A stretch of DNA of 64,000 nt from Planctomycetota bacterium. GTDB lineage: Bacteria > Planctomycetota > Planctomycetia > Gemmatales > Gemmataceae. The position numbers were made by a program, and so were the translations under genes. The stretch spans positions 1 through 64,000 of the forward strand of contig QWOS01000016.1 in NCBI GenBank assembly GCA_003669555.1, read 5' to 3'. Shown here piece after piece: positions 1 to 64,000 of this stretch; position 1 is the first letter of the stretch, and the number at the start of each line of letters is the position of its first letter. The notes below the pieces were generated by a model, which worked only from the letters and a program-made list of their open reading frames with translations, was not told where the DNA came from and ran no database searches.

Positions 1-819
1 CCCCGCCAGTTGCCGCTTCAGGAACTGGTCGTAGGGCATGTCGCTGTTCAGCGCCCCGATCACCCAGTCGCGGTAGCGCCAGGCATTGGGGCGGGCGGTG
101 TTGGTCTCAAAACCGTTGCTCTCGGCAAAGCGGGCCACATCGAGCCAATGCCTGGCCCAGCGCTCCCCATACCGGGGTGATGCCAGCAGCCGGTCAACCA
201 GGCGCTCGTAGGCATCGGCAGCGTTGTCGTTCTCAAATGCAGTCACTTCCGCCGGCGTGGGTGGCAGGCCGGTCAGATCAAGAGTGAGTCGGCGGATCAG
301 CACGCGCTGGTCCGCCCGGGCCGAAGGGCTCAGACCCTGCTGGCGCATCGCCGCGAAAACAAACCGGTCGATGGGTGAGCGCGACCAGGCCGGGTTGTCC
401 ACCACCGGGGGCCCCAAATCACGCACTGGCTGGAAAGCCCAGTGACTGCTCGACTGGGCCTGTTCCAGGTGCTGCCAGGGCTTGCCCTCCAGCCAGCCGG
501 CCAACTGGGCCACCTCGGCGGGAGTGAGAGGCGGGCCGGTGGGGGGCATGCGCTCGGCGTCTGTCGCGCGCACCCGCGCCAGCAACATGCTGGCGGCGGG
601 CTTGTCGGTGGCCCACACTGCCCCTGAATCGCTACCCCGAGCAACGGCCCCCAGACTATCGAGACGCAGGCCGCCTTTTTGCCGGGTTGGCCCATGGCAG
701 CCGACACAGCGCTGCCCCAGCACAGGGGGAAGCGCGGCTGCCCGAGCCGCCGGACAGCTCGCCAGCAGGCTGACAAGTATCAGGCTGGGGAAAATCAGGC
801 TGGGGATCGGGCGATACAT
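1..819 (-). CDS. PSCyt1/DUF1549 cytochrome protein, 3' end missing
   Basis: The reading frame starts at an ATG at 819 and stays open to the window edge, giving the first 273 residues. An N-terminal hydrophobic signal-like stretch (residues 7-29) is followed by a c-type haem motif CVGCH (C38, C41, H42), then the MPPTGPP element and a DUF1549 (PSCyt2) block with [12 protein letters not shown] and a [16 protein letters not shown] motif near residues 212-228. This order, PSCyt1 then DUF1549 then normally DUF1553, is a planctomycete-type exported multidomain protein; the DUF1553 part should lie beyond position 1. The biochemical role is unknown; haem binding is inferred from the motif. The DUF1559 gene upstream ends 105 bp away on the same strand and may be cotranscribed. 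Confidence 0.9.
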
Positions 820-924
820 GGGCAGGTTTCCAGACTTTTGCGGGAAGCTGATTAGAAACCAGACCACGAGCGCCGGCAAGCACGATCTGGCGGCGACTTT
901 CCACCATTGCGGCCAGGCGGCTAC

Positions 925-1908
925 TCAGTCGTCCACCAACTCGCCACCCGCCCGGGTGGCCAGAGCCTGCAAAACTGCCAGCGCCGCCTTGGTGTTGATG
1001 ATCTGCACATGGCCATCGGCAAACACCGCATTCATGCCGGCACTGTGCGAGGAACCCAGCCCATCGACCGGCTGGGGCTGGGAGTCGAGTGGCTGGTCCA
1101 CCCTGCTGATCGCCCAGGCCGCCGGGTGCGCCTTGCGTTCGGCATTGTGCTCTTGCCCATCGTAATGAGGGCCCGCGCCACCCAGGCCGGGGGCCCGCAC
1201 GGTGGAGGGTTGCACCTCTACCCCCGGCAGCATGCCATGCCACACCGCTGTGCTCACCCAACTGGCTTTTTCCGCCACCAGCAGGGTATGGCTCTCGCCG
1301 TCGTCGATATCCCGCGGCCGCACCCGGGAATTGCGGTAGAGCAGCCCGTTGCCCGGCTTGTCGACCGGCGTGGTGCCGCACAACCCAATATAGCGGCTCG
1401 GAATCATCTCGGTGGACTGCTGGAAAGCTCCCCAGGGCTCCTCCGCCGGGGCGCCCGGCTGGACAGATGGCTGGGGCAACTGGATATCCCAGTATTCCGG
1501 CCCCGGATCCGATGAGCAGAGATATATCTTGATCTTGTGCTTGCGAAAAGGCTCGTTTTTGACATCCAGGGGGCTCACCGACCGGTCGATTTTTTGATCC
1601 ACCACGCCCTGATCCACCCAGGGGAGCAGTTCGGTAGCCCAGCCCCAGCCCGGCCCGGTTTCCTGGCCATTGACCACTTTGGACTGGAAACCCGCCGGCA
1701 GGCCCTCATTTGCCAGGGAGTATTGCCCCAGACCCAGGCCGATCTGCCCCAGGTGCGACTGGCACGCCACCTGGTTGGCCCGCTCGCGCACCTTCTGCAC
1801 CGCCGGCAGCAGCAAGCCTATCAGGACAGCCAGAATGGCCACCACCAGCAACAGCTCCATGAGAGTGAAAGCCGGACGGGGCATGAGGTGCGATGGCTTG
1901 CGCGGCAT
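925..1908 (-). CDS. DUF1559 (SBP_bac_10) pilin-like protein
   Basis: A 327-aa protein with a type IV pilin/pseudopilin N-terminus: a short basic leader, then FTLMELLLVVAILAVLIGLL and PAVQKVRERAN, which fits prepilin peptidase cleavage before the Phe. The rest is the DUF1559 domain typical of planctomycetes, ending with a FADGHV motif about 30 residues from the C-terminus (usually FADGSV). The frame is open further upstream to 2070, but the ATG at 1908 gives the leader length normal for the family; an internal ATG eight codons on is also possible. Such proteins are thought to be surface or pseudopilus components; no specific role can be read here. It precedes the cytochrome/DUF1549 gene on the same strand. 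Confidence 0.9.
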   Translation of the reverse strand: MPRKPSHLMPRPAFTLMELLLVVAILAVLIGLLLPAVQKVRERANQVACQSHLGQIGLGLGQYSLANEGLPAGFQSKVVNGQETGPGWGWATELLPWVDQGVVDQKIDRSVSPLDVKNEPFRKHKIKIYLCSSDPGPEYWDIQLPQPSVQPGAPAEEPWGAFQQSTEMIPSRYIGLCGTTPVDKPGNGLLYRNSRVRPRDIDDGESHTLLVAEKASWVSTAVWHGMLPGVEVQPSTVRAPGLGGAGPHYDGQEHNAERKAHPAAWAISRVDQPLDSQPQPVDGLGSSHSAGMNAVFADGHVQIINTKAALAVLQALATRAGGELVDD

Positions 1909-2106
1909 GTTTTCCAGACCCTGCGGTGGTGATTCCTGAAACCGGAACGGCTTGCTGGTTGATTCTAGCAGGCGGTATTCCCCCGCCACGCAACCACCCC
2001 GCCACGGTTTGCCTTCCGTTTTGGGCTTATTCCCCCCTACGATACCCTCTTGCAGAATGTTCGCCCACACAGCCGGGCAAAACAGGAAGTTTAGGGTATA
2101 CAGGGA

Positions 2107-2511
2107 ATGGAAATCACCGGGCCAGGGTTGATCCTGGCGCTGAAAGTTGCAGTGGCCACCGCTTCCCTGCTGCTGGCGGCCTCAGCCGTGGCCCTGCTGG
2201 CGGGCAGGGTACGCTTGCATGGTCGCATCAATCTGGTCTTTTTTGCGGCGGTTGTGATCACCCTGGTGGGTTTTGAGGTGGTGCTGCGCCTGGTCAATCC
2301 GGGTATTTATGACTGGATCCGCGACGACCCGGACTTGCGGCTGCGGCTGCGTATTCACCTCTGTTTCGCCATCCCCTCGGCGCTGCTGATGCCGGTGATG
2401 CTCTACACCGGCTACCGCCGCAAGCGCGTCCACCGTGTGCTGGCCTGGATCTTCGCGGTGCTGTGGCTGGGCACTGCCATCACGGGCATTTTTGGGCTAC
2501 CCCATGACTGA
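2107..2511 (+). CDS. DUF420-like membrane protein
   Basis: A 134-aa protein with four predicted membrane helices (about residues 5-28, 40-62, 82-101 and 112-131). Conserved histidines flank the helices (RLHGRIN near 38, RIHLCF near 85, RVHRVL near 108), and the C-terminal AVLWLGTAITGI element resembles the end of DUF420 proteins, which are often linked to cytochrome oxidase assembly. There is no oxidase gene beside it here, so that role is inference. An AGGG element precedes the ATG at 2107. The gene overlaps scpB by 8 bp, suggesting translational coupling. Confidence 0.7.
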   Translation: MEITGPGLILALKVAVATASLLLAASAVALLAGRVRLHGRINLVFFAAVVITLVGFEVVLRLVNPGIYDWIRDDPDLRLRLRIHLCFAIPSALLMPVMLYTGYRRKRVHRVLAWIFAVLWLGTAITGIFGLPHD

Positions 2512-3238
2512 CCCCGCCCCGGATGCCGCCGGCTTCAGCGCCTGGGCCATGCCCGACGGGTTTGATGGCATGGATCTGGCGACGGCGATGGAAGCCTTGC
2601 AACAGCAACAACCGGCGGCAGCCGAAGAGGAGCCTGTCCAGGAGGTGCCGGCCGTCCCCGCACCAGTCCCCGGGTTATCGCCCCGCAAAAAACCGGCCAT
2701 CCCGGCAGCGGCTCCCACTCCCCGCGATGATGAACCGCCCCCCCTGCTGGTGCTGGTGGAGGCGCTGCTGTTTTTGGGAGGGCCGCCGCTTGGCGAAGCC
2801 AGGCTGCTGGAGTTGTTGCCCGGTTCCCAGGCCACAGAAATGAGCCAGTGCATCCACCGGATCAACGAGCGCTACCAGGCGCAAAAAAGGCCCTACCGCA
2901 TCGTTCGTCAGGGCAGTGGCTGGCAGGCCCGGCTGAATCCATCGCACCGGGGCCTGGCCGAAAGGCTGCGGGGCAATGTCCCCACGCTGCGTCTGGAAGG
3001 GGCATTGCTGGAGACCCTGGCAATTGTCGCCTACCGCCAGCCGGTCAAGCGGGGCGAGATCGACGCCATGCGCGGCAGCGACTGCACCCCCATGCTCCGG
3101 CAATTGACAAAGCTGGGCATAATACGGGGGGAAGGCGCGCGTGACACAGCCTACCGCACCACGCCCGCTTTCCTGCAACTTTTTGGCATCGACCGCCTGG
3201 AAGACCTGCCCCGCCCCGTAGACCTGGAAAAACAATAA
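2504..3238 (+). CDS. scpB: segregation and condensation protein B
   Basis: A 244-aa ScpB-family protein. About 75 N-terminal residues are Pro/Ala-rich and low in complexity, then comes a first winged helix (LVEALLFLGGPPLGEARL). The second winged helix carries the diagnostic ETLAIVAYRQPVKRGEIDAMRG, and the protein closes with YRTTPAFLQLFGIDRLEDLP, matching the family's TT.EFL..FGL..L.DLP ending. ScpB binds ScpA and the SMC ATPase to form the chromosome-condensing complex. The start at 2504 is chosen because it sits in the 3' end of the DUF420 gene (8-bp overlap); an upstream in-frame start would encode an unlikely Cys/Trp-rich leader. No scpA or smc is nearby. The long N-terminal extension is unusual compared with compact ScpB proteins of about 190 residues. 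Confidence 0.92.
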   Translation: MTDPAPDAAGFSAWAMPDGFDGMDLATAMEALQQQQPAAAEEEPVQEVPAVPAPVPGLSPRKKPAIPAAAPTPRDDEPPPLLVLVEALLFLGGPPLGEARLLELLPGSQATEMSQCIHRINERYQAQKRPYRIVRQGSGWQARLNPSHRGLAERLRGNVPTLRLEGALLETLAIVAYRQPVKRGEIDAMRGSDCTPMLRQLTKLGIIRGEGARDTAYRTTPAFLQLFGIDRLEDLPRPVDLEKQ

Positions 3239-3240
3239 AC

Positions 3241-3266
3241 CCGGGCCGAAAACCTGCCTGGCCCGG
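3241..3266 (+). terminator. hairpin after scpB
   Basis: CCGGGCC at 3241-3247 pairs perfectly with GGCCCGG at 3260-3266 around a 12-nt loop, 3 bp after the scpB stop codon. The following sequence is G-rich with only a short T run, so it is a hairpin of terminator position but not a textbook intrinsic terminator. Confidence 0.45.
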
Positions 3267-3338
3267 TGGGGGTTTGCCGCAGCGGGTTGGGGGGATTTTC
3301 AAGGTCCAGAACAATGCATTCTTGCGAGGGTTTTTATC

Positions 3339-3509
3339 ATGAGTCATCAGGAAATAACGGCACTGGCAGCCGCCCTCCGGGCCGGCGACCAAGCTACCAT
3401 TGAGCCCCTGCTGCAGCATATCAATGCTTTGCGCTCCCTGGTGGAGGATTTGGCGGTGGGGCTGGATAATGCCGAGCTGCAAGAGCAGGTGGACGCCTTG
3501 CTAGCATGA
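3339..3509 (+). CDS. small acidic helical protein (56 aa)
   Basis: A short ORF of 56 residues beginning MSHQEITALAAALRAGDQ and ending LQEQVDALLA. It is Ala/Leu/Glu/Asp-rich with heptad-like spacing of hydrophobics, suggesting a helical or coiled-coil peptide. A GCGAGGG purine run 9-15 bp upstream of the ATG could serve as ribosome-binding site. No family is recognised. Part of its 3' end appears again, degraded, at 4222-4258, which indicates that this stretch has been duplicated locally. Whether it is translated cannot be told from sequence alone. Confidence 0.5.
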   Translation: MSHQEITALAAALRAGDQATIEPLLQHINALRSLVEDLAVGLDNAELQEQVDALLA

Positions 3510-3679
3510 GGCATCCAGGCTACCTGTTAGAGAATCTTGTGTCCAGTCTTTTGACATTTGGCAGTGGTTCCCGGTATCATGGATAGGCAGTCCAGCTTTT
3601 CTGCTTAACTGTTGCCCAAAAAATGATCACCCGGTTCGCTCAGGCGCCTCTTGCAGCGGCCCCGGGATGGAGATTCACC

Positions 3680-4207
3680 ATGCTCACTGAATACCGACAC
3701 ACAACCAGCCAGGGTGCCACCGCTGTGGGGAAAATAATTGCCAAGGCCCTTCTGGGTCTGGCAATCGCCCTGTGGGGTGCCGCAACGGTTCATGCGCAGT
3801 TTGCGGCGACGTCGGTGCGAACAGGAATGGATCACATTACCATCAATGGTAAGGCTGCATCCGCCGGTGTGGTTGGGTCGCAAATTCCCCAGATAAAAAA
3901 TGGTGACATGCTCACCGTGAAGGCGCGATTTTTTGCCCAGGTTGGCTCCGCCAGGATCCCTCTCCGGAGAGTGCGCATTAGTTTTACTTTGAATGTTATG
4001 GGCAATGTGGGCCCAATCCAAAAAACTGTAACGACCGACGATGCAGGGGTGGCAACCGTTCAGCTGATGTACAACCACCCGGGACCGCTGCCCGTGATGG
4101 GGGCCGCTGGCACAGCTTTTTTTGAGTTTTCTGGCAGCGGAATCTACCGTCCCGCCACCACCCGTGATAGCCCTGTTCACATCACGGTGACCGCCGTAGC
4201 GATGTAA
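3680..4207 (+). CDS. secreted protein with Ig-like region, unknown function
   Basis: A 175-aa protein. The start at 3680 is supported by GGAG 8 bp upstream and yields a signal peptide (hydrophobic core AKALLGLAIALWGA followed by an AxA-type site, VHAQ). The mature part alternates hydrophobic and polar residues, consistent with a single beta-sandwich; the segment VRISFTLNVMG followed by TTDDAGVATVQLMY looks like bacterial Ig-like domains, in which D-x-x-G-x-A is common. That assignment is inference. It stands alone between the 56-aa ORF and the tandem duplication on the other strand. An in-frame upstream start at 3623 exists but lacks a ribosome-binding site. Confidence 0.7.
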   Translation: MLTEYRHTTSQGATAVGKIIAKALLGLAIALWGAATVHAQFAATSVRTGMDHITINGKAASAGVVGSQIPQIKNGDMLTVKARFFAQVGSARIPLRRVRISFTLNVMGNVGPIQKTVTTDDAGVATVQLMYNHPGPLPVMGAAGTAFFEFSGSGIYRPATTRDSPVHITVTAVAM

Positions 4208-4221
4208 CCGGAAATGGCTGG

Positions 4222-4258
4222 ACGGGTGGGGCTACGCCGAGCTGCACGGGCAGGTGGA
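4222..4258 (+). pseudogene. decayed copy of the 3' end of the 56-aa ORF
   Basis: The sequence shares exact blocks GGTGGGGCT, GCCGAGCTGCA and GCAGGTGGA, in the same order, with positions 3452-3493 in the small ORF; a 5-bp deletion and several substitutions separate them. It has no start codon of its own and lies between the secreted-protein stop and the left boundary of the tandem repeat. Read as a fragment left by a local duplication. Confidence 0.4.
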
Positions 4259-5450
4259 TATGGATGCATTTGCATCGGTTGACCACCCGTCTGCTATTCT
4301 TTTTCCGACCACTCCCCGGAGGTATTTTCCATAGCCGATGATGAAATATCCGCAAGAAGCTCATCGGGTTTTTTATCGGGTTGCTGGTTTTCAAGGCCGG
4401 ACATTTCGCCGGCCTGCAGTGATTCTGTGACTGCTCGCCGATAGCGAGAAATGGTGCGGATGAGAACGCCACAACCCAGTGCGACGATGAGACCAGCGAC
4501 ACCAATCACCGAAAACCAAAAAACCTGATCTTCTGGCGTCACGATTAACGGCGATATAAGCATCACATAAACTTCGGTAGCTATTTCAGTAGCCATAGGC
4601 AGCATTAGATAAAATAAAGGAGGCCCAAGAGCAATTAAAAGCAATAGGCAACTAAGCTTTACGGGTGATTTGGTTATATTTTTTGGTAACAAGTTCAACA
4701 AAAAATAGTAAATCAATAATCCCACAAACCAACCAATAAAACCCCCTAACAATCCGAAAACAGTCAGGGAGAGACCTGAATTGTCTGTCGACCATCTGCT
4801 GGGTAATACCATCCCGTATATAGACATGAACGCAAAAAAAAACATTTTTACGAATGGGGCAAAATTCCCCGTTCTCACATCAGCCCAAGTTAAAAAGTCG
4901 GCGCTCGTTGTTTTTAATCGGCTTAACGGTGATTCCTTTTCCTGGCAACGAATGTATTCTTCCAGATATTTTCCAACCCGCCAGGTTTCGTCATTCATCA
5001 TACAAGTTATCCACTCGACTTTGCCATGTACTGTGTCAATACATATGACCCATTCTCCATGCTTCATTAAATATTCATGTGTCGTAGAATAGTCGCCTTT
5101 ACCACGCATTGGAACTGCGAGAAGAATGCTTTGGATATCGGACAACTCGCATGCATACCATCCACGGATCTTTCTGGTTAAAAAACCATAGGGTACAAAG
5201 CATTTTTTGAAATAAATCACACCCGCCTCCGGGTCCAGAATCATTTTACTTTTTCCAAAAAAAGACGCTATCCACTTCTCTGAGGATGGAACTGTGGGGA
5301 ATTCGCAGACTATTGCGCTGGCCGAAACCTTGGGCTCATCAGGGTCTGATGCCGGATCGTTGTTGCTCATTTGCCTGAATCCCTGGGGCGCCCGGGTTGG
5401 TGCGGAAGGCTTTTCTTTTACCATGGGGGAACACCCTGGTAAACAACGAC
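4255..5450. repeat. tandem duplication, copy 1
   Basis: This unit of about 1.2 kb matches 5454-6584 along its whole length: the 3' flank (TGGAT..GGTTGACCACCCGTC), the complete membrane-protein gene, and the 5' flank ending CCTGGTAAACAACGAC. The two ends are close to identical while the middle has diverged, with indels. Confidence 0.85.
4294..5424 (-). CDS. membrane protein of unknown function, paralogue A
   Basis: A 376-aa protein. After a polar, Pro-rich start come about 150 soluble residues containing GKSKMILDPEAGVIYFKKCF and RKIRGWYACELSDIQSIL; the pattern of short strands ending in a helix (GKYLEEYIRC) resembles a PH-like module, which is inference. The second half has four or five membrane helices (near residues 174-192, 200-232, 242-262 and 292-315), then an acidic tail with PDKKPDELLADISSSA. 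No family is recognised. The start at 5424 is shared with the paralogue; a later ATG at 5370 (MSNND) has an equally good AGGGA element. The gene is visibly AT-richer than its neighbours, which suggests acquisition or relaxed composition. Confidence 0.75.
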   Translation of the reverse strand: MVKEKPSAPTRAPQGFRQMSNNDPASDPDEPKVSASAIVCEFPTVPSSEKWIASFFGKSKMILDPEAGVIYFKKCFVPYGFLTRKIRGWYACELSDIQSILLAVPMRGKGDYSTTHEYLMKHGEWVICIDTVHGKVEWITCMMNDETWRVGKYLEEYIRCQEKESPLSRLKTTSADFLTWADVRTGNFAPFVKMFFFAFMSIYGMVLPSRWSTDNSGLSLTVFGLLGGFIGWFVGLLIYYFLLNLLPKNITKSPVKLSCLLLLIALGPPLFYLMLPMATEIATEVYVMLISPLIVTPEDQVFWFSVIGVAGLIVALGCGVLIRTISRYRRAVTESLQAGEMSGLENQQPDKKPDELLADISSSAMENTSGEWSEKE

Positions 5451-5453
5451 ACA

Positions 5454-6584
5454 TGGACTGGATTCATAGCATCTGTTGATCACCCGTCCGGTTATTCATT
5501 TTCCGACCACTGTGCGGATGGATTTTCCCCAGCCGATGATGAAATATCCGCAAGAAGTTCCTCGGGCTTTTTGTCGGGTTGCTGGTTTTCAGGGCCGGAC
5601 AGTTCGCTGCCCTGCAGGGATTCTGTGACTGCTCGCCGATAGCGAAAAATGCTGCGGATGAGAACGCTACAACCCAGTGCGACGATGAGACCAACGACAG
5701 CAATCCGCCAAAACCAAAAAACCTGATCATCCTGGGGTATAATGTTAATTACCCATTTTAGCATTTCTAGCATTAGATAAAGTAAATAAATCCATACAGG
5801 CCAAACAGCCAGTAAAAGCAATATACAACCAAACCTTGTGCGTGATTTGGTTATTTTTTCTGGCAACAAGATCAACAAAAAATAGCATATCAATGCTCCT
5901 CCAAGCCAACCAGTAATACCCCCTAGTAATCCGAAAACAGTCAGGGAGAGACCGGAATCATCAGAATTGTTAGTCAATAATTTGATGGAAAATAAAAGGC
6001 CGTAAAAAAACATGAGCACAAGAAAAAGACCTTTTACATAGCCAAACCCCCCTTCCAATTCATCAATGAATACTAATCCGATGGCATTTTTTTTTAATCG
6101 GCTTAACGGTGATTCCTTTTCCTGACAACGAATATATTCTTTCAGATATAATTCGATGCGGCAAGCTTCGTCCGTGCTACAACTTATAAGCATGACTTTG
6201 CCATGTACCGTGTCAATAGCCATATACTTACTTCCACTTATGGCTTTGAAAAGAATGCTTTGGATATCGGACAGCTCGCATGCATACCATCCACGGATCC
6301 TTCTTGGTAAATAACCATAGGGTACAAAGCATTTTTTGAAATAAATCACACCCGCCTCCGGGTCCAGAATCATTTTACTTTTTCCAAAAAAAGACTCTAA
6401 CCACTTAAAGGGGGTGTCGCATGGAAAGGTGGGGAATTCGCAGACTATTGCGTTGCATGAAACCTTGGGCTCATCAGGGTCTGATGTCGAATCGTTGTTG
6501 CTCATTTGCCTGAATCCCTGGGGCGCCCGGGTTGGTGCGGAAGGCTTTTCTTTTACCATGGGGGAACACCCTGGTAAACAACGA
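5454..6584. repeat. tandem duplication, copy 2
   Basis: Second copy of the 4255-5450 unit in direct orientation. The junction between the copies is only 3 bp. The first 60 bp of the coding sequence and about 24 bp upstream of the start codon are identical to copy 1. Confidence 0.85.
5492..6559 (-). CDS. membrane protein of unknown function, paralogue B
   Basis: A 355-aa paralogue of the protein at 4294-5424. Conserved blocks are FGKSKMILDPEAGVIYFKKC, RIRGWYACELSDIQSIL, IRCQEKESPLSRLK, DSGLSLTVFGLLGG and the acidic tail PDKKPEELLADISSSAGEN. It lacks about 20 residues in the soluble half (GDYSTTHEYLMKHGEW in A is replaced by a shorter loop) and differs most in the first membrane region. Conservation of the soluble core together with the reading frame suggests that both copies are or were under selection. 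The start at 6559 is the first ATG and is shared with paralogue A; an alternative is 6505. Function unknown. Confidence 0.75.
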   Translation of the reverse strand: MVKEKPSAPTRAPQGFRQMSNNDSTSDPDEPKVSCNAIVCEFPTFPCDTPFKWLESFFGKSKMILDPEAGVIYFKKCFVPYGYLPRRIRGWYACELSDIQSILFKAISGSKYMAIDTVHGKVMLISCSTDEACRIELYLKEYIRCQEKESPLSRLKKNAIGLVFIDELEGGFGYVKGLFLVLMFFYGLLFSIKLLTNNSDDSGLSLTVFGLLGGITGWLGGALICYFLLILLPEKITKSRTRFGCILLLLAVWPVWIYLLYLMLEMLKWVINIIPQDDQVFWFWRIAVVGLIVALGCSVLIRSIFRYRRAVTESLQGSELSGPENQQPDKKPEELLADISSSAGENPSAQWSENE

Positions 6585-6729
6585 CTAAGTCAGTCGATAT
6601 TCAGCTATCCACCCCATGGAATGGGGTGAAGTGCGTTCCATGCACCGAATGCGCGTCTGTTGACACTGGGAAAAGCGCCACCATGGGATACAATCCTCTG
6701 GTGGCAGCATTGACCGGCGCCTGCAAAAA

Positions 6730-6776
6730 ACCTTTGGGCCCCGTCGGCCCCAGTCACACCCCACCTGGCGGTGGGG
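6730..6776 (-). terminator. GC-rich hairpins with T run, after the hisG cluster
   Basis: Downstream of the minus-strand gene ending at 6812, CCCCACC (6759-6765) pairs with GGTGGGG (6770-6776) around a TGGC loop. A second GGGCC/GGCCC stem follows and, on the minus strand, is succeeded by a run of six T. This arrangement fits an intrinsic terminator for the apt-hisG unit. Confidence 0.45.
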
Positions 6777-6811
6777 GCCAGATAAAAAATCCATCCAGAC
6801 CGACCGGCAAG

Positions 6812-7213
6812 CTATTTTCCCACCTGGGTCATGTGGAATTCGCCACTGTCCCGGGCAGCCTGAAACACCGCGTGGAACTGGCCATCCTTCACCGTGGCAC
6901 TGGTGGTGAAGGTGCCAAAAAGGGGCAGGCGCTGACTCCCCCGCAGGTGGGTGCCATCGGCGTCCACCGACACCACCGTCATTTGGCTCCGGTAAACAAA
7001 CGGCACCACTTTCGCAAAACGGCCCCGGAAGTGCACCACCACCGTGTTGCCTCCCTCGCTGACAATGCGCGCATGGAGCGGGCCGGTATGGCCATTGGCC
7101 GAACTGGTCCAGTTGCCGTGCCACTGCCCACCGAGACTTTCATCAGCCCCCGCAGGGCCAACCGCCAGAATAACCACCGCCAGCGCAGCCAGCCAAATCA
7201 TGGACTTCATCAT
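6812..7213 (-). CDS. small exported protein, unknown function
   Basis: A 133-aa protein with a clear signal peptide (MMKSMIWLAALAVVILAVGP, cleavage likely after AGA). The mature part is about 110 residues with repeated short beta-strand patterns: WHGNW, a GHTGPLHARI segment, VVHFRGRF, KVVPFVYRSQMTV and FTTSATVKDGQFHAVF. This suggests a small beta-barrel or sandwich; no named family is claimed. GGGGGAG lies 7 bp before the ATG at 7213, which fixes the start. It lies 22 bp downstream of hisG on the same strand and may share its transcript, though the functions look unrelated. Confidence 0.75.
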   Translation of the reverse strand: MMKSMIWLAALAVVILAVGPAGADESLGGQWHGNWTSSANGHTGPLHARIVSEGGNTVVVHFRGRFAKVVPFVYRSQMTVVSVDADGTHLRGSQRLPLFGTFTTSATVKDGQFHAVFQAARDSGEFHMTQVGK

Positions 7214-7235
7214 GCTTTTCTCCCCCTGTGACCAC

Positions 7236-8132
7236 TCATTCGATGATCTTGTTGATCGGGTATTCGACAATACCGCGGGCACCCGCCTGCCGGAGCGGCG
7301 GCACCAGATCACGGACCTGATTCTCCGCCAGAATTGTGTTCACATCCACCCAGTCGGGGTCGGACAGGGAACTGATGGTGGGCGTCTGCAAGGCCGGCAG
7401 AACCCGCAGCACCGCCTCCAGCCTGGCCCGCGGCACATTCATCATCAGGCCTACCTTGCCCTCGGCGGCCATGGCCCCCTTGAGCATCATCACCAGATCC
7501 TCCATCTTGCGCTTTTTGAAGGGATTGTCCAGCGCGGCGGGATTGGCGATGAAGCGCGGCGTGCTCTGCATCAGCTCCTCCACGATCCGCAGGTTGTTCG
7601 CCCGCAGCGAACTGCCCGTCTCCGTCACCTCGACGATGGCATCCGCCAGGCGGGGTGGCTTCACCTCGGTGGCACCCCAGCTGAACTCCACATTCGCCTT
7701 CACGCCGTGGCTGTCCAGCCAGCGCCTGGTGATCGACACCACCTCGGTGGCGATGCGTTTGCCCTCCAGATCCTTGGGCCCGCGGATGGGTGAATCCTCC
7801 GGCACCGCCAGCACCCAGCGCACCGGCCGGCGGCTGACCTTGCTGAACACCAGCTCGGTCAGCTCGACAACGCGGGCCTCGTTCTCCAGCACCCAGTCGT
7901 GCCCGGTGAGGCCGCAGTCGAGCAGGCCGTCCTGCACATAGCGTGGCATCTCCTGGGCTCGCAGGAGCGTGCACTGGATCTCCGGGTCATCGATGGCCGG
8001 GTAATAGCTGCGCTCGCCGAAAGAGACCTTGTAGCCCGCTTTGCGGAACAGCTCGGCGGTGGCCACCTGCAGGCTGCCAGCGGGCAGGCCCAGTTTCAGC
8101 ACGCGGGATGGTTCACCTGTTGGATCAGTCAT
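7236..8132 (-). CDS. hisG: ATP phosphoribosyltransferase, long form
   Basis: A 298-aa HisG that catalyses the first step of histidine synthesis, joining ATP and PRPP to give phosphoribosyl-ATP. Visible features are the N-terminal [10 protein letters not shown] substrate loop (residues 13-22), [12 protein letters not shown] (72-83) and the family signature [18 protein letters not shown] (164-181), which forms the PRPP loop. The length and C-terminal 80 residues (KVGLMMNVP... to [11 protein letters not shown]) are those of the long, hexameric form with the regulatory domain that binds histidine, so no hisZ partner is expected. ATG at 8132 is preferred over the in-frame GTG at 8159. No other his genes are nearby; it follows apt by 59 bp. 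Confidence 0.96.
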
Positions 8133-8191
8133 GATTCTTTTTCCGTTTTCCCAAGTCACTCACTAAAATTCGCACTGTGGCAACACAGCCA

Positions 8192-8716
8192 TCAATACCG
8201 CAACAGGGTATGCACAGCATGGGGCGCCAGTCTGGCGCGCCCCTCCAAAAACGACAACTCGATCACAAACGAATAGGCTGCCACCACGGCACCAGCCAGC
8301 CGAACCAGTTCAGCCGCAGCCAGCATGGTACCACCTGTGGCCAGCACATCGTCGAGCAACAGCACCCGCTGGCCCGGGGCGAGTGCGTCGGTGTGCATGT
8401 GCAGCTCGGCCTGGCCATATTCCAGGTCGTAGCGCACCGAATGGGTGGTGTGCGGCAGCTTGTTCGGCTTGCGCAACAGCACCAGCGGCTTCTTCAGCCG
8501 CAAAGCCACCGGGGCGGCAAAAATGAAGCCACGGGCCTCAGCGGCGGCCACCACATCGATGGCCCCCCCCGTACCGCCCGGCAAAAACGGCTCCGCCAGC
8601 AGGTCGATGACATGGGCCAAAGCCTGGGGATCAGCCAAAAGTGGCGAGATATCCTTGAAAAGAATGCCAGGTTTCGGGAAATCCGGGATGTCGCGGATGC
8701 GACTGGCCAAGTCCAT
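8192..8716 (-). CDS. apt: adenine phosphoribosyltransferase
   Basis: A 174-aa purine-salvage enzyme converting adenine and PRPP to AMP and pyrophosphate. The N-terminus RIRDIPDFPKPGILFKDISPLL is characteristic of Apt, followed by EARGFIFAAPVALRL (adenine pocket region) and the PRPP-binding motif VLLLDDVLATGGT near residues 118-130. Normal length for the family. The start codon at 8716 is preceded by AAGGA. It is the first gene of a minus-strand run with hisG; both consume PRPP. It is divergent from tyrS across about 180 bp that should carry both promoters. Confidence 0.96.
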   Translation of the reverse strand: MDLASRIRDIPDFPKPGILFKDISPLLADPQALAHVIDLLAEPFLPGGTGGAIDVVAAAEARGFIFAAPVALRLKKPLVLLRKPNKLPHTTHSVRYDLEYGQAELHMHTDALAPGQRVLLLDDVLATGGTMLAAAELVRLAGAVVAAYSFVIELSFLEGRARLAPHAVHTLLRY

Positions 8717-8893
8717 GGGGTATCCTTGTCAAATGGCCGCGATTAGCCCAAAACCGATCAGCGCAACGCGCTGGCGGGGCAAAATGCCCCGGATGGTTAT
8801 GCTAAGCGTGGCCGACATGGCTTTTCTTAGGCCCATATTGGCGGGTGGCAATGCGTCCGCCCAGCCAGATTGGCGGAGTGGGAGATCGACACG

Positions 8894-10180
8894 GTGGCGG
8901 ACACATTGCTGGAAGATCTGGCCTGGCGCGGACTGATCGCTGATTCCACTCACCCGGCCGAGCTGGCCGAACGGCTCGCCCTCGGCCCCATCACCCTTTA
9001 CTGCGGCTTCGATCCCACCGCCGACAGCCTCCATGTGGGCAGCCTGATCCCCCTGATCACCCTGCGAAGATTCCAGTTGGCCGGCCACCGCCCCATCGCC
9101 CTGGCCGGCGGCGCCACCGGCATGATTGGCGACCCCTCGGGCAAATCGGCCGAGCGCACCCTGCTGGATCCTGCGGCGCTGGCCCGCAATGTGGCCGGTG
9201 TGCGCGCCCAGTTGGGCCTGCTGCTCGATTTCACCGGCGCCGAACCGGCCCTGCTGCTCGACAACAACACCTGGATCGCCCCTTTCAGTTTCCTCGATTT
9301 CCTGCGCGATGTCGGCAAACTGTTCAGCGTCAACGCCATGCTGGCCAAGGAATCGGTGCGGGCCCGCCTGGAAGACCGCGACACAGGCATCAGCTATACC
9401 GAATTCTCATACATGCTTCTTCAGGCCTATGATTTCTACCACCTGAAATCCAAAAATAACTGCTTGTTGCAGATTGGCGGTACTGACCAGTGGGGCAATA
9501 TCACCGCCGGTATCGACCTCATCCGCAAAAAGGGGGCGGGCGAGGCCTATGGGCTCACCCTGCCGCTGCTGACCAACGCCGATGGCAGCAAATTCGGCAA
9601 AACTGTCGCCGGTGCCATTTGGCTCGACCCGGCGCACACCAGCGTCTACCGCTTTTACCAGTTCTGGATCCGGGTGGATGACCGCGATGTGGTCCGCCTG
9701 CTGAAATTTTTCACTTTCCTCAGCCATGCGGAAATCAGCGCCCTTGAGGCAACCCATGCCAGCCGTCCCGAGGGACGCGAAGCGCACACCGCCCTGGCGC
9801 GGGCCATGACCGATCTGCTGCACGGCGAGGGGGCTCGCCTGGAGGCCGAGAAAGCCACACGGGTCTTGTTTGGCGGTGGCCTGGAGGGTTTGTCGGAGGG
9901 CACCTTCGCCGACCTGGCCGGAGAAATCCCGGCGTTCGCGCTCCCCCCCCTGATGGAGGGCCTGCCTTTGGTGGAGGCGCTGATGGCGGCCGGTCTGGCC
10001 AGCAGCAAGGGGCAGGCGCGCAAGGATATCGAGGGGGGTGGTGTCGCCATCAACAACCAGACTGTGCCACGCGAGCAGGCTCAACGGGTTTTGACGGTGG
10101 AAGATCTGCTTTTTGGCAGGCATATCCTGCTCCGCAAGGGTAAACGGAACTATTCGCTGGGCTCGCTGTCCAACAAATAG
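8894..10180 (+). CDS. tyrS: tyrosyl-tRNA synthetase
   Basis: A 428-aa class I aminoacyl-tRNA synthetase that charges tRNA-Tyr. The HIGH-type signature is HVGS (residues 47-50) after YCGFDPTADSL; the tyrosine pocket is marked by YTEFSYMLLQAYDF and GGTDQWGNI; the KMSKS-type loop is KFGKT (233-237). An S4-like RNA-binding domain ends the protein (ASSKGQARKDIEGGGVAINN). The GTG start at 8894 is chosen because GGGAG lies 9 bp upstream and the resulting MADTLLEDLAWRGLI matches family starts; a TTG at 8870 would add eight residues. Confidence 0.96.
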   Translation: MADTLLEDLAWRGLIADSTHPAELAERLALGPITLYCGFDPTADSLHVGSLIPLITLRRFQLAGHRPIALAGGATGMIGDPSGKSAERTLLDPAALARNVAGVRAQLGLLLDFTGAEPALLLDNNTWIAPFSFLDFLRDVGKLFSVNAMLAKESVRARLEDRDTGISYTEFSYMLLQAYDFYHLKSKNNCLLQIGGTDQWGNITAGIDLIRKKGAGEAYGLTLPLLTNADGSKFGKTVAGAIWLDPAHTSVYRFYQFWIRVDDRDVVRLLKFFTFLSHAEISALEATHASRPEGREAHTALARAMTDLLHGEGARLEAEKATRVLFGGGLEGLSEGTFADLAGEIPAFALPPLMEGLPLVEALMAAGLASSKGQARKDIEGGGVAINNQTVPREQAQRVLTVEDLLFGRHILLRKGKRNYSLGSLSNK

Positions 10181-10273
10181 GGGCAATCCTTTCATTCTCC
10201 CCTGTTTACGGTGTATAATCGCTGGTTGCCGGGATATTGTTGTGCTTGTCCATTGTGTCAGGGGAACAGAGCC

Positions 10274-11536
10274 ATGAACCGTCGCCATCATCTGCAGACG
10301 CTGGTTTCTTTGGGACTCACCGCGCCTTTTGGCCAGTGCCGCATCCTCGCTGACACCCCAAAACCAGACCGCGTCAAATTCAACACGGTCGACGGGGTGA
10401 CCCTCGAGGGGAACTTTTACCCGGGAAGCCTGGGGAAAAAAGGCGATACCTTCCTGTTCCTTCACCAGCTCAAGACCGGGTTTTCCAGCCAGGATGGCTG
10501 GGCCAATCTGGCTGTCGCCCTGCAGGAAAAGGGCCATTCTGTCCTGACATTCGACTTCCGTGGTCATGGCGAAAGCCGCTCGGTCGCCCCCGAGTTCTGG
10601 AGCCTGACCGACGATCCGCTCACCGGCATGCCGGGCAACCCGCACAACCGGGTGCTCAACCCCTCCAACCTGGCAAGCCGCCGCGCCACTTCCATCAATG
10701 CTGCCACCTTCCCGGCCAAGTACTTTTTCACCCTGGTGAACGATATTGCCGCCGCCAAAATGTACCTGGATGAGCGCAATGACAAGGGGGAGTGCAATTC
10801 CTCCAGCCTGTATGTGGTGGCGGAAGGAGACGCCTGCCCGCTGGCCTCGCTGTGGATGGCCAGCGAGTTCAGTCGCAAGCGCGTGGAGATAGCCACAAGC
10901 GGCCCCATGCTTCAGGTTGGCAATGTCTTCCGCAACCCCAGGATCATCCAGAACGAGCGCATCACCAAAACCAATCCACCCGAAGGCAACGACCTCCTGG
11001 CCGGCATCTGGCTGAGTTACAAACCCGGTATCCTGGGCCAGACCGTGCCGAGCGACCGGTGGCTGCGTGAAACCACCCTGAATCGTGGAAAAAACCGCGT
11101 GCAGGCCCTGTTCGTGTACGGTGCCAAAGATACCGAAGCGAAAAACAACGCCCGCCGCCTGCTGGCTGGCATCCGCCCCGGCTACGACCCGGAAAAAACC
11201 GCCAGGGAGGGAGACAAGGCACCCCCCAAGACCACGAAACCCGCTACCAAGACCGTCTCAGACCAGCTTTACACCCTGGGGATGCCGGTGCCTGATTGCA
11301 ATCTCGCTGGCAGCAAAATGCTGCGACAGGAATTCTCCACCCAGGAGGGTATTTGCGACTATGTTGCCAAGCTCGATGCGTCACGCAAGTCTGCCAACGA
11401 GGCTATTCAAAGGACCAACCGCACCTGGGCAATGATTTGGCAGCCCAATGGCACCACCCTGGTACCCGCCAAGCTGGAAAATGAGCAACATATCCGCGCC
11501 CTTCCCATCCAGTTATGGGGACTGCCACCCCTGTGA
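10274..11536 (+). CDS. exported alpha/beta-hydrolase-like protein
   Basis: A 420-aa protein. The start ATG at 10274 has GGGGAACAG just upstream and gives an MNRRHHLQTLVSLGLT leader. The alpha/beta-hydrolase core is recognisable from TFLFLHQLKTG (oxyanion region) and SVLTFDFRGHGES. The usual nucleophile elbow G-x-S-x-G is replaced by AEGDACPLA, so no catalytic serine is present at that position. It may therefore be a non-catalytic member or one using another residue. A Lys/Thr/Pro-rich linker (near residues 318-335) interrupts the C-terminal part. It follows tyrS by about 90 bp on the same strand. Substrate unknown. Confidence 0.75.
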   Translation: MNRRHHLQTLVSLGLTAPFGQCRILADTPKPDRVKFNTVDGVTLEGNFYPGSLGKKGDTFLFLHQLKTGFSSQDGWANLAVALQEKGHSVLTFDFRGHGESRSVAPEFWSLTDDPLTGMPGNPHNRVLNPSNLASRRATSINAATFPAKYFFTLVNDIAAAKMYLDERNDKGECNSSSLYVVAEGDACPLASLWMASEFSRKRVEIATSGPMLQVGNVFRNPRIIQNERITKTNPPEGNDLLAGIWLSYKPGILGQTVPSDRWLRETTLNRGKNRVQALFVYGAKDTEAKNNARRLLAGIRPGYDPEKTAREGDKAPPKTTKPATKTVSDQLYTLGMPVPDCNLAGSKMLRQEFSTQEGICDYVAKLDASRKSANEAIQRTNRTWAMIWQPNGTTLVPAKLENEQHIRALPIQLWGLPPL

Positions 11537-11620
11537 CCGGTGCCCATTCCTGGGCCACCAGTCTGGCATGGGCGAGTTGATGCCAGTTGCTATGGCGAAA
11601 TGGACAAGTAAGGGGAAGTT

Positions 11621-12277
11621 TTGGCCACCAGATCTGGCATAGGCGGTTTGGTGCTGTGTGGCGGCACCAGTCGCCGTATGGGCCGCCCCAAAGCCTTTCT
11701 GCGCGGGCCCGATGGCCTGACTCTGCTGGAACGCACCGTGGCTCTGCTCCACCAGGCAGGCTGTTACCCTTTGGCAATAGCCATCGCCCCGGGCCAGCCA
11801 ATGCCCATCTGGTCCTCTGCCCCCCTGGTCTATCCCAGCCCCGCTGTGGCAATCGACCACGCACCGGGCCTGGGGCCACTCGCCGGCATCGCCGCTGGCC
11901 TGGAGGCACTCAGACCCTGGTGTCAGCGGGTCTGTGTGCTCCCCTGTGACCTGCCCCACCTCAACCTGGCAGCCATCCAGGCCCTGCTGGCAACCGCCGG
12001 GGATGGCGCTGCCTGTGTCCGCCAGGCTGGCTGGGCCAATCCGCTGCTGGCGGTCTATCCCAGTACCCTGGGTGAGCGGGCCCTGGAACTGTTGCGGCAG
12101 GGCCGGCCCCGGGCTGATGGCTTGCTGGCGGAGCTGTCTGGCCTGATGCAGCTGGAGGCGCTGGAGACCGATTGCTGTTGGCATGATTGTGACACTGCCG
12201 AGGACTGGGACATCCTTCAGAGGGGGAGGGATAAGCTGTCTGGAAGCCGACAAACCCTGACGGGTGGCGACGGCTGA
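11621..12277 (+). CDS. mobA: molybdenum cofactor guanylyltransferase
   Basis: A 218-aa MobA-type nucleotidyltransferase that attaches GMP to molybdopterin. The signature LVLCGGTSRRMGRPKAFL (residues 10-27) is the GTP-binding loop, followed by APGLGPLAGIAAGLEA, VLPCDLPHL (metal-binding Asp) and a C-terminal HDCDTAEDWD, all as in the family. The only usable start in this frame is the TTG at 11621, with AGGGGA 4 bp before it; that spacing is short, so the exact start is uncertain. No other molybdopterin gene is nearby. It ends about 340 bp before dnaN. Confidence 0.85.
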   Translation: MATRSGIGGLVLCGGTSRRMGRPKAFLRGPDGLTLLERTVALLHQAGCYPLAIAIAPGQPMPIWSSAPLVYPSPAVAIDHAPGLGPLAGIAAGLEALRPWCQRVCVLPCDLPHLNLAAIQALLATAGDGAACVRQAGWANPLLAVYPSTLGERALELLRQGRPRADGLLAELSGLMQLEALETDCCWHDCDTAEDWDILQRGRDKLSGSRQTLTGGDG

Positions 12278-12399
12278 AGTCCACCCCCTGACCCGTTTGC
12301 CGACAGCCGCATTCAGCATCCTTCAGCCAAACGCGGCTTATAGACAACTTTTCCCCTATTTACCGACGATTTGTAAATTCTGATCATTCAAGGACTTAT

Positions 12400-12429
12400 G
12401 CCCTGAAACCCCACCTGTGTTTTCAGGGC
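12400..12429. other. 9-bp perfect hairpin upstream of dnaN
   Basis: GCCCTGAAA (12400-12408) is the exact inverse complement of TTTCAGGGC (12421-12429) with a 12-nt loop. It could terminate mobA transcription, although it is 123 bp past that stop codon and has no T run, or it could act in the dnaN leader. Confidence 0.45.
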
Positions 12430-12475
12430 CGGACCTGTTAGAATCATCATCACCAAGAAGTAATAAAAAGAATCC

Positions 12476-12563
12476 TATGAAGAAGAAGAAGAGACCTGGA
12501 AGAACATTGGACCAGAGAAATGCTGTGAAGAAGAAGAGACTCGGAAGAGCCCAGGACTGACAG
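12476..12563. repeat. two imperfect 43-bp purine-rich direct repeats
   Basis: Copies at about 12476-12519 and 12522-12563 share TGAAGAAG..AAGAGAC, GGAAGA and GGAC.GA.AGAA in order, with one codon-sized gap. The top strand is almost all purine. Confidence 0.5.
12477..12560 (+). CDS. possible basic leader peptide (27 aa)
   Basis: An ATG at 12477 opens a 27-codon frame beginning MKKKKRPGRTLDQRN and ending GRAQD. It is extremely basic, with two Lys runs that correspond to two imperfect 43-bp DNA repeats. It resembles no ribosomal protein I can name (it is not L34 or L36). No good ribosome-binding site is visible, so the frame may be an accident of the purine-rich repeats. Confidence 0.2.
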   Translation: MKKKKRPGRTLDQRNAVKKKRLGRAQD

Positions 12564-12587
12564 AAGGTCGCACCAGGTACAATTGGA

Positions 12588-12621
12588 AGTGATCAGGCAC
12601 AGGTGGGAGTGATCAGGCACA
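12588..12621. repeat. 14-bp direct repeat at the dnaN ribosome-binding site
   Basis: AGTGATCAGGCACA occurs at 12588-12601 and again at 12608-12621, exactly 20 bp apart, each preceded by a GGAA or GGG purine run. The second copy runs into the dnaN ATG; the first has AGG in place of the start codon. Confidence 0.6.
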
Positions 12622-13721
12622 TGAAGTTGATCTGTCAGCGGGAAGGTTTGTTTCAGGCGTGCCAGATGGCATCGATGGTTCTGCCAACGCGGGATATCAA
12701 ACCGGTGCTGAAGAACCTGAAGCTGACGGCCGGACCAGGCCGGGCCACTTTGTTCGCCACAGACCTGGAACTGGGTCTGCGTGTGGAAGTGGCTGGAATG
12801 ACCATTGAGGACCCCGGCGTGGCTTTGCTGCCGGCTGGTCGGTTGCTGGCAATCCTGCGTGAGGCCCGGGTGCCCGAGATGGAGCTGGAGGCCAATAGCA
12901 CCGAGGTGATACTGCGCGGCGGTTCACTCGAATATGTGATGCCTGTGGAAGATCCCGCCCAGTTCCCTGAGCCGCCCGAATTGCCTTGGGAAGAGCCTCT
13001 GGAGCTTGTTGCCGGGCCGCTGAAGGAAATGGTGCGGCGGACCGCCTTCGCCTGCGCCACCGAGGTGGCCCGCTACAGCATGACAGGTGTGCTGTGGGAG
13101 GCTGGTGCCGATGGCGAGGTGCGTCTGGTGGCGACCGATGGACGACGCCTGGCAATGGCGACTGGTCCGCGGATGCCCCGAAAAAAAACGCAGGCCGTGG
13201 TGGTGCCATCCCGCGCCATGATGACCCTCGAACGATGCCTGCCCGACGATGAGGAAGTGGTCCAGCTAAGTCTCCAGTCGCGGCAGGCCGCTTTCCGCAC
13301 CGCGCGGGTTACCCTGACCACCCTGCTGGTGGAGGGGCGCTTTCCCGAATACCGCGCGGTGATGCCCAAACGCGAGGATATTGTCGCCCGCATCCCGTTG
13401 CACGCCGGCGCTTTCATGGCGGCGATCCGGCAGGCAGCCGTCATGATCGACGATGAGACCCGCCGTCTCAGCTTCCACTTCGGCCCAGGGCAGCTCACGC
13501 TGTCGGCTCGCAACCCCAATTCGGGCCGCAGCAAAGTGGAGCTGCCCCTCGAGTATTCAGGCCCGGTCATCGAGACTTTTTACAACCCGCAGTACCTCCT
13601 CGACATGCTCAAGCAGGTGCCGCCCACCACTTCCCTGGAGATCGAACTGGCCGACGGGACGCGTCCCGCCCTGATCCGGGTTGGGGATGATTATCAGTAC
13701 CTGATCATGCCACTCACATGA
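12621..13721 (+). CDS. dnaN: DNA polymerase III beta sliding clamp
   Basis: A 366-aa beta clamp, the ring that tethers the replicative polymerase to DNA. The three-domain architecture and length match the family. Recognisable blocks are LPTRDIKPVLKNLKL and ATDLELGLRV in domain 1, RTAFACATEVARYSMTGVLW with VATDGRRLAMA in domain 2, and VEGRFPEYRAVMPK followed by the C-terminal LIRVGDDYQYLIMPLT. ATG at 12621 is chosen (GGGAG 11 bp before); a GTG at 12603 would add six residues. It overlaps dciA by 4 bp (ATGA), the start of a coupled dnaN-dciA-gyrB unit. Confidence 0.96.
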   Translation: MKLICQREGLFQACQMASMVLPTRDIKPVLKNLKLTAGPGRATLFATDLELGLRVEVAGMTIEDPGVALLPAGRLLAILREARVPEMELEANSTEVILRGGSLEYVMPVEDPAQFPEPPELPWEEPLELVAGPLKEMVRRTAFACATEVARYSMTGVLWEAGADGEVRLVATDGRRLAMATGPRMPRKKTQAVVVPSRAMMTLERCLPDDEEVVQLSLQSRQAAFRTARVTLTTLLVEGRFPEYRAVMPKREDIVARIPLHAGAFMAAIRQAAVMIDDETRRLSFHFGPGQLTLSARNPNSGRSKVELPLEYSGPVIETFYNPQYLLDMLKQVPPTTSLEIELADGTRPALIRVGDDYQYLIMPLT

Positions 13722-14308
13722 CCCCCGACAAGCGGCCCGACACCGGTAAACGAATGAGTGCCCAGACAAGTGCCCAACTGCGACGGCTGGGAGTTCGCAT
13801 TGATAAGCCCCACCCTGGCCCGGAGTCGCTGGGTGATATTTTGGCGCAACTGTTCGTGGCGCGTGGCTGGGGCAGCCGCACAGAGCGCTCGGCGCTGGAG
13901 AGGGCTGTCAGCGACGCGGTGCGTCAGGTGGCAGGACCGGCCCTGTGTTCGCTGGTGACGCCCGGCAAGCTGACGAAGGGTTCGCTCGAGGTGTGGGTGC
14001 GCGGCTCGGCGGCGCTGGCCGAGTTTTCGGGTTTCCACAAGGCGCCCCTGCTGGCGGCCCTGCGTCAGGCCCACCCCACGCCCGAGATCCAGCGACTACG
14101 CTTCCGTAACCTGGCGGATGCGCCACCCCCCAGGGCGGCCTCCGGCAAAGGTGCCGCTGGCAAAAAACCGGCGGCCAGTCAGAAATCCGGCCCGGTAGCG
14201 GATGGCAAGCCAAAGACAGGCAAAAAAGCAACTTCCGAAGACAAGCCAAAGACAGCCTGGTTGAGGCAACGGGGCGTCAACCACACCAGCGAAGGAAAGA
14301 ATCCATGA
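13718..14308 (+). CDS. dciA: DciA-like (DUF721) helicase-loading factor
   Basis: A 196-aa protein. Residues about 25-130 match DUF721/DciA: SLGDILAQLFVARGW, the ALERAVSDAVRQVAGPALCS helix pair, LTKGSLEVWVRGSAALAEF and a closing IQRLRFR. DciA proteins recruit the replicative helicase in bacteria lacking DnaC/DnaI loaders (established for the family). The C-terminal 60 residues are a Lys/Ala/Pro-rich, presumably disordered tail with repeated KPKT(G/A) elements that may contact DNA. The start overlaps the dnaN stop by 4 bp and the stop overlaps the gyrB start by 4 bp, so translation is very likely coupled. recF, which often sits here, is absent. Confidence 0.85.
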   Translation: MTPDKRPDTGKRMSAQTSAQLRRLGVRIDKPHPGPESLGDILAQLFVARGWGSRTERSALERAVSDAVRQVAGPALCSLVTPGKLTKGSLEVWVRGSAALAEFSGFHKAPLLAALRQAHPTPEIQRLRFRNLADAPPPRAASGKGAAGKKPAASQKSGPVADGKPKTGKKATSEDKPKTAWLRQRGVNHTSEGKNP

Positions 14309-16824
14309 CCAGCCAGCCCAAGCCCGACCAGTCCAAAACCGAATTCCCCAACGAAGGCACCACCCCGCTGGACGATGCCAACCACATGTCGGGTGATTAC
14401 GATGGCGCCTCGGTGCAGGTGTTGCGCGACGCCGACCATATCCGTCGCCGTCCCGGAGTGTACATTGGTGACATATCCACCACTGGTCTGCACCACCTGG
14501 TGTACGAACTGGTCTACAATTCGGTCGATGAGCATCTGGCGGGTCACTGCAAGGTGGTCCATGTGCAGATTGATGTCGACAATTCCGTGCTGGTCCGCGA
14601 CGACGGGCGCGGCATTCCGGTGGATATCCATCCCACCGCCGGCAAGCCCACTCTCGAGGTGGTGATGACCACGGTGGGGGCGGGTGCCAAATTCGACAAG
14701 AACACCTACCGCACCAGCGCCGGCCTGCATGGGATGGGTGCCAAGGCCGTCACCGCGTTGTCTTGCTGGACCGAGGCCGAGGTGCGCCGGGACAACCGCG
14801 CCCACATGCAGCGCTATGAGAAGGGCCGGGCAGTCACCGAGGTGCAGGATCTGGGGCCGGCCAAGGGCACGGGCACGCAGGTTCACTTCAAACCTGATCC
14901 GGAGATTTTTGGTGATCTGAAATTCGATTTTGACACCCTGGAAAACAGGCTGCGTGAACTGGCCTTCCTCAACCGCAGCCTCAAGTTTCATCTCAAGGAT
15001 CTGCGGACAACCAGGGATGAGACCTACTGCTACGAGGGCGGCGTCACCGAGTATGTCATCTGGCTGAACCGGAACGAGGAGGTTATCCATGCCCCCATTT
15101 CCATCAACAAGCAGATGGATCAGATCAAGGTCGAGGTGGCCCTCCAGTTCACCACTAGCGAGGACGAGCGCGTCCGCTGCTACGCCAACAATGCCTACAA
15201 CCCCGTGGGCGGTACCCATCTCACCGGCTTCCGGTCCGCCCTCACCCGCAGCCTGTCACGCTATGGCGACAAGCAGGATCTTTTCAAGAATGTGAAGCCC
15301 ATCGGTGATGACTTCCGCGAGGGCGTGACGGCGGTGATCTCCATCGGTCACCCCGAGCCGCAGTTCGAGAGCCAGAACAAGATCCGGCTACTTAACAGCG
15401 ATGTGGAAGGGGCGGTGGAGCGGGCCATGGTGGATGAAATCTCCACCTTCCTGGAGGAGCATCCCAAAGACGCGGCTCGCATCATGCGCAAGGTGTTGCT
15501 GGCCGCGGAGGCCCGCGAGGCCGCCGCCAAGGCCCGCAAGTCGCTGAAGGAGCGGCGCAGCATCCTCGGGGGCGGTGGCCTGCCCGGCAAGCTGTTTGAT
15601 TGCACTAGCCGTGACCCGGCCGAGAGTGAACTTTTCCTGGTGGAGGGAGATTCGGCCGGTGGCTCGGCGGAGGCCGGGCGCGACCGCCGCGTGCAGGCCG
15701 TGCTACCTCTGCGGGGCAAGCCACTCAATGTGGAGAAGGCCCGGCTGGAGAACCTGATCAACAACCAGGAAATCAGCTCGCTCATCTCCGCCATAGGCGT
15801 GGACATTGGCAACGAGTCCGAATATCCGGCGGTGAAAGACCGGCTGCGCTACAACCGCATCATCATCATGACCGATGCCGATGTTGACGGCCAGCATATC
15901 CGCACCCTGCTGCTCACCTTCTTCTACCGGCAGATGACCCACCTGGTGGTGCAGGGCCATATCTTTGTCGCCCGTCCCCCTCTGTACAAGGTGGTGCAGC
16001 GCAAACAGTCCCGTTTTGTGGCCACCCGTGAGGAAATGGCCAGGGAACTGATCGAGCGGGGCCTGCGGGAAGCCACCCTCGAGGTGCATCAGAAACTGGG
16101 GGGAGCCCCCTCGCTGGTGAGTGGTGAAAAGCTGACCGGGCTGATGCGCTTTGCCTCCTCCCTGGAGGAGTCTTTGGTGCTGCTGGAGAAACGCGGCCTG
16201 AATCTGGGCGCCTTCCTCACCAAACGCACCAAAGACGGCCTGCCCGCCTTCAAAGCCCTGGCCGCCGGGCAGGAGATCTGGGTGCATAGCCGCGCTCAGG
16301 CCGCCGCCTGGCGCGAGGAGATGCAGACCAGGCTGGGCCGCGAGCTGGTCGTGGGCGATGCTGGCTCCAGTGGCGCCGACATCTTCTACTGCCAGGAGAT
16401 CCATGAGGTCCACGACATCAACAAGGCCCTCGATAAACTCGGCGGGCTGGAAATGGAAATCTCCGACCTGGTGTCACCGGCCAGTATCGCCGGCCGCGAA
16501 CCCGCCCCCAGGCTGGTGCTGATCGCCGGCGACAACCGCAAGCCGCTCACCAGCCTGCGCGAGCTGGTGCAGGAGATCCGCCGCATGGGCGAAAAGGGTA
16601 TGACCATCACCCGGTTCAAAGGACTGGGCGAGATGGACCCCGAGGAATTGTGGGACACCACGCTCGACCCCGCCAAGCGCACCCTCATGCAGGTGAAGCT
16701 GGAGGATGCGGCCGAGGCCGAGGAGATGTTCCGCACCCTGATGGGCGAAAAGGTGGAGCCCAGGCGCGACTTCATCAACAAGCATGCCCTCCTGATGGAA
16801 GACCTCGACTACCACGGCGCCTGA
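14305..16824 (+). CDS. gyrB: DNA gyrase subunit B
   Basis: An 839-aa GyrB, the ATPase and Toprim subunit of the enzyme that introduces negative supercoils. The GHKL ATPase shows GLHHLVYELVYNSVDEHLAG (E68, N72), DDGRGIPVDIHP and LHGMGAKAVTALS. The Toprim domain has LVEGDSAGGSAEAGRDRR, PLRGKPLNVEKA and DADVDGQHIRTLL. An insertion of about 170 residues separates the Toprim core from RFKGLGEMDPEELWDTTLDP, as in the longer Gram-negative GyrBs. An extra N-terminal 40 residues are low in complexity. The start overlaps dciA by 4 bp. gyrA is not in the window. Confidence 0.97.
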   Translation: MTSQPKPDQSKTEFPNEGTTPLDDANHMSGDYDGASVQVLRDADHIRRRPGVYIGDISTTGLHHLVYELVYNSVDEHLAGHCKVVHVQIDVDNSVLVRDDGRGIPVDIHPTAGKPTLEVVMTTVGAGAKFDKNTYRTSAGLHGMGAKAVTALSCWTEAEVRRDNRAHMQRYEKGRAVTEVQDLGPAKGTGTQVHFKPDPEIFGDLKFDFDTLENRLRELAFLNRSLKFHLKDLRTTRDETYCYEGGVTEYVIWLNRNEEVIHAPISINKQMDQIKVEVALQFTTSEDERVRCYANNAYNPVGGTHLTGFRSALTRSLSRYGDKQDLFKNVKPIGDDFREGVTAVISIGHPEPQFESQNKIRLLNSDVEGAVERAMVDEISTFLEEHPKDAARIMRKVLLAAEAREAAAKARKSLKERRSILGGGGLPGKLFDCTSRDPAESELFLVEGDSAGGSAEAGRDRRVQAVLPLRGKPLNVEKARLENLINNQEISSLISAIGVDIGNESEYPAVKDRLRYNRIIIMTDADVDGQHIRTLLLTFFYRQMTHLVVQGHIFVARPPLYKVVQRKQSRFVATREEMARELIERGLREATLEVHQKLGGAPSLVSGEKLTGLMRFASSLEESLVLLEKRGLNLGAFLTKRTKDGLPAFKALAAGQEIWVHSRAQAAAWREEMQTRLGRELVVGDAGSSGADIFYCQEIHEVHDINKALDKLGGLEMEISDLVSPASIAGREPAPRLVLIAGDNRKPLTSLRELVQEIRRMGEKGMTITRFKGLGEMDPEELWDTTLDPAKRTLMQVKLEDAAEAEEMFRTLMGEKVEPRRDFINKHALLMEDLDYHGA

Positions 16825-17000
16825 CGCCACAGTTCGTCGGGTGACCCTGCCATTTGTGCCAACTGGGAGATGTGTGGCGTTTCTGCAACCGTTGGGATCA
16901 CCCAAAGCTATGGCATGGAACAGTTTGTGTCGCTGTGCCGAGGGTACGGTCCGAAAAAAGAGGAGGAGAATCGGGTCATTGTTTAAAACGGAATAAAGCA

Positions 17001-18194
17001 ATGTATGTAAATATAAAAACAGGCATGTTTTTATTACTTTGCTTCGCTTGTGAAATAATAATACCCGATTGTGCCAGTGCTGCCTGGGAAGAACCGACCG
17101 GCAAACCTTTTAAGCGGGCCATGATTTTTTCAGGGTTGGCGCTGGATTTCACAGCTTATATTGGCCTGTATGATGCGGCTGTTGATAATCATTGCGAACC
17201 AGACCTGATTATTGCCACCAGTGGCGGGGCTGTGGCCGCCGCCATCATTGCGGCGTATCCGGATAAAGCTGAACGCCTGAAATACCTTGAATCAGAAGAG
17301 TTTTTTGATTTCCTCAACTCGGTGACTATTGAGGAGGCTCGTCCCGCCCCCTATCTTGCCCAGTTGGTGCGCTGGTTTCCCCGGAAATACGGCCTGGCCC
17401 CCCTGACACCCGACCTGTTTGCCAGACCGCTGGCATCGTTGCCGCCGCCCGCGGAAAACAACAGTTTCAATATCCCCTTTCCCACGCGGGCCAAGGGTCC
17501 CCGAATCATCCTGATTGCCGGAAGAATGGACTACACGAAGGGGAATGCCCTTCGGCCAGGCCGCAAGCTGTTCACCGAAACCTGGTTCACCGACGCGTTG
17601 ACGGGTGCCTTTCTCGAGGGCTTCAACTCACCGGTCGCAACGCGTTATCCGCGTTGTTCGATAGCCTGTCCTGTTTCGGTCGAGACGGAAAACCTGGTCG
17701 CAGACGGCTTGAAAGCATCTATTGCCGAGCCGCATTTACTGGTGCCGACCTGTGTGGACGGCAAATGGTACACCGGTGGGGCCATCGACCTGTGGCCGGT
17801 TGAATTGGCCGCATCACTCGCCGAGGAGACGGTCCTGCCCAAGCTGGGCAATCTCACCCGCATTGTTGAAACCATATTTGGCAGCGTTTTTCAGTATAGC
17901 AATCGGAAAAGGCTGCAAGATATCGAGAAAAACACGGTCGCCACCCGGGTGGACATGGAGGATAACCGTGAGGCGATGAAAGAGGTGAGTTTCTGGTTCA
18001 ATATCCGGCTGGATCGCATGGCTGGGCGTAATGATACCTCCTGTTTGTCCCATCGCCGGTCTTCCAGCGGCTACCTCATCCCGCGACCGAGAATCTATTA
18101 CAAGGGCCCAAAGGATTACGACGATTTTCTCTATCGTGTCGGTGTTCAATACGAGTATGGCTACCGGTGTGGTCAAAAGAGTCTGGGAAGCTGA
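17001..18194 (+). CDS. exported patatin-like protein
   Basis: A 397-aa protein with a signal peptide (KTGMFLLLCFACEIIIP, then CASA). The segment RAMIFSGLALDFTAYIGLYD followed by LIIATSGGAVAAAIIAAYP resembles the oxyanion loop and nucleophile elbow of patatin-like lipid acyl hydrolases, with candidate Ser74. The elbow reads A-T-S-G-G rather than G-x-S-x-G, and the later WYTGGAIDLWPVELA segment aligns with the usual DGG/DGA site but has Thr where the catalytic Asp is expected. Activity is therefore doubtful. The start at 17001 follows a GGAATAAAG element. The region is AT-richer than flanking genes. Function unknown. Confidence 0.65.
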   Translation: MYVNIKTGMFLLLCFACEIIIPDCASAAWEEPTGKPFKRAMIFSGLALDFTAYIGLYDAAVDNHCEPDLIIATSGGAVAAAIIAAYPDKAERLKYLESEEFFDFLNSVTIEEARPAPYLAQLVRWFPRKYGLAPLTPDLFARPLASLPPPAENNSFNIPFPTRAKGPRIILIAGRMDYTKGNALRPGRKLFTETWFTDALTGAFLEGFNSPVATRYPRCSIACPVSVETENLVADGLKASIAEPHLLVPTCVDGKWYTGGAIDLWPVELAASLAEETVLPKLGNLTRIVETIFGSVFQYSNRKRLQDIEKNTVATRVDMEDNREAMKEVSFWFNIRLDRMAGRNDTSCLSHRRSSSGYLIPRPRIYYKGPKDYDDFLYRVGVQYEYGYRCGQKSLGS

Positions 18195-18444
18195 TATCCA
18201 GCGAGTTGCCGGCAGTCATGCCATCCTGCCCCCGTCTTGCCGCCTCATATCGTCCCGTTGTACCTGGGCGCAATAATCCATCTGGATGCATATTTTTTGT
18301 TTCCTCGACCGTTATCTGGCCGGCTATTGACAAATCCACCTCGAAAAATGACAATCAGCCTGAGGAAAATCACGGTGTGGTGACCAGACCCACCCGCGAC
18401 CTGATGCCTCCTGCTTGTTTGCGTCCCGCCTTTAGGTGCCTGTC

Positions 18445-19827
18445 ATGCCCGTCAACCGCCGCAATTTCATCGGATTGGGCGTGGCTGGTTTATCGTCGCT
18501 GGCAATTCCCGGCCCTGGGGTGGCATCGGGCCGCCCTGCCCGGGCGAAACGGGTTCTGGTGCTCTTCGAGCAGGGCGGCTTGTCGCATATCGACACCTTC
18601 GACCCCAAACCAGACATGCCGAGCGAGCATGCCAGCCCCTTCCGGCCGATCCGCACGCGGGTGCCGGGCATCCAGTTGACCAGTTTGCTGACCAGAACCG
18701 CGGAGCATATCGACAAGCTGGCCATCATCCGCTGCATGACCCAGCCCACCCCCGGCATCAGTAATTCCCACCCGAAAGGTGGGCAGTATGTCCTATCGGG
18801 GGAAACGCCTGGCGGCCCTGAGGAAATGCCCGATATCGGTTCGGTGGTATCCCTGCGTCTGGGCACCATGGCGCGCCATCTGCCGGGCTATATCATGGTG
18901 CCTGGCACCGGCGAGGTCACCAACCGGGAACTCGATGTGTCAACTGTCGGTTTCTTGCCACCCGCCCACAAATGCTTCAAGACCCGTGGCCAGCCGAATC
19001 GTCCGGGCTGGACGGTGCCAAACCTTGGCTTGCTGGGGCTTGACGAGCGCCGCTTCAAAGACCGGACCGACCTGCTCGGCACGCTCGATCTGGGCATACC
19101 CGGTGTCCAGGCGGCGGACACGCAGGCGCTGGTGGCCCTGCGCGACCAGGCGGAGGATATGCTCACCAACGCCGCCACGCGTCGCGCTTTCGATCTGGCG
19201 ATCGAGCCGATGGGGCTGCGCGAACGCTACGGCCTGGGCCATCGTGGCCAATGCTATCTGGTGGGCCGCAAGCTGATCGAATCGGGTGTGCGCTTTGTCA
19301 CCCTCGATTGTCGCGAACCGCCAGCGGGCGAATTCCCCGGTGGATCGAACATGAACTGGGACCATCACGACTTCATCTACTCGAAGGGATCCACCGAGAT
19401 CCGGGGCGGTGGCGCTGGTGCCGGGCGCTGGGGTATCGGCACCTGGCCAATGATGGGCAGCACCGACCAGGCCTTTTCGGCCCTGTTGGGTGACCTGCAC
19501 GATCGCGGCCTGCTCGCTGAGACTCTGGTCTGCCTGGTGACCGAATTTGGCCGCACTCCCAGGATCAACGAGCGCAAGGGGCGCGACCACTGGACTCATG
19601 CCTTCTCCATCGCCATGGCTGGCGCCGGGGTTCCCGGCGGACAGGTGATTGGTTCAACAGACAGCGAGGGTGGCTATATCACCAGTCCGATAGCCTACAC
19701 CCTTGATGACTATGCCGCGACAGTCTATGAGAAGCTGGGGATCGACCGCTCCAGGCCGGTCTTCACCCCTGCCAACCGGCCGATCATGCTTGCCAAAAAT
19801 GGCAACCCGATCCCCGAGGTGATGTGA
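18445..19827 (+). CDS. DUF1501 protein with Tat-type leader
   Basis: A 460-aa DUF1501 protein. The leader NRRNFIGLGVAGLSSLAIPG has a twin-arginine pattern followed by a hydrophobic stretch. The DUF1501 core shows VLFEQGGLSHIDTFDPKPD, a long central region, VTEFGRTPRINERKGRDHW near residue 365 and GGQVIGSTDSEGGY. DUF1501 has an alkaline-phosphatase/sulfatase-like fold, but substrates in planctomycetes are unknown. The ATG at 18445 has AGG 8 bp before it. The stop overlaps the next start by one base (TGATG), so it is coupled to the PSCyt1/DUF1549 gene, the usual partner. Confidence 0.93.
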   Translation: MPVNRRNFIGLGVAGLSSLAIPGPGVASGRPARAKRVLVLFEQGGLSHIDTFDPKPDMPSEHASPFRPIRTRVPGIQLTSLLTRTAEHIDKLAIIRCMTQPTPGISNSHPKGGQYVLSGETPGGPEEMPDIGSVVSLRLGTMARHLPGYIMVPGTGEVTNRELDVSTVGFLPPAHKCFKTRGQPNRPGWTVPNLGLLGLDERRFKDRTDLLGTLDLGIPGVQAADTQALVALRDQAEDMLTNAATRRAFDLAIEPMGLRERYGLGHRGQCYLVGRKLIESGVRFVTLDCREPPAGEFPGGSNMNWDHHDFIYSKGSTEIRGGGAGAGRWGIGTWPMMGSTDQAFSALLGDLHDRGLLAETLVCLVTEFGRTPRINERKGRDHWTHAFSIAMAGAGVPGGQVIGSTDSEGGYITSPIAYTLDDYAATVYEKLGIDRSRPVFTPANRPIMLAKNGNPIPEVM

Positions 19828-22800
19828 TGGCGCGGCCCGTGATCGACTGCGCGTGGACACAGGCTTTGGCCGAACCCGGCATGCAGGTTCCCGCACCGGG
19901 CCGGGCGGGCTTCAGGCGTTGGCTGCCCTGTCTGGCAGTCTTGTTGTTTGCTGCCATTCACGCCATGGCTGACACGCCGGTGGGGCTGGCCAAACCGGAA
20001 AAAATAACCGTTTATCCTGCCACGGTGGTACTCTCGTCGGTCAGGGCGCGCGTCCGGTTGGTGGTCACAGGCTACTATGCCGATGGCCAACAGAGGGATC
20101 TCAGCCGCGCAGCGGCCTACGCCCTCGAAAAAACCGGCGTGGCCCGTCTGGATGGAGCTGTGCTGCTGCCGGTGGCTGATGGCGCCACCCGGCTGATTGT
20201 CAGCGCTGGCGGTTTGCGCGTCCTGGTCCCCATCGAGGTCGCCAACCAGGCCAAACCTGATCCGGTACGCTTCCATGCCGAAGTGCTGGCGGTGCTGACC
20301 CGGCAGGGTTGCAATGCCGGCTCATGCCATGGCGCACCCGAGGGCAAAGGTGGCTTTGCCTTGTCCATGCTGGCTTACGCCCCGCGCATCGATGCGGAAT
20401 CGCTGATCCATGGCGGACAGGGCCGGCGTGTCGAACCTCTGGAACCCATCGACAGCCTGCTACTGAAAAAGCCGCTGTTGCAAGTCACCCATGTGGGCGG
20501 CAAAAAACTGCGCAAGACCGACATTGCCTACTCCGTATTGCGCGACTGGATCGGTGAGGGGGCCCGGCCCGATGCCGCCAACGCCGCCACCTGTGCCAAA
20601 ATTGTGGTCTATCCGGCGGGCTCCCGGGTACTGCGCCTGCCCAGCCCCGGTCAGCAAGTGAGTGTGCTGGCCCATTTCAGCGACGGGCAGGTGCGTGATG
20701 TGACACCCATCGCCACCTTCGCCTCCACCAACCAGGAAGTGGCCACGGTGGATGGGTCTGGTTTGGTGACCGGTCTGAGGCGGGGGCTGAGCGCGGTGAC
20801 GGTGCGCTATCTCGATTTTGTTGAATCGGTCTATTTCACCGTGGAAGAGCAGGTGGCTGGCTTTGTCTGGAACAACCCGCCGGAACGCAACCGTATCGAC
20901 CAGCTGGTGCATGCCAAACTCAGGCAGATGCAAGTGCCGCCCAGTCCACCCTGTGACGATGCCACTTTCCTCAGACGGATTCATCTCGACCTGACGGGCC
21001 TGCTGCCCACTGCCGTGCAAGCCAGGGCCTTTCTGGCCGACAAGGGGGCAGGCAAGCGCGACACCCTGATCGATACCCTGCTCGCCTCGGATGAATTCGC
21101 CCGATTCTGGGCCGGCAAAACCGCCGACCTGATGCGCCTCAACCGCGAAACCATGAAAGAAGGGCGGGCCGAACTGTTTGCCCAATGGCTGGCCAAGTCG
21201 TTGCGGGAGAACCAGCCTTTCGACCAGTTTGTCTGCGCAATGCTGACGGCGCTGGGTGATACCCGGCAGGTGGGTGCCACGAACTTTCTAGCGGCCATAC
21301 CCAAAAACGAGGATGCCGCCGAGACCACAGCGCAACTGTTCATGGGCTCGCGGATCAATTGCGCCAAATGCCACAACCATCCGTTTGAGAACTGGACCCA
21401 GGACGATTATTACCGCATCGCCGCTGTTTTTGCCCGGGTCGACCGGGCCAATGGCCAACTGGCGGTGGCGCCAGCGGGTGAGGTGATCCATCCGGTCTCC
21501 AGCAAGGTGATGGCGCCATGGGGTGCCAGCAATGCTGTTGTCAGGCCGCTGTCTGGTGTCCCACCGGGGGATAGTCGAAGAGACCAGTTCGCCGCCTGGC
21601 TTGCCCGGCCCGGCAACGCTTACTTCGCCCGGGTGGAAGCCAACCGGCTCTGGGCTGGATTGCTGGCCCGGGGTATTGTCCACCCGGTGGATGATTTCCG
21701 TTCCACCAATCCACCCAGCAATCCCGAGTTGCTCGACTGGCTGGCGGGTGAGTTCGAGCGGACCGGCTTCGATCGCAAGCACCTGATTCGGCAGATCTGC
21801 CAAAGTGCTACCTACCAGCGCTCGTCGGCCGCCCTGCCATTGAACGCCAACGATGCCACGCTATTTTCGCATCACACCGTGCGGCGGCTCTCCGCCGAGC
21901 AGTTGCAAGACGCTATCGGCTATGCGACACGCACCTTGAAGCCGGTGGAGGAATCGCGCGGGTCTGAAGAAGCCCGGCGAAGCGAATTGGCAGAGCTGGA
22001 AGGGAAGCTGGCCGGGGAACGGCCAGGCTGGATCCGGGCGCAGTTACCGGAGCCGTTGGAAGGGCCGAATGAAACCGGCTGCCGGCAGTCAGCCTGGTGG
22101 CATGCCGGGCCGTTCCCCGAGCCAGACTACGCCACAGCTACCCGCACCGCTTATCCGCCCGAAAAATCCCTGGATCTGGCCGGTCCCTTGCCGGGTGGGT
22201 TGCGCTGGTCGCGACACCCCGAATGGGTGGATGGCAAATCCCATGAGTTTAGTCCGCGCCTTGCCGGGGCGCAGTATGTGACCCGTCAGATTCATAACTG
22301 CCAGGCCGGCAAGGCGGTGATGACCTTTGGCAGTGACGATGGCTTGCGGGTGTGGCTCGATGGCAAGCTGGTGATCGACAAACCGCAGCCCCGGGGGATT
22401 GCCCCGGATCAGGACAAGCTGGAGGTGGACCTGCCCGTGGGCGCCCACACCCTGCTGGTCAAGGTGATCGGCGCAGGTGGCTATTCAGGATTCTATTTCA
22501 GGCTGGCGAGCTTCAACGGCCAGCCACCGGGCCAGGCTGGCAGCCTGGTGGCCGAACTGGTGGCAACACCCCCTGAACAGTGGACTCCCGCCCAACGGCG
22601 ACTGGTGGTGGAGGCGCACGAGGTGACAGTGCCGCGCATCGCGCAACTGCGGCTGGAGTTGCGCCAACTTGAGCTGCGCGCTGACTACCACACCCAGCGC
22701 TATATCCCCGAGCAGAGCGAATTCTTGCAGGCCTTCGGTCAGCCCAGGCGCGAAAGCCCCTGCTCTTGCGAGCGCACCAGCGAGCCAACCCTGGATCAGG

Positions 22801-23048
22801 CTTTGCAGATCCTCAATGGCGCCCTGGTCTCGGCGCGAACTCGTGCGGGCGGCGGCGTGTATGCCGGGTTGCCAGACGACAACCTGCTGGTGGAGGAGCT
22901 GTACCTGAGCGCTTTGTGTCGCTTGCCATCTCCTGCGGAACGCGGCAAATTGCTGGCTTTCATCCGGGCGAAACAGAACCGGGCCGAGGCTTTGCAGGAT
23001 CTGGTCTGGGCTGTGCTCAATCTGCGGGAATTTCTCTTCCAGCATTGA
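19827..23048 (+). CDS. exported DUF1549/DUF1553 protein with Big2-like and PA14-like domains
   Basis: A 1073-aa protein. Order: signal anchor (residues about 28-48); an Ig-like region; an atypical haem-type motif CNAGSCH (C162, C167, H168, a CX4CH spacing); a second Ig-like (Big2-type) domain with VATVDGSGLVTGLRRGLSAV; DUF1549 with LDLTGLLPT; a canonical CAKCH (C512-H516) followed by NHPFENW; DUF1553 with RRLSAEQLQDAIGY; and a PA14-like insert (MTFGSDDGLRVWLDGKLV) before the DUF1553 end LCRLPSPAERGKLLAF. Such proteins are characteristic of planctomycetes and presumably act outside the cytoplasm. It overlaps DUF1501 by 1 bp and is followed by the cytochrome-WD40 gene 27 bp on. Confidence 0.93.
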   Translation: MARPVIDCAWTQALAEPGMQVPAPGRAGFRRWLPCLAVLLFAAIHAMADTPVGLAKPEKITVYPATVVLSSVRARVRLVVTGYYADGQQRDLSRAAAYALEKTGVARLDGAVLLPVADGATRLIVSAGGLRVLVPIEVANQAKPDPVRFHAEVLAVLTRQGCNAGSCHGAPEGKGGFALSMLAYAPRIDAESLIHGGQGRRVEPLEPIDSLLLKKPLLQVTHVGGKKLRKTDIAYSVLRDWIGEGARPDAANAATCAKIVVYPAGSRVLRLPSPGQQVSVLAHFSDGQVRDVTPIATFASTNQEVATVDGSGLVTGLRRGLSAVTVRYLDFVESVYFTVEEQVAGFVWNNPPERNRIDQLVHAKLRQMQVPPSPPCDDATFLRRIHLDLTGLLPTAVQARAFLADKGAGKRDTLIDTLLASDEFARFWAGKTADLMRLNRETMKEGRAELFAQWLAKSLRENQPFDQFVCAMLTALGDTRQVGATNFLAAIPKNEDAAETTAQLFMGSRINCAKCHNHPFENWTQDDYYRIAAVFARVDRANGQLAVAPAGEVIHPVSSKVMAPWGASNAVVRPLSGVPPGDSRRDQFAAWLARPGNAYFARVEANRLWAGLLARGIVHPVDDFRSTNPPSNPELLDWLAGEFERTGFDRKHLIRQICQSATYQRSSAALPLNANDATLFSHHTVRRLSAEQLQDAIGYATRTLKPVEESRGSEEARRSELAELEGKLAGERPGWIRAQLPEPLEGPNETGCRQSAWWHAGPFPEPDYATATRTAYPPEKSLDLAGPLPGGLRWSRHPEWVDGKSHEFSPRLAGAQYVTRQIHNCQAGKAVMTFGSDDGLRVWLDGKLVIDKPQPRGIAPDQDKLEVDLPVGAHTLLVKVIGAGGYSGFYFRLASFNGQPPGQAGSLVAELVATPPEQWTPAQRRLVVEAHEVTVPRIAQLRLELRQLELRADYHTQRYIPEQSEFLQAFGQPRRESPCSCERTSEPTLDQALQILNGALVSARTRAGGGVYAGLPDDNLLVEELYLSALCRLPSPAERGKLLAFIRAKQNRAEALQDLVWAVLNLREFLFQH

Positions 23049-23075
23049 TGCCTGGCCGGAACAACGGGAGGAAGA

Positions 23076-24506
23076 ATGACACGCTCGATTCTACCCCTGG
23101 CGGGAATCGTACTGGTGCTGGCAGGGGGGCGGCTGGTGTCCGCCACCGAGTCGGGCTTTATGGCGGATGTGGCGCCCATTCTGGTGCGCCGCTGCGCGGG
23201 CTGTCATGGGCCCATCAAGGCCGAGGGGGACTACCGCCTGCACACTTATCAGTACCTGCGGCTGGCGGGTGCCTCGGGCTCGGCGGCCATTGTCCCTGGC
23301 AAGCCGGATGAATCCGAACTGTTCAAGCGTCTGGTGGATGATGACACCACCACCCGCATGCCACAAGAAGACGAGGCCCTGTCGGCGCGCGAAGTGGCCC
23401 TGGTGCGTCGCTGGATCACTGCCGGGGCTCAGTTTGATGGCGCCGACCCCAGGGGTTCTTTTAAATCACAACTGCCGCCCCGGCTCCACCCTGATCCACC
23501 CGGGGTGTACCGTCTGGCGATACCAGTGCAGGCCCTGGCTTTCCAGCCGGATGGCCGCGAACTGGCGGTGGCCGGGCGGAACGAGGTGACCGTGTGGAAC
23601 CCCGTCAGCGGTGTGCTGATTCGGCGTTTGCAGCGGTTGCCTGAGCGGATCATGGCCATGGCCTACAGCCGGGATGGCAAGCATTTGCTGGTGGGGGGTG
23701 GCAGTCCGGGCGACTATGGCGAACTGTTGCTGGTGGATCCGCTGGGGCAGCGGCCGCATCGCCTGCTGGCCACCTGCGAGGACAGTGTGCTGGCCCTTGC
23801 TCTCAGCCATGACAGCCAGACCGTGGTTGCCACCGCGGCGGACCGGTCGGTTCGCACTTTCCGTCTCGCTGATGGCAAACCCCTGTGGCGGTCGCAACTG
23901 CATGCTGATTTTGTCACAGCTTGCGGCTTCAGCGCTGATGACCGGTGGGTGGCCACCGGCGGGCGGGATTTCACGATCAAGGTGCTGGAGGCGGCAACCG
24001 GGGCGCTTTACACCACCTACAACGGCCACAAATTGCAGTTTGGCGAGGAGAACGGCCGCCATCAGGTCTTCTGTCTGGCTTTTGCCGGGGATGGAGCCCG
24101 GCTGTTTTCAGCGGGCGAGGGGAAGGCGATCCGGGCCTGGGAGCCCGCGAAGGCCCGGGCCGAAAATGGTTCGGCCAGTGATATGGAGGAACGGTTTTCC
24201 AAAGCCGGCCATACCCGCTACCTGTACCACAACGCTCCCCATGGGGTATATCATCTGGCTGTGGTTGGCCAGCAACTGTTCGCCGCTTGCGGCGATGGTT
24301 TGGCTCGCCAATACGACCTGGGCACGCTGAAACTGGTTCGCGAACTGAAGGGACACACTGGCCGGGTCATCGCGGTGGATGGCCACCTGGGCACGGGCCT
24401 GGTCGCCACTGGGAGCTTCGATGGTGAGGTACGGCTCTGGGAGATCGCCACCGGCAAACTGGTGCGGGCATTCCAGGGCGGCAGGATCACGGATCAGGGC
24501 AGGTAA
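23076..24506 (+). CDS. c-type cytochrome/WD40 beta-propeller protein
   Basis: A 476-aa exported protein. The signal peptide (LPLAGIVLVLAGG) precedes a PSCyt1-type domain with CAGCHGP (C40, C43, H44) and the terminal TRMPQEDEALSAREVALVRRW. From about residue 145 there are about seven WD40-like repeats, each with a hydrophobic strand and a closing W/F-D/N element (EVTVWNPVSG, VRTFRLADGK, IKVLEAATG, IRAWEPAKA, VRLWEIATGK). A strong GGGAGGAAG ribosome-binding site lies 1-9 bp before the ATG. Third gene of the operon starting at 18445; probably acts with the DUF1501 and DUF1549 products in the periplasm, by context only. Confidence 0.92.
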   Translation: MTRSILPLAGIVLVLAGGRLVSATESGFMADVAPILVRRCAGCHGPIKAEGDYRLHTYQYLRLAGASGSAAIVPGKPDESELFKRLVDDDTTTRMPQEDEALSAREVALVRRWITAGAQFDGADPRGSFKSQLPPRLHPDPPGVYRLAIPVQALAFQPDGRELAVAGRNEVTVWNPVSGVLIRRLQRLPERIMAMAYSRDGKHLLVGGGSPGDYGELLLVDPLGQRPHRLLATCEDSVLALALSHDSQTVVATAADRSVRTFRLADGKPLWRSQLHADFVTACGFSADDRWVATGGRDFTIKVLEAATGALYTTYNGHKLQFGEENGRHQVFCLAFAGDGARLFSAGEGKAIRAWEPAKARAENGSASDMEERFSKAGHTRYLYHNAPHGVYHLAVVGQQLFAACGDGLARQYDLGTLKLVRELKGHTGRVIAVDGHLGTGLVATGSFDGEVRLWEIATGKLVRAFQGGRITDQGR

Positions 24507-24560
24507 AACAACCTAATTCGTAGATATTGAGTCGGTAATCAGGTAAAAGGAGGGTGATTC

Positions 24561-25871
24561 ATGGCCAGACAGATGGGACGGCGCGGATTTGTGGTGGCAA
24601 CGCTTGCCGGAGGCGTGCTGGCGGGTGCCTTGCCAGCCAGCAGCTACCGGCGGGTGGCGGGCGCGGGTGGCAAACTGAACATCGGCGCCATTGGCGTGGG
24701 CGGCCGGGGTGCCGGCGACCTGGAAGGGGTGGCGAGCGAGAATATCGTCGCCCTCTGTGATGTGGACAGCGGCGCTCTCGGTGCCGCCGGGGCCAGGCAT
24801 CCCGGGGCCCGCAAGTATGCCGATTACCGCCAACTGCTCGAGCAGAAAGATCTGGAAGCCGTGGTGATCGGCACCCCCGACCATCACCATGCCCCTGCGA
24901 CCGCGCGGGCCCTGCGCAGGAGCCTGCATGTCTATTGCGAGAAGCCGCTCACCCACACTGTGGAGGAGGCCCGGCTGATCACCAGGCTGGCGGCAGGGAA
25001 GAAGCTGGCCACCCAGATGGGCACCCAGAACCATGAGCACCCCGGTTACATCCGGCTGGTGGAGCTGATCCAGTCGGGCGCGATCGGGCCGGTGCGGGAG
25101 GTGCATGTGATCACTGACCGCCCCGGGCGCTGGTGGCCCCAGGGCATGGCCAGGCCGACGATGGCGCAGAAGGTACCTGCACACCTCGATTGGGACTTGT
25201 GGCTGGGGCCGGCCGCCCAGCGCGACTACCACAGCGCCTATGTGCCGTTCAAATGGCGCGGTTGGTGGGATTTTGGCTGCGGGGCGATTGGTGATATGGC
25301 CATCCATCTGATGGATCCCGTTTTTTGGGCTTTGGACCTGGGAGTTCCGTCGGGGCCGGTGAAAGTGACTTCGGAGGCCCCGCCCGCCCATCCGTTCAGT
25401 GCGCCCAAATGGATGCACACGGTTCTGGAATTTGGGGTGCGGGGCAAGCTGCCGCCGGTGAAGGTTCACTGGTACGAGGGGGAAACCCGGGCCCCGGCGG
25501 ACATCGCCCGTGATTTGCCCATGAACGGTTCGCTGTTCGTGGGTGATGCCGGGCGTATCGCCATCCAGCACGACCTGATGCCCCGGCTGCTGCCCGAGGA
25601 GAAGTTCAAGGACTTCAAGGGGCCGGAGGCGTATCTTCCCAAGTCACCGGGTCATCACCGCCAGTGGATCGAGGCCTGTAAAACCGGCAGCCGCACCGGG
25701 AGCAACTTTGGTTACGCCGGACCGTTCACCGAACTGGTGCTGCTGGGTAATATCGCCCACCGGGTGGGAGCCACCATCGACTACAACCCGGATACCGGCA
25801 CCGTGACCAATCGGGCTGATGCCAACCGGTACCTGGGCAAGGAATATCGCCAGGGGTGGGAGGTGGTTTGA
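24561..25871 (+). CDS. Gfo/Idh/MocA-family oxidoreductase, Tat-type
   Basis: A 436-aa NAD(P)-dependent oxidoreductase of the glucose-fructose oxidoreductase/inositol dehydrogenase family. The leader MGRRGFVVATLAGGVLAGAL is Tat-like. The Rossmann fold begins with LNIGAIGVGGRGAGDL, followed by IVALCDVD, VVIGTPDHHHA and the signature CEKPLTHTVEEARL. The C-terminal substrate domain has GCGAIGDMAIHLMDP. A very strong AAGGAGGGTGA precedes the ATG. It is the last gene of the run from 18445, separated from the WD40 gene by 54 bp. Substrate, likely a sugar or polyol, is not determinable. Export with NAD(P) bound would be consistent with the Tat signal. Confidence 0.93.
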   Translation: MARQMGRRGFVVATLAGGVLAGALPASSYRRVAGAGGKLNIGAIGVGGRGAGDLEGVASENIVALCDVDSGALGAAGARHPGARKYADYRQLLEQKDLEAVVIGTPDHHHAPATARALRRSLHVYCEKPLTHTVEEARLITRLAAGKKLATQMGTQNHEHPGYIRLVELIQSGAIGPVREVHVITDRPGRWWPQGMARPTMAQKVPAHLDWDLWLGPAAQRDYHSAYVPFKWRGWWDFGCGAIGDMAIHLMDPVFWALDLGVPSGPVKVTSEAPPAHPFSAPKWMHTVLEFGVRGKLPPVKVHWYEGETRAPADIARDLPMNGSLFVGDAGRIAIQHDLMPRLLPEEKFKDFKGPEAYLPKSPGHHRQWIEACKTGSRTGSNFGYAGPFTELVLLGNIAHRVGATIDYNPDTGTVTNRADANRYLGKEYRQGWEVV

Positions 25872-25967
25872 AAATAAAAGGCTTCCGGGGGCCAGAACCT
25901 TGGCGGGTCGCATCGACAGATGGCAGGGAAGCGGCGTCATTCGCCATCCTCGCCTGATCTATCGGCG

Positions 25968-26081
25968 GGTCTTCCACGATGGAGCCGCTGGACATGGGGT
26001 TATCCCCATGTCATCCACAGCATCCCTGCCGCCATCGCCACCATCAGCAGGTCTTCCACGATGGTGACGGTGGACATGGGG
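25968..26081. repeat. 32-bp direct repeat at the 3' end of the HMA-MauE gene
   Basis: Positions 25968-25999 and 26050-26081 match at 29 of 32 bases (GGTCTTCCACGATGG...TGGACATGGGG). The inner copy encodes MSTVTIVED of the MauE tail; the outer copy lies beyond the stop codon and would read MSSGSIVED. Confidence 0.6.
25991..26012. terminator. 9-bp hairpin with the stop codon in its loop
   Basis: GACATGGGG (25991-25999) and CCCCATGTC (26004-26012) are perfect inverse complements around TTAT; the minus-strand TAA stop codon starts in the loop. No T run follows, so a terminator role is tentative. Confidence 0.4.
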
Positions 26082-26740
26082 AGATTGAAAACCGTGCCCA
26101 GGCAGGCGCAGCGGATGGTGCGCCTGGCCAGAACAGTTTGCACCACACCGATACTGCTGACGCTCATTACCAGCAGGGTGATGGCATAAGTGGCCACCGG
26201 CAGAAAATGCGCCAGGTAGCTGATGCCCAAACCCAGTTCCACCCAGGGGTATAACATACCCCAGAAAGGCCACCGGCGGGCGACAATGTCGTAGCCTTCG
26301 TAGGCATCGGCGAAGGCTTGCAGGTTCAGCAGTTTGAAGAAACTGAAGATCAAAAAGAAGCCGGCCATAAAATGACGCATCAACCGCATCGAGTTCCAGG
26401 CACCACCGGTGTGGATCATGCCAGCCTCCAGCAGGAGGCTACCACCTGCCAGGTAAGCGAGGACCAGGAACAGCGGGTAGTAGGTGGTCGGTTTGTCGCC
26501 AGCCGATTCGCCCGGCGCGGGCTGATCATTCAGGACCGCCAGTATTTCGTAATCCAGCAGCCGGAGCAGGTTTTCCACCTGGGCACGGGTGATCTCTGGT
26601 CCCTCCACCGTCAGCACCTTGTCCGGTGAATCGATGTCGGCAGACCAGTGGGTGATACCTGCCGCTGCATCGAAGACGGGGGTGATTTTGACGACGCAGG
26701 CCTTGCAGCGCAGGTTGGTTTTCAGGCGAAGGATCGGCAT
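26000..26740 (-). CDS. HMA-domain/MauE-like membrane fusion protein
   Basis: A 246-aa protein. Residues 1-70 form a heavy-metal-associated (HMA) domain with the metal motif CKAC (C12, C15) and a typical LLRLLDYE ending. Four membrane helices follow (about residues 88-106, 122-142, 158-178 and 188-206, plus one at the C-terminus) with MauE/DoxX-type motifs: FFLIFSFFKLLNLQAFADAY, YPWVELGLGISYL and RCACLGTVFNLPMSTVTIVED, where a Cys pair is conserved. MauE-type proteins take part in disulfide or thiol redox in the envelope; the fused HMA domain suggests a role with copper or another soft metal. The start at 26740 is the first ATG and is followed directly by the HMA strand. Confidence 0.85.
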   Translation of the reverse strand: MPILRLKTNLRCKACVVKITPVFDAAAGITHWSADIDSPDKVLTVEGPEITRAQVENLLRLLDYEILAVLNDQPAPGESAGDKPTTYYPLFLVLAYLAGGSLLLEAGMIHTGGAWNSMRLMRHFMAGFFLIFSFFKLLNLQAFADAYEGYDIVARRWPFWGMLYPWVELGLGISYLAHFLPVATYAITLLVMSVSSIGVVQTVLARRTIRCACLGTVFNLPMSTVTIVEDLLMVAMAAGMLWMTWG

Positions 26741-26817
26741 GGGTTTTCTCCAAAGATACCTTATTCTAGGCAGCAGTGTTTGCGGGTATCATCAGCCAGA
26801 GTGCCAGGAGCATCAGG

Positions 26818-27255
26818 ATGGCAGTGTTGACCCCGTTTCATGTGGCGATTCCGGTGCGGGATATTCCCGAAGCCCGGCAATTTTATGGTGAATGGATGGG
26901 ATTGCCCGAGGGGCGTAGCGCACCCACATGGATTGATTTCAATTTATTTGGGCACCAGTTTGTTGTCCACCTGGATCCGGCCATCGGCAAGGAAGGCAAG
27001 GTGAAGCATCATTACAACCCGGTGGACGGGCATGGGATACCGGTGCCGCATTATGGGGTGGTGCTGACAATTCCAGACTGGGAGGTCCTGGAGAAACGGC
27101 TCAGGAGTTTTGTGAGGGAATTTGTGGTGGAACCCTACACCCGGTTTGCCGGCTTGCCCGGAGAACAAAAAACCCTGTTCTTCCTGGACCCCACTGGCAA
27201 TGCGCTGGAGTTCAAGGCTTTTGCGGATATTGAAAAATCGTTGTTTGTCAGTTGA
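26818..27255 (+). CDS. VOC-family (glyoxalase/dioxygenase fold) protein
   Basis: A 145-aa vicinal-oxygen-chelate protein with two beta-alpha-beta-beta-beta modules: LTPFHVAIPVRDIPEARQFY at the N-terminus and GVVLTIPDWEVLEKRL later. Candidate metal ligands are His7 (FHVAI), His64 or His75 of the central region, and the Glu of NALEFKAF near the C-terminus, preceded by FFLDPTGN. Such proteins can be lyases, isomerases or extradiol dioxygenases; the substrate is unknown. The ATG at 26818 has GGAG 10 bp upstream; the frame is open upstream but lacks a good start. It is followed 52 bp later by the cyanophycinase-like gene. Confidence 0.88.
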   Translation: MAVLTPFHVAIPVRDIPEARQFYGEWMGLPEGRSAPTWIDFNLFGHQFVVHLDPAIGKEGKVKHHYNPVDGHGIPVPHYGVVLTIPDWEVLEKRLRSFVREFVVEPYTRFAGLPGEQKTLFFLDPTGNALEFKAFADIEKSLFVS

Positions 27256-27307
27256 ATTGCAGGTTTTTTCACCGGTCAGGCGCCAGGGGCGCGGAGGAAT
27301 TTTCTTC

Positions 27308-28891
27308 ATGGCACGCATCAGACGGCTTCTTGGCTGGCTCGTATTTTTTGTCATGACTTCCCGCGAAGTTCCGGCAGCCCCCCCCTCTTCAGCTTTGTCC
27401 GGGCAAGATTTTGTGGCGCTGGTGCCCAGGGGCAGCCTGGTGATGGTGGGTGGTGGGGGTGTCCCCAGGGCGGCTCGCGATTACTTTGTTGCCGAGGGGA
27501 AAAAAGGAACCGGCAAGCTGGTGGTCATTCCCTCGGCAAGCGTATCAGGCCCGGGCAAACCGCGCCAAGAGGCCGCCCTGGAGTGGGCTGGAGATTTTCC
27601 GGAAGCCAGCGTGCTCGACTGCGCCACCCGGCAGGATGCCCTGAAGCCAGAGGCCGCCCAGGTGCTGGAGGATGCCCAGGCGGTGTGGATTGGCGGAGGG
27701 CAGCAAAGCCGTCTGGCGGAACTGTACCAGGGCACTCCGGTGGAGAAAGCATTACGGGCGGTCCTGAAGCGTGGCGGTGTGGTGGGTGGCACTTCGGCGG
27801 GCGCAGCCATTTTGTGCAAGATCATGATTGCCTCCCAGGAAAAAAAACCGGATGAACCGGTGATGGGGGTTGGCTGGGACCTGCTGCCACGGGTAATCAT
27901 GGATCAGCATTTCATGGCGCGAAAACACGAAGCCAGATTGAGGAACGCCGTCCGCACCAATCCGGGGTTGCTGGGTTTGGCAATCGATGAGGGCACCGCC
28001 TTGGTAGTGAACCAGCGTTTGCTGGCGGTGACAGGCACTGGTGAGGTGCGGGCAGTCTGGAGCCACAACGGCAAAGAGGTGCGCGACCTGCAGCTGAAAG
28101 CGGGTGATGCCGGCAAAGACGACCTGGTGCGCCTGTGGCGCATGGCGATCAACCAGCCACCCAGCCCCAGCGGCAAGCCCGCGCTGGAGAATGGATCAAT
28201 CGTGGCTGTGGGTGGGGGTGGTATGGTGCCTGAGGTGGTGGAGAAATTCATGGAACTGGCGGGTGGCAAGGAGGCCTTGATTGTGGTGCTGCCCACCGCC
28301 GGCGAGCCAGGCGACAGCGACAGGGAGGCGCGGCAGGCCGGAAGTTTCTTCAAGCGCGCCGGGGCGAAGAATGTGCGATCGCTACCCGGGGTGAAGCGTG
28401 CGGAAGTGGATTCGCCGGAATATGTGAAAGTGTTGGGCGAGGCGAAGGGTGTCTGGTTTGGCGGTGGCCGGCAGTGGCGATTTGTCGATGCCTATGAGGG
28501 AACCAAAGCCCTCGAGGCGATGCGCGGTGTGCTGGCACGCGGCGGGGTGATCGGCGGCAGTTCAGCGGGTGCCACCATCGTGGGGGACTATCTGTGCCGG
28601 GGTGGCCCGTTGGGCAATCGCGAGATCCTGGTGCCAGGCTATGACCGTGGCCTGGCCTTTTTACCCGGGGTGGGCATTGACCAGCATTTTGCGCAACGCC
28701 AGCGCTTTGCCGATATGGAGCTGTTCATCCGGGAACAACCAGCCTTTTTAGGGGTGGGTATCGATGAGGCGACGGCGCTGGTGGTGCATCGTGGCGGGGC
28801 GCTGGTACTGGGGCCAGGCCAGGTGCATCTGTATCGTCAGGGCAAGCCGAAACGGGCCTTCACCCAGGGAGAGGCTTTTCAGCTCGATTGA
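27308..28891 (+). CDS. double-domain cyanophycinase-like (peptidase S51) protein
   Basis: A 527-aa exported protein made of two homologous S51-like halves. Signal peptide: RRLLGWLVFFVMTS. Half 1 (about residues 30-260) has LVMVGGGGVPRAA, WIGGGQQSRL, the nucleophile GGTSAGA (Ser163) and MDQHFMARKHEARL. Half 2 (about 285-527) repeats the order: IVAVGGGGMVPEV, WFGGGRQWRF, GGSSAGA (Ser419) and IDQHFAQRQRFADM. Both halves keep the Ser and the QHF histidine. Family members cleave beta-aspartyl or alpha-aspartyl peptides, cyanophycin in some cases. Location outside the cytoplasm suggests it hydrolyses an external polymer or peptide. GGAGGA lies 9 bp before the start. Confidence 0.9.
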   Translation: MARIRRLLGWLVFFVMTSREVPAAPPSSALSGQDFVALVPRGSLVMVGGGGVPRAARDYFVAEGKKGTGKLVVIPSASVSGPGKPRQEAALEWAGDFPEASVLDCATRQDALKPEAAQVLEDAQAVWIGGGQQSRLAELYQGTPVEKALRAVLKRGGVVGGTSAGAAILCKIMIASQEKKPDEPVMGVGWDLLPRVIMDQHFMARKHEARLRNAVRTNPGLLGLAIDEGTALVVNQRLLAVTGTGEVRAVWSHNGKEVRDLQLKAGDAGKDDLVRLWRMAINQPPSPSGKPALENGSIVAVGGGGMVPEVVEKFMELAGGKEALIVVLPTAGEPGDSDREARQAGSFFKRAGAKNVRSLPGVKRAEVDSPEYVKVLGEAKGVWFGGGRQWRFVDAYEGTKALEAMRGVLARGGVIGGSSAGATIVGDYLCRGGPLGNREILVPGYDRGLAFLPGVGIDQHFAQRQRFADMELFIREQPAFLGVGIDEATALVVHRGGALVLGPGQVHLYRQGKPKRAFTQGEAFQLD

Positions 28892-28911
28892 GAACCGTCA
28901 GGCCGTCTGGT

Positions 28912-29124
28912 CTACCTGGGAGTGGTGGATTGGGTGCTGAAATGGTCGCCATCTTCAGGGCTGACCTTGTACCAGGTGGCGAAACGGTGGGAACAGGCCC
29001 GACAGCGCACCAGGTGCCGGAAAAAAAGGCGTGCCAGCAGGTCACCCGGCTGGGATGCGGATACCTGAACCCGGGTAGAATGGCAGAGCGGGCACAGGGG
29101 CCGGTTGTGTTGACGAAACAGCAT
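28912..29124 (-). CDS. zinc-ribbon mini-protein (70 aa)
   Basis: A 70-aa basic protein with CPLC (C11, C14) and CRAC (C41, C44), a spacing typical of a single treble-clef or zinc-ribbon domain, followed by SHRFATWYKV. A GGAG element 8 bp before the ATG at 29124 supports the start, and the frame extended further upstream lacks such a site. The fold binds zinc; function is unknown, possibly nucleic-acid or protein contact. It lies downstream of the PEP-CTERM gene on the same strand, separated by 108 bp. Confidence 0.6.
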   Translation of the reverse strand: MLFRQHNRPLCPLCHSTRVQVSASQPGDLLARLFFRHLVRCRACSHRFATWYKVSPEDGDHFSTQSTTPR

Positions 29125-29232
29125 GGTACTTTCTCCAATAAGGCGCCCGGTCCGGTGGGTCATTACTTTGCCAGCGCGAGAAATCACTTCTACAGTCAAA
29201 ACCAGTCCCGATTGTCTCAAGTCGCAACGCCA

Positions 29233-30003
29233 TCACGGAGAGCCGTGCGGAAAAAACAGGGTTTCAGCCGTGGAGGCACTCCTCCTGCGCCCGGGCAGCC
29301 TCTGCCCTGGCCAGGCGGCCGCCCCACCAGCACCAGCGATGGACCCCAGCCGCATCGTGCCTGGCTCGGGCACCGCCGTAGCGATCAAAGCAAAACCAAA
29401 ACCTGTGCTTGCTGGAGTTGCTGCAGTAACAGTTGGGGTGCTGGTCCCAAAGAGGGTAGAATAGCTGTATCCAGAGGAAGCCACCCAGCCATTGGGGGTG
29501 GTGGGGGCTCCTGAATCAATAGAATTCAACTTCAGGAAACTACCGCCAGTCACTGAGCTACGCGCATCCATACCCAGTAAATAAGTCGCCTGGGCTGCCA
29601 AATCTGCCAAGCCTTCGATATCAAAAGATGGAGCGGTATTAAAAGAGTTAAAAGCAGTACTTGTGCTACTTTTACCCATGAAATTTGCTGCGGTGATCGC
29701 CGCACCATTCACCTGATAAGTGTGCACCTTCATGGTTCCGCCACTGTAAATTTGTAGAGCAGTGGTTGACCCAGCACTGAAGTACATGGAAATGGAATCC
29801 AGGTCCCAGACAGATGAAGCCCCTGTCGTAAAGACTACGGCAGTTCCAGCAAGACTAGAGCCACTTATTCTGCTTCTTTGGTCATTATTATTCGATCCAG
29901 GGGTTGAATCGATGACCAGATCGGCGCGTCCTGCTCCTGCCAGGCCCGACAGCAGGACGAGGGCTGCCCCAGCAGACGGATAGAACACTCTTGAAAAGAG
30001 CAT
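29233..30003 (-). CDS. PEP-CTERM-type exported protein
   Basis: A 256-aa protein. Signal peptide: SRVFYPSAGAALVLLSGL then AGAGRA. A Ser/Thr/Gly-rich body of low complexity holds SSVWDLDSISMYFSAGSTTAL, a beta-rich pattern typical of the family. Near the C-terminus VPEPGT is present, the signal for exosortase-type processing, followed by a short hydrophobic run (IAGAGGAAAW) and Arg-rich RRRSAS. The hydrophobic segment is only about 12 residues, short for a membrane helix, and the tail then continues 20 residues; a frame disruption near 29300 is possible. ATG at 30003 is the start that gives a signal peptide. No exosortase gene is in the window. Confidence 0.75.
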   Translation of the reverse strand: MLFSRVFYPSAGAALVLLSGLAGAGRADLVIDSTPGSNNNDQRSRISGSSLAGTAVVFTTGASSVWDLDSISMYFSAGSTTALQIYSGGTMKVHTYQVNGAAITAANFMGKSSTSTAFNSFNTAPSFDIEGLADLAAQATYLLGMDARSSVTGGSFLKLNSIDSGAPTTPNGWVASSGYSYSTLFGTSTPTVTAATPASTGFGFALIATAVPEPGTMRLGSIAGAGGAAAWPGQRLPGRRRSASTAETLFFPHGSP

Positions 30004-30737
30004 GGGATGTACCAGGAAAAAAACGAATGTACCGGAAAAAAAATGACCCGTGCAACCCAACTCGTACAAGAAAGCGGTTGCCTGTACCAGTCAGACAATT
30101 TAACAGGTTGATGGTAGCCTCCGGGATGACACCAGGTTGCGTTTGCCTTCCATGGGCTCCCGTCGGGCGACTGCGGTGGGCTTTTTCCCATCCTGGGTGC
30201 CACCGGGGTTGCCGGGCGTGTTTTCCAGCCGTAACCCCATGCTGGAATGGCACTTGAGTACTTCGAAAAACTGCAGCTATACCCGCCAGCTTGCTGTAAT
30301 TCCATCCGTTTTCAGGGCATTCCATGCCACGAAAAATTTTTCATCTTCACGGTTTTTCATAATAAAACCGGTTTTTATTCAGGCTGTATTCATGTAATTG
30401 CAGCGGGCAAGTTTTTCAAGAGAGATTCAGAATTTTTGAAATTGGGTTGGCTGGTTGGCCCTGTAATCCAGGGCGACGCTTCGCCTTGTCTTGGGCTATC
30501 TTGTTGCGCCCCTTGGGGGATGTGGAAGGCAAGCGCTATCACTTTATTGGCGCCGGCTAGACTCCCTCGCACGGAATCGTTTATACGATCCACCTTCCCG
30601 CAGCCCCCAGGGGAGTGGCCCTGAGTCAGCCCAGGGGGATGCCATGAGTTGGCAGATGACCAGGGCCCTGCTTTCCCGGCAATTCTTTCGGGAACCTAGT
30701 AAACTGGTTTCATGTCCCTCCCCAGCGAGAATTGGCC
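30004..30737. other. long intergenic region with AT-rich palindromes
   Basis: A stretch of 734 bp between the divergent PEP-CTERM and haem-binding genes. No convincing gene: open frames are present on both strands but none has a ribosome-binding site or family features. It contains two AT-rich palindromes, GAAAAATTTTTC (30331-30342) and AAAACCGGTTTT (30364-30375), and a GATCG-type inverted repeat around 30570. The size leaves room for two promoters and a small RNA, none of which I can demonstrate. Confidence 0.5.
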
Positions 30738-33700
30738 ATGAATGCCCGTTGTGCCCTGTTGGCTCTGATTGCCCTGCTGGCTGTCGTCGGCACCGTGCCG
30801 GTTGCAGCCCAGGGGCTGGATGCGGAACTGCGCCAGTTGCCGCCGGGGCAACTTGCCCAGCTTGCCAAACAGATGGGTGACCCAGCGCGTGGCGCGGTGG
30901 TTTTCTTCCAGCCTTACCTCGCTTGCTCAAAATGCCACAGTGTGGGCGAGGGGCGCCCTTCCCCCCTGGGCCCGGATCTGGCCACCCTGGACAAACGGGT
31001 GAGTGATACCGAACTGGTGGTGTCGGTGCTGGAGCCATCGAAAACCATCCGTAAGGGCTACGAAGCCGTTAGCGTGGCCACCGAGTCCGGCAAGCTGTTG
31101 GCGGGCATTCTGGTGGAGCGCACCGCTGACAAACTGGTGCTGCGCGACCTGGCCCGCCAGGGTGAGCAGGTGACCCTGAAGACTGCCGATATCACCGAAG
31201 TGAAACTGCAGGCCGAATCGCTGATGCCAGCCGGCCAGATGAACCAGTTGGCCAGCCGGCAGCAGTTTTTTGACCTGATCCGTTATTTGATGGAAGTGCG
31301 CGATGGGGGTGCCGCGCGGGCCCGGGCCTTGCAGCCGGCCGCCCACCTCATCACCCTGGCGTTGCCGGAATACGAGAAAAGGATTGATCATGCGGGGTTG
31401 GTCCGCGACTGGAACGATGGTTCCTTCCAGCGGGGCGAGGCGATTTACCAACGGGTCTGCGCCAACTGCCACGGCACCCTGGACCGGGCGGGTTCGCTGC
31501 CCACCTCGTTACGCTTCGCCGAGGGCCAGTTCAAAAACGGTAGCGATCCCCTGGCTCTATACCAGACACTCACCCGTGGTTTTGGCCAGATGACCGCGCA
31601 GACCTGGATGGTGCCATCGCAGAAGTACGATGTGATCCATTACTTGCGGGAAACCTATCTCAAAGGCAAGAATCCGTCGCAGTACACGCCTGTTGATGGT
31701 GCCTATCTCGCCCGTTTGCCCAAGGGCGACACACGGGGGCCAGCGGCTTCGCGCATCGAACCGTGGAGCGCCATGGATTATGGCACCACACTCACCCACA
31801 CCTACGAGGTGCCGGGCAAGGGGCACAACTTCGCCTACAAGGGGATCGCCATCCGGCTCGATCCCGGTGCGGGTGGCGTGACCCGTGGACGCCACTGGAT
31901 GCTCTTCGATGAAGACACCCTGCGTGTGGCCGCCGCCTGGAGCGCGCTCGACCTGCCCAGGGGTGAGGGTGCCGCGCCCGACCATTTCATCAACTGGCGG
32001 GGCATCCAGCTCAATGGCGAGCATGGTATCCATCCCCGGCTAGTGGGGCGCGTGGATCTGGCCAATGGAACGGGGCCGGGCTGGGCCAATCCCCGCGATG
32101 GTCAGTGGCAGGACAATGCGCGCATTATAGGGCGCGATGACAAGCGCTATGGCCCGCTACCGGCGGACTGGGCCCGCTTCCGGGGGCTTTACCAGCATGG
32201 CCAGCAGGTGGTGCTCGATTACACGGTGGGCGGCGCGCCCGTGCTGGAATCTCCACGCTTGCTACCGGGTTCCAGCGCGGCTGAGCCGCCAGTTTTTGGC
32301 CGGGTTTTCCAGGTGGGGCCGCGGCAGCATGACCTGGTGCTGCAGGTGGCCGAGCACCCGTCTGACAAGGCGGTGCTACTGCCGCTTCCTGGCGGCGCGG
32401 TGCGGCTGGCAGCCGCGGCTCTGGAGGAAAAGCCCCCGGCGGGGCCGGTGCGTTTCGATGGTGCCTCTCACCTGGAAGTGAAGGACGGCGACCGTTTTGA
32501 TCTGGCCGGCAAACCGTTCAGCGTGGTGGCCCGGTTCAAGACCCGGGTGGGAGGGACGCTGTTCGCCCAGACCATGCCCGGTTCTGACTGGACCCCAGAT
32601 AGCCAGGCGCTGTTTGTGCGTGGCGGGAACCTGGTGTTTGATATCGGCTGGGTGGGTGCGGTGTCCTCACGGGCTAAAGTGGATGATGGCAAATGGCACA
32701 CGGTGGCTGTGGTGGCCGATCCCCCCAGTGGTACTGTCAGGCTGTTTGTCGATGGCAAGGCCGACGGGGCCGGCACCCTGAAATCGCAAGGCAGGCTGAA
32801 GGGGAGCGTAGCCCGCATTGGTCTGGGAGCCCGCAATTTTCCCGGGCCCAGGTCTTATTTTCAGGGGGAATTGGAGGAAGTGCGTTTTTATCAGAAAGCC
32901 CTCGAGTCTGTGCCTGGTGATTTGGCCGCCCTGGCCATGAACGGGCAAGAACTGGCAGGGCGCTGGGTGCCAACCAACCTCCAGGGGGATCTGGTACGGG
33001 ATCTGTCCACCAGCAAACTCGATGCCCGGGTGCTGCGCGGGCCGCCCGCCACCCCCGATGGCCCCTCGGCCGGCCCGCTGCTGGCAGGTGTTTTCCCTGC
33101 CGATTCCCCGGTCACCTGGGTGGCTGATGGCGGTAAATTGCGTTTGAAGATCCCGGCGGGAGAGCAAACCCTGCGCTTCTGCCTGTATACCCAGACCGAT
33201 GGCAAGGCAACCCCTGTCATCAGTCTGGCTCCCAGTGATCTCGATCTGGTGCCTCTCACCCGGGGAGGCCCATCACGCTGGCCCCAGAAACTGGAAACCA
33301 TGGTGGTGAAGGGGAACGATAATGGGCCCTTCGCTGTGGATCTGCTCAGCGCGCCCGAGACCAACCCCTGGCTGGCGCAAACCCGCTTCTCTGGTGTGGA
33401 TTTCTTTCCAGATGGCCGCATGGCCCTCTGCTCGTGGGATGGGGATGTGTGGATGGTGGAGCCGGTGGGCGACAAACTGCGCTGGCAGCGCATTGCCACC
33501 GGCATGTTCCAGCCTCTGGGGCTGAAAGTGGTGGACGGCAGGATTTATGTTACCTGTCGGGACCAGTTGACTGTGCTCCACGATCTCAACGGCGATGGCG
33601 AGACCGACTGGTACCAGTGCCTGAACACGGATCACCAGGTGACCGAGCACTTCCACGAGTTTGCCATGGGTCTGCAAACCGACAAGGCTGGTGATTTTTA

Positions 33701-34670
33701 CTATGCCAAATCGGCCCGCCACGGCCTGAAAGCGGTGGTGCCGCATCATGGCACCCTGCTGAAAGTGAGCAAGGATGGAAAAAAGACCGAAATCATCGCC
33801 AATGGTTTCCGTGCCGCCAACGGCGTGTGCCTGAACCCTGATGGCACCTTTGTGGTGACCGACCAGGAGGGTTACTGGAACCCCAAGAATCGCATCAACT
33901 GGATCACGCCACCCGATGTGGCCAGTGGCGGCAAACCGCGTTTCTATGGCAACATGTTCGGTTACCAGGATGTGACCGATCCGTCTGACGATGCCATGGT
34001 GCCCCCCCTGTGCTGGATCACCAACGACTTCGATCGTTCACCAGCCGAACTGCTGTGGGTGGAAAGCCGCAAATGGGGGCCGCTGAACGGCAGCCTGCTG
34101 AACCTGTCGTATGGCTATGGCAAGGTGTTTGTGGTCCCCCATGAAAAAACCGCCACAGGCCTGATGCAAGGCGGCATGGTGGAACTGCCCATTCCGGCTT
34201 TTCCAACCGGTGTCATGCGTGGGCGTTTCAGCCAGGCGGATGGCCAGTTGTACCTCTGCGGCCTGTTCGCCTGGGCGGGTAACGCCACCCATCCGGGTGG
34301 TTTTTACCGGCTGAGGGCCACCGGCCAGCCGATGCACCTGCCCACCGGCTTGCAGGCGACAAATAGCGGGTTGAAGATCACCTTCACGGAACCCCTTGAG
34401 CCGAAATCGGTGGCTGCTGACAAGGTGGCCGTGAAGGTGTGGGGTCTGAAGCGTACCGCGAATTATGGCTCAAAGCACTACGATGAGCATCCGCTCGCCG
34501 TGCGGGGTGCCACCCTGTCGCCCGATGGCAAAACGGTTACCCTTGAACTGGAGGGGTTTGGCCCCACCTGGGGCATGGAGGTGGTTTACACCTTCCAGGG
34601 TATCGACGGCAAAACCTTCACGGGCAAACTGCACAATACCGTACATGAGAAAGTAGCCGCTGGTCGCTGA
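30738..34670 (+). CDS. giant haem-binding, LamG and beta-propeller protein
   Basis: A 1310-aa exported protein. After a signal peptide (ALLALIALLAVVGTV) comes a planctomycete haem-binding domain with CSKCH (C63, C66, H67) and the phrase VSVLEPSKTIRKGY. A second cytochrome c domain holds CANCHG (C241, C244, H245). A central region without a named family (residues about 300-560) is followed by a LamG-type carbohydrate-binding jelly roll (about 570-728, VDDGKWHTVAVV and LFVDGK), then a six-bladed beta-propeller related to sorbosone-dehydrogenase types (about 878-1190, VDFFPDGRMALCSWDGDVW and GFRAANGVCLNPDGTFVVTD). Probably an extracellular electron-transfer or sugar-oxidising enzyme; substrate not known. 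ATG at 30738 preferred over TTG at 30732. Confidence 0.9.
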   Translation: MNARCALLALIALLAVVGTVPVAAQGLDAELRQLPPGQLAQLAKQMGDPARGAVVFFQPYLACSKCHSVGEGRPSPLGPDLATLDKRVSDTELVVSVLEPSKTIRKGYEAVSVATESGKLLAGILVERTADKLVLRDLARQGEQVTLKTADITEVKLQAESLMPAGQMNQLASRQQFFDLIRYLMEVRDGGAARARALQPAAHLITLALPEYEKRIDHAGLVRDWNDGSFQRGEAIYQRVCANCHGTLDRAGSLPTSLRFAEGQFKNGSDPLALYQTLTRGFGQMTAQTWMVPSQKYDVIHYLRETYLKGKNPSQYTPVDGAYLARLPKGDTRGPAASRIEPWSAMDYGTTLTHTYEVPGKGHNFAYKGIAIRLDPGAGGVTRGRHWMLFDEDTLRVAAAWSALDLPRGEGAAPDHFINWRGIQLNGEHGIHPRLVGRVDLANGTGPGWANPRDGQWQDNARIIGRDDKRYGPLPADWARFRGLYQHGQQVVLDYTVGGAPVLESPRLLPGSSAAEPPVFGRVFQVGPRQHDLVLQVAEHPSDKAVLLPLPGGAVRLAAAALEEKPPAGPVRFDGASHLEVKDGDRFDLAGKPFSVVARFKTRVGGTLFAQTMPGSDWTPDSQALFVRGGNLVFDIGWVGAVSSRAKVDDGKWHTVAVVADPPSGTVRLFVDGKADGAGTLKSQGRLKGSVARIGLGARNFPGPRSYFQGELEEVRFYQKALESVPGDLAALAMNGQELAGRWVPTNLQGDLVRDLSTSKLDARVLRGPPATPDGPSAGPLLAGVFPADSPVTWVADGGKLRLKIPAGEQTLRFCLYTQTDGKATPVISLAPSDLDLVPLTRGGPSRWPQKLETMVVKGNDNGPFAVDLLSAPETNPWLAQTRFSGVDFFPDGRMALCSWDGDVWMVEPVGDKLRWQRIATGMFQPLGLKVVDGRIYVTCRDQLTVLHDLNGDGETDWYQCLNTDHQVTEHFHEFAMGLQTDKAGDFYYAKSARHGLKAVVPHHGTLLKVSKDGKKTEIIANGFRAANGVCLNPDGTFVVTDQEGYWNPKNRINWITPPDVASGGKPRFYGNMFGYQDVTDPSDDAMVPPLCWITNDFDRSPAELLWVESRKWGPLNGSLLNLSYGYGKVFVVPHEKTATGLMQGGMVELPIPAFPTGVMRGRFSQADGQLYLCGLFAWAGNATHPGGFYRLRATGQPMHLPTGLQATNSGLKITFTEPLEPKSVAADKVAVKVWGLKRTANYGSKHYDEHPLAVRGATLSPDGKTVTLELEGFGPTWGMEVVYTFQGIDGKTFTGKLHNTVHEKVAAGR

Positions 34671-34680
34671 GAACCAGCGG
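34657..34680 (+). terminator. 8-bp hairpin spanning the stop codon
   Basis: CCGCTGGT (34657-34664) pairs exactly with ACCAGCGG (34673-34680); the TGA stop of the large haem-binding gene lies in the 8-nt loop. The next gene is convergent, so the hairpin may terminate transcription on both strands, though no T run is seen. Confidence 0.45.
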
Positions 34681-34700
34681 TGCGCGGATACAGCCCAACC

Positions 34701-35195
34701 TCAGTGGGCACTTGCGGCCGGCAGGTGCTTCGGGAAAAGAAGCTCCCGGGAAAAGAAGATACTGCCACAGAACCCGGCAAACGATAAGGCAATGCTCACA
34801 ATGACCAGCCCCTGCTCCACCAGGCCGCCCTCTAAAAAGCGTATGGGGATTTTGGTTGCCTCAATGAAGACTTCAATAAACAGGCCCATAACGATGTACA
34901 GGACCCCATATTTGATAGAAATCTCATCCAGGTAATCGCGTTCACCCGAGTGGTCGAGCGCGCCAACCAGCTTTTTGATCTCGTGCCGCTCCTCGATCAG
35001 GACCCCGAAAGCGACCATGATGGTGGCAACATTGCCAACCAGGTCATCCAGGCTGTCGATATTGTCGCCGCTGATGATCACGGAAACCAAATCGAACAGG
35101 ACGGACACGCTCAGCAAGGTCAGAATCAGGTTGAGTACCAGAATCCCGGTCCGGCTGATGAGGGCGGTCGCGACGAGTTTCAGAATGGAGCGCAT
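34701..35195 (-). CDS. small four-helix membrane protein, unknown
   Basis: A 164-aa protein with four predicted membrane helices: TGILVLNLILTLLSVSVLFD, VGNVATIMVAFGVLI, YGVLYIVMGLFIEVFIEA and GLVIVSIALSFAGFCGSIFF. A polar loop (EERHEIKKLVGALDHSGERD) separates the second and third. AAGG lies upstream of the ATG at 35195. No family is recognised. It is convergent with the large haem-binding gene and is bordered upstream by the inverted-repeat array. Confidence 0.65.
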   Translation of the reverse strand: MRSILKLVATALISRTGILVLNLILTLLSVSVLFDLVSVIISGDNIDSLDDLVGNVATIMVAFGVLIEERHEIKKLVGALDHSGERDYLDEISIKYGVLYIVMGLFIEVFIEATKIPIRFLEGGLVEQGLVIVSIALSFAGFCGSIFFSRELLFPKHLPAASAH

Positions 35196-35317
35196 GGGGA
35201 TAGACCTTACAACTGGCGCAAAGCCCGCAATCCTGGGCAGGGGCTAAATCCGTTGGCTGAACGGAACCATCAGTAGTTATCGGTATTTTGCCAGCTTTAT
35301 ATGAGCAAAAAAGCATG

Positions 35318-35750
35318 TTTTGATCCGCAGATTACGCAGATTAACGCAGAAAAAGTAGAAGACCCTGGTGTCTGTTAGTTTTTCGTAAAATCTGCGCAAT
35401 CTGCGGATAATGGTTTTGATCCGCAGATTACGCAGATTAACGCAGAAAAAGCAAAAGACCTTGGTGTCTGTTCGTCTTTCGTAAAATCTGCGTAAATCTG
35501 CGCAATCTGCGGATAATGGTTTTGATCCACAGATTGCGCAGATTAACGCAGAAAAAGCAGAAGACCCTGGTGTCTGTTCGTTTTTCGTAAAATCTGAGTA
35601 AATCTGCGGATAATGGTTTTTGATCCACAGATTACCAAGATTAACGCAGAAAAAGCAGGAGGCGCTTAAATCTGTTCGTCTTCTGGTAAATCTGCGTTAA
35701 TCTGCGGATAATTGTCTTTATCCTCCGCAGATTTTCGCAGAGAAAGAGCG
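35318..35750. repeat. array of ~100-bp inverted-repeat units
   Basis: Four units start with GATCCGCAG or GATCCACAG at 35322, 35418, 35524 and 35622 (steps of 96, 106 and 98 bp), with a degenerate fifth from about 35718. Each unit has a left arm (GATCCGCAGATTACGCAG and on to ACGCAGAAAAA), a core containing GAC(C)CTGGTGTCTGTT, and a right arm (TTTTTCGTAAAATCTGCG to CTGCGGATAATGG) that is the inverse complement of the left arm with small differences. Arms contain 10-11-bp subrepeats of GCAGATTA. The fourth and fifth units overlap the 3' end of the GxxExxY gene. Each unit can form a long hairpin. Confidence 0.9.
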
Positions 35751-36112
35751 AGACGCTTATATTCCAGTGATGGGGCACCGAAGTTGATCAACAGCGCTTT
35801 TTCGATACCGGATGCTTTCAGGTAATGGATGACTTGTGCTTCCTCGATACCAGAGAGTTTTTGGAGGGCCTTGAGTTCGACCAAAATACTGCCATGACAA
35901 AGAAAATCAACGCGGTAGCTGGTCTGAAGGATCTTGCCCCGATAGTGAATCGGCAGCGGAAACTCACGATGATATGGGATGCCACAAGCTACCAATTCGT
36001 GTTCGAGAGCTTCATGATAAACGGCTTCAAGAAAACCGTGACCGAGTGTGCGATGAACGGTCATGGCCGCACCGATGATGGCGAAAGTCCAAGGGTCTCG
36101 ATTGGCCATCAT
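35666..36112 (-). CDS. GxxExxY-family protein (PD-(D/E)XK nuclease-like)
   Basis: A 148-aa protein with the family motif G-F-L-E-A-V-Y (G26, E29, Y32) in HGFLEAVYHEALEHEL. The nuclease-like core is YRVDFLCHGSILVELKAL, where D69, E79 and K81 correspond to the PD-(D/E)XK catalytic pattern (PDDEXK_3). The C-terminal 22 residues (from LRKSAEDKDNYPQINADLP) are encoded by the last repeat units of the flanking array, so the gene and the repeat are fused. AAGGAG lies 7 bp before the ATG at 36112. Family members are often found beside short repeats, but their biological role is not established. Divergent from the efflux operon. Confidence 0.9.
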   Translation of the reverse strand: MMANRDPWTFAIIGAAMTVHRTLGHGFLEAVYHEALEHELVACGIPYHREFPLPIHYRGKILQTSYRVDFLCHGSILVELKALQKLSGIEEAQVIHYLKASGIEKALLINFGAPSLEYKRLALSLRKSAEDKDNYPQINADLPEDEQI

Positions 36113-36352
36113 GGCATGGCTCCTTGCGTTTCACCCGGCAATTTACCAGCTTTTCATCAATGAAAAAGGCTTGCTTTTCATTCATTTCACCACTCAGGAA
36201 GTTAAATCAGCTCTCATCTGTACAATTGCCACTCACCCTACAACCGGCCAACTCCGATACTATCCATGGCTGGATCGATCCTGCCGGTGCGCGGGCACGG
36301 CCTTTTTTATCGCATTCCCGGCAGGCTCAGGTAAACGGAACAGGACACCCAA

Positions 36353-37846
36353 ATGGCTGTGCTGGGGAGGCGAAACCTGTCGACTGTCCCGGCCCTCGCC
36401 GCTTTGCTGGCGCTTGGGGTTGGCTGCCAAACCGCCCCACCTGCACCTGACCGATCCACCGTGGGATCCCAGCTCAGCCAGCGTTTCGACCAAACCATTC
36501 CCGCCCAGGCTCTTCCCGAACATCTGGTCATGCCGCCCGGGGCATCGTTTGATGATGGAATCACTGAGGATGAGGCTATCGTCATCGCCCTGTGGAACAA
36601 CGCCGCTTTCCAGGAGCTGCTCGTTGATCTGGGCGTTGCCCGGGGTGACCTGGTTCAGGCCGGTCTGCTTCCCAATCCAGAATTCATCTACCTGTTCGGC
36701 ACACCCGACAAACCCTTCAAATACCTGCTGGATTTTCCGCTCGAATCCCTGTGGTTGCGGCCCATCCGGGTCAAGTCGGCCACCCGGGAAGCCGCCAGGG
36801 TTGCCGACAGGCTGGCTCAGGGCGGGCTGGATCTGATCCGTGATGTGCGCCAATCGTATGCCGATGTGCTGCTGGCCCATGCGCGGCTGAGCGTGGCCCG
36901 GGAAGGGGTGAAACTGCGCGGACGGGTGGCCGAACTGGCACAAAAACGGTTGGAAGCGGGTGACATCTCTCTCGCGGAGGCGGCGACAGCCCGGATCGAC
37001 TCCTTTCAGGCCCAGCAAGACCTGGCCCGGGTCGAATTCGATGTCCCTGTCGCAGAGGAGCGGTTGCGGAACCTGATGGGGACGGGCCCCCTCCGAGGAT
37101 CGCTCCCCCTGGACCCTCTGAAACCGCCCGGCCCCTTGCAGATCGACCCGGATGAGCTCACGGACGAGGCCATGACCAACCGTCCGGATGCCCTGGCTGC
37201 AGCGGAAGCTGTCGACGCCGCCCTGGCCCGGTTGCGTTTCGCCAAAATTGGCTGGGTACGCCTGCTGGGCGTCATTGATTCAACCAGCGGCAGAAAAAGT
37301 GGCCATGAGCTGGGGCCAGGCCTGCGGTTCACGGTTCCGGTTTTCAATGTGAACCAGGGAAATATCGCCAGGGCTGAAGCAGAGCTGGAACGGGCCCGGC
37401 GCAACCAGGAGACGGTTGCCTACCAGATCATCCTGGATGTGCAGCGCAGCAATCTCCAGTTCCAGCAAGCCCATGCGGAACTGGCAGTGCTCCAGACCAA
37501 AGTCCGGCCCGAGGTGGAAGCCGCAATCAGCCGGGCGCAGGTGGCGTATCAGGAAGGGCATATCACCATCTTCGTGGTGCTGGAGACAACCCGCCAACTG
37601 CTGGACACGCATTTGCTGGAGGCCAGGCTCAGGGCTGATCTGCGCCGTTTCTGGGCCGAACTGGAGCGGAGCGTGGGCAGGCGGCTCGCCGGTACGGAAT
37701 CGGAGGGCCCGATCCGGACTCAAGCGGGTGAGCGGGAACTGGCACAGCCAGCACCACCACCTAAATCAGACCTGCCAGCTCCCAAACCCCTGCCACCCAT
37801 GGAAAACGGTGGCCTATCTGCCCCGGCAGAGGGAAAACCGGAATGA
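36353..37846 (+). CDS. TolC-family outer-membrane efflux protein
   Basis: A 497-aa outer-membrane factor for an RND efflux pump. The N-terminus has a hydrophobic stretch ending LGVGC (Cys25), a possible but atypical lipobox. Two TolC/OEP repeats are seen: LVDLGVARGDLVQAGLLPNPEF with RQSYADVLLAHARLSVARE, and LRFTVPVFNVNQGNIARAEA with RPEVEAAISRAQVAYQEG. A Pro/Ala-rich tail follows. The stop overlaps the next gene by 4 bp (ATGA). It is the first gene of a three-gene operon and forms the channel through which the pump expels metal ions. Confidence 0.92.
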   Translation: MAVLGRRNLSTVPALAALLALGVGCQTAPPAPDRSTVGSQLSQRFDQTIPAQALPEHLVMPPGASFDDGITEDEAIVIALWNNAAFQELLVDLGVARGDLVQAGLLPNPEFIYLFGTPDKPFKYLLDFPLESLWLRPIRVKSATREAARVADRLAQGGLDLIRDVRQSYADVLLAHARLSVAREGVKLRGRVAELAQKRLEAGDISLAEAATARIDSFQAQQDLARVEFDVPVAEERLRNLMGTGPLRGSLPLDPLKPPGPLQIDPDELTDEAMTNRPDALAAAEAVDAALARLRFAKIGWVRLLGVIDSTSGRKSGHELGPGLRFTVPVFNVNQGNIARAEAELERARRNQETVAYQIILDVQRSNLQFQQAHAELAVLQTKVRPEVEAAISRAQVAYQEGHITIFVVLETTRQLLDTHLLEARLRADLRRFWAELERSVGRRLAGTESEGPIRTQAGERELAQPAPPPKSDLPAPKPLPPMENGGLSAPAEGKPE

Positions 37847-39087
37847 AACTGCTGCAAAAGATCGCCACCCTTCTCCTCACTTTATCCATCGCCGCCGCGG
37901 TGGGGGCCGGGGCCTGGTGGCTGGCCACCAACAAGCCGGTTACCAGCAAGGCCGACAAAGCGGCCCCGGCGGCTACAGTCGCCAGGGTGGTGCGTGAAGA
38001 CGAACTCAACACGGTGAAACTGACCGCTGAAGGGGCGAAGCGGCTGGGCCTGAGTCTGGTGCCTGTCGAACGGAAACCGGTCCGCAGGGTGCGGATGTAT
38101 GGGGGTGAGGTTGCCATTCCGGTGGGCAGATCGATCCTCGTGGCCGCTCCGATTGGTGGCCTCCTCAAGGCCCCGGTCGCTGAGGTTTACCGGGTGGGCC
38201 AGGCGGTCAAAGCTGGCCAGCCTATCCTGCAGTTGCTGCCACTTCTCACCCCGGATGGCCGGGCTTCTCTCTCCACGGCCCAGACCGAGGCGGATGGGCA
38301 AGGGGGCAGCGCCAAAACCCAGGTGGACATCACCCGGACCGCTCTTGACCGTACCCGGCGACTCTTGCGGGAGGGAGTGGGGAGCCAGAAGCTGGTCGAT
38401 GAGGCACAGGCCGCCCAGGAACTCGCCCTCAAGGGGCTGGAATCTGCCAGCGCCCGGCAGAAAGTGCTTGCAAAAATTGTTGGCGATATCGAGTCGGGCA
38501 CCGCGTCCCCGATCCAGATCAGCGCGCCCCGGGAAGGCATCCTTCGGGCCGTTTCTGCGCTTCCCGGCCAGACTGTCCATAGCGGAGCGCCCTTATTCGA
38601 GATTGTCGATCTGTCGACAGTCTGGGTGCGGGTGCCTTTGCCGGTGGGTGATATCGAGGAGATCGACCGGGGTGAGCCAGCCCGGGTCGGCAGGCTTTCC
38701 GCCTTGCCCGGTTCCCCCATGCTGACCGCCACTCCGGTGGCAGCGCCCCCCTCCGCCAACCCTTTGTCATCCACTATCGATATGTACTACGAGGCCCCGA
38801 ACCCGAACCGCTCCCTCACGCCTGGCCAACGGCTCGGGGTCACCATTCCTCTCACCGATGCCAGGGAGAGCCTGACTGTACCGTGGTCGGCGGTGGTTTT
38901 CGATGTGAACGGCGGTACCTGGGTGTATGAGGAAGTTGGCGAGCGGGTTTATATACGCCGCCGTGTTGTGGTGCGGCACACTGCCGGGCCTGATGCTGTT
39001 CTGGCTAGCGGGCCGGCTGTCGGAGCGAGCATTGTGGCTCTCGGAGCCCAGGAGTTGTTCGGGGCCGAGACCGGGTTCATCAAGTAG
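37843..39087 (+). CDS. RND efflux periplasmic adaptor (CusB/CzcB-type)
   Basis: A 414-aa membrane-fusion protein. N-terminal membrane anchor ([21 protein letters not shown]). The lipoyl-like half motifs are [31 protein letters not shown] and [38 protein letters not shown] in outline, split by a coiled-coil hairpin (residues about 155-215). The C-terminal membrane-proximal domain ends in a beta-barrel ([12 protein letters not shown] and [14 protein letters not shown]). Overlaps the TolC gene by 4 bp. It links the inner-membrane pump to the outer-membrane channel. No Met or His-rich metal-binding N-terminal segment is seen. Confidence 0.9.
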
Positions 39088-39124
39088 TCGGGAGGCGGGG
39101 AAGTCCGCTCCGGAGGGGTTCCCA

Positions 39125-42100
39125 GTGCTGAGTTGGCTCATCTCGTCATCGGTGCGGAGCCGGGTCGTGGTCCTTGCGCTCAGCGGTCTGCTGATCGCAT
39201 GCGGACTACGAACCGTTCGTGATGCGCCCCTCGATGTCTTCCCGGAGTTTGCCCCGCCGAAGGTGGAGGTGCAGACCGAGGCGCCTGGCCTGTCCACCGA
39301 CGAGGTTGAAAGTCTGATCAGCGTGCCTCTGGAAAACGCGCTGAACGGGACACCCGGTCTGAAAACAATCCGCTCGAAGTCGGTCCTGGGCCTGTCGTCA
39401 GTCGTGCTGCTGTTTGAAGAAGGCGTCGATATCCACAAGGTTCGCCAACTCGTTCAGGAGCGTGTGACTGCGGAGACGCCGCGGTTGCCGACTGTCGCCC
39501 GCCCTCCGGTCATCCTGCAACCGCTTTCGTCTTTGAGCCGGGTGATGAAGATCGGCCTGTCTTCCGGAACGATGTCGCAGCGCGACATGACTGTGCTGGC
39601 CCTATGGACGATCCGGCCCAAACTGATGTCTATCCCGGGTGTGGCAAATGTCGCCATCTGGGGTCAAAGGGACAAGCAGTACCAGGTGGTGGTCGATCCG
39701 GACCGGCTCCGCGCCGAAGGGGTCTCACTCGACCAGGTGGTGCGGGCCGCCGCCGATGCCACGGTGCTGGAGTCGGGCGGGTACATGGACAAGCCCAACC
39801 AGCGGTTGGCGGTCAGACACAGGGCGCTGGTCAGGGAGCCTGAAGACCTTGCCCGGGCGGTGGTTGTCTTCCATGGCAACTCTCCCATCCATATCGGCGA
39901 TGTGGCAACGGTTGGCTTCGGCTCGCCTCCGGCCATCGGTGACGCGATCATCAACGATGGTCCCGGGCTGCTTCTGATCGTGGAAAAGCAACCCGAGGGG
40001 AACACCCTGGAGGTGACCCGCCAGGTTGAGGCCGCGCTGCGTGAGCTGGAGCCTGGCCTGGCCGGAGTGACGGTGGATGCGGGCATTTTCCGCCCGGCGA
40101 CTTTTATCGAGCGGGCCATCGGCAACCTCAGTCGGGCCTTGCTGGTTGGCTGCGGCCTGGTGGTGGTGATTCTCGTCCTCTTCCTGTTCGACTGGCGGAC
40201 GGCCGTCATTAGCCTGACCGCCATACCATTATCGCTGGTGTCGGCGGTGGTCGTGCTGACCGCTTTCGGTGTCACCCTCAATACGATGGTGATCGCCGGG
40301 CTGGTGATCGCCCTGGGCGAGGTGGTGGACGATGCCATCATCGATGTGGAAAACATAGTCCGGCGGCTGCGGCTAAATCGGGCTGCTGGAAATCCCGAGT
40401 CGGCTTTCCGGGTGGTGATTGACGCCTCCATGGAGGTCCGGAGCGCGGTTGTTTACGCCACCATGATTGTCATCCTCCTGTTCTTGCCGGTTTTCTTTCT
40501 CGACGGGATTGCGGGTTCATTTTTTCGTCCTCTGGCCCTGGCTTACATCCTGGCCATCCTGGCTTCGCTGTTCGTCGCCCTGACGGTCACCCCAGCCCTG
40601 TCATACATGCTGCTCACCAGCGGCCATGGCCGGACCACTGAGGCCCCGCTACCCCACTGGCTGCGCGGCTGGTTCTCGCTGATGCTGCCGGGCCTGATTG
40701 CAAGACCGTACCTGGCGCTGGGGTTCGTCCTGGCCACTTTTGTGCTTAGTGGCGCCGCCGCCACCCGCTTCGGCTCGGAGTTTTTGCCCGAGTTCCAGGA
40801 GACTGACTTCCTCATGCACTTCATTGCCAAGCCTGGTGCCTCGGTGGAGGAGATGGACCGGATGACGATCCTGGCCAGCCGGGAATTGCGGGCTATCCCC
40901 GGGGTGCGTAATTTTGGCTCGCACATCGGCCGGGCCGAGGTGGCTGATGAGGTGTATGGCCCGAATTTCACCGAACTTTGGATCAGCATCGATCCGGACA
41001 TCGACTACCCGGCCACCCTCAGGCGCATCCAGGTGGCGATGGACGGCTACCCTGGCATGTTCTGCGATGTGCAAACCTTCCTCAAGGAGCGCAGCAAGGA
41101 GGTGCTGTCAGGCACCAGCTACAGCATCGTGGTGCGACTGTTCGGCCCAGACCTGGAGAAGCTCCGGGCCAAAGCCCGGGAGGCCGAGAAGGTGATGGGC
41201 GGAATCGATGGGGTGGCCAATCTCAAGGTCGAGTCCCAGGTCCTGGTGCCCCAGGTGGAGGTCAGGCTCCGGCCCGAGGCGGCGGAGCGGTACGGGCTGA
41301 CCCCCGGGCATGTCCGCCGGGCGACCACCACCCTCCTCAAGGGATTGAAAGTCGGGGAGGTTTACGAGGGCCAGAAACGGTTCGATGTGGTGGTGTGGGG
41401 GGTGCCCTCCTGCCGGGAGGATTTGACCGCCCTCGGTTCCCTGCCCATTGACACCCCGGCAGGTGCGCAGGTCCGTCTGCGGGATGTGGCGGATATCCTG
41501 GTGGTTCCCATGCCGAACGAGATCAGGCGCGAAGCCGCCTCCCGCCGTCTGGATGTGACCTGCAATGTGCAGGGTCGTGACCTCGGGGCCGTGGCGGAAG
41601 AGGTGGAACGGAAAGTCAGGGAGCTGGATTTCGAGGTGGGCTACCACCCGGAGTTTCTGGGCGAGGAGGCCAGTCGCCAGGCATCGGGCCGGAGACTGTA
41701 CGCCTTTGCGGCGCTGGCCCTGCTGGGGGTGCTGCTGGTCATTTACTCAGACTTCGGGTCGTGGAGGCTGACCCTCATGGTGGCATTCACCCTGCCGTTC
41801 GCCCTGATCGGTGGTGGGGTGGGTGTTTTCCTCACCGGTGGGGTGGTCTCCCTGGGATCGCTGGTGGGTTTTGTGACGGTGCTGGGGATCGCCGCCAGGA
41901 ACGGCATCATGCTGGTCAGCCACTATCGTCACCTGGAGGACCACGAGGGAGAGCCATTCGGTTCCGGCCTGGTTTTGCGCGGCTCGGCAGAACGCCTGGC
42001 CCCCATCCTGATGACCGCCCTGGCCACCGGGCTGGCCCTGCTCCCCCTGGTCAGCAGTGGCCATCAACCGGGGCATGAAGTGGAGTACCCTCTCGCCGTG

Positions 42101-42202
42101 GTGATTCTGGGTGGCCTGGTCACCTCAACGCTTCTGAACCTGTTCCTGCTGCCGCCCCTGTATCTGCGGTTCGGCCGCCGTACAGCGGCCGAGCGGGAAT
42201 GA
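39125..42202 (+). CDS. RND heavy-metal efflux permease, CzcA/CusA-type
   Basis: A 1025-aa inner-membrane proton-driven pump. It has the HME-RND layout of 12 helices with two large periplasmic loops. Diagnostic blocks are [21 protein letters not shown] with [46 protein letters not shown] in helix 4 (acidic proton-relay residues), [21 protein letters not shown] and [21 protein letters not shown]. The start is GTG at 39125, with GGAGGGG 6-7 bp upstream. The adaptor gene ends 37 bp before. Substrate metal cannot be read from the sequence. Confidence 0.92.
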
Positions 42203-42271
42203 ATCCCTGGCAGACCTGGTGGCTTCCTGGCCAATTGCCTGGCAGGGACTGAGTGGAGTGACCCGGGCAGA

Positions 42272-43312
42272 CTACTTCTTTTTTTCCTTGGCTGGCTTTT
42301 CGTGGGTGGCTTGCTCTTTTTGCAATGCCTTGCGGGCCTTTTTCTCCTTCTTGGATTCTTTGGCTTTGGCTGCCTCCGGGACTACGACCGCCGCTGTTTT
42401 TTTGCTGGAACGGTCTGGTTTGAAGGGCGCTGTCTTGGCCTCTGAATGACCTGTTTTGTCAGAGGATCTGGCTGATTCCGTGCCCGGTGGGTGTGCCGGG
42501 GCGGGAGGTGCGACCACCACCGGCTTGGCGTCGGGCACTGGCACGGCGGCCTGGGCCATTTCAGCTTGCTGGATTTTTGGGGCAGTGGCCGGGTTCAGCA
42601 CCCAGCGGGTTTTGGCCTGCTGGCCGATATCCCTTTCAGCACCCATCTCCGCCAAAAAGGCCATAAAGCCGGCGATACCGGCGGCAGCCTGCACCACAGG
42701 TACCTTGACGGACACTTCGAAAAGCTGGGCCTCGTCTTCCCGCTGCCATAATTCGCCGGTCATCGACCAGGGGCAACCCGGATGGGTGAATCGCCAACGC
42801 CAGGCCCGCACCGGAGTGGTGGCCCGTACCAGGGCAAAGTCCACCTTGCGGGCCATGAGACCCAGCAGCATATCCAGTTGGTCAGGGCCAAACAGGCTGG
42901 AAATCGGCTCCTTTCCGGCCAGCATCTCCTTGATCAGCCCTTTGCCGACAGGCAGGGTGAGCGAGGCAGATTTGGTGATACCCTTCTCGCTGGCATCGGC
43001 TTCGATCTTGAAGCCAGGATGGGCCCGCCACATGGGCGGCACCTTTTCGGGATCCACAGGACGAATTTTGAGGGTGCTGTCATGGACCCCGCCGATAATC
43101 CGCCGGCTGCGCAGGATGATGCCCGACTGGAACAAATCGGTGGTGGGGGTGTCAAAAAAAATCACATAACGCTCGCGCCGGTCCACCCGCAGGCCAAAGT
43201 GCTGCATGGCGCTGGCAATTTGCTTGGTGGGAATGGTCGCCTTGATCTCGACGCCATCGGCACCGGCCAAAGTTTTGGCAACCTGTCCGCGGGTCTCCTC
43301 GCCTCTGGCCAT
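42272..43312 (-). CDS. CYTH-like domain protein with Lys-rich tail
   Basis: A 346-aa protein. Residues about 20-240 have CYTH-type features: VEIKATIPTKQI at the N-terminal strand, YVIFFDTPTTDLFQSGIILR, a STLKIRPVD strand and FKIEADAS. CYTH proteins form a beta-tunnel that binds triphosphates; assignment here is tentative because the classical ExExK is reduced to E-I-K. The last 80 residues are a repetitive Lys/Glu/Ala tail (KESKKEKKARKALQKEQ) of low complexity and probably disordered. GGGAG lies 7 bp before the ATG at 43312. Convergent with the efflux operon, whose stop is 70 bp away. Confidence 0.65.
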   Translation of the reverse strand: MARGEETRGQVAKTLAGADGVEIKATIPTKQIASAMQHFGLRVDRRERYVIFFDTPTTDLFQSGIILRSRRIIGGVHDSTLKIRPVDPEKVPPMWRAHPGFKIEADASEKGITKSASLTLPVGKGLIKEMLAGKEPISSLFGPDQLDMLLGLMARKVDFALVRATTPVRAWRWRFTHPGCPWSMTGELWQREDEAQLFEVSVKVPVVQAAAGIAGFMAFLAEMGAERDIGQQAKTRWVLNPATAPKIQQAEMAQAAVPVPDAKPVVVAPPAPAHPPGTESARSSDKTGHSEAKTAPFKPDRSSKKTAAVVVPEAAKAKESKKEKKARKALQKEQATHEKPAKEKKK

Positions 43313-43533
43313 GCAACTACTCCCTGTGAAAATGTGATTTTCCGGTCGTCATGGCCAATATAGCATATTTGAGAATGTTAGATAGATTGGGAATTCTGGT
43401 GTGTTCCGGGTCTGCGGATTTGTTCGTCCGGGGGACCTGCTTTTGACTGCAACCAGAATAATCCGAACTTGGAATGGTTGTCCTGGTCGCCGGGAGTGCA
43501 TAAATACCCACTTGGGCAAAATGTATTTCCTGA

Positions 43534-45135
43534 TTGAGGGCCCTGACCCTGTTGGAAGAAGTAACTCAAGCCACCCCTTCCGCTGAGGCGGGATCTCTGG
43601 GTGGCAGCACCGGCCCGGCCAAACCTTCCCTGCCCTGGTGGCAGGCGACGGTGGTGATTGTGCTGGTGGGCCTGCTGTGGCGGCTGGGACGCTATTGCTT
43701 GCATTTCCCTATTTGGGGGGATGAAGTGATGGTGGCCCTCAACCTGCCTGGGCGGAGCTATCTGGATCTGGCCGGCCACCTCGACCATTGCCAAATCGCC
43801 CCTATTCTCTGGCTGTGGGCGCAAAAATGCGCCTATGTCGTGGCTGGGCATGGTGAGGCCGCGCTACGATTTTTTCCGCTGGTGGCTGGGGTACTGGCCA
43901 TGCTGGGCCAAACCTGGCTGGCCTGGCGCCTGATGCCGGGGCGGGCCGCATTTTTCGCCAGCGCCCTTCTGGCTGTTGCCATCTGGCCTGTTTCCATGTC
44001 TACCCTGGCCAAGCATTACTCTTTCGACCTGTTTTTCGCCGTGGTGCTGCTTCTGCCAGCCCAGGCGGTGCTCACCTCGGTGCGCCCCTGGAGGCCCATG
44101 CTCCTGTTGGCTTGCGTCATCCCGGTGGCCTTGCTGGGATCGTTCCCGTGCCTGTTTGTGGCGGGTGCGGCCAATCTGGTGGTGCTGCATTCTGCCTGGC
44201 GGGGAAGCTGGCGCGAGCGGTTGGCCTTTGTGCTGGTGGCCCTCGCCACAGTGTTTACGGCGGCTCTGGTTTTGTGGATCGGTCAAAACCAGCTGGCATC
44301 CGCCACGGGTTCCCCGGGCGTGGATACCCGCGAAGGGATGGACCGGTACTGGGCCAAAGGATTTCCCCCGGATTCCTTGCTGCTGTGGCCCTGGTGGGTG
44401 CTGATGGGCCTCACCGGACAGATAGTTGCCTATCCCCTGGGGGCCGAGCGGGGTGGCAGCATTCTCACCGCGGCCATGGTCGCGATGGGAGCCTGGGCGT
44501 TGGTCCGCACCGGCAGGTGGCGCCTGGCCCTGTTGCTGCTGGCCCCCATTGCCCTGAACCTGGTGGCGGGTTGCCTGCGGCGTTATCCCTTTGGGGTATC
44601 GTGCCGTCTGGCCCAGGCGCTGGCACCGGGGATCTGTCTGCTGGCGGGGCTGGGGATCGATGCGTTTTTGGCGGGATGCAAACCGGTGTTGCAGCGTCGG
44701 CTGGGCATCGGGCTGGGTGTCGGGCTGGTGCTGGTGGGGCTGGGCGGCCTGGTCAGGGATATGGTCATGCCCTATCGGGATCCGGTCTATGTCTGGACAC
44801 GGCAGACCCTGGCTGAGGTGATGCGGACCACAGGTGATGACCCGGTGGTGATCGAGCAGTGGACAGAATCGATGGATTGCGTCTTCCTCTGGGGCCTGTT
44901 GCACCGCGCTGCGCCGGTGCACTGGATGAAAACAGCACCGGGCAGGCTGGAACCAGTGGATCGTGTCTGGGTTTTCCGCCAGGAAAATGCTGATGCCCCC
45001 CAGACGGACCTGATGGCTGATCGTCCAGGCTGGCACGAGGTGGAGTCGCGCCGGTTCGATTACCTGCCGGCCAGGCCAGACAAGATGGGCGGCATCCGCT
45101 GCACTCTCAGGCTGTTTGAAAATGGCGGGCCCTGA
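43534..45135 (+). CDS. GT39/ArnT-like membrane glycosyltransferase
   Basis: A 533-aa polytopic membrane protein. The first periplasmic loop has HFPIWGDEVMVALNLPG, the acidic D-E motif of GT-C transferases that use lipid-linked sugars. About ten membrane helices follow through residue 410 and a C-terminal soluble domain ends the protein (RVWVFRQENADAPQTDL). Substrate and acceptor are unknown. No ATG or good ribosome-binding site is present; the frame's first start is TTG at 43534, and a second TTG at 43552 is possible, so the start is uncertain. Convergent with the DUF1501 gene with 9 bp between the stops. Confidence 0.7.
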   Translation: MRALTLLEEVTQATPSAEAGSLGGSTGPAKPSLPWWQATVVIVLVGLLWRLGRYCLHFPIWGDEVMVALNLPGRSYLDLAGHLDHCQIAPILWLWAQKCAYVVAGHGEAALRFFPLVAGVLAMLGQTWLAWRLMPGRAAFFASALLAVAIWPVSMSTLAKHYSFDLFFAVVLLLPAQAVLTSVRPWRPMLLLACVIPVALLGSFPCLFVAGAANLVVLHSAWRGSWRERLAFVLVALATVFTAALVLWIGQNQLASATGSPGVDTREGMDRYWAKGFPPDSLLLWPWWVLMGLTGQIVAYPLGAERGGSILTAAMVAMGAWALVRTGRWRLALLLLAPIALNLVAGCLRRYPFGVSCRLAQALAPGICLLAGLGIDAFLAGCKPVLQRRLGIGLGVGLVLVGLGGLVRDMVMPYRDPVYVWTRQTLAEVMRTTGDDPVVIEQWTESMDCVFLWGLLHRAAPVHWMKTAPGRLEPVDRVWVFRQENADAPQTDLMADRPGWHEVESRRFDYLPARPDKMGGIRCTLRLFENGGP

Positions 45136-45144
45136 AGGGGGCGA

Positions 45145-46632
45145 TCACGCCAGGATTTCGCGCACCACGCGGCATTTGTTGCCTGCGGTGATTTGCACCG
45201 GTCGGCCATTCGCGTGGTAGAGCAACTGCTCGTGATCAAGCCCCAGCAAATGCAGTAGCGTGGCCTGGAAGTCGTTGGGTGTCATCACCTTCTCCACCGC
45301 ACGGTGGCCCACTTCATCGGTGGCACCGTGAGTCTGGCCACCCTTGATACCGCCGCCAGCGAGCCAGCAAGAGAAGCCCTGGCCGTTGTGATCACGGCCT
45401 GAGGCGTTGTCGAGTGCGCCTTCGCAGACAGGGAGACGGCCGATCTCGCCACCCCAGTGCACCAGGGTGCTGTCGAGCAGGCCCAGGCGTTTCAGGTCGG
45501 TCACCAGGGCAGCGGCTGGCTGATCGGTGCGTTTGCAGATGGCGGGCAGGGCTGTCCGGATGCTGGTGTGCGTGTCCCAGGGCTGACCGCCGAGGAACAT
45601 CTGCACGAAGCGCACACCGCGTTCGACCAACCGTCTGGCGATGAGGCAGCGGGTGCCGTACTCGCGGGTGGGGTCCTGGTCGAGGCCATAAAGCCGCTTC
45701 ACTTCCGCTGGTTCGCCGGAGACATCGAGGGCTTCGGCGGCGGCGGTCTGCATGCGACTGGCCAGCTCGTAACCGGCGATGCGGGATTCCAGATCAGCCT
45801 CGCCGGGATGAGCGGCCGCATGGCGCTGATTCAGTTCCGCCAGCAGATTGAGGTTGGCGCGCTGCACTCCGCCCGTCATGTCGGGTGGCGGCACCAGATT
45901 GGGGATGCGCGGTTCCTTGGGGCGGAGCACGGTCCCCTGGTACAGGGGTGGCATGAAGCCGCTCGACCAGTTGTGCGTGCCATCCACCGGATGGCCCTCC
46001 GGATCGGACAAGACCATATAGGCTGGCAGATTGCCTGACTCACTACCGAGGCCGTAGACAATCCAGCTGCCAAGGGTGGGTCGGCCGGTGACGCCGGCGA
46101 TGCCGCCATGGAAGTAACGAATCGATACCTCATGGCCGTTGTGCCCGGTGTGCATCGAGCGGAGGACGCAGATGTCATCGACAATGCGGGCGGTGTGAGG
46201 CAGCAACTCGCTCACCTCGGTGCCGCACTGGCCATGACGGGCGAATTTCCAGGGACTGCCAAAGAGCTTCTTGCTGGCGCGGTTGACGAAGCTGAAGCCC
46301 ACATCGCCCTGGTAGTCTTTCCCGTTGTTTTTTGTCAGATCGGGCTTGGGGTCAAACAGGTCCACATGCGAGGGGCCGCCATGCATGAACAGCGAAATCA
46401 TGGCGCGGGCACGAGGTGCGTGGTGGGGCGAGCGGGCCCGCAGGTTGAGCGGCAGGTTTTCACCGGGCTTGGCTGGTGAGGTTCTTCCCTCGCTGGCGAG
46501 CAGGTGGGCCAGGGCCAGCGAGCCGAAGCCCATGCCGGTATGACGCAGCAGGTCGCGGCGGTTTGGAATCCGGGGGGGGGGTTGAATCAGTCCACATAAA
46601 GGAACTCGTTGGTAGATAGGAGTTGTTGGCAC
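45145..46632 (-). CDS. DUF1501 protein with Tat-type leader
   Basis: A 495-aa DUF1501 protein. Tat-type leader NRRDLLRHTGMGFGSLALAH, then MISLFMHGGPSHVDLFDPKPD, VLRSMHTGHNGHEVSIRYFHG, a metal-site-like VHWGGEIGRLPVCEG followed by GRDHNGQGFSCWLAGGGIKGG, and a C-terminal QATLLHLLGLDHEQLLYH. The family has a phosphatase/sulfatase-like fold. The start is unclear: the GTG at 46632 overlaps the upstream cytochrome gene by 46 bp and no better codon occurs before the Tat motif. The overlap with its PSCyt1/DUF1549/DUF1553 partner suggests cotranscription, as at 18.4-23 kb. Confidence 0.92.
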   Translation of the reverse strand: MPTTPIYQRVPLCGLIQPPPRIPNRRDLLRHTGMGFGSLALAHLLASEGRTSPAKPGENLPLNLRARSPHHAPRARAMISLFMHGGPSHVDLFDPKPDLTKNNGKDYQGDVGFSFVNRASKKLFGSPWKFARHGQCGTEVSELLPHTARIVDDICVLRSMHTGHNGHEVSIRYFHGGIAGVTGRPTLGSWIVYGLGSESGNLPAYMVLSDPEGHPVDGTHNWSSGFMPPLYQGTVLRPKEPRIPNLVPPPDMTGGVQRANLNLLAELNQRHAAAHPGEADLESRIAGYELASRMQTAAAEALDVSGEPAEVKRLYGLDQDPTREYGTRCLIARRLVERGVRFVQMFLGGQPWDTHTSIRTALPAICKRTDQPAAALVTDLKRLGLLDSTLVHWGGEIGRLPVCEGALDNASGRDHNGQGFSCWLAGGGIKGGQTHGATDEVGHRAVEKVMTPNDFQATLLHLLGLDHEQLLYHANGRPVQITAGNKCRVVREILA

Positions 46633-49600
46633 AGATTGGTCATGATGGCCTGCTCCAGGGCAGGTAGACCCCGCAGGCGGGCGGCCTGGTTTTCCAGGAA
46701 AGCGACGAGGAGCTCCAGCTCACCTTCCTGGGCCGGCCTGGCCTGTGCCAGTTCCAGCGCGTGTGCTGCCTGTGCCGCCAACGGCGGGCCGGTGGGTGGG
46801 GTGGGGCCGGCGAAAGCGCTGGCCGAATCGTATCGGCTGGCCGGCTTGCCATCGGTGGGTGAGAGAGTGAAGACCACCGCCCAGCCGAAAGAGTCGCTGC
46901 TCTCCTGGCCCAGGCAATCGACCACACAGTCCACTATTTCCCCCTTGCGCAGGCGTCGGTTGCCAGCGTTGGTGGCAGCTGTAGAGTTGCGTACAGTCCA
47001 TTCTCCGGCCTGGAGGCGTTCATCCGGCCTGGGGCCAGGCACGATCAGGCGGGCGCGCACGCCATTACCCAGGGGCGAGGAATGATTCAGGGTGCCGGTG
47101 ACTTGCAGCGTGCCATCAGCCGGTGCCACAAAGCGCCGGATAGCCGCATGAGCCGGATCCCCCGGATGGCCACCAGCGGCGTTCAGGAGCACCCAGCCGG
47201 TGGCTGGATCAGGCAAACGGGCGCTTCCCTGGAACTGGGAGCCGGTCCAGTGGGGGAGAGGCGTGAAGCCAGCAGGTTTGCCGGTCGGGTCGAGGGCCCC
47301 ATAGCCGTAGGTCCAGACGGGCGCGGGCAGGATATGCCGGTTGGCAAAGGGTTTGGCGGCCAGCATTGCCTGGGGGTTGACACCGGCTTCGGCGCGCGCC
47401 CTGGCGGCCAATGTGGCTGCCTGGCCGCGGAGGAATTCGCCATTCATCAGCACCAGGGCCTGTGTGGCGGCGTTGGAGCGGACACGCTTGTCGCAATTGA
47501 GGGCCGGCGATGGCGTGTCGAAGGCAGCCATCAGCGTTTCAGGGCGGCTGCGGCGCACTTGCAGGTAGATGCTCCGGCGTTTGGACTGGGCGTTGACCAG
47601 GCCAGAGGCGTCTTCCTCTGTCACTACGGGGGGGCCGAAGCGGGTCGCATCGAGCGCACCGCTGGTGGCCAGCACCCGGTCGCGAATGGCCTCGGATTCG
47701 AGTCGGTGGGCGGGATAACGGCTGTACAGCCGGTTATCGGGATCTTTGGCCAGGGCCTCGGGCGTGGCCCGTGATGTCTGACGGTAGGTGGCGGAGCGAA
47801 GGATCTGACGATGCAGGGCTTTCTGCGACCAGCCCGCCCTGGCCAGTTCGTCAGCCAGGTGATCGAGCAGGGCGGGATGTGTTGGCGGCTGGCCCAGCAG
47901 GCCAAAATCACCGGGAGTGTCAACGATGCCACGGCCAAAATGGTGCAGCCACAGGCGGTTGGCCAGAACCCGCCCCACCAGGGGGTGATCGCCACGGAAC
48001 AAGGTCTTCACCCAGGCCAGTCGCCTGCCGGTGGTGGCCATGGCAGTGTTTTTTGCGGGTAAATCCGCCCGTTTGCCCTCGGGTTGGGCGATGGTGAGGT
48101 CGGCAGGGGCCAGGGCAGGGCCCTTGGGCTGGCGGGGGTCGCCCCGGTGGTGCAGCCGGGTGTCCACCACCAGGCCCGGATCTTCCGCCAGGCAGGAGAC
48201 AAAATCCTCGACCGGCTTTCTGGCCCGCACTTTGACCAGCTCGTCATCGATTTTTTTCAGCTCTTCCACAGCCTTTTGGTTGAATTGGTAGAGTACTCCC
48301 GCCGAGATGTTCAGCTTGGGATTGCCCTCCACCAGCTTCTTCTGAGCAGGGGTGCGCTTGTCGGCGGGGGCCTTGAAAGCATCGATCAGCGGCTGGCGCT
48401 CTGGTTCGGGAAACCTGGCGATCTCAGCGGCGAAGACCGTGGCGATCCATTCGTTGGCTTTCTTGTCGCGACTGGCCACCAAATCCTTTTCCAGAACCTC
48501 CAGCCGGGCGCGTTCCTCGCGTTGGGCAGTAGTCATCAGCGACACCACCCGGCCACCCGGTCCCTTCCACGCCGCCGGATTCCATGCTGGGGCGAAGATG
48601 GCACGCAGGCGAAAGTAATCGGCCTGTGGGATGGGGTCGTATTTATGGTCGTGGCACTGGGCGCAGCCCACAGTCAGTCCCAACAGGCTGGCGCTGATGA
48701 TCTTCAGGCTGTCAGCCATCACCAGGTCGGCCACCAGGGGCTGCTCGCCACCCGACGCGGTAGCATCGGGCCCGAGGCGGGCCAGCAGGGTGGCAGCCAG
48801 CAGTTCGGGTTGCTGAGGATCTTTCAGGGGGCGAGGCAGCAACTCATCGCCGGCCAGCATTTCCAGAAACAGGCGGTCCAGGGGTTTATCTGCCTCGAGC
48901 GCCCGGATCAGGTAATCGCGAAACTTCCAGGCATAGGGCCGCACGGTGTCGTTGGTGCCATCGCCATCGGAATCGGCATAGCCAAAAACATCCAGCCAGT
49001 GGCGGGCCCAGCGTTCGGCGTAGCCGGGTGCGGCCAGGTAGCGGTCGACCATGTTCTCGTAGGCCTTGGCACCGGAATCTGCCAGAAAAGCAGCTATCTC
49101 AAGACGCGTAGGCGGCAGGCCGGTCAGATCGAGTGCGACACGGCGGATGAGGGTGCGGCGGTCGGCCTCGGGGACGAATCCCAGCCCCCTCTGCCGCAAC
49201 CCGGCCAGAACCCAGGCATCGATGGGAGTGGCGGCACCCAGGGCGGGTGGTGGCAGGCGGCGAATGGGCTGGTAGAACCAGTAAGCACGGTCTTCCGGGG
49301 TGATGGAGAGGCCAGGGTCGATTGTCTCGGGCTCAGGTCGCAGGGTTTTGGCACCCTGGCTGATCCACTGCTCGATCAGGGCGATCTGCGCCGCCGGCAC
49401 CTTTTTCTCGCCCGGTGGCATTTCACCACTTTTCATGCGCTCGAGGAGCGGGCTCAGGGCTGGCTTCCCAGCAGCCAAAACCGGGCCATGCTTGCCGCCC
49501 TTTCGGGCCAGCCGCGCCTGCCGCAGGTCGAGACCCCCCTGAAGTTTTTCCTCGCCGCCATGGCAATCGAGGCAGTAGATCCGCAGGATGGGGCGGATAT

Positions 49601-49673
49601 CGGTTTCGAAGGCCAAAACCGGAGCGGGGCTTTCGGCCAATGCGGTCCAGCCAATCAATGCGATCCACAGCAT
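46587..49673 (-). CDS. PSCyt1/DUF1549/DUF1553 multidomain cytochrome protein
   Basis: A 1028-aa exported protein. After a short signal sequence, PSCyt1 has CLDCHGG (C34, C37, H38) and GEMPPGEKKVPAAQIALIEQW. DUF1549 follows with [17 protein letters not shown] and [18 protein letters not shown], then VGCAQCHDHKYDPIPQADYF, a second CXXCH. DUF1553 spans ANRLWLHHFGRGIVDTPGDF to SATYRQTSRATPEAL and AHALELAQARPAQEGELELL. An extra galactose-binding-like module (VLLNAAGGHPGDPAHAAIRR, near residue 820) is inserted in DUF1553. Upstream partner of the DUF1501 gene. Molecular role unknown. Confidence 0.93.
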   Translation of the reverse strand: MLWIALIGWTALAESPAPVLAFETDIRPILRIYCLDCHGGEEKLQGGLDLRQARLARKGGKHGPVLAAGKPALSPLLERMKSGEMPPGEKKVPAAQIALIEQWISQGAKTLRPEPETIDPGLSITPEDRAYWFYQPIRRLPPPALGAATPIDAWVLAGLRQRGLGFVPEADRRTLIRRVALDLTGLPPTRLEIAAFLADSGAKAYENMVDRYLAAPGYAERWARHWLDVFGYADSDGDGTNDTVRPYAWKFRDYLIRALEADKPLDRLFLEMLAGDELLPRPLKDPQQPELLAATLLARLGPDATASGGEQPLVADLVMADSLKIISASLLGLTVGCAQCHDHKYDPIPQADYFRLRAIFAPAWNPAAWKGPGGRVVSLMTTAQREERARLEVLEKDLVASRDKKANEWIATVFAAEIARFPEPERQPLIDAFKAPADKRTPAQKKLVEGNPKLNISAGVLYQFNQKAVEELKKIDDELVKVRARKPVEDFVSCLAEDPGLVVDTRLHHRGDPRQPKGPALAPADLTIAQPEGKRADLPAKNTAMATTGRRLAWVKTLFRGDHPLVGRVLANRLWLHHFGRGIVDTPGDFGLLGQPPTHPALLDHLADELARAGWSQKALHRQILRSATYRQTSRATPEALAKDPDNRLYSRYPAHRLESEAIRDRVLATSGALDATRFGPPVVTEEDASGLVNAQSKRRSIYLQVRRSRPETLMAAFDTPSPALNCDKRVRSNAATQALVLMNGEFLRGQAATLAARARAEAGVNPQAMLAAKPFANRHILPAPVWTYGYGALDPTGKPAGFTPLPHWTGSQFQGSARLPDPATGWVLLNAAGGHPGDPAHAAIRRFVAPADGTLQVTGTLNHSSPLGNGVRARLIVPGPRPDERLQAGEWTVRNSTAATNAGNRRLRKGEIVDCVVDCLGQESSDSFGWAVVFTLSPTDGKPASRYDSASAFAGPTPPTGPPLAAQAAHALELAQARPAQEGELELLVAFLENQAARLRGLPALEQAIMTNLCQQLLSTNEFLYVD

Positions 49674-49905
49674 GGTTGGTCTCTATTTCAGGCCAGATGG
49701 TTCCTGGCTATCGCCGTGGGCGGCAGGCAACCCCAGGCAGGAAGCTTCGCGGCGGAAGCCCAGGGGGATACTCATAGTATCGCTCCACCCTGCCCGGCAA
49801 GCAATCGGGAAAGACCAGAAAGCGGTAATATTTAATCTTGATCAATTTGGTATTGTATAGATGTCTCAGGCTGGCTATTTCTGAAGGGGGCTGTGGATCG
49901 CCACT

Positions 49906-51006
49906 GTGACGAATTCTGTTTTCCCGCTACGATTGGCATTCATGTTGCAACGCCTGCTTCTGATCGCCGGGGGAATGTACCTGCTGGGGGCCACCTGCTG
50001 GGTGGTGTGGTCGGCGCGTGTCCACGATTCCGGCCAGGCGGTGAGCCTGCTCAACGCGGCCTGCGACCCTACGCGCGAGCTCTGGCGCGAGATCAACAGC
50101 CGGTTCACCGAGCACCTGCTGCGCGAGCGGGGCGAAACAGTGAAGATCCGTCAGTCGCACGGCGGTTCGTCCAGCCAGGCCCGGGCAGTTATCGATGGTC
50201 TCGATGCCGATGTCGTCACCCTGGCATTGTGGAGCGACACCGAGGCCATTCATCAGAAGGGGCTTATCGACGAAGGCTGGGAGGAAAGGCTGCCCAACCG
50301 TTCGCTGCCGTTTGTCTCGACCATTGTTTTCGTGGTGCGGAAAGGCAATCCGCTGCAGATAGCCGATTGGCCTGACCTCGTGCGCGAGGGGGTGCGGGTG
50401 ATCACCCCCAACCCCAAAACTTCGGGCAACGGAAAATGGAGCTTGTTGGCCGCCTACGGTTCGGTGCTGCTGCGCGGGGGGTCTTCAGCCGAAGCCGACG
50501 CGTTTCTTGAGCGGCTTTTTGCCGGCGTGCCTGTGCTCGACACCTCGGCCCGGGCCGCCACCATGACTTTTTCGCAGAAGCGCATTGGCGATGTGCATCT
50601 CACCTGGGAGAACGAGGCCTATCTGGAAGTGGCTGAGGCCAAGGGGGCGCTCGAGATTGTCCGGCCTCCCATCAGCGTGCTGGCCGAGCCGCATGTGGCG
50701 GTGGTGAGTGCCAACACCAGGCGCCGGGGCACGGTGCATGTGGCCGATGCGTACATGCGCTACCTGTACGGTGAAGAAGCTCAGGAGATCATCGCCCGTA
50801 ACTACTACCGCCCCACCAGCCCTGAGGCCTGGGCCAAGTACGAGAACTTCTTCGGCGAGCTGGAACTGTTTCCGGTGTCGCGACTCGCTCCGGGTGCGAT
50901 CGATTCTGCCGAGGTGTGGCGTGAGCTGGGGAATCGCTTTTTCGCCGAGGGGGCGTTGTTCGACCGCATTTATCTCAAGCTTCATGGCGGGGTGAAGGTG
51001 CCATGA
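49906..51006 (+). CDS. cysP: sulfate ABC transporter substrate-binding protein
   Basis: A 366-aa periplasmic sulfate/thiosulfate-binding protein. The membrane leader (LQRLLLIAGGMYLLGATC) precedes RQSHGGSSSQARAVIDGLDADVVTLAL, the anion-binding motif of Sbp/CysP, and ITPNPKTSGNGKWSLLAAYG, the second signature. It ends in FFAEGALFDRIYLKLHGGVK. GTG at 49906 is the chosen start; an ATG at 49942 is nearer the membrane leader, and neither has a well-spaced ribosome-binding site. The stop overlaps the permease gene by 4 bp. First gene of a cysPTW set. The symbol cysP rather than sbp is a convention. Confidence 0.9.
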   Translation: MTNSVFPLRLAFMLQRLLLIAGGMYLLGATCWVVWSARVHDSGQAVSLLNAACDPTRELWREINSRFTEHLLRERGETVKIRQSHGGSSSQARAVIDGLDADVVTLALWSDTEAIHQKGLIDEGWEERLPNRSLPFVSTIVFVVRKGNPLQIADWPDLVREGVRVITPNPKTSGNGKWSLLAAYGSVLLRGGSSAEADAFLERLFAGVPVLDTSARAATMTFSQKRIGDVHLTWENEAYLEVAEAKGALEIVRPPISVLAEPHVAVVSANTRRRGTVHVADAYMRYLYGEEAQEIIARNYYRPTSPEAWAKYENFFGELELFPVSRLAPGAIDSAEVWRELGNRFFAEGALFDRIYLKLHGGVKVP

Positions 51007-51827
51007 GCAGAATCGCCCGCCGGGTTTTACCCGGTTTCCGTCTGAGTCTGGGCTATACGGTTTTTTATCTGAGCCTGCTGGTGCTGATCCCGCTGGTGGC
51101 CTGTTTTCTGAAAGCTGCCGAGCTTTCCTGGGCGGAGTTCCTGCAAGCCGCCTGGTCGGCCAGGGCCCGGTCAGCCTACTGGCTCACCTTCGAGTGCGCC
51201 CTGGTGGCGGCGCTAGTGAACCTGGTGCTGGGGCTGGTGGTGGCATGGGCACTGGTGCGCTATCAGTTCCCGTTCAAGACCATGATCGACGCCCTGGTGG
51301 ATGTGCCGCTGGCACTGCCCACGGCGGTGACCGGCCTGGTTTACGCCAGCCTGTATGTGCAAGACGGCTGGCTGGGCCAGTTTCTGGTGCCGCTAGGGCT
51401 GGAGGCTGCCTACACCAAGCTGGGAATTGTGCTGGTGCTGATTTTCACGGGGTTTCCCTTTGTGGTGCGGGCCGTGCAACCGGTGCTGGCGGAACTCAAT
51501 ATCGAAGAGGAAGAGGCGGCAGCGGTGATGGGGGGATCGCGCTGGCAGACTTTCCGCTGGGTGATTTTCCCCAATCTGTTTCCCGCGCTCCTGGCCGGTT
51601 TCACCCTGGCCTTCGCGCGAGGCGTGGGTGAATATGGCAGCGTGGTTTTCATCTCCAGCAACATGCCCTTCAAGACCGAGATTGCCCCGGTGCTGATCGT
51701 CTCCAGGCTGGAGGAGTTTGCCTACCGCGAGGCGGCGGCAGTGGCGGTGGTGATGCTGGGCTTCTCTTTCCTGCTGCTCACCCTGATCAGCCTGGTGGAA
51801 CGATGGAGCAAAAATCATGAGGAATGA
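51003..51827 (+). CDS. cysT: sulfate ABC transporter permease CysT
   Basis: A 274-aa inner-membrane permease (CysT, also called CysU) with six or so helices. Signatures are LVDVPLALPTAVTGLVYASL, FPFVVRAVQPVLAELNIEEEEAA with an EAA loop (GGSRWQTFRWVIFPN) and FARGVGEYGSVVFISSN. Overlaps the binding-protein gene by 4 bp and cysW by 11 bp. Together with CysW it forms the membrane channel. The ATPase CysA is not encoded next to it. Confidence 0.93.
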   Translation: MSRIARRVLPGFRLSLGYTVFYLSLLVLIPLVACFLKAAELSWAEFLQAAWSARARSAYWLTFECALVAALVNLVLGLVVAWALVRYQFPFKTMIDALVDVPLALPTAVTGLVYASLYVQDGWLGQFLVPLGLEAAYTKLGIVLVLIFTGFPFVVRAVQPVLAELNIEEEEAAAVMGGSRWQTFRWVIFPNLFPALLAGFTLAFARGVGEYGSVVFISSNMPFKTEIAPVLIVSRLEEFAYREAAAVAVVMLGFSFLLLTLISLVERWSKNHEE

Positions 51828-52719
51828 TTCCGTCGCCGCCGGGCCAGTCTCTCCGTCGGCACTGCCTGTCGTGGTGGTGCCGGCATACATCAAGCCTCCC
51901 TCACCTGCCCGCAACGACCCTGCCTGGGTTCGTTACACCGTGATTTCCATCACTTACCTGGTGGTGGGATTGCTGGTGGCGGTGCCTCTGGCGCATGTCT
52001 TCCATCAGGCATTCAGCGCTGGTATTGGCAGCTATTTCCAGAAGCTGTTCGGCGACAAGGATACCCGTCACGCCATCTTTCTCACCCTCATGGTGGCCCC
52101 GGTTTCTGTTGCCATGAATGTGATTTTTGGCGTGCTGGCAGCCTGGCTGGTGTCGCGCTTCCGTTTTCCCGGCCGGGCCTTGCTGGTGAGTCTGATCGAT
52201 CTGCCGATGTCTATTTCGCCCGTGGTGGCGGGCCTGGTTTTCATGCTGGTGCTGGGCCTGCAATCGCCTTTGGGGTCCTGGCTACGCGACCATGGCTGGC
52301 AGATCATTTTCGCCCCGCCCGGGTTGGTGCTGGCCACCGCTTTCATTACTTTCCCGCTGGTGGCGCGTGAACTGATCCCGCTGATGGAAGCCGATGGCGC
52401 TGACGAGGAGATGGCGGCGCTGAGCCTGGGTGCCAACGGCTGGCAAATGTTCTGGCTCGTGACCGTGCCCAATATCCGCTGGGGCCTGCTCTATGGCATT
52501 ATCATTTGCAATGCCCGGGCCATGGGTGAATTTGGCGCTGTGCATGTGGTTAGCGGCAAGATCTCAGGGCAGACTGACACGCTGCCATTGCGTGTGGAAA
52601 AACTGTTCCAGGAATACGATCTGCCTGGCGCTTTTGCTGCCGCCAGCATTCTCACGCTGTTGGCCCTGCTCACCCTCATCGCCAAGGCCATCCTGGAGCG
52701 GAAGGTCAACCAGGGTTGA
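51817..52719 (+). CDS. cysW: sulfate ABC transporter permease CysW
   Basis: A 300-aa permease. A Pro-rich N-terminal 30 residues precede the helices. CysW-type motifs are LIDLPMSISPVVAGLVFMLVLG, FITFPLVARELIPLMEADGADEEMAALSLGANGWQMFW (EAA loop, shortened here) and NARAMGEFGAVHVVSGKISG. Overlaps cysT by 11 bp, suggesting coupled translation, and its 3' end overlaps the convergent EamA gene by 14 bp. No cysA follows; the ATPase must be supplied from elsewhere. Confidence 0.93.
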   Translation: MRNDSVAAGPVSPSALPVVVVPAYIKPPSPARNDPAWVRYTVISITYLVVGLLVAVPLAHVFHQAFSAGIGSYFQKLFGDKDTRHAIFLTLMVAPVSVAMNVIFGVLAAWLVSRFRFPGRALLVSLIDLPMSISPVVAGLVFMLVLGLQSPLGSWLRDHGWQIIFAPPGLVLATAFITFPLVARELIPLMEADGADEEMAALSLGANGWQMFWLVTVPNIRWGLLYGIIICNARAMGEFGAVHVVSGKISGQTDTLPLRVEKLFQEYDLPGAFAAASILTLLALLTLIAKAILERKVNQG

Positions 52720-53698
52720 GTGGTGGTTGCTCCGCGAGGGGTGATTTGTCGCGGCCCAGCTCGCCCACCAGGTTACCGCCCAGCACCAGAATCCCCCCCA
52801 GCAGCAGGTGCCATCCCAGGGTCTCATGGCTGTAGGCCAGTGAGAAGGCGGTGGCGAAAACCGGTTCCAGCAGATAGATCAGCGCCGCCCGCCCCGCCCC
52901 GACCAGGGGCTGGTAGCGATTCATCCAGCCAAAGCCCAGCAGCGTTGGCAGCGCCAACAGCATCAGCATGTCGAAGAGAACCGCAGGCTGGCTGAGCATG
53001 GCGGCCAGCCATGTGAGGAACCCGGGACCGTTGCCTTCCCAGGCAATCAGTCCGGCCACGCCAAGCACTGAGGCTACCGCATTGACTGTCATGAAGGCCA
53101 GACTGAGCCGATACGAGTTCAACCCGCCCCCCATACGATCGAGTACCACCACTTGCAGCCCGAAGAAAACCGCCGCCAGGGCGGTCAGCCCTTCACCGGA
53201 ACCAAAGCGCCACCCCCCCTCCACCATCACCACACCACCCACCAGGGCCACGCCCAGGCCGGCCCAGAGCCAGGGGCTTTGCCGGACACCCAGCGCCAGC
53301 AGCAGCACAGGCGCGAAAAAACTGGCCAGTGAGGTGAAGAACGATGACATTGCCGGCGTGGTGAAGGCTAGTCCCAATAGTTGTAACCCCAACCCCACCC
53401 ACATGCTGAGGCCCACACAGGTGCCGGCGGTCCAGGCTGCCCGGTCACGGGTGAACGAGACCACCGGGCGAAAGCAGGCCATGCACAGGGCGGCCAGGCT
53501 CATCCGCACAGCCATCAGGGCCAGCGAAGACTGGGCCTGCAACATCACCTGTCCGTCCGACCATTCCTCGGCGGCCATGTGCCAATGCTTCATCAGCGAA
53601 AAAGAAAGGCCCCAGAACAAGACCACCGCCACCAGGAACCATTCTGGTGCGATGGCTGGGCGTGAACGGGCAACAGGCTGGGCAGAGGAAAGGGTCAT
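52706..53698 (-). CDS. EamA/DMT-family transporter
   Basis: A 330-aa protein with ten predicted helices in two EamA repeats. The first begins FLVAVVLFWGLSFSLMKH and includes GLAFTTPAMSSFFTSLASFF; the second has GLTALAAVFFGLQVVVLDR and ALIYLLEPVFATAFSLAYSHE, the classic end-of-repeat motif, followed by GGILVLGGNLVGE. Members export amino acids or other metabolites; the substrate is unknown. Its end overlaps cysW by 14 bp on the other strand. Confidence 0.9.
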   Translation of the reverse strand: MTLSSAQPVARSRPAIAPEWFLVAVVLFWGLSFSLMKHWHMAAEEWSDGQVMLQAQSSLALMAVRMSLAALCMACFRPVVSFTRDRAAWTAGTCVGLSMWVGLGLQLLGLAFTTPAMSSFFTSLASFFAPVLLLALGVRQSPWLWAGLGVALVGGVVMVEGGWRFGSGEGLTALAAVFFGLQVVVLDRMGGGLNSYRLSLAFMTVNAVASVLGVAGLIAWEGNGPGFLTWLAAMLSQPAVLFDMLMLLALPTLLGFGWMNRYQPLVGAGRAALIYLLEPVFATAFSLAYSHETLGWHLLLGGILVLGGNLVGELGRDKSPLAEQPPLNPG

Positions 53699-53831
53699 AG
53701 CCAGTTATGGTATGAATTTGGCAGAAGCCAATGCATCTGACGCCGGTGAACAATGCGCCACACCGGCTCTAGCCGCTGGCAGGGCAGCCCCTGGCGGAGC
53801 TGCACAGGCCAGAGTGGAGGGGGAAAGCTGT

Positions 53832-56525
53832 TCAGGAATCAGTCTGCACCCCGGCATTGACTACCTTGCGGATCCGTTCCCGGCATTCGTCGAGATGGGC
53901 GCGAGCCGTGTCATCTTCCGCCACCGCCGGGTTTCCCAGGGCCCCATCGATTTTTTTCGCCAGTTCATTCAGGTGCAGGCGGGCCAGGCTGCGGGCATCG
54001 GGCGGGGTATTTCGCGCGCCCTTGCCGAGCACCAGGCTGGCGAGCACCTGAATGTGCTCGCGTTGCAGGTTGCGGCGGAGGTCTGAGGGAATCACACCCT
54101 TGCCGTCGCGGGAGGGCAGGTCGGTCCAGATGCCATCGCTGAGGGCGCGGAAAATATCAGCTATTTTCAGGGGCCTGGCATTGGCAGGAATCTGGAGATC
54201 CATTTTGAAGGCTGATTCCTGCACCCGGGTGAGCACCGCCGGGCTGGTGAGCTGGTTGAGGGCGATCCGCTGGATATTGAGCACACGGGCGTTGACAGGG
54301 TAGTCTACCCCGCCATCCACCACATCCTCGTTGCCCCAGTGGTACCAGCGGTCGGCACCCAGCTTGCGCAGCAGTGCCGGGCTGAACTGGAAGGCCTTGT
54401 CGGCAAGGATCCGTTCCTGCAGGAATTTCAGGGCCTCGCGCTGGCGGGCCCACTCCACCGGCACCAGCGGATCGCGGGCCTGCGGGTCGTTGCGATGGTC
54501 GCGGTGGTAGTACTCGCCACCCACATAACCAGCCGCCAGGTAGGCTGCGTTGCCATACTGGTTGAGCAGCATCGAGAAAGCCTGCCGCACCCGCTGGTAG
54601 CCTTCGCCCGGCGATGAGGCCTTGTCGGCCAGATCGATGAAAAGCTGTTCGGCCAGGGCCATGCGGTCTTGCGCGAATCGCAGCGGGTCGGCACCCAGGT
54701 CCCACATGTTCACCTTGGGATCACTGCTGGACAAGTCTTCATCGGTGGCGTAGTCGATACCTGCCTTGGCAGCCGTTTTGGCGATGGCCCGCAGGGCGTC
54801 GTGCTCGCCCTCGGTCCCGCCTGCCAGTGGACGGTAGGCGTATTCGATGGCCAGGTAATCGTACGGCCCCAGGGTGGTGGTGAAGTAATCGCCCTGCTTG
54901 ACGCCTTTGGGAGCCAGATTGATGGGGGAGTAATCCATCACCGAGCCCACCAGCCCCTGCTTGCGGGTGATGGTGGTGTCGTGCAACTGCTCATTTTTCA
55001 GCATGGTGCTGGCCTTGAAGTTGTGGCGCAGGCCCAGGGTGTGGCCTACCTCGTGCATGACCGTCTCCTTGATGGCCTGTTGCAGCAATTCATCAGGAAC
55101 TTTGTCGCCGGGAACCATCTGGCCGGCGGCGGCCATGGTCATCGCACCCATGGCCAGTTCGTGGCGCATGTGCGAGGTGCACTGGCACAGTCCGTGTCGG
55201 GCGGCCAGATGGATGAAGCGTTGCTGGGCCGAGTCGCTGCTGGGTGCGCCCCAGCCAGCCAGGGTGCTAGCAGGATCCCCCGGCACCCTGCCCAGCCCCA
55301 GCCCCTGCTTCAGGGATTGCATGCTGCTGGCGGGCGCCGTCCCTGATGGACCAAACAATTGATGCTCCTGGCGCCAGAACCGGACCATGCTGGCGTCGAA
55401 GATGATATCGGCGTCGATGATCTCCCCAGTGAGTGGATTGGCGCGGGATGGCCCCATGGCAAAACCACGGTCCGTGGTGATCCAGCGGAAGGTGTTGTAA
55501 TTGATATCCTCGGGATCAAATTCTTCGCTTTCCTGCTGGCGCACCTCGATGGCGTCGCGGAAGCCGATCTTCTCAAAGGCCTTGTTCCATTCGAGAATGC
55601 CTTCGCGCACGCTGGCGCGATACTCCTCGGGCACCGAGCGCTCGATCCAGAAGACGATCTTCTTTTTCGGGGCGGAGAGCCTGGACGGGTTTTTTGGGTC
55701 GAGCGGCTCGGCGCGCTCCAGCCGCCAGCGGTTGATGTGCCGCACAAAAGCCGATTCCTGGCTGTCGGTGGAGAAGTCTTTCACCACGCTGAGAAAATGG
55801 CCGACACGGTCATCGGCCAACCGGGGCAGGTAGCCACCCTCGGGCAATGGCGTCAGGCCGTAGTGGATCACCACACTGTTGCCGCGGGTGTCGATCACGC
55901 TGTCATCGGTGCCGCGGCCCGAGTAGGTGGCCAGCAGGTCCAGCTCCAGGTTGCGGGGGAAGACCTTCACTTTGGCCCAGGTGCTGCGCGAGGCGTCGAA
56001 ACTTCCCATGCCCAGTTGGGCCAGATCGTTCATGAATATGTCGTTCAGGCTGATAAGGACCGACTGCCTGCCTGAATGGATGCTGATGATCTTCAGAGCG
56101 GTCAGCACGGAATCGGTGTAGGTGGTGGCCACAGCCAGGGCAGCGGGGGAACCGGCCTTGGCCTGGAAGCGCACATTACGACGCACCAGGTGCACCTTGT
56201 CGCCCACGCGGCGGAAAAAAACCACCCACTGCTCATCAAAATTGAGGGTATGGCCACCCATGCCGGCACCCTTGGCCACCGCCACAGGCAACAGCATCGG
56301 TTTCTCGAACTGGTCGGCACGGATCTCCGCCATCAGGCGGTCTTCCTTCCAGTGCAGGCGGAAAAGGCCCTCGCTTTCCCTGGCTCCCTTGGTGACGGTG
56401 TCGAAATCCTCGAACTTTTTGGGGTCGGAGGTAGTCGGGTTGCCCTGCCCCTGGACAAGACTGGTGGTCATGGCCCCAGAAACCAGGCACAGGAACATGA
56501 GAAAGCCAGAGGACAAGGGGCGCAT
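53832..56525 (-). CDS. zinc-dependent metalloprotease, DUF5117/DUF4953-type
   Basis: An 897-aa exported protein. Signal peptide: PLSSGFLMFLCLVSGAM. Residues about 40-300 match the DUF5117-type N-terminal region (GLFRLHWKEDRLMAEIRADQ, RDTRGNSVVIHYGL-like block). The catalytic domain has the metzincin motif HEVGHTLGLRHNF (H491, E492, H495, H501) with the later VMDYSPIN Met-turn. The C-terminal DUF4953-type part includes NQYGNAAYLAAGYVGGEY and DLPSRDGKGVIPSDLRR. Family members are secreted or periplasmic zinc peptidases. It is a single gene, divergent from the TPP-enzyme gene across about 240 bp. Confidence 0.93.
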   Translation of the reverse strand: MRPLSSGFLMFLCLVSGAMTTSLVQGQGNPTTSDPKKFEDFDTVTKGARESEGLFRLHWKEDRLMAEIRADQFEKPMLLPVAVAKGAGMGGHTLNFDEQWVVFFRRVGDKVHLVRRNVRFQAKAGSPAALAVATTYTDSVLTALKIISIHSGRQSVLISLNDIFMNDLAQLGMGSFDASRSTWAKVKVFPRNLELDLLATYSGRGTDDSVIDTRGNSVVIHYGLTPLPEGGYLPRLADDRVGHFLSVVKDFSTDSQESAFVRHINRWRLERAEPLDPKNPSRLSAPKKKIVFWIERSVPEEYRASVREGILEWNKAFEKIGFRDAIEVRQQESEEFDPEDINYNTFRWITTDRGFAMGPSRANPLTGEIIDADIIFDASMVRFWRQEHQLFGPSGTAPASSMQSLKQGLGLGRVPGDPASTLAGWGAPSSDSAQQRFIHLAARHGLCQCTSHMRHELAMGAMTMAAAGQMVPGDKVPDELLQQAIKETVMHEVGHTLGLRHNFKASTMLKNEQLHDTTITRKQGLVGSVMDYSPINLAPKGVKQGDYFTTTLGPYDYLAIEYAYRPLAGGTEGEHDALRAIAKTAAKAGIDYATDEDLSSSDPKVNMWDLGADPLRFAQDRMALAEQLFIDLADKASSPGEGYQRVRQAFSMLLNQYGNAAYLAAGYVGGEYYHRDHRNDPQARDPLVPVEWARQREALKFLQERILADKAFQFSPALLRKLGADRWYHWGNEDVVDGGVDYPVNARVLNIQRIALNQLTSPAVLTRVQESAFKMDLQIPANARPLKIADIFRALSDGIWTDLPSRDGKGVIPSDLRRNLQREHIQVLASLVLGKGARNTPPDARSLARLHLNELAKKIDGALGNPAVAEDDTARAHLDECRERIRKVVNAGVQTDS

Positions 56526-56769
56526 GACAACCTGCTTTCGGAAGATAGTCTGGTCAGAGTGTCGTTCAGGTTAGCTGGAGTTTGCCGGTTAGGCAATCTG
56601 CCGGCCCGGGGCGTTTTGGTGGGTGCCGGAGGCTTTCGGGGCATTGCAACCGGCACAACCGCCACAGACGGCAGTTCCAGAAGCCCAGTCCGCCGGCCCG
56701 CCAACCGCCGACCCATGCGCGGCTTTTGGTTCGTCGATGGATGTTGGTATCCACGGCAGGAGGCCGCTC

Positions 56770-58623
56770 ATGTTTCCCGTCCATCGTCGCAACTTGCTCA
56801 AGACTGTGGCCGTCAGCCTGCCAGCCCTGATGGCCCAGCCCGCCGAGGGGCGCGTCACCCGGGCCGGGCATGTGCGCGGCGTTCTCACTGGCGCCCGGGC
56901 TCTGGTGGAGGCGCTGCAATCTGAAGGTGTGGAGTGCGTCTACGGCATCCCGGGTGCGCAAGCCAATGAGTTTTGGGACACGATGAAGCAGCGCGGGCTG
57001 CCGTATATGCTTTGCACCCACGAATTTGCGGCGGCCACCATGGCCGATGGCTACGCCCGCAGCACGGGCAAGCCAGGAGTGCTGGCGGTGGTGCCAGGTC
57101 CGGGTGCCACCAACGCCTGCACCGGTCTGGGCGAGGCCCTGCTCGACAGCATTCCCCTGGTGGCACTGGTGGGCGATGTGGCGCGAGGCGAGAAGTACCG
57201 CTCGTTTCAGGTGCATGAAATCCCGGTCCATCTGGTGATGGAGGGCGTTTGCAAAAAGGTGCTGCGGATCACCTGTGTCGATGAGATACCGGGGGTGGTG
57301 CATGATGCCTTTCGCATCAGCCAGGAGGGAGAACCCGGGCCGGTGGCGGTGATGGTGCCCTACACGCTGCTGATCGAGACAGCTCATTTCAATGCCCCGC
57401 CCGATAGTGGGGTGGGCCGTTTCTGGAGCGATGATTGTTTTGCCCGCGCGGTTGAGCTTCTGGCCTGCCAGAAGCGCCGCATCGGCATCTATGCCGGGCT
57501 CGGCTGCATGGACCATAGTGGCAACCTCACGGCGGTGGCCGAAATGCTCCAGGCCCCGGTGGCGACCAGCGTGTCGGGCAAGGGTGTCATCGACGAGCGG
57601 CATCCCCTGTCGGTGGGCTGGGGCTACGGGCCGGCTGGCAGCAGGGTGGCTGAGGAGATCTTCGCCGGGGTGGACACCATTCTGGCTGTGGGTGTGCGTT
57701 ATAGCGAAGTTTCGACCGGTTTTTATTCCATACCGGAGAAGGCATGCGTGATCCATGTCGATTCTTGCGCTGACAATCTCAACCGGGTGGTGCCCGCCAC
57801 GCTGGCGGTACACGCTGACAGCGGTCTGTTCCTGTCGGCCTTGCTGGCAGAGTCACCCCGGGTGGCCCGGCCCGACAACCCCCGTTTGACGGGCTGCATC
57901 GAGGCGGCACGGGTCCGCCAGTCGGCGGTGCACAGGGCCAGCCATGCGCACCCGCGCAAGGGGGTGTGCGGCTTCGATCCCATGCACCTGATCCTGGCGC
58001 TCAACGAAGCCAGAAGCGAAGACTCGCTGGTGTTCGTGGATGTGACGGTGAGTGAGCACTGGGCCGCCGAAGCCTTCACGGTCCGCCTGCCTCGCACCTA
58101 TTTCAACCCCACCGACAACCAGGGGATGGGTTGGTCGATCCCGGCTGCCATCGGCGCGGCGCGGGTGCATCCTGGCCGGCAGGTCTTCACGCTGACGGGT
58201 GATGGATGCTTTCTGATGGCTGGGCAGGAACTCAGCACCGCGGCCCGCGAGTGCCTGCCGGTGAAATTTTTCATCCTTGACGATCACGCCTATCATTACA
58301 TGCAGTTGTTGCAGGATGCTGCCTACGACCGGACCACGGCCACCCACCTGGCCCGGCTCGACTTCGAGGCTTTGGCCCGGGGCTATGGGGTGGATTACGC
58401 GGTGATCACGCCGGGAGACGATTTGCTGCCCACGGTGGCGGGTATACTGGCGCATCCGCGGCCGATGCTGGTGCAGGTGAAAACCGAGTACACCTCCAGG
58501 CCGGTGCGCTGGCTCGAGTCAACCCGGGCCCGCTACACCAAGGAATTGAGCGTGGGGCAGAAGTTGCGCTTTGCTTCGCGTCTGGGCGTTCGTTCGTTGC
58601 GAATACGGGACAGTAGTGATTGA
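56770..58623 (+). CDS. Tat-type acetolactate-synthase-like ThDP enzyme
   Basis: A 617-aa thiamine-diphosphate enzyme of the acetohydroxyacid synthase/oxalyl-CoA decarboxylase superfamily. The N-terminal domain has ECVYGIPGAQANEFWD, THEFAAATMADGYARSTGK with the catalytic Glu (E85), and VPGPGATNACTGLGEAL. The ThDP domain has LTGDGCFLMAGQELSTAARE (G477, D478, G479), and the usual closing Asn pair is replaced by LDDHAYHYM. The leader HRRNLLKTVAVSLPALMAQ resembles a Tat signal, unusual because ThDP enzymes normally work in the cytoplasm. AGGAGG lies 6 bp before the ATG at 56770; the frame extends upstream to 56623 without such a site. Substrate unknown. Confidence 0.85.
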   Translation: MFPVHRRNLLKTVAVSLPALMAQPAEGRVTRAGHVRGVLTGARALVEALQSEGVECVYGIPGAQANEFWDTMKQRGLPYMLCTHEFAAATMADGYARSTGKPGVLAVVPGPGATNACTGLGEALLDSIPLVALVGDVARGEKYRSFQVHEIPVHLVMEGVCKKVLRITCVDEIPGVVHDAFRISQEGEPGPVAVMVPYTLLIETAHFNAPPDSGVGRFWSDDCFARAVELLACQKRRIGIYAGLGCMDHSGNLTAVAEMLQAPVATSVSGKGVIDERHPLSVGWGYGPAGSRVAEEIFAGVDTILAVGVRYSEVSTGFYSIPEKACVIHVDSCADNLNRVVPATLAVHADSGLFLSALLAESPRVARPDNPRLTGCIEAARVRQSAVHRASHAHPRKGVCGFDPMHLILALNEARSEDSLVFVDVTVSEHWAAEAFTVRLPRTYFNPTDNQGMGWSIPAAIGAARVHPGRQVFTLTGDGCFLMAGQELSTAARECLPVKFFILDDHAYHYMQLLQDAAYDRTTATHLARLDFEALARGYGVDYAVITPGDDLLPTVAGILAHPRPMLVQVKTEYTSRPVRWLESTRARYTKELSVGQKLRFASRLGVRSLRIRDSSD

Positions 58624-58677
58624 GCCCATGAGCCGGGCCTGCCTGCCGTCGAGGGGTGACACCTGGGGGAATGAGCC

Positions 58678-59952
58678 GTGCGACCTGTTGTCATTGTCGG
58701 TGGTGGAATGGCGGGGCTGGCCTGCGCGCGGGTGTTGCACCGCCAGAATATACCTTTTCTGCTGTTTGAGGCCAGTCATCAGCCAGGTGGCCGGGTGGCC
58801 ACCACCGTGGTGGATGGCTACCGCCTCGATGCCGGCTTCCAGGTGCTGCACACGGCCTACCCCGAGGCCAGGCATGCGCTCCATTACCCCTCGCTGCACC
58901 TGCAAAAGTTCTTCCCGGGCGCGCAGGTGTATCGCCAGGGTGAGTGGCACCTGATCGCCGACCCGTGGCGCAAGCCACTGTCGGCACCGGCCACGCTGGC
59001 CGCCCGCATCGGGGGGGTGCGTGACAGGTTGCTGCTGGCCCAACTGGTGGCTGATGTCTGCCTGGGCATGGTGGAGTCGCTCTTTGTGCGGGTGGACCTG
59101 ACCACCCGGCAGCGGCTGGAGGAGTTTGGTTTCTCAGCCGATTTCATCAACGGATTTTTCCGACCCTTTTACGGGGCGGTGTTTCTCGATCCGGAGCTGG
59201 GCACCTCGCGGCGGATGTTCGACTTCATGTTCCGGATGTTCGCCCAGGGCGATGTCACCATCCCGGCCAAGGGGATGAGCATGATCCCCCTGCAGCTTCG
59301 TCTGGCACTACCCAGGCACTCGCTGGTCTTTGACACACCTGTCGAGCTGATCCATCCCGACCAGGTGAAACTGGCCGACGGCAGGGTGGTGGGAGCCCGG
59401 GCGGTTGTGGCGGCGATGGACGGCGATCAGGCCAGCACCATGCTCGGGCTGCCGCCCGTGCGTTTTCGCGCCACTACTACGCTGTATTTCACCACGGCCA
59501 CGCCGCCATTGGGCCGACCGATCATCGCCCTCGACGGCGACGGCACCGGGCCGGTGAATCACCTGGCCGTGCCCAGCCTGATCTCCGGGGAGTACGCTCC
59601 GGCCGGCAGGCACCTGGTGGCCTGCAATTGCGTGGGGCAGGCCGCTTTGGTGCCGGATGGGCCGATTGCCGACTCGGTGATGGAGCAGATGACCCGCTGG
59701 TTCGGGGGGCAGGTGGCTGACTGGAAGTTGCTGCGGATCATTCGCATCCGCCATGCGTTGCCGGCCCAGCCCCCTGGCTGGCTGGAGCCTGTCGATCGCC
59801 CAACCAAGCTCGCCTCGGGGGTGTTCATCGCCGGCGATTACCGTTCCACCTCCTCTATTGACGGCGCCCTGCGCTCGGGCCGGTTGGCGGCGGAGGCGGT
59901 GCTGGCCTGGGATGGTCGTGGCCGGCTGACACGACCCCGACCCGAACGGTAG
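58678..59952 (+). CDS. FAD-dependent amine-oxidase/PPOX-like oxidoreductase
   Basis: A 424-aa flavoprotein. It starts with VVIVGGGMAGLACARVL (GxGxxG dinucleotide motif) and FLLFEASHQPGGRVATT, then RLDAGFQVLHTAYPEA; the C-terminal GVFIAGDYRSTSSIDGALRSGRLAAEAVL is the second FAD motif. This layout is seen in phytoene desaturase, protoporphyrinogen oxidase and monoamine oxidase relatives; the substrate cannot be assigned. GTG at 58678 has GGGGGA 7 bp upstream. It follows the ThDP-enzyme gene by 54 bp on the same strand and may be cotranscribed with it. Confidence 0.9.
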   Translation: MRPVVIVGGGMAGLACARVLHRQNIPFLLFEASHQPGGRVATTVVDGYRLDAGFQVLHTAYPEARHALHYPSLHLQKFFPGAQVYRQGEWHLIADPWRKPLSAPATLAARIGGVRDRLLLAQLVADVCLGMVESLFVRVDLTTRQRLEEFGFSADFINGFFRPFYGAVFLDPELGTSRRMFDFMFRMFAQGDVTIPAKGMSMIPLQLRLALPRHSLVFDTPVELIHPDQVKLADGRVVGARAVVAAMDGDQASTMLGLPPVRFRATTTLYFTTATPPLGRPIIALDGDGTGPVNHLAVPSLISGEYAPAGRHLVACNCVGQAALVPDGPIADSVMEQMTRWFGGQVADWKLLRIIRIRHALPAQPPGWLEPVDRPTKLASGVFIAGDYRSTSSIDGALRSGRLAAEAVLAWDGRGRLTRPRPER

Positions 59953-59973
59953 AATCATGGAAGCAGACCGGAA

Positions 59974-60984
59974 GTGCCTGGTGCGAGCGATTGCCTGGCC
60001 ACCTTCCGCCGGAGCCACCTGGTGATTGCATTGCTGGTTCATCCGTGTTTATGGTTGGCCCTGGGCCAGGCGGAGCCTCGCCCACCCCACCCCTTTGCGC
60101 CCAGCCTGCCCGCGCTCACCGATGAGCAGGAAAACCATCTCGACGGCGTGATCGACCGCTTCATGCAATTCGACACCGGGCGGCTGCCAGGGGCGGCAGG
60201 CAGCCGGGCCCTGGACGATTTCCTCAAGCTCGATGCCGAAGCCATGCCGGCCCTGTTGCGCGGTCTCCGGAAAGCGGCCGATCTGGAGCATTCCTGTCCG
60301 GTTCTGGTCATTGCCAAAAGGATCCGCACCTTGCTGATGCGCAGCACGGACCGCCAGTTGCTTGATTTTGCCCGTGACGAGATTGCCGCCATCGATTCCC
60401 GGCGCTACCGCGGCCTGCTCACGGAACTGCGTGTGCAGGTCTCCGCCCGGCAGGCTGGGCTGGATCGCAATGGCGTGCCCGACAGGGCCGCTGAAAAAGC
60501 CAACAGCGGCCCGCTGGCCCGGCTGACGGTGGATGAGCTGAACCGAAGAGTGCGTCAGGTGCGTGATGAAAAAGTGCTGACCACCCTGGGCCGGGAGCTG
60601 GCTCGTCGGGAAGAACCCGTAGCGGCGCTGGGTCTGGGGCTGCTGGCCAGTAGCGTCTATCCCGAAGTCCGCCAGGCTGGGAGCAAAGCCCTGACCGAAT
60701 GGCTGGCCGGGCGCAAGGGGCCGGAACTGCGGACCTTGCTCGGCCACGAAATCGCCCCGGTGCGACAAGGCGCGGCGGTGCGGCTGCTGGCCAGCCGGGA
60801 TTCGCAAGCTCTCGATGCCCTGGTGTTGCTGAAAGATGCGGTGGCCAGTGTGCGGCGGGGGGTGCATGCCGAGCTGGTGCGCCAGGCTGGGAAAGATCTG
60901 GCCGACCCGGGCGACCAGGCTACCAGCCAGGAAGAGGCCCTGGCCCGGTGGCTGGATTGGTGGAGCGCCCAGCCGGAGAAATGA
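59974..60984 (+). CDS. exported alpha-helical (HEAT-like) repeat protein
   Basis: A 336-aa protein. A signal-like leader (RRSHLVIALLVHPCLWLAL, then GQAEP) precedes an all-helical body with repeated 30-40-residue units rich in Leu/Ala/Arg, e.g. ALGLGLLASSVYPEVRQAGSKAL and QGAAVRLLASRDSQALDALVLL, similar to HEAT or Armadillo-type scaffolds, which are common in planctomycete exported proteins. No catalytic motif is seen. The start is GTG at 59974; a GTG at 60022 with GGAG 7 bp before it is possible but would remove the Arg residues expected before the hydrophobic core. Function unknown. Confidence 0.75.
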   Translation: MPGASDCLATFRRSHLVIALLVHPCLWLALGQAEPRPPHPFAPSLPALTDEQENHLDGVIDRFMQFDTGRLPGAAGSRALDDFLKLDAEAMPALLRGLRKAADLEHSCPVLVIAKRIRTLLMRSTDRQLLDFARDEIAAIDSRRYRGLLTELRVQVSARQAGLDRNGVPDRAAEKANSGPLARLTVDELNRRVRQVRDEKVLTTLGRELARREEPVAALGLGLLASSVYPEVRQAGSKALTEWLAGRKGPELRTLLGHEIAPVRQGAAVRLLASRDSQALDALVLLKDAVASVRRGVHAELVRQAGKDLADPGDQATSQEEALARWLDWWSAQPEK

Positions 60985-61109
60985 GCCACAGGCAGTTTCA
61001 GGTGGCCAGTTTGTTAATATGGGGTTTTTGGGGTGTTTTTTAGTGGGCAAATAGACGGTTCTGGCTTGCTCCCACTGTCCTGTGGGATAGACTGAAGTGA
61101 CCTGCCACG

Positions 61110-61126
61110 GGGTGCACTTTGCACCC
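61110..61126. promoter_or_regulatory. 7-bp hairpin in the leader of DUF1501 (61141)
   Basis: GGGTGCA (61110-61116) and TGCACCC (61120-61126) are perfect inverse complements with a 3-nt loop, ending 14 bp before the ATG. A second CCCAC/GTGGG stem is about 35 bp upstream. They might affect translation of the DUF1501 gene. Confidence 0.35.
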
Positions 61127-61140
61127 TTCCGCCCCACGGG

Positions 61141-62472
61141 ATGGAAACCATGGACTCACAACTAGCCCATCTGCCTTCACGCCGCGCCTTTTTGCAGGTG
61201 GGTGCCTCCAGCTTTTTGGGTACGAGCCTGGTGCGTGCCAACCCTGAGCCAGGTCGCAAGTCTGTCATCCTTGTTCTACTCACAGGTGGCTGCTCGCAGC
61301 TTGATTCCTTCGACCCCAAGCCGGATGCCCCCGCCGAGATCCGTGGCGAGTTTTCCACCATCTCCACCGTTCTGCCGGGGGTACGTTTTTCCGAGCACCT
61401 GCCCCTGCTGGCCCAGCGCATGAAGCATTGGGCCCTGGTGCGCAGCATGTCACACGAGCACAATGGCCATCTGCCCGCCACGCATCGCATCCTCACCGGC
61501 ACCCCCATGCCTGTGGAGCGGGGCAGTGATCTCGATAATGTGTTATCCCGCCGCGATTGGCCGTGCTATGCCGCCGGGCTGGCGGCTGCCCGGCCCAGGA
61601 CTGATGGTGTCCCCAGCGGGGTGACCTTGCCGCATGCGCTTATTGAGGGGCCGCTCACCTGGCCCGGCCAGCATGGGGGGTTCATCGGGCCTCGCTATGA
61701 TCCGTTGCTGGTGACCCAGGATCCCAACAGCCCCGCCTTCCGCATGGATTCGCTATCGCTGGCCGAGGGCACTTCGCTCGAACGGCTGGGGGACCGGCAA
61801 TCCCTGCTTGGCTCGCTCGACCGGGGTGACAACCCGGCCCGCATGCATCAGCACGCGGCCATGCGAATGCTCACCTCCGACCGGGTGGCCAAGGCTTTCC
61901 GGATGCAGGATGAGCCCGAGCGCAACCGCGACCGCTATGGTCGCACCCAGTTTGGCCAGACCCTGTTGCTGGCGCGTCGTCTGGTCCAGGCGGGTGTGCC
62001 GATGATCCAGGCGAATATGGGGATCGTGCAAACCTGGGATACTCATGTCGATAACTGGGGTCAGTTGAAGAACCGGCTGCTGCCCGGCCTGGACCGGGCC
62101 CTGGCGGGGCTGATCGATGATCTGGCTGCGGAAGGGATGCTCGACAACACTCTGGTGGCGGTGCTGGGGGAATTTGGTCGCACGCCGCGGATTTCCACCC
62201 TGCCAGGCAACACGGTTGCCGGACGCGATCACTGGGCTGCGGTTTATTCGGCGCTATTCGCTGGCAGCGGCGTGCAGGGTGGCCAGGTGATCGGCAAATC
62301 AGACAGCAAGGCCGCCTACCCGGTTACCCCGTCATTCACCCCGTACGATGTGGGCGCCACCATCTACCGCAGTCTGGGCATAGCTCCCGATACCGAAGTG
62401 ATCGACTCGCAAAACCGGCCATTCTTCCTGAACCGGGGCCGGGTGATGAGCCCGCTTTTCGGGGCAATCTGA
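61141..62472 (+). CDS. DUF1501 protein
   Basis: A 443-aa DUF1501 protein. The leader SRRAFLQVGASSFLGTSL is Tat-like. Core blocks are SVILVLLTGGCSQLDSFDPKPD, MSHEHNGHLPATHRILTG, LARRLVQAGVPMIQANMG, VLGEFGRTPRISTLPGN and GGQVIGKSDSKAAYP. It does not have a PSCyt1/DUF1549 partner beside it here. ATG at 61141 or 61150 are both possible starts. Probably exported to the periplasm; substrate unknown. Confidence 0.92.
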   Translation: METMDSQLAHLPSRRAFLQVGASSFLGTSLVRANPEPGRKSVILVLLTGGCSQLDSFDPKPDAPAEIRGEFSTISTVLPGVRFSEHLPLLAQRMKHWALVRSMSHEHNGHLPATHRILTGTPMPVERGSDLDNVLSRRDWPCYAAGLAAARPRTDGVPSGVTLPHALIEGPLTWPGQHGGFIGPRYDPLLVTQDPNSPAFRMDSLSLAEGTSLERLGDRQSLLGSLDRGDNPARMHQHAAMRMLTSDRVAKAFRMQDEPERNRDRYGRTQFGQTLLLARRLVQAGVPMIQANMGIVQTWDTHVDNWGQLKNRLLPGLDRALAGLIDDLAAEGMLDNTLVAVLGEFGRTPRISTLPGNTVAGRDHWAAVYSALFAGSGVQGGQVIGKSDSKAAYPVTPSFTPYDVGATIYRSLGIAPDTEVIDSQNRPFFLNRGRVMSPLFGAI

Positions 62473-62529
62473 CCGCCCGACCCTCTGCCCCTGCCCTTTA
62501 TCTTGGTAAGGCAGGCCGGTTATCATGGG

Positions 62530-63216
62530 ATGGACGAGCTAATGATGTGGGGGTGGAATGTGAGTTGCTGCCGCTGGCAGGTGGTGGTTTTCTGGCTGCT
62601 GGCGATCACTGGCTGCCTGGTGGACCTTGGCTCCAAAGAGTGGGTTTTTGCCGCCCTTCCGGAAGAGGATTTTTCCTCACCGGAGCAGTACGCCGGGGCT
62701 CATCATAGCCAGTACATTGGGGCCCACCACACCTTGTGGCAGGCTTCCGGCGATAACACGGACAACCAGCTGGTTCCCCCAGGTTTTCACCTGCATATCG
62801 CTTACCGGGTCGATGCCGAAGGCCATCAGGTGCCCCATGTCAACCAGGGGGCCCTGTTTGGGTTGGGAGGGCAGGCCTGGGGTGGGGTGGCCAATGGCGT
62901 TTTCGCTTTGGTGAGCCTGGTGGTGGCGGTGGCCCTGGGGTTGTATGTCACGCTCAAAAGCCTCGACCTGGGATGGCTGCTGACCCTGGCGCTGGGCCTG
63001 ATCGCCGGCGGGGCGGTGGGTAATCTGGTGGACCGGGTGCGCTTTGCGGGAGTGCGCGATTTTCTCCACTGGAACTTCCTGTTTGACTGGCCCATTTTCA
63101 ATCTGGCGGATGTTTTCCTGGTGATCGGCGCCGGGTTAATCCTGCTGGCCGGCATTCTGGCCCCGCCGCCGACCAAAAAACTGCTGGTGCCCCAGGCCAC
63201 TGGCACGGAAGCCTGA
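62530..63216 (+). CDS. lspA: lipoprotein signal peptidase (LspA)-like protein
   Basis: A 228-aa integral membrane aspartyl protease that removes signal peptides from lipoproteins. Conserved blocks are CLVDLGSKEW (D32), NQGALFGLG, AGGAVGNLVDRVRFAGVRDFLHW with the first catalytic Asp, and IFNLADVFLVIGAGLIL with the second. Four helices are seen. An extra polar insert of about 60 residues (from residue 46, ALPEEDFSSPEQYAGAHHSQ) lies between the first helix and the NQG motif, as in some planctomycete members. The ATG at 62530 is preferred over in-frame ATGs at 62542 and 62545 and a TTG at 62503. Confidence 0.88.
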   Translation: MDELMMWGWNVSCCRWQVVVFWLLAITGCLVDLGSKEWVFAALPEEDFSSPEQYAGAHHSQYIGAHHTLWQASGDNTDNQLVPPGFHLHIAYRVDAEGHQVPHVNQGALFGLGGQAWGGVANGVFALVSLVVAVALGLYVTLKSLDLGWLLTLALGLIAGGAVGNLVDRVRFAGVRDFLHWNFLFDWPIFNLADVFLVIGAGLILLAGILAPPPTKKLLVPQATGTEA

Positions 63217-63256
63217 CTGTGCACTGGCTTGGCTGCTTTCTCCTGGCCTGGGATTG

Positions 63257-63310
63257 CCAAGCACCAGCTCGGCAAGGGGCTGAAGCACCAGCAGCCAGGC
63301 TGGAGCTTGG
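63257..63310 (+). terminator. 12-bp hairpin after lspA
   Basis: CCAAGCACCAGC (63257-63268) pairs with GCTGGAGCTTGG (63299-63310) with one internal mismatch and a 30-nt loop, about 40 bp past the stop codon. No T run follows it directly. The rest of the interval 63217-63515 is AT-rich (63355-63400) and probably includes the promoter of the next gene. Confidence 0.4.
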
Positions 63311-63515
63311 TGAGAGCAGGGCTCCATCATTCCGTTTAGGCGGCAAAGTGCCGGATAGTAATTATTAATATCAGAATATAAAAATAATTCGCCATTTTTT
63401 GGCCCCACATCGCTGATTCGATCGCTTATTCTTGTACGGGGCAAAGTGTCCAGCAGGAACCGGGTTGAAATCTGGCCCTCTGAGACATTCATCCCGCAGA
63501 GAAAGGTCACCCAAA

Positions 63516-64000
63516 ATGCCCTGGCGCATGGTTTTCTGTCTACTCCCGCTCCTGGCAGGTTGTGGGGCCAAGGTCACCCAGGAGGAGCTGGACTCCCTTC
63601 AGGAAGAAGTGATCGCGCTGCATCACCAGGGCAAATACCCGGAAGCGGTTGTCGTGGCCCAAAAATCAGTGGAGCTTGCCGGTCAAATCAACAAAAAAGG
63701 ATCCTGTGAACTGGCGGATCAACAGCTTATGCTTGGTAGCTGTCTTATGTATGCGGGCAGCCTGGACGAGGCAGAGGTGGTGTTTCTTGGCGCCTTGGCC
63801 GCTTATCAGGCATCTGGGAAATCAAGTATTGGCACGGGTAAAACCCTCTCCGATCTGGGGACCCTTTACTCCTTGAAAAAGGACTTCGTCAAAAGCGAAA
63901 ATGCCTTCGTCGCTTCCTTTTCGGAATTTGAAAAACTTGGCAAGGTATCTACGCAACAAAACATCGAAACAGTTGCCGGCTTTGGTGCCATGCTGATTAT
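63516..64000 (+). CDS. TPR-like lipoprotein, 3' end missing
   Basis: At least 161 residues, open to the window edge. The leader MPWRMVFCLLPLLAGCG has a perfect lipobox (LAGC), so the mature protein is probably a lipid-anchored envelope protein processed by LspA, encoded just upstream. The visible body has tetratricopeptide-like repeats (residues about 25-150), e.g. LHHQGKYPEAVVVAQKSVEL, LMYAGSLDEAEVVFLGALAAY and LYSLKKDFVKSENAFVASF. AAAGG precedes the ATG by 8 bp. TPR proteins mediate protein contacts; no more specific role can be read. Confidence 0.85.
   Translation, partial: MPWRMVFCLLPLLAGCGAKVTQEELDSLQEEVIALHHQGKYPEAVVVAQKSVELAGQINKKGSCELADQQLMLGSCLMYAGSLDEAEVVFLGALAAYQASGKSSIGTGKTLSDLGTLYSLKKDFVKSENAFVASFSEFEKLGKVSTQQNIETVAGFGAMLI

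Follow-up and report, generated by a model that had tools for sequence, protein, structure and literature searches.

The array and the GxxExxY gene in the window

The window, that is, the whole stretch of 64,000 nucleotides that was analysed, lies on contig C87 of a 3.43-Mb assembly that is 60% complete, and it carries the single GxxExxY gene of that assembly, with an array of inverted repeats at the 3′ end of the gene. The features of the locus are:

35281..35298, + strand: left member of an imperfect direct repeat of 18 nt that lies outside the whole locus (15 of 18 positions the same as in the right member)
35318..35413, no strand: gene-less unit 1, arms 35323-35342 and 35389-35408
35414..35519, no strand: gene-less unit 2, arms 35419-35446 and 35487-35514
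35520..35616, no strand: gene-less unit 3, arms 35537-35552 and 35593-35608
35617..35715, no strand: gene-less unit 4, arms 35638-35650 and 35691-35703
35666..36112, - strand: GxxExxY gene, 148 aa, PD-(D/E)XK nuclease fold (TIGR04256 and PF13366 profiles, AF2 model), with the invariants GxxExxY, D69, E79, K81, Q93 and Y97 (family alignment columns)
35669..35743, - strand: repeat-coded C-terminal tail, codons 124-148, past the conserved domain (low-confidence in the model, exceptional among homologues)
35720..35741, + strand: degenerate iteron arm, ATCCTCCGCAGATTTTCGCAGA, on the downstream side of the gene-bearing unit, through which the ORF reads (from the sequence, and from its place and direction, which are those of the homologues' downstream arms)
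36113..36160, - strand: site at which homologues have the upstream arm, none being recognisable here (consensus-arm match p 0.06-0.42)
36136..36153, + strand: right member of the same imperfect repeat (15 of 18 positions shared with the left member)

The four inverted-repeat units of 96-106 bp and the degenerate fifth that were described in a first-pass annotation of this DNA are found at 35318-35715 and 35720-35741. Units 1-4 are direct tandem copies with start spacings of 96, 106 and 97-98 bp and 67-94% identity to the reference unit; these four near-identical gene-less units look like the result of tandem duplication in place. Each is an inverted repeat with a score reached by 0-0.3% of shuffles. 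The arms, built of ATCCGCAGATTACGCAGATTAACGCAGA, are inverted as had been reported, but their exact matches of 13-28 bp are somewhat shorter than the 33 bp or so then claimed. The inner edge of unit 4, AAAGCAGGAGGCGCTT, weakly resembles the 3′ end of the GxxExxY gene (shuffle p 0.026); beyond this weak trace, derivation of the units from the ends of the gene was unsupported in units 1-3. No Rfam family reached its gathering score in the array, where the hairpins gave sub-threshold miRNA-type matches only, and a search of the 60%-complete assembly with up to two mismatches gave no further occurrence of the array repeat.

The assignment of the gene to the GxxExxY (PDDEXK_3) family was borne out by matches to TIGR04256 (E 4.9e-41, 139.7 bits, cut-off 35) and PF13366 (PDDEXK_3; E 9.5e-38, 129.6 bits, cut-off 22). 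The protein has the motif G26xxE29xxY32 and the catalytic residues D69, E79 and K81, which had been picked out earlier, together with all 12 invariant columns of the family. It is also correct that the last two units supply C-terminal codons, since codons 124-148 (35743-35669) pass through the degenerate half unit and on through the right-hand half of unit 4. A functional fusion of nuclease and repeat did not hold up. Among 74 homologues the ORF ends before the downstream arm in 63, inside it in 6 and beyond it in 5, and in the AlphaFold (AF2) model of the window protein, which has a pLDDT of 87, the tail is disordered (pLDDT about 52). The repeat-coded tail of the window protein is a local accident. 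At another locus (L218, G022:C22) it is the upstream neighbour that runs into the arm and takes its final codons from iterons; neighbours, like GxxExxY genes, can thus gain repeat-coded tails.

The window gene has a downstream arm only (35720-35741), with no recognisable upstream counterpart (IR score 9), and so it is not bracketed. Because of this, and because the ORF passes through the downstream arm and the assembly has no other occurrence of the repeat, the window copy looks like an eroded, old or immobile member of its family. Nothing in the window genome points to activity of the unit. The 18-nt direct repeat that flanks the block of array and gene (shuffle p 0.004, uncorrected for multiple looks) could be a decayed target duplication or could be due to chance.

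Inverted iteron arms and their distribution

GxxExxY genes were gathered from about 60 of the phylum's genomes, 87 of the genes being full-length, and an inverted repeat straddling the gene was looked for; the control windows had identical geometry and were displaced along the loci concerned. Inverted arms straddle 74 of the 87 genes, compared with 4 of 334 control windows. Among genes of other genomes, drawn from more than 20 phyla and from archaea, the count is 61 of 77, compared with 2 of 385 controls. The link between gene and repeat, first proposed from one locus, is therefore strong and general. Armed groups include Acidobacteriota, Chloroflexota, Pseudomonadota, Bacteroidota, Verrucomicrobiota, Armatimonadota, Chlamydiota and Methanosarcinales, and arms are likewise present in Bacteroides, Sphingomonas, Bernardetia and Gemmatirosa replicons. 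GxxExxY was not found in phage records, and plasmid records held only eight, with none in a mobilisable plasmid.

Read inward, an arm opens with a short tip (TTMACC, ATCC or TTAGCC), after which come about three iterons, each 8-10 bp long. The iteron word is a heptamer, C[A/G]CNNA[G/T], that recurs every 8-10 bp and reads into the gene; there are on average 2.66 heptamers per arm, compared with 0.31 after shuffling. Sequence conservation ends about 3 nt outside the ACC of the TTMACC tip. About 15-20% of GxxExxY genes have no detectable arms. Genes of Prevotella nigrescens (L130), Treponema saccharophilum (L133) and Fusobacteria (L134) lack clear iteron arms; a short inverted pair, ACACGGATTCG, is seen in T. 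saccharophilum and longer repeats lie near the fusobacterial gene, and other types of end may therefore exist.

The iterons fall into a G class (CACAGAG, CACGGAG, CGCAGAG, CACGAAG, CATGAAG and others) and a T class (CGCAGAT, CACAGAT, CGCGGAT). On a tree of 123 proteins the base at iteron position 7 (G or T) changes 5 times, compared with 21 times when shuffled, and none of 200 shuffles was as low. The window conforms: its protein is of the 'NFG' type, which goes with T-class (CGCAGAT) iterons, and its arms and four gene-less units are of the CGCAGAT class. The agreement of class and clade may reflect recognition or joint inheritance; whichever is the cause, gene and arms form one unit. A relation between protein and repeat, as suggested in the first-pass annotation, is plausible because iteron class tracks the protein tree; the mobility suggested along with it is, for the window copy, putative.

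Co-occurrence of repeat and gene across genomes, which had been proposed as a check, was observed. GxxExxY is present in 96 of 199 genomes of the phylum, in up to 15 copies each. It occurs in 65 of the 79 genomes with either repeat class, compared with 31 of the 120 without repeats (Fisher 2e-15), in 28 of the 31 genomes with T-class repeats (Fisher 2e-7) and in 48 of the 60 with G-class repeats (Fisher 4e-9), p-values that are not strict, as the 199 genomes are related. In six genomes, several of them incomplete assemblies, there are at least two G-class (CACAGAG) repeats and no GxxExxY gene was found. The 12.3-Mb genome G044 has 662 hits to the G-class pattern. Its paired units (L343-L347, L396) are flanked on both outer sides by small GCCTTCGGCGAA hairpins, which may be a preferred target or a part of the unit.

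Insertion sites, gene-less units and outer TIR elements

The joined flanks of gene-bearing units match uninterrupted sites in relatives, and the alignments put the gap at the arms. Such empty sites were found for L227, L221, L220, L014, L218, L021 and L016. Neighbours checked by Pfam are of the SufBD/SufS type at L227, 2-oxoglutarate dehydrogenase/lipoyl transferase at L221, GroEL/DnaJ at L016, and a membrane-fusion/RND pair at L021, where the junction reads ...GAATAA/TATG... At a given orthologous place, the gene and both arms are either all there or all missing. Scans for direct repeats of fixed length (TSDs) at the arm tips revealed no excess, being negative or explained by the inverted tips.

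By simple, and hence approximate, ORF calling, the median distance from tip to neighbouring ORF is 16 bp on the upstream side and 24 bp on the downstream side. The insertions lie in operon gaps and point downstream: where the neighbours are co-directional, 70 of 77 GxxExxY genes have the neighbours' direction (p 4e-14), which suggests expression by read-through, or selection for read-through. Short intergenic gaps and a capacity to form hairpins are what one would also expect of regulatory or structural DNA or RNA repeats, such as terminators or attenuators, lying beside the gene by chance. We consider this highly improbable: in many phyla the gene has an arm on either side, the two in inverted order, the arms track the protein clade and are gained together with the gene, and the window array has no Rfam family at gathering score.

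Some units lie in well-known surroundings. In Sphingomonas parapaucimobilis (L131, NZ_CP155749.1) the order is fabD-[unit]-fabG, with arms CACGCGAAGGCGCGA, and in Bacteroides finegoldii (L129, NZ_OY725952.1) it is radA-[unit], with arms ACCACAGAGGACGCAGAG; both are inside essential or housekeeping operons. At L087 (G122:C1:359778-364119) a unit stands between cas4 (PF01930) and cas1 (PF01867) of a CRISPR locus, and hence a CRISPR-adjacent GxxExxY can be an insertion and not a Cas component. In G034 (L016) and G185 (L094), which belong to different families, the groEL-dnaJ gap is occupied by two different GxxExxY genes whose arms also differ, either through independent insertion at one site or through replacement.

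Units without the gene also exist in the phylum, so the MITE-like aspect noted at the outset was well founded. In G185 there are units with shared arms and mutually unrelated interiors of about 65-170 bp, and the gene-bearing and gene-less units of this genome have the same arms and unrelated interiors. One gene-less unit of 144 bp (L296) is missing at the orthologous place in two relatives. In G037 a full gene (L377) is accompanied by two derivative copies at different places (L356 and L378), in which codons ~38-100 have been deleted between two GAACTTC words. As part of the explanation that we favour as a whole, gene-less units with the same arms are probably non-autonomous companions of gene-bearing units.

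In two genomes with clear recent spread, G004 and G037, the repeated segment extends past the arms to ordinary TIRs with TSDs. The G004 copies (L348-L352) are a MITE, which we take to be IS5/IS1031-like, with the TIR GAGCCTGTTTAAAAAGT, the iteron pair in mid-element, and TNA TSDs at 5 of 5 copies (TGA, TTA, TCA, TCA and TGA). The deletion derivatives of G037 have the outer TIR GTAACCGTTC and 8-bp TSDs, namely AAATGATC on both sides of L356 and CGCCGGGC/TGCCGGGC at L378. These copies were moved by other elements, with the iteron unit as passenger. Because the two clearest cases of dispersal end in unrelated outer TIRs, spread driven by the nuclease is a matter that we infer.

If all units behaved in this way, the gene would be a passenger cassette, spread by unrelated TIR transposons or MITEs as well as by horizontal transfer and accompanying homologous recombination; the arms would have another role, such as autoregulation or termination. 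The G004 and G037 copies and the lack of TSDs at the arm tips are in keeping with such an origin. Outer TIRs and TSDs were seen in these two genomes only, however; most units have none and end at the tips, conservation ceasing about 3 nt outside the ACC, and empty sites are restored at the arms. Nor would riding explain the near-constant, exact centring of the gene between matching inverted arms. On balance, it seems unlikely that the unit is a passenger in general.

The enzyme, its possible action and known systems

The best fold match of the modelled window protein in the PDB is Cas4 SSO0001 (4ic1), followed by Argonaute-associated Cas4, RecE/LHK-Exo, AdnAB and MGME1; the catalytic domain of the homing endonuclease I-Bth0305I is a weaker match. 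No significant sequence match to any PDB chain was found, and PADLOC Cas4 matches to GxxExxY were sub-threshold. The active site of the family is D-ExK with a Q...Y pair, of which Q93 is invariant and Y97 near-invariant. Judged by the fold matches, the D-ExK site and the Q...Y pair, GxxExxY appears to be a minimal member of the RecB/Cas4 branch of PD-(D/E)XK nucleases. The three phased iterons of each arm suggest that an oligomer may form on each end.

A nuclease of the homing type would cut either the gene-less units or empty sites that resemble arms; gene conversion would then copy the gene into them, with the arms as homology and the gene-less units as targets. This would account for the shared arms and unrelated interiors of the G185 units and for the absence of TSDs at the arm tips, and it fits the match to the I-Bth0305I domain. 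The empty sites miss whole units, arms included, so prior gene-less targets are not required, and internal-deletion derivatives exist; homing is thus a somewhat doubtful explanation.

We consider it probable that the window copy is an eroded representative of a small, widespread type of insertion unit, composed of a nuclease gene and inverted arms, with gene-less companions, and spread by the nuclease. The unit is a GxxExxY gene of 115-150 codons between two inverted iteron arms, and the gene would be expressed via operon read-through. The protein would bind the helically phased iterons and cut at or near the ends of the unit; units would then be copied into new gaps or into other units, either by the repair machinery of the host or by transposition in trans that leaves no fixed-length duplication. 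In the window, a gene-less unit would have been tandemly duplicated to form the array, the upstream arm would have decayed, and the reading frame would have run into the remaining arm. On the evidence of the sequences, mobilisation by the nuclease is the leading, though unproven, mechanism. A bolder proposal, which we put forward tentatively, is that GxxExxY, as a single Cas4/RecB-like PD-(D/E)XK nuclease recognising helically phased inverted iterons, could be the founding enzyme of a class of self-spreading DNA units that extends across bacteria and archaea and has so far gone unrecognised. It would move both itself and its gene-less companions into operon gaps, leaving no TSDs and using no DDE, HUH, serine or tyrosine recombinase.

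GxxExxY is a very common family of 'function unknown'; its position between inverted iterons points to a likely role and to a substrate that can be tested. Many genomes contain 'ACCACAGAGACACAGAG' and 'CGCAGATTAACGCAGAT' repeats, and these are likewise explained as the ends of one type of unit. If the nuclease moves the units, it would be a new enzymatic route to mobility and would form a counterpart to REP/RAYT; if it does not, the result is a striking case of a nuclease cassette that is addicted to its repeats. It is the family and not the window copy that is of interest, the link being far wider than could be seen from the window. A search of the open-access literature by family name and repeat words yielded no description of the association between GxxExxY and repeats, the family being named in passing only; this absence is not proof of novelty.

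Among known systems, MITEs and autonomous TIR transposons also comprise gene-bearing elements together with internally deleted companions that share their inverted ends, but GxxExxY units have no TSD or DDE transposase and their ends are iterons. The likeness to retrons that had been suggested was not substantiated: there is no reverse transcriptase with an msr-msd RNA, GxxExxY is the sole ORF of the unit, and the common feature is the DNA iteron ends. Cas4 and RecB-like nucleases share the best fold match (4ic1) and the D-ExK plus Q...Y signature; GxxExxY is shorter, at about 115-150 aa, and lacks significant sequence matches to PDB chains, and in the kin of the window Cas4 is a separate gene. 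Homing endonucleases of the PD-(D/E)XK fold (of the I-Bth0305I and I-Ssp6803I type) are similar in being small stand-alone nuclease genes in gaps, where no TSD is expected. GxxExxY differs from them in having no intron or intein context, in being bracketed by inverted iterons and in its dispersed gene-less units.

The REP/REPIN-RAYT system also has a small nuclease gene flanked by inverted short repeats, dispersed gene-less inverted doublets, a repeat class that goes with the protein, and some genomes with repeats and no gene. Inverted flanking and dispersed doublets are found in the GxxExxY family and not in the window copy. The RAYT protein is an HUH/Y1 enzyme, kin to IS200/IS605, which is present in single copy and is not self-mobile, and REP is a palindrome with a tetranucleotide of the GTAG/GGAG type (PMC3686654, PMC3116915). 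In contrast, GxxExxY has PD-(D/E)XK fold and family matches only and no HUH/Y1 domain, its arms are about three tandem iterons of 8-10 bp and not 20-bp palindromes, and a genome can have as many as 15 copies of the gene, which is scattered among many phyla. By analogy, the GxxExxY unit may be read as REPIN/RAYT-like, with a Cas4/RecB-like PD-(D/E)XK nuclease in place of the HUH transposase.

Follow-up and report, generated by a model that had tools for sequence, protein, structure and literature searches.

The window, a stretch of 64,000 nucleotides of Gemmataceae DNA, carries on its forward strand an open reading frame (positions 56770–58623; 617 amino acids and a stop codon) whose product has the domain order of a ThDP enzyme. 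Its ATG at 56770 lies six bases 3′ of an AGGAGG ribosome-binding site (56758–56763, + strand), which also precedes the ATG in the congeners L002 and L003; in three congeners the bases upstream of the ATG are alike only near this site. A longer in-frame reading frame from 56623 was rejected, as the homology with the orthologues starts at the ATG at 56770. This is the start that a previous sequence-only reading of this DNA had proposed from the AGGAGG site. Residues 1–27 (56770–56850, + strand) read MFPVHRRNLLKTVAVSLPALMAQPAEG and are predicted to form a Tat signal peptide. They are followed on the same strand by the ThDP PYR domain (TPP_enzyme_N, PF02776, E = 7e-37; residues 40–144, 56887–57201), the central domain (TPP_enzyme_M, PF00205, 6.9e-26; residues 225–358, 57442–57843) and the ThDP PP domain (TPP_enzyme_C, PF02775, 1.3e-34; residues 424–570, 58039–58479), the last with a GDG motif (477–479), an Asp-Asp pair (504–505) and a YHYMQxLQ stretch identified by residue comparison. 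The protein ends in an extension (58480–58620, + strand) for which the AlphaFold model shows two helices (580–592 and 595–609).

The gene is adjoined by an FAD oxidoreductase gene (58678–59952), which the sequence-only reading had seen as a partner. This pairing is not supported: the oxidoreductase gene adjoins the ThDP gene in 5/106 distinct loci (four of the same genus and one of a near relative), and we rejected it as a conserved partner. Moreover, its Rossmann motif lies right at the N-terminus, so that the oxidoreductase has no signal peptide and would stay in the cytoplasm. Among the 106 loci, 69 of which offer over 12 kb of accessible flanking sequence, we found no conserved operon and no neighbour common to the whole clade; the neighbours are lineage-specific. 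On the upstream side, a divergent gene for a met-zincin (DUF4953/DUF5117; 53832–56525, − strand) with a Sec-like N-terminus is kept in 9/106 loci. In 19 loci (L069, L072, L073, L080 and similar), which appear to be Isosphaeraceae-type, an ABC-2 type permease lies downstream of the ThDP gene (at 211 bp or less in 16/19), with an ABC ATPase-like open reading frame behind it; this neighbour hints at a link to surface polymer export. Further along the window, a DUF1501 protein (61141–62472, + strand) begins with LPSRRAFLQVGASSFLGTSL, which also resembles a Tat leader, and is followed by a lipoprotein signal peptidase-like gene (62503–63216), named by eye. Positions 49906–52719 (+ strand) code for a sulfate/thiosulfate ABC importer-like set of a binding protein and two permeases, also named by eye from the translations.

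We aligned the protein with its orthologues in the Gemmataceae, the Isosphaeraceae and the family to which strain Pan216 belongs (75 sequences with 47–81% identity to the window protein). Left out were L005, a partial locus, L065, which has no leader, and sequences present in duplicate; the starts of L067 and L084 were placed by hand. We take strain Pan216 to be Kolteria novifilia, a species entered in the taxonomy under Kolteriaceae. Rather than starting downstream near the ThDP domain, the orthologues keep the leader: Arg6 and Arg7 are invariant in 75/75, while most other leader positions vary. All six arginine codons are in use at these two sites, which means that the amino acid is conserved and not the DNA. 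The conservation of the pair is not due to chance. It also holds in all 76 of the named loci in which it can be counted (80 in total, with L112 and L171 lacking the N-terminus and L164 and L185 running off the contig), a set that overlaps heavily with the 75 orthologues and is not independent of them. The residue preceding the arginine pair is Ser (31), Asn (22), Thr (17) or Asp (3) in 73/75 members, the two others having Val and, in the window protein, the single His. This His counts against a Tat leader in the window protein, as does its hydrophobic stretch, which is short and contains prolines. A Shine–Dalgarno core stands before 59/73 of the family starts.

As a control, we applied a simple Tat rule (start codon, Arg-Arg, hydrophobic stretch, few charges) to the family and to other proteins. 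The rule is positive in 73/75 exported members (the failures being L018 and L084) and in 39/3344 neighbouring open reading frames. With the start-codon requirement relaxed, it is positive in 0/20 ThDP paralogues, which were taken from these genomes or their relatives and include the synthase of the window's own genome, and in 0/11 leaderless homologues. The translocase is present as well, TatC being found in the genome of the window (about 60% complete) and in 57/59 of the searched genomes. The same cell thus has a translocase and a protein with an arginine pair and a hydrophobic stretch near its real start, and the Tat-like leader claimed for this ThDP enzyme finds its confirmation in the orthologues, as far as sequence can provide it.

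One could nevertheless see in the leader no more than an N-terminal extension, decayed or holding its two arginines by accident, on an enzyme that is cytoplasmic. The variability of the other leader positions would suit such a view, as would the Pfam TAT_signal model, which at E-values up to 0.1 matches 16/75 members and misses the window protein and 59/75 members overall; many of these leaders are therefore atypical for that Pfam model. This explanation is nonetheless very unlikely, because it does not account for an arginine pair that stays invariant under six codons, nor for the hydrophobic, little-charged stretch and the Ala-rich cleavage region that the clade keeps, nor for the lack of such a leader in all 20 ThDP paralogues. 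Equally, an enzyme made in two forms, a long exported one and a short cytoplasmic one, would require a second start. In 8/75 loci, a start that would omit the leader lies farther downstream behind a ribosome-binding core, which is what dual localization would need; 67/75 loci offer no such start, and its position is not conserved, so we consider this extremely improbable. Export of the protein by the Tat pathway is, by these comparisons, very probable.

The region behind the arginine pair bears on the fate of the leader. A strict AxA motif occurs there in 61/75 members, compared with a mean of 46 and a maximum of 55 in shuffled sequences, and alanine occupies column 25 in 47/75 members and column 27 in 60/75. 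A putative signal peptidase I site follows AEG in the window protein (AEA in many relatives), and cleavage probably takes place there. The leader could instead remain uncut as a Tat-dependent anchor, holding the enzyme to the inner membrane or its invaginations from the periplasmic side. The AlphaFold model (mean pLDDT 87.6), in which the leader is otherwise poorly ordered, is compatible with this in showing a helix at residues 6–16, and so is the presence of several basic residues in the conserved helices of the C-terminal extension. In that extension, Arg604 and Arg608 are invariant, and the tail ends in Asp in 75/75 members (ND in 48, SD in 22 and DD in 5). However, the hydrophobic stretch looks too short for an anchor, and both the alanine of column 27 and the excess of AxA over the shuffled sequences fit cleavage. 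We thus regard an uncut anchor as unlikely and retain a cleaved Tat signal.

Behind the leader, the protein belongs by its sequence to the ThDP-dependent enzyme superfamily of the PYR/M/PP type. The TPP_enzyme N, M and C domains (residues 40–570) occur in order; the window protein passes the gathering cut-off for each of them, 75/75 members match all three, and the catalytic Glu85 and Gly477-Asp478-Gly479 are kept in 75/75. The sequence-only reading described these features correctly, and the Asp-Asp that it noted instead of the usual Asn-Asn is real and kept in 72/75 orthologues. The structure alignment drew on 66 of the family's sequences. Comparison of the structures with Foldseek and VIA-align groups the fold with acetohydroxyacid synthases (AHAS) and the HKA synthase BbmA. 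The two best structural matches, BbmA (PDB entry 8x3x) and AHAS (PDB entry 6lpi), both reach a Z of 40.2, and their alignments pass over the leader, starting at model residue 37. BbmA (PDB entries 8x3x and 8xod) superposes with an r.m.s.d. of 2.2–2.3 over 513–519 residues at 26% identity, a likeness of structure; among solved proteins it is also the one closest in sequence to the leaderless homologue L065. The catalytic subunit of acetolactate/acetohydroxyacid synthase (PDB entry 6lpi; TIGR00118) shares the three-domain ThDP fold, the catalytic Glu and the GDG motif; in the structural alignment it is 27% identical to the window model, and it is also the best PDB match by sequence.

This likeness does not extend to the signature residues of the synthases. 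For these, we set the exported clade against 11 canonical representatives encoded in the same and related genomes; Glu85 and GDG are kept. The AFQ of the synthases is QVH at 147–149 in 75/75 members, the Arg of RPGP is Glu188 in 72/75, a Lys is Tyr198 in 65/75, DDR is SEV at 312–314, NN is DD at 504–505, the Trp is Leu514 in 75/75 and GLGxMG is DNQxMG or NNQxMG. The residues characteristic of acetolactate synthases (AFQ, the RPGP Arg, DDR, NN and Trp) are thus all replaced in the exported clade, several of them in the central domain. In yeast synthase structures, several of these positions touch FAD or the substrate, and the enzyme would then presumably be FAD-free and act on a different substrate. 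TIGR00118, the best NCBIfam model, scores 296 bits against a cut-off of 538, and none of the acetolactate synthase cut-offs among the models listed is reached, all of them lying far above the scores of the window protein.

An exported acetolactate synthase with the adjoining FAD enzyme as its partner would agree with TIGR00118 being the best NCBIfam model and with 6lpi being the best PDB sequence match. We judge it highly unlikely, given the score below the cut-off, the replaced signature residues and the scarcity of the signal-less FAD gene next to its supposed partner. Moreover, the same genome encodes a separate canonical synthase with an NNQHLGMVVQW motif (L187), as do its relatives (11 rows). 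The label acetolactate-synthase-like thus holds for the fold, which the structural matches support, and fails for the identity: by its residues and its score, the protein does not qualify as an acetolactate synthase. The best reading is that of a ThDP-dependent 2-oxoacid decarboxylase or carboligase, probably FAD-free. As to the class of reaction, we tentatively propose that a small 2-oxo acid or aldehyde is decarboxylated non-oxidatively or undergoes carboligation, with no involvement of FAD, on the basis of the fold and of the residue roles in acetolactate synthase.

The nearest sequence relatives are leaderless homologues with a YQLHE or YQLHD motif (L065, L207 and relatives), about 30–40% identical to the window protein. 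Like the exported clade, they have Gln147, His149 and Asp505 (9/9 rows), so that the Asp in place of the second Asn is common to both groups. Asp504 is peculiar to the exported proteins. Unlike it, they lack the Tat leader (0/11) and the YHYM stretch and have Arg, Asn or His at the position of Asp504. These homologues (L065:251-2035 and L207–L216) have a basic C-terminal tail and are scattered over other planctomycete families; in the four that were scanned, no NCBIfam cut-off was reached among the models listed.

A tree built from 57 rows sets all 26 exported members apart by one branch, with a support of 100/100 and in 100% of bootstraps, on a long stem of 1.26. Nine leaderless homologues, most of them with YQLHE or YQLHD, adjoin this clade. 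L217 and L218, which had been gathered with the leaderless homologues, are distant in the tree, L218 grouping with the synthases. We searched 59 relatives, 392 genomes of the phylum and 397 genomes of the class. At E-values up to 1e-90 the gene is found in 126/397 class genomes, distributed (by count from the listing) over the family of the window (81/95), a second family (f3; 42) and a third (f5; 3); 14/95 genomes of the window's family are without the gene at this cut-off, which counts against our reading. At E-values up to 1e-110, only 3/392 phylum genomes have a match, one of which is a leaderless homologue with 40% identity. We also considered spread by plasmids and rejected it: six plasmid records match at E-values up to 1e-60, and the five among the matches listed are all 31–32% identical, four being annotated as ilvG and one unannotated. 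The simplest reading is that the leader was gained once, in a common ancestor of the three families; since the root is the midpoint, the direction of the tree is itself inferred.

Taken together, we favour, with a probability of about 0.7, a distinct clade of ThDP enzymes with a conserved twin-arginine signal that would be made in the cytoplasm, carried by Tat and at work in the periplasm. The protein would fold in the cytoplasm and take up ThDP and a divalent metal there, the Tat translocase would carry it folded across the inner membrane, signal peptidase I would cut near residue 27, and the mature enzyme would decarboxylate or join 2-oxo acids or aldehydes in the planctomycete periplasm. 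Activity with ThDP outside the inner membrane is likely, at a lower confidence than export itself. Synthesis of ThDP is not known to occur in the periplasm, so a loss of the cofactor could not be repaired there, which is a point against; the enzyme would keep the ThDP that it took along. As to origin, we lean towards a scenario in which, in the ancestor of the Gemmataceae, the Isosphaeraceae and the Pan216 family, a synthase-like enzyme gained a Tat signal once and had its active site rebuilt (QVH, DD, YHYMQxLQ). Loaded with ThDP before export, it would now perform ThDP carbanion chemistry outside the inner membrane, in the enlarged periplasm, where 2-oxo acids or aldehydes would be decarboxylated or joined.

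The new part is the conserved Tat export, as the fold is already known. Planctomycetes have an enlarged and invaginated periplasm, and ThDP enzymes of this fold are, to our knowledge, treated as cytoplasmic. In the open-licence literature we found no conserved Tat-exported ThDP family, and the main text of a subcellular proteome of Tuwongella (PMC8567305) contains acetolactate, thiamin and twin-arginine zero times each. The window protein resembles NapA-type cofactor-bearing Tat substrates in its Arg-Arg leader and, if our reading is correct, in binding its cofactor before export. It differs in the kind of cofactor: most Tat substrates of Escherichia coli bind redox cofactors, according to PMC3712460, whereas here it would be ThDP. 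An export tag conserved across a planctomycete group means that a normally intracellular chemistry probably takes place outside the inner membrane, and since there are cultured members (Zavarzinella formosa, Limnoglobus roseus and Singulisphaera sp. GP187), direct testing is feasible. A clade-wide export signal on a ThDP enzyme would add to the kinds of cofactor that Tat transports and would imply an unrecognized periplasmic carbon reaction in planctomycetes.
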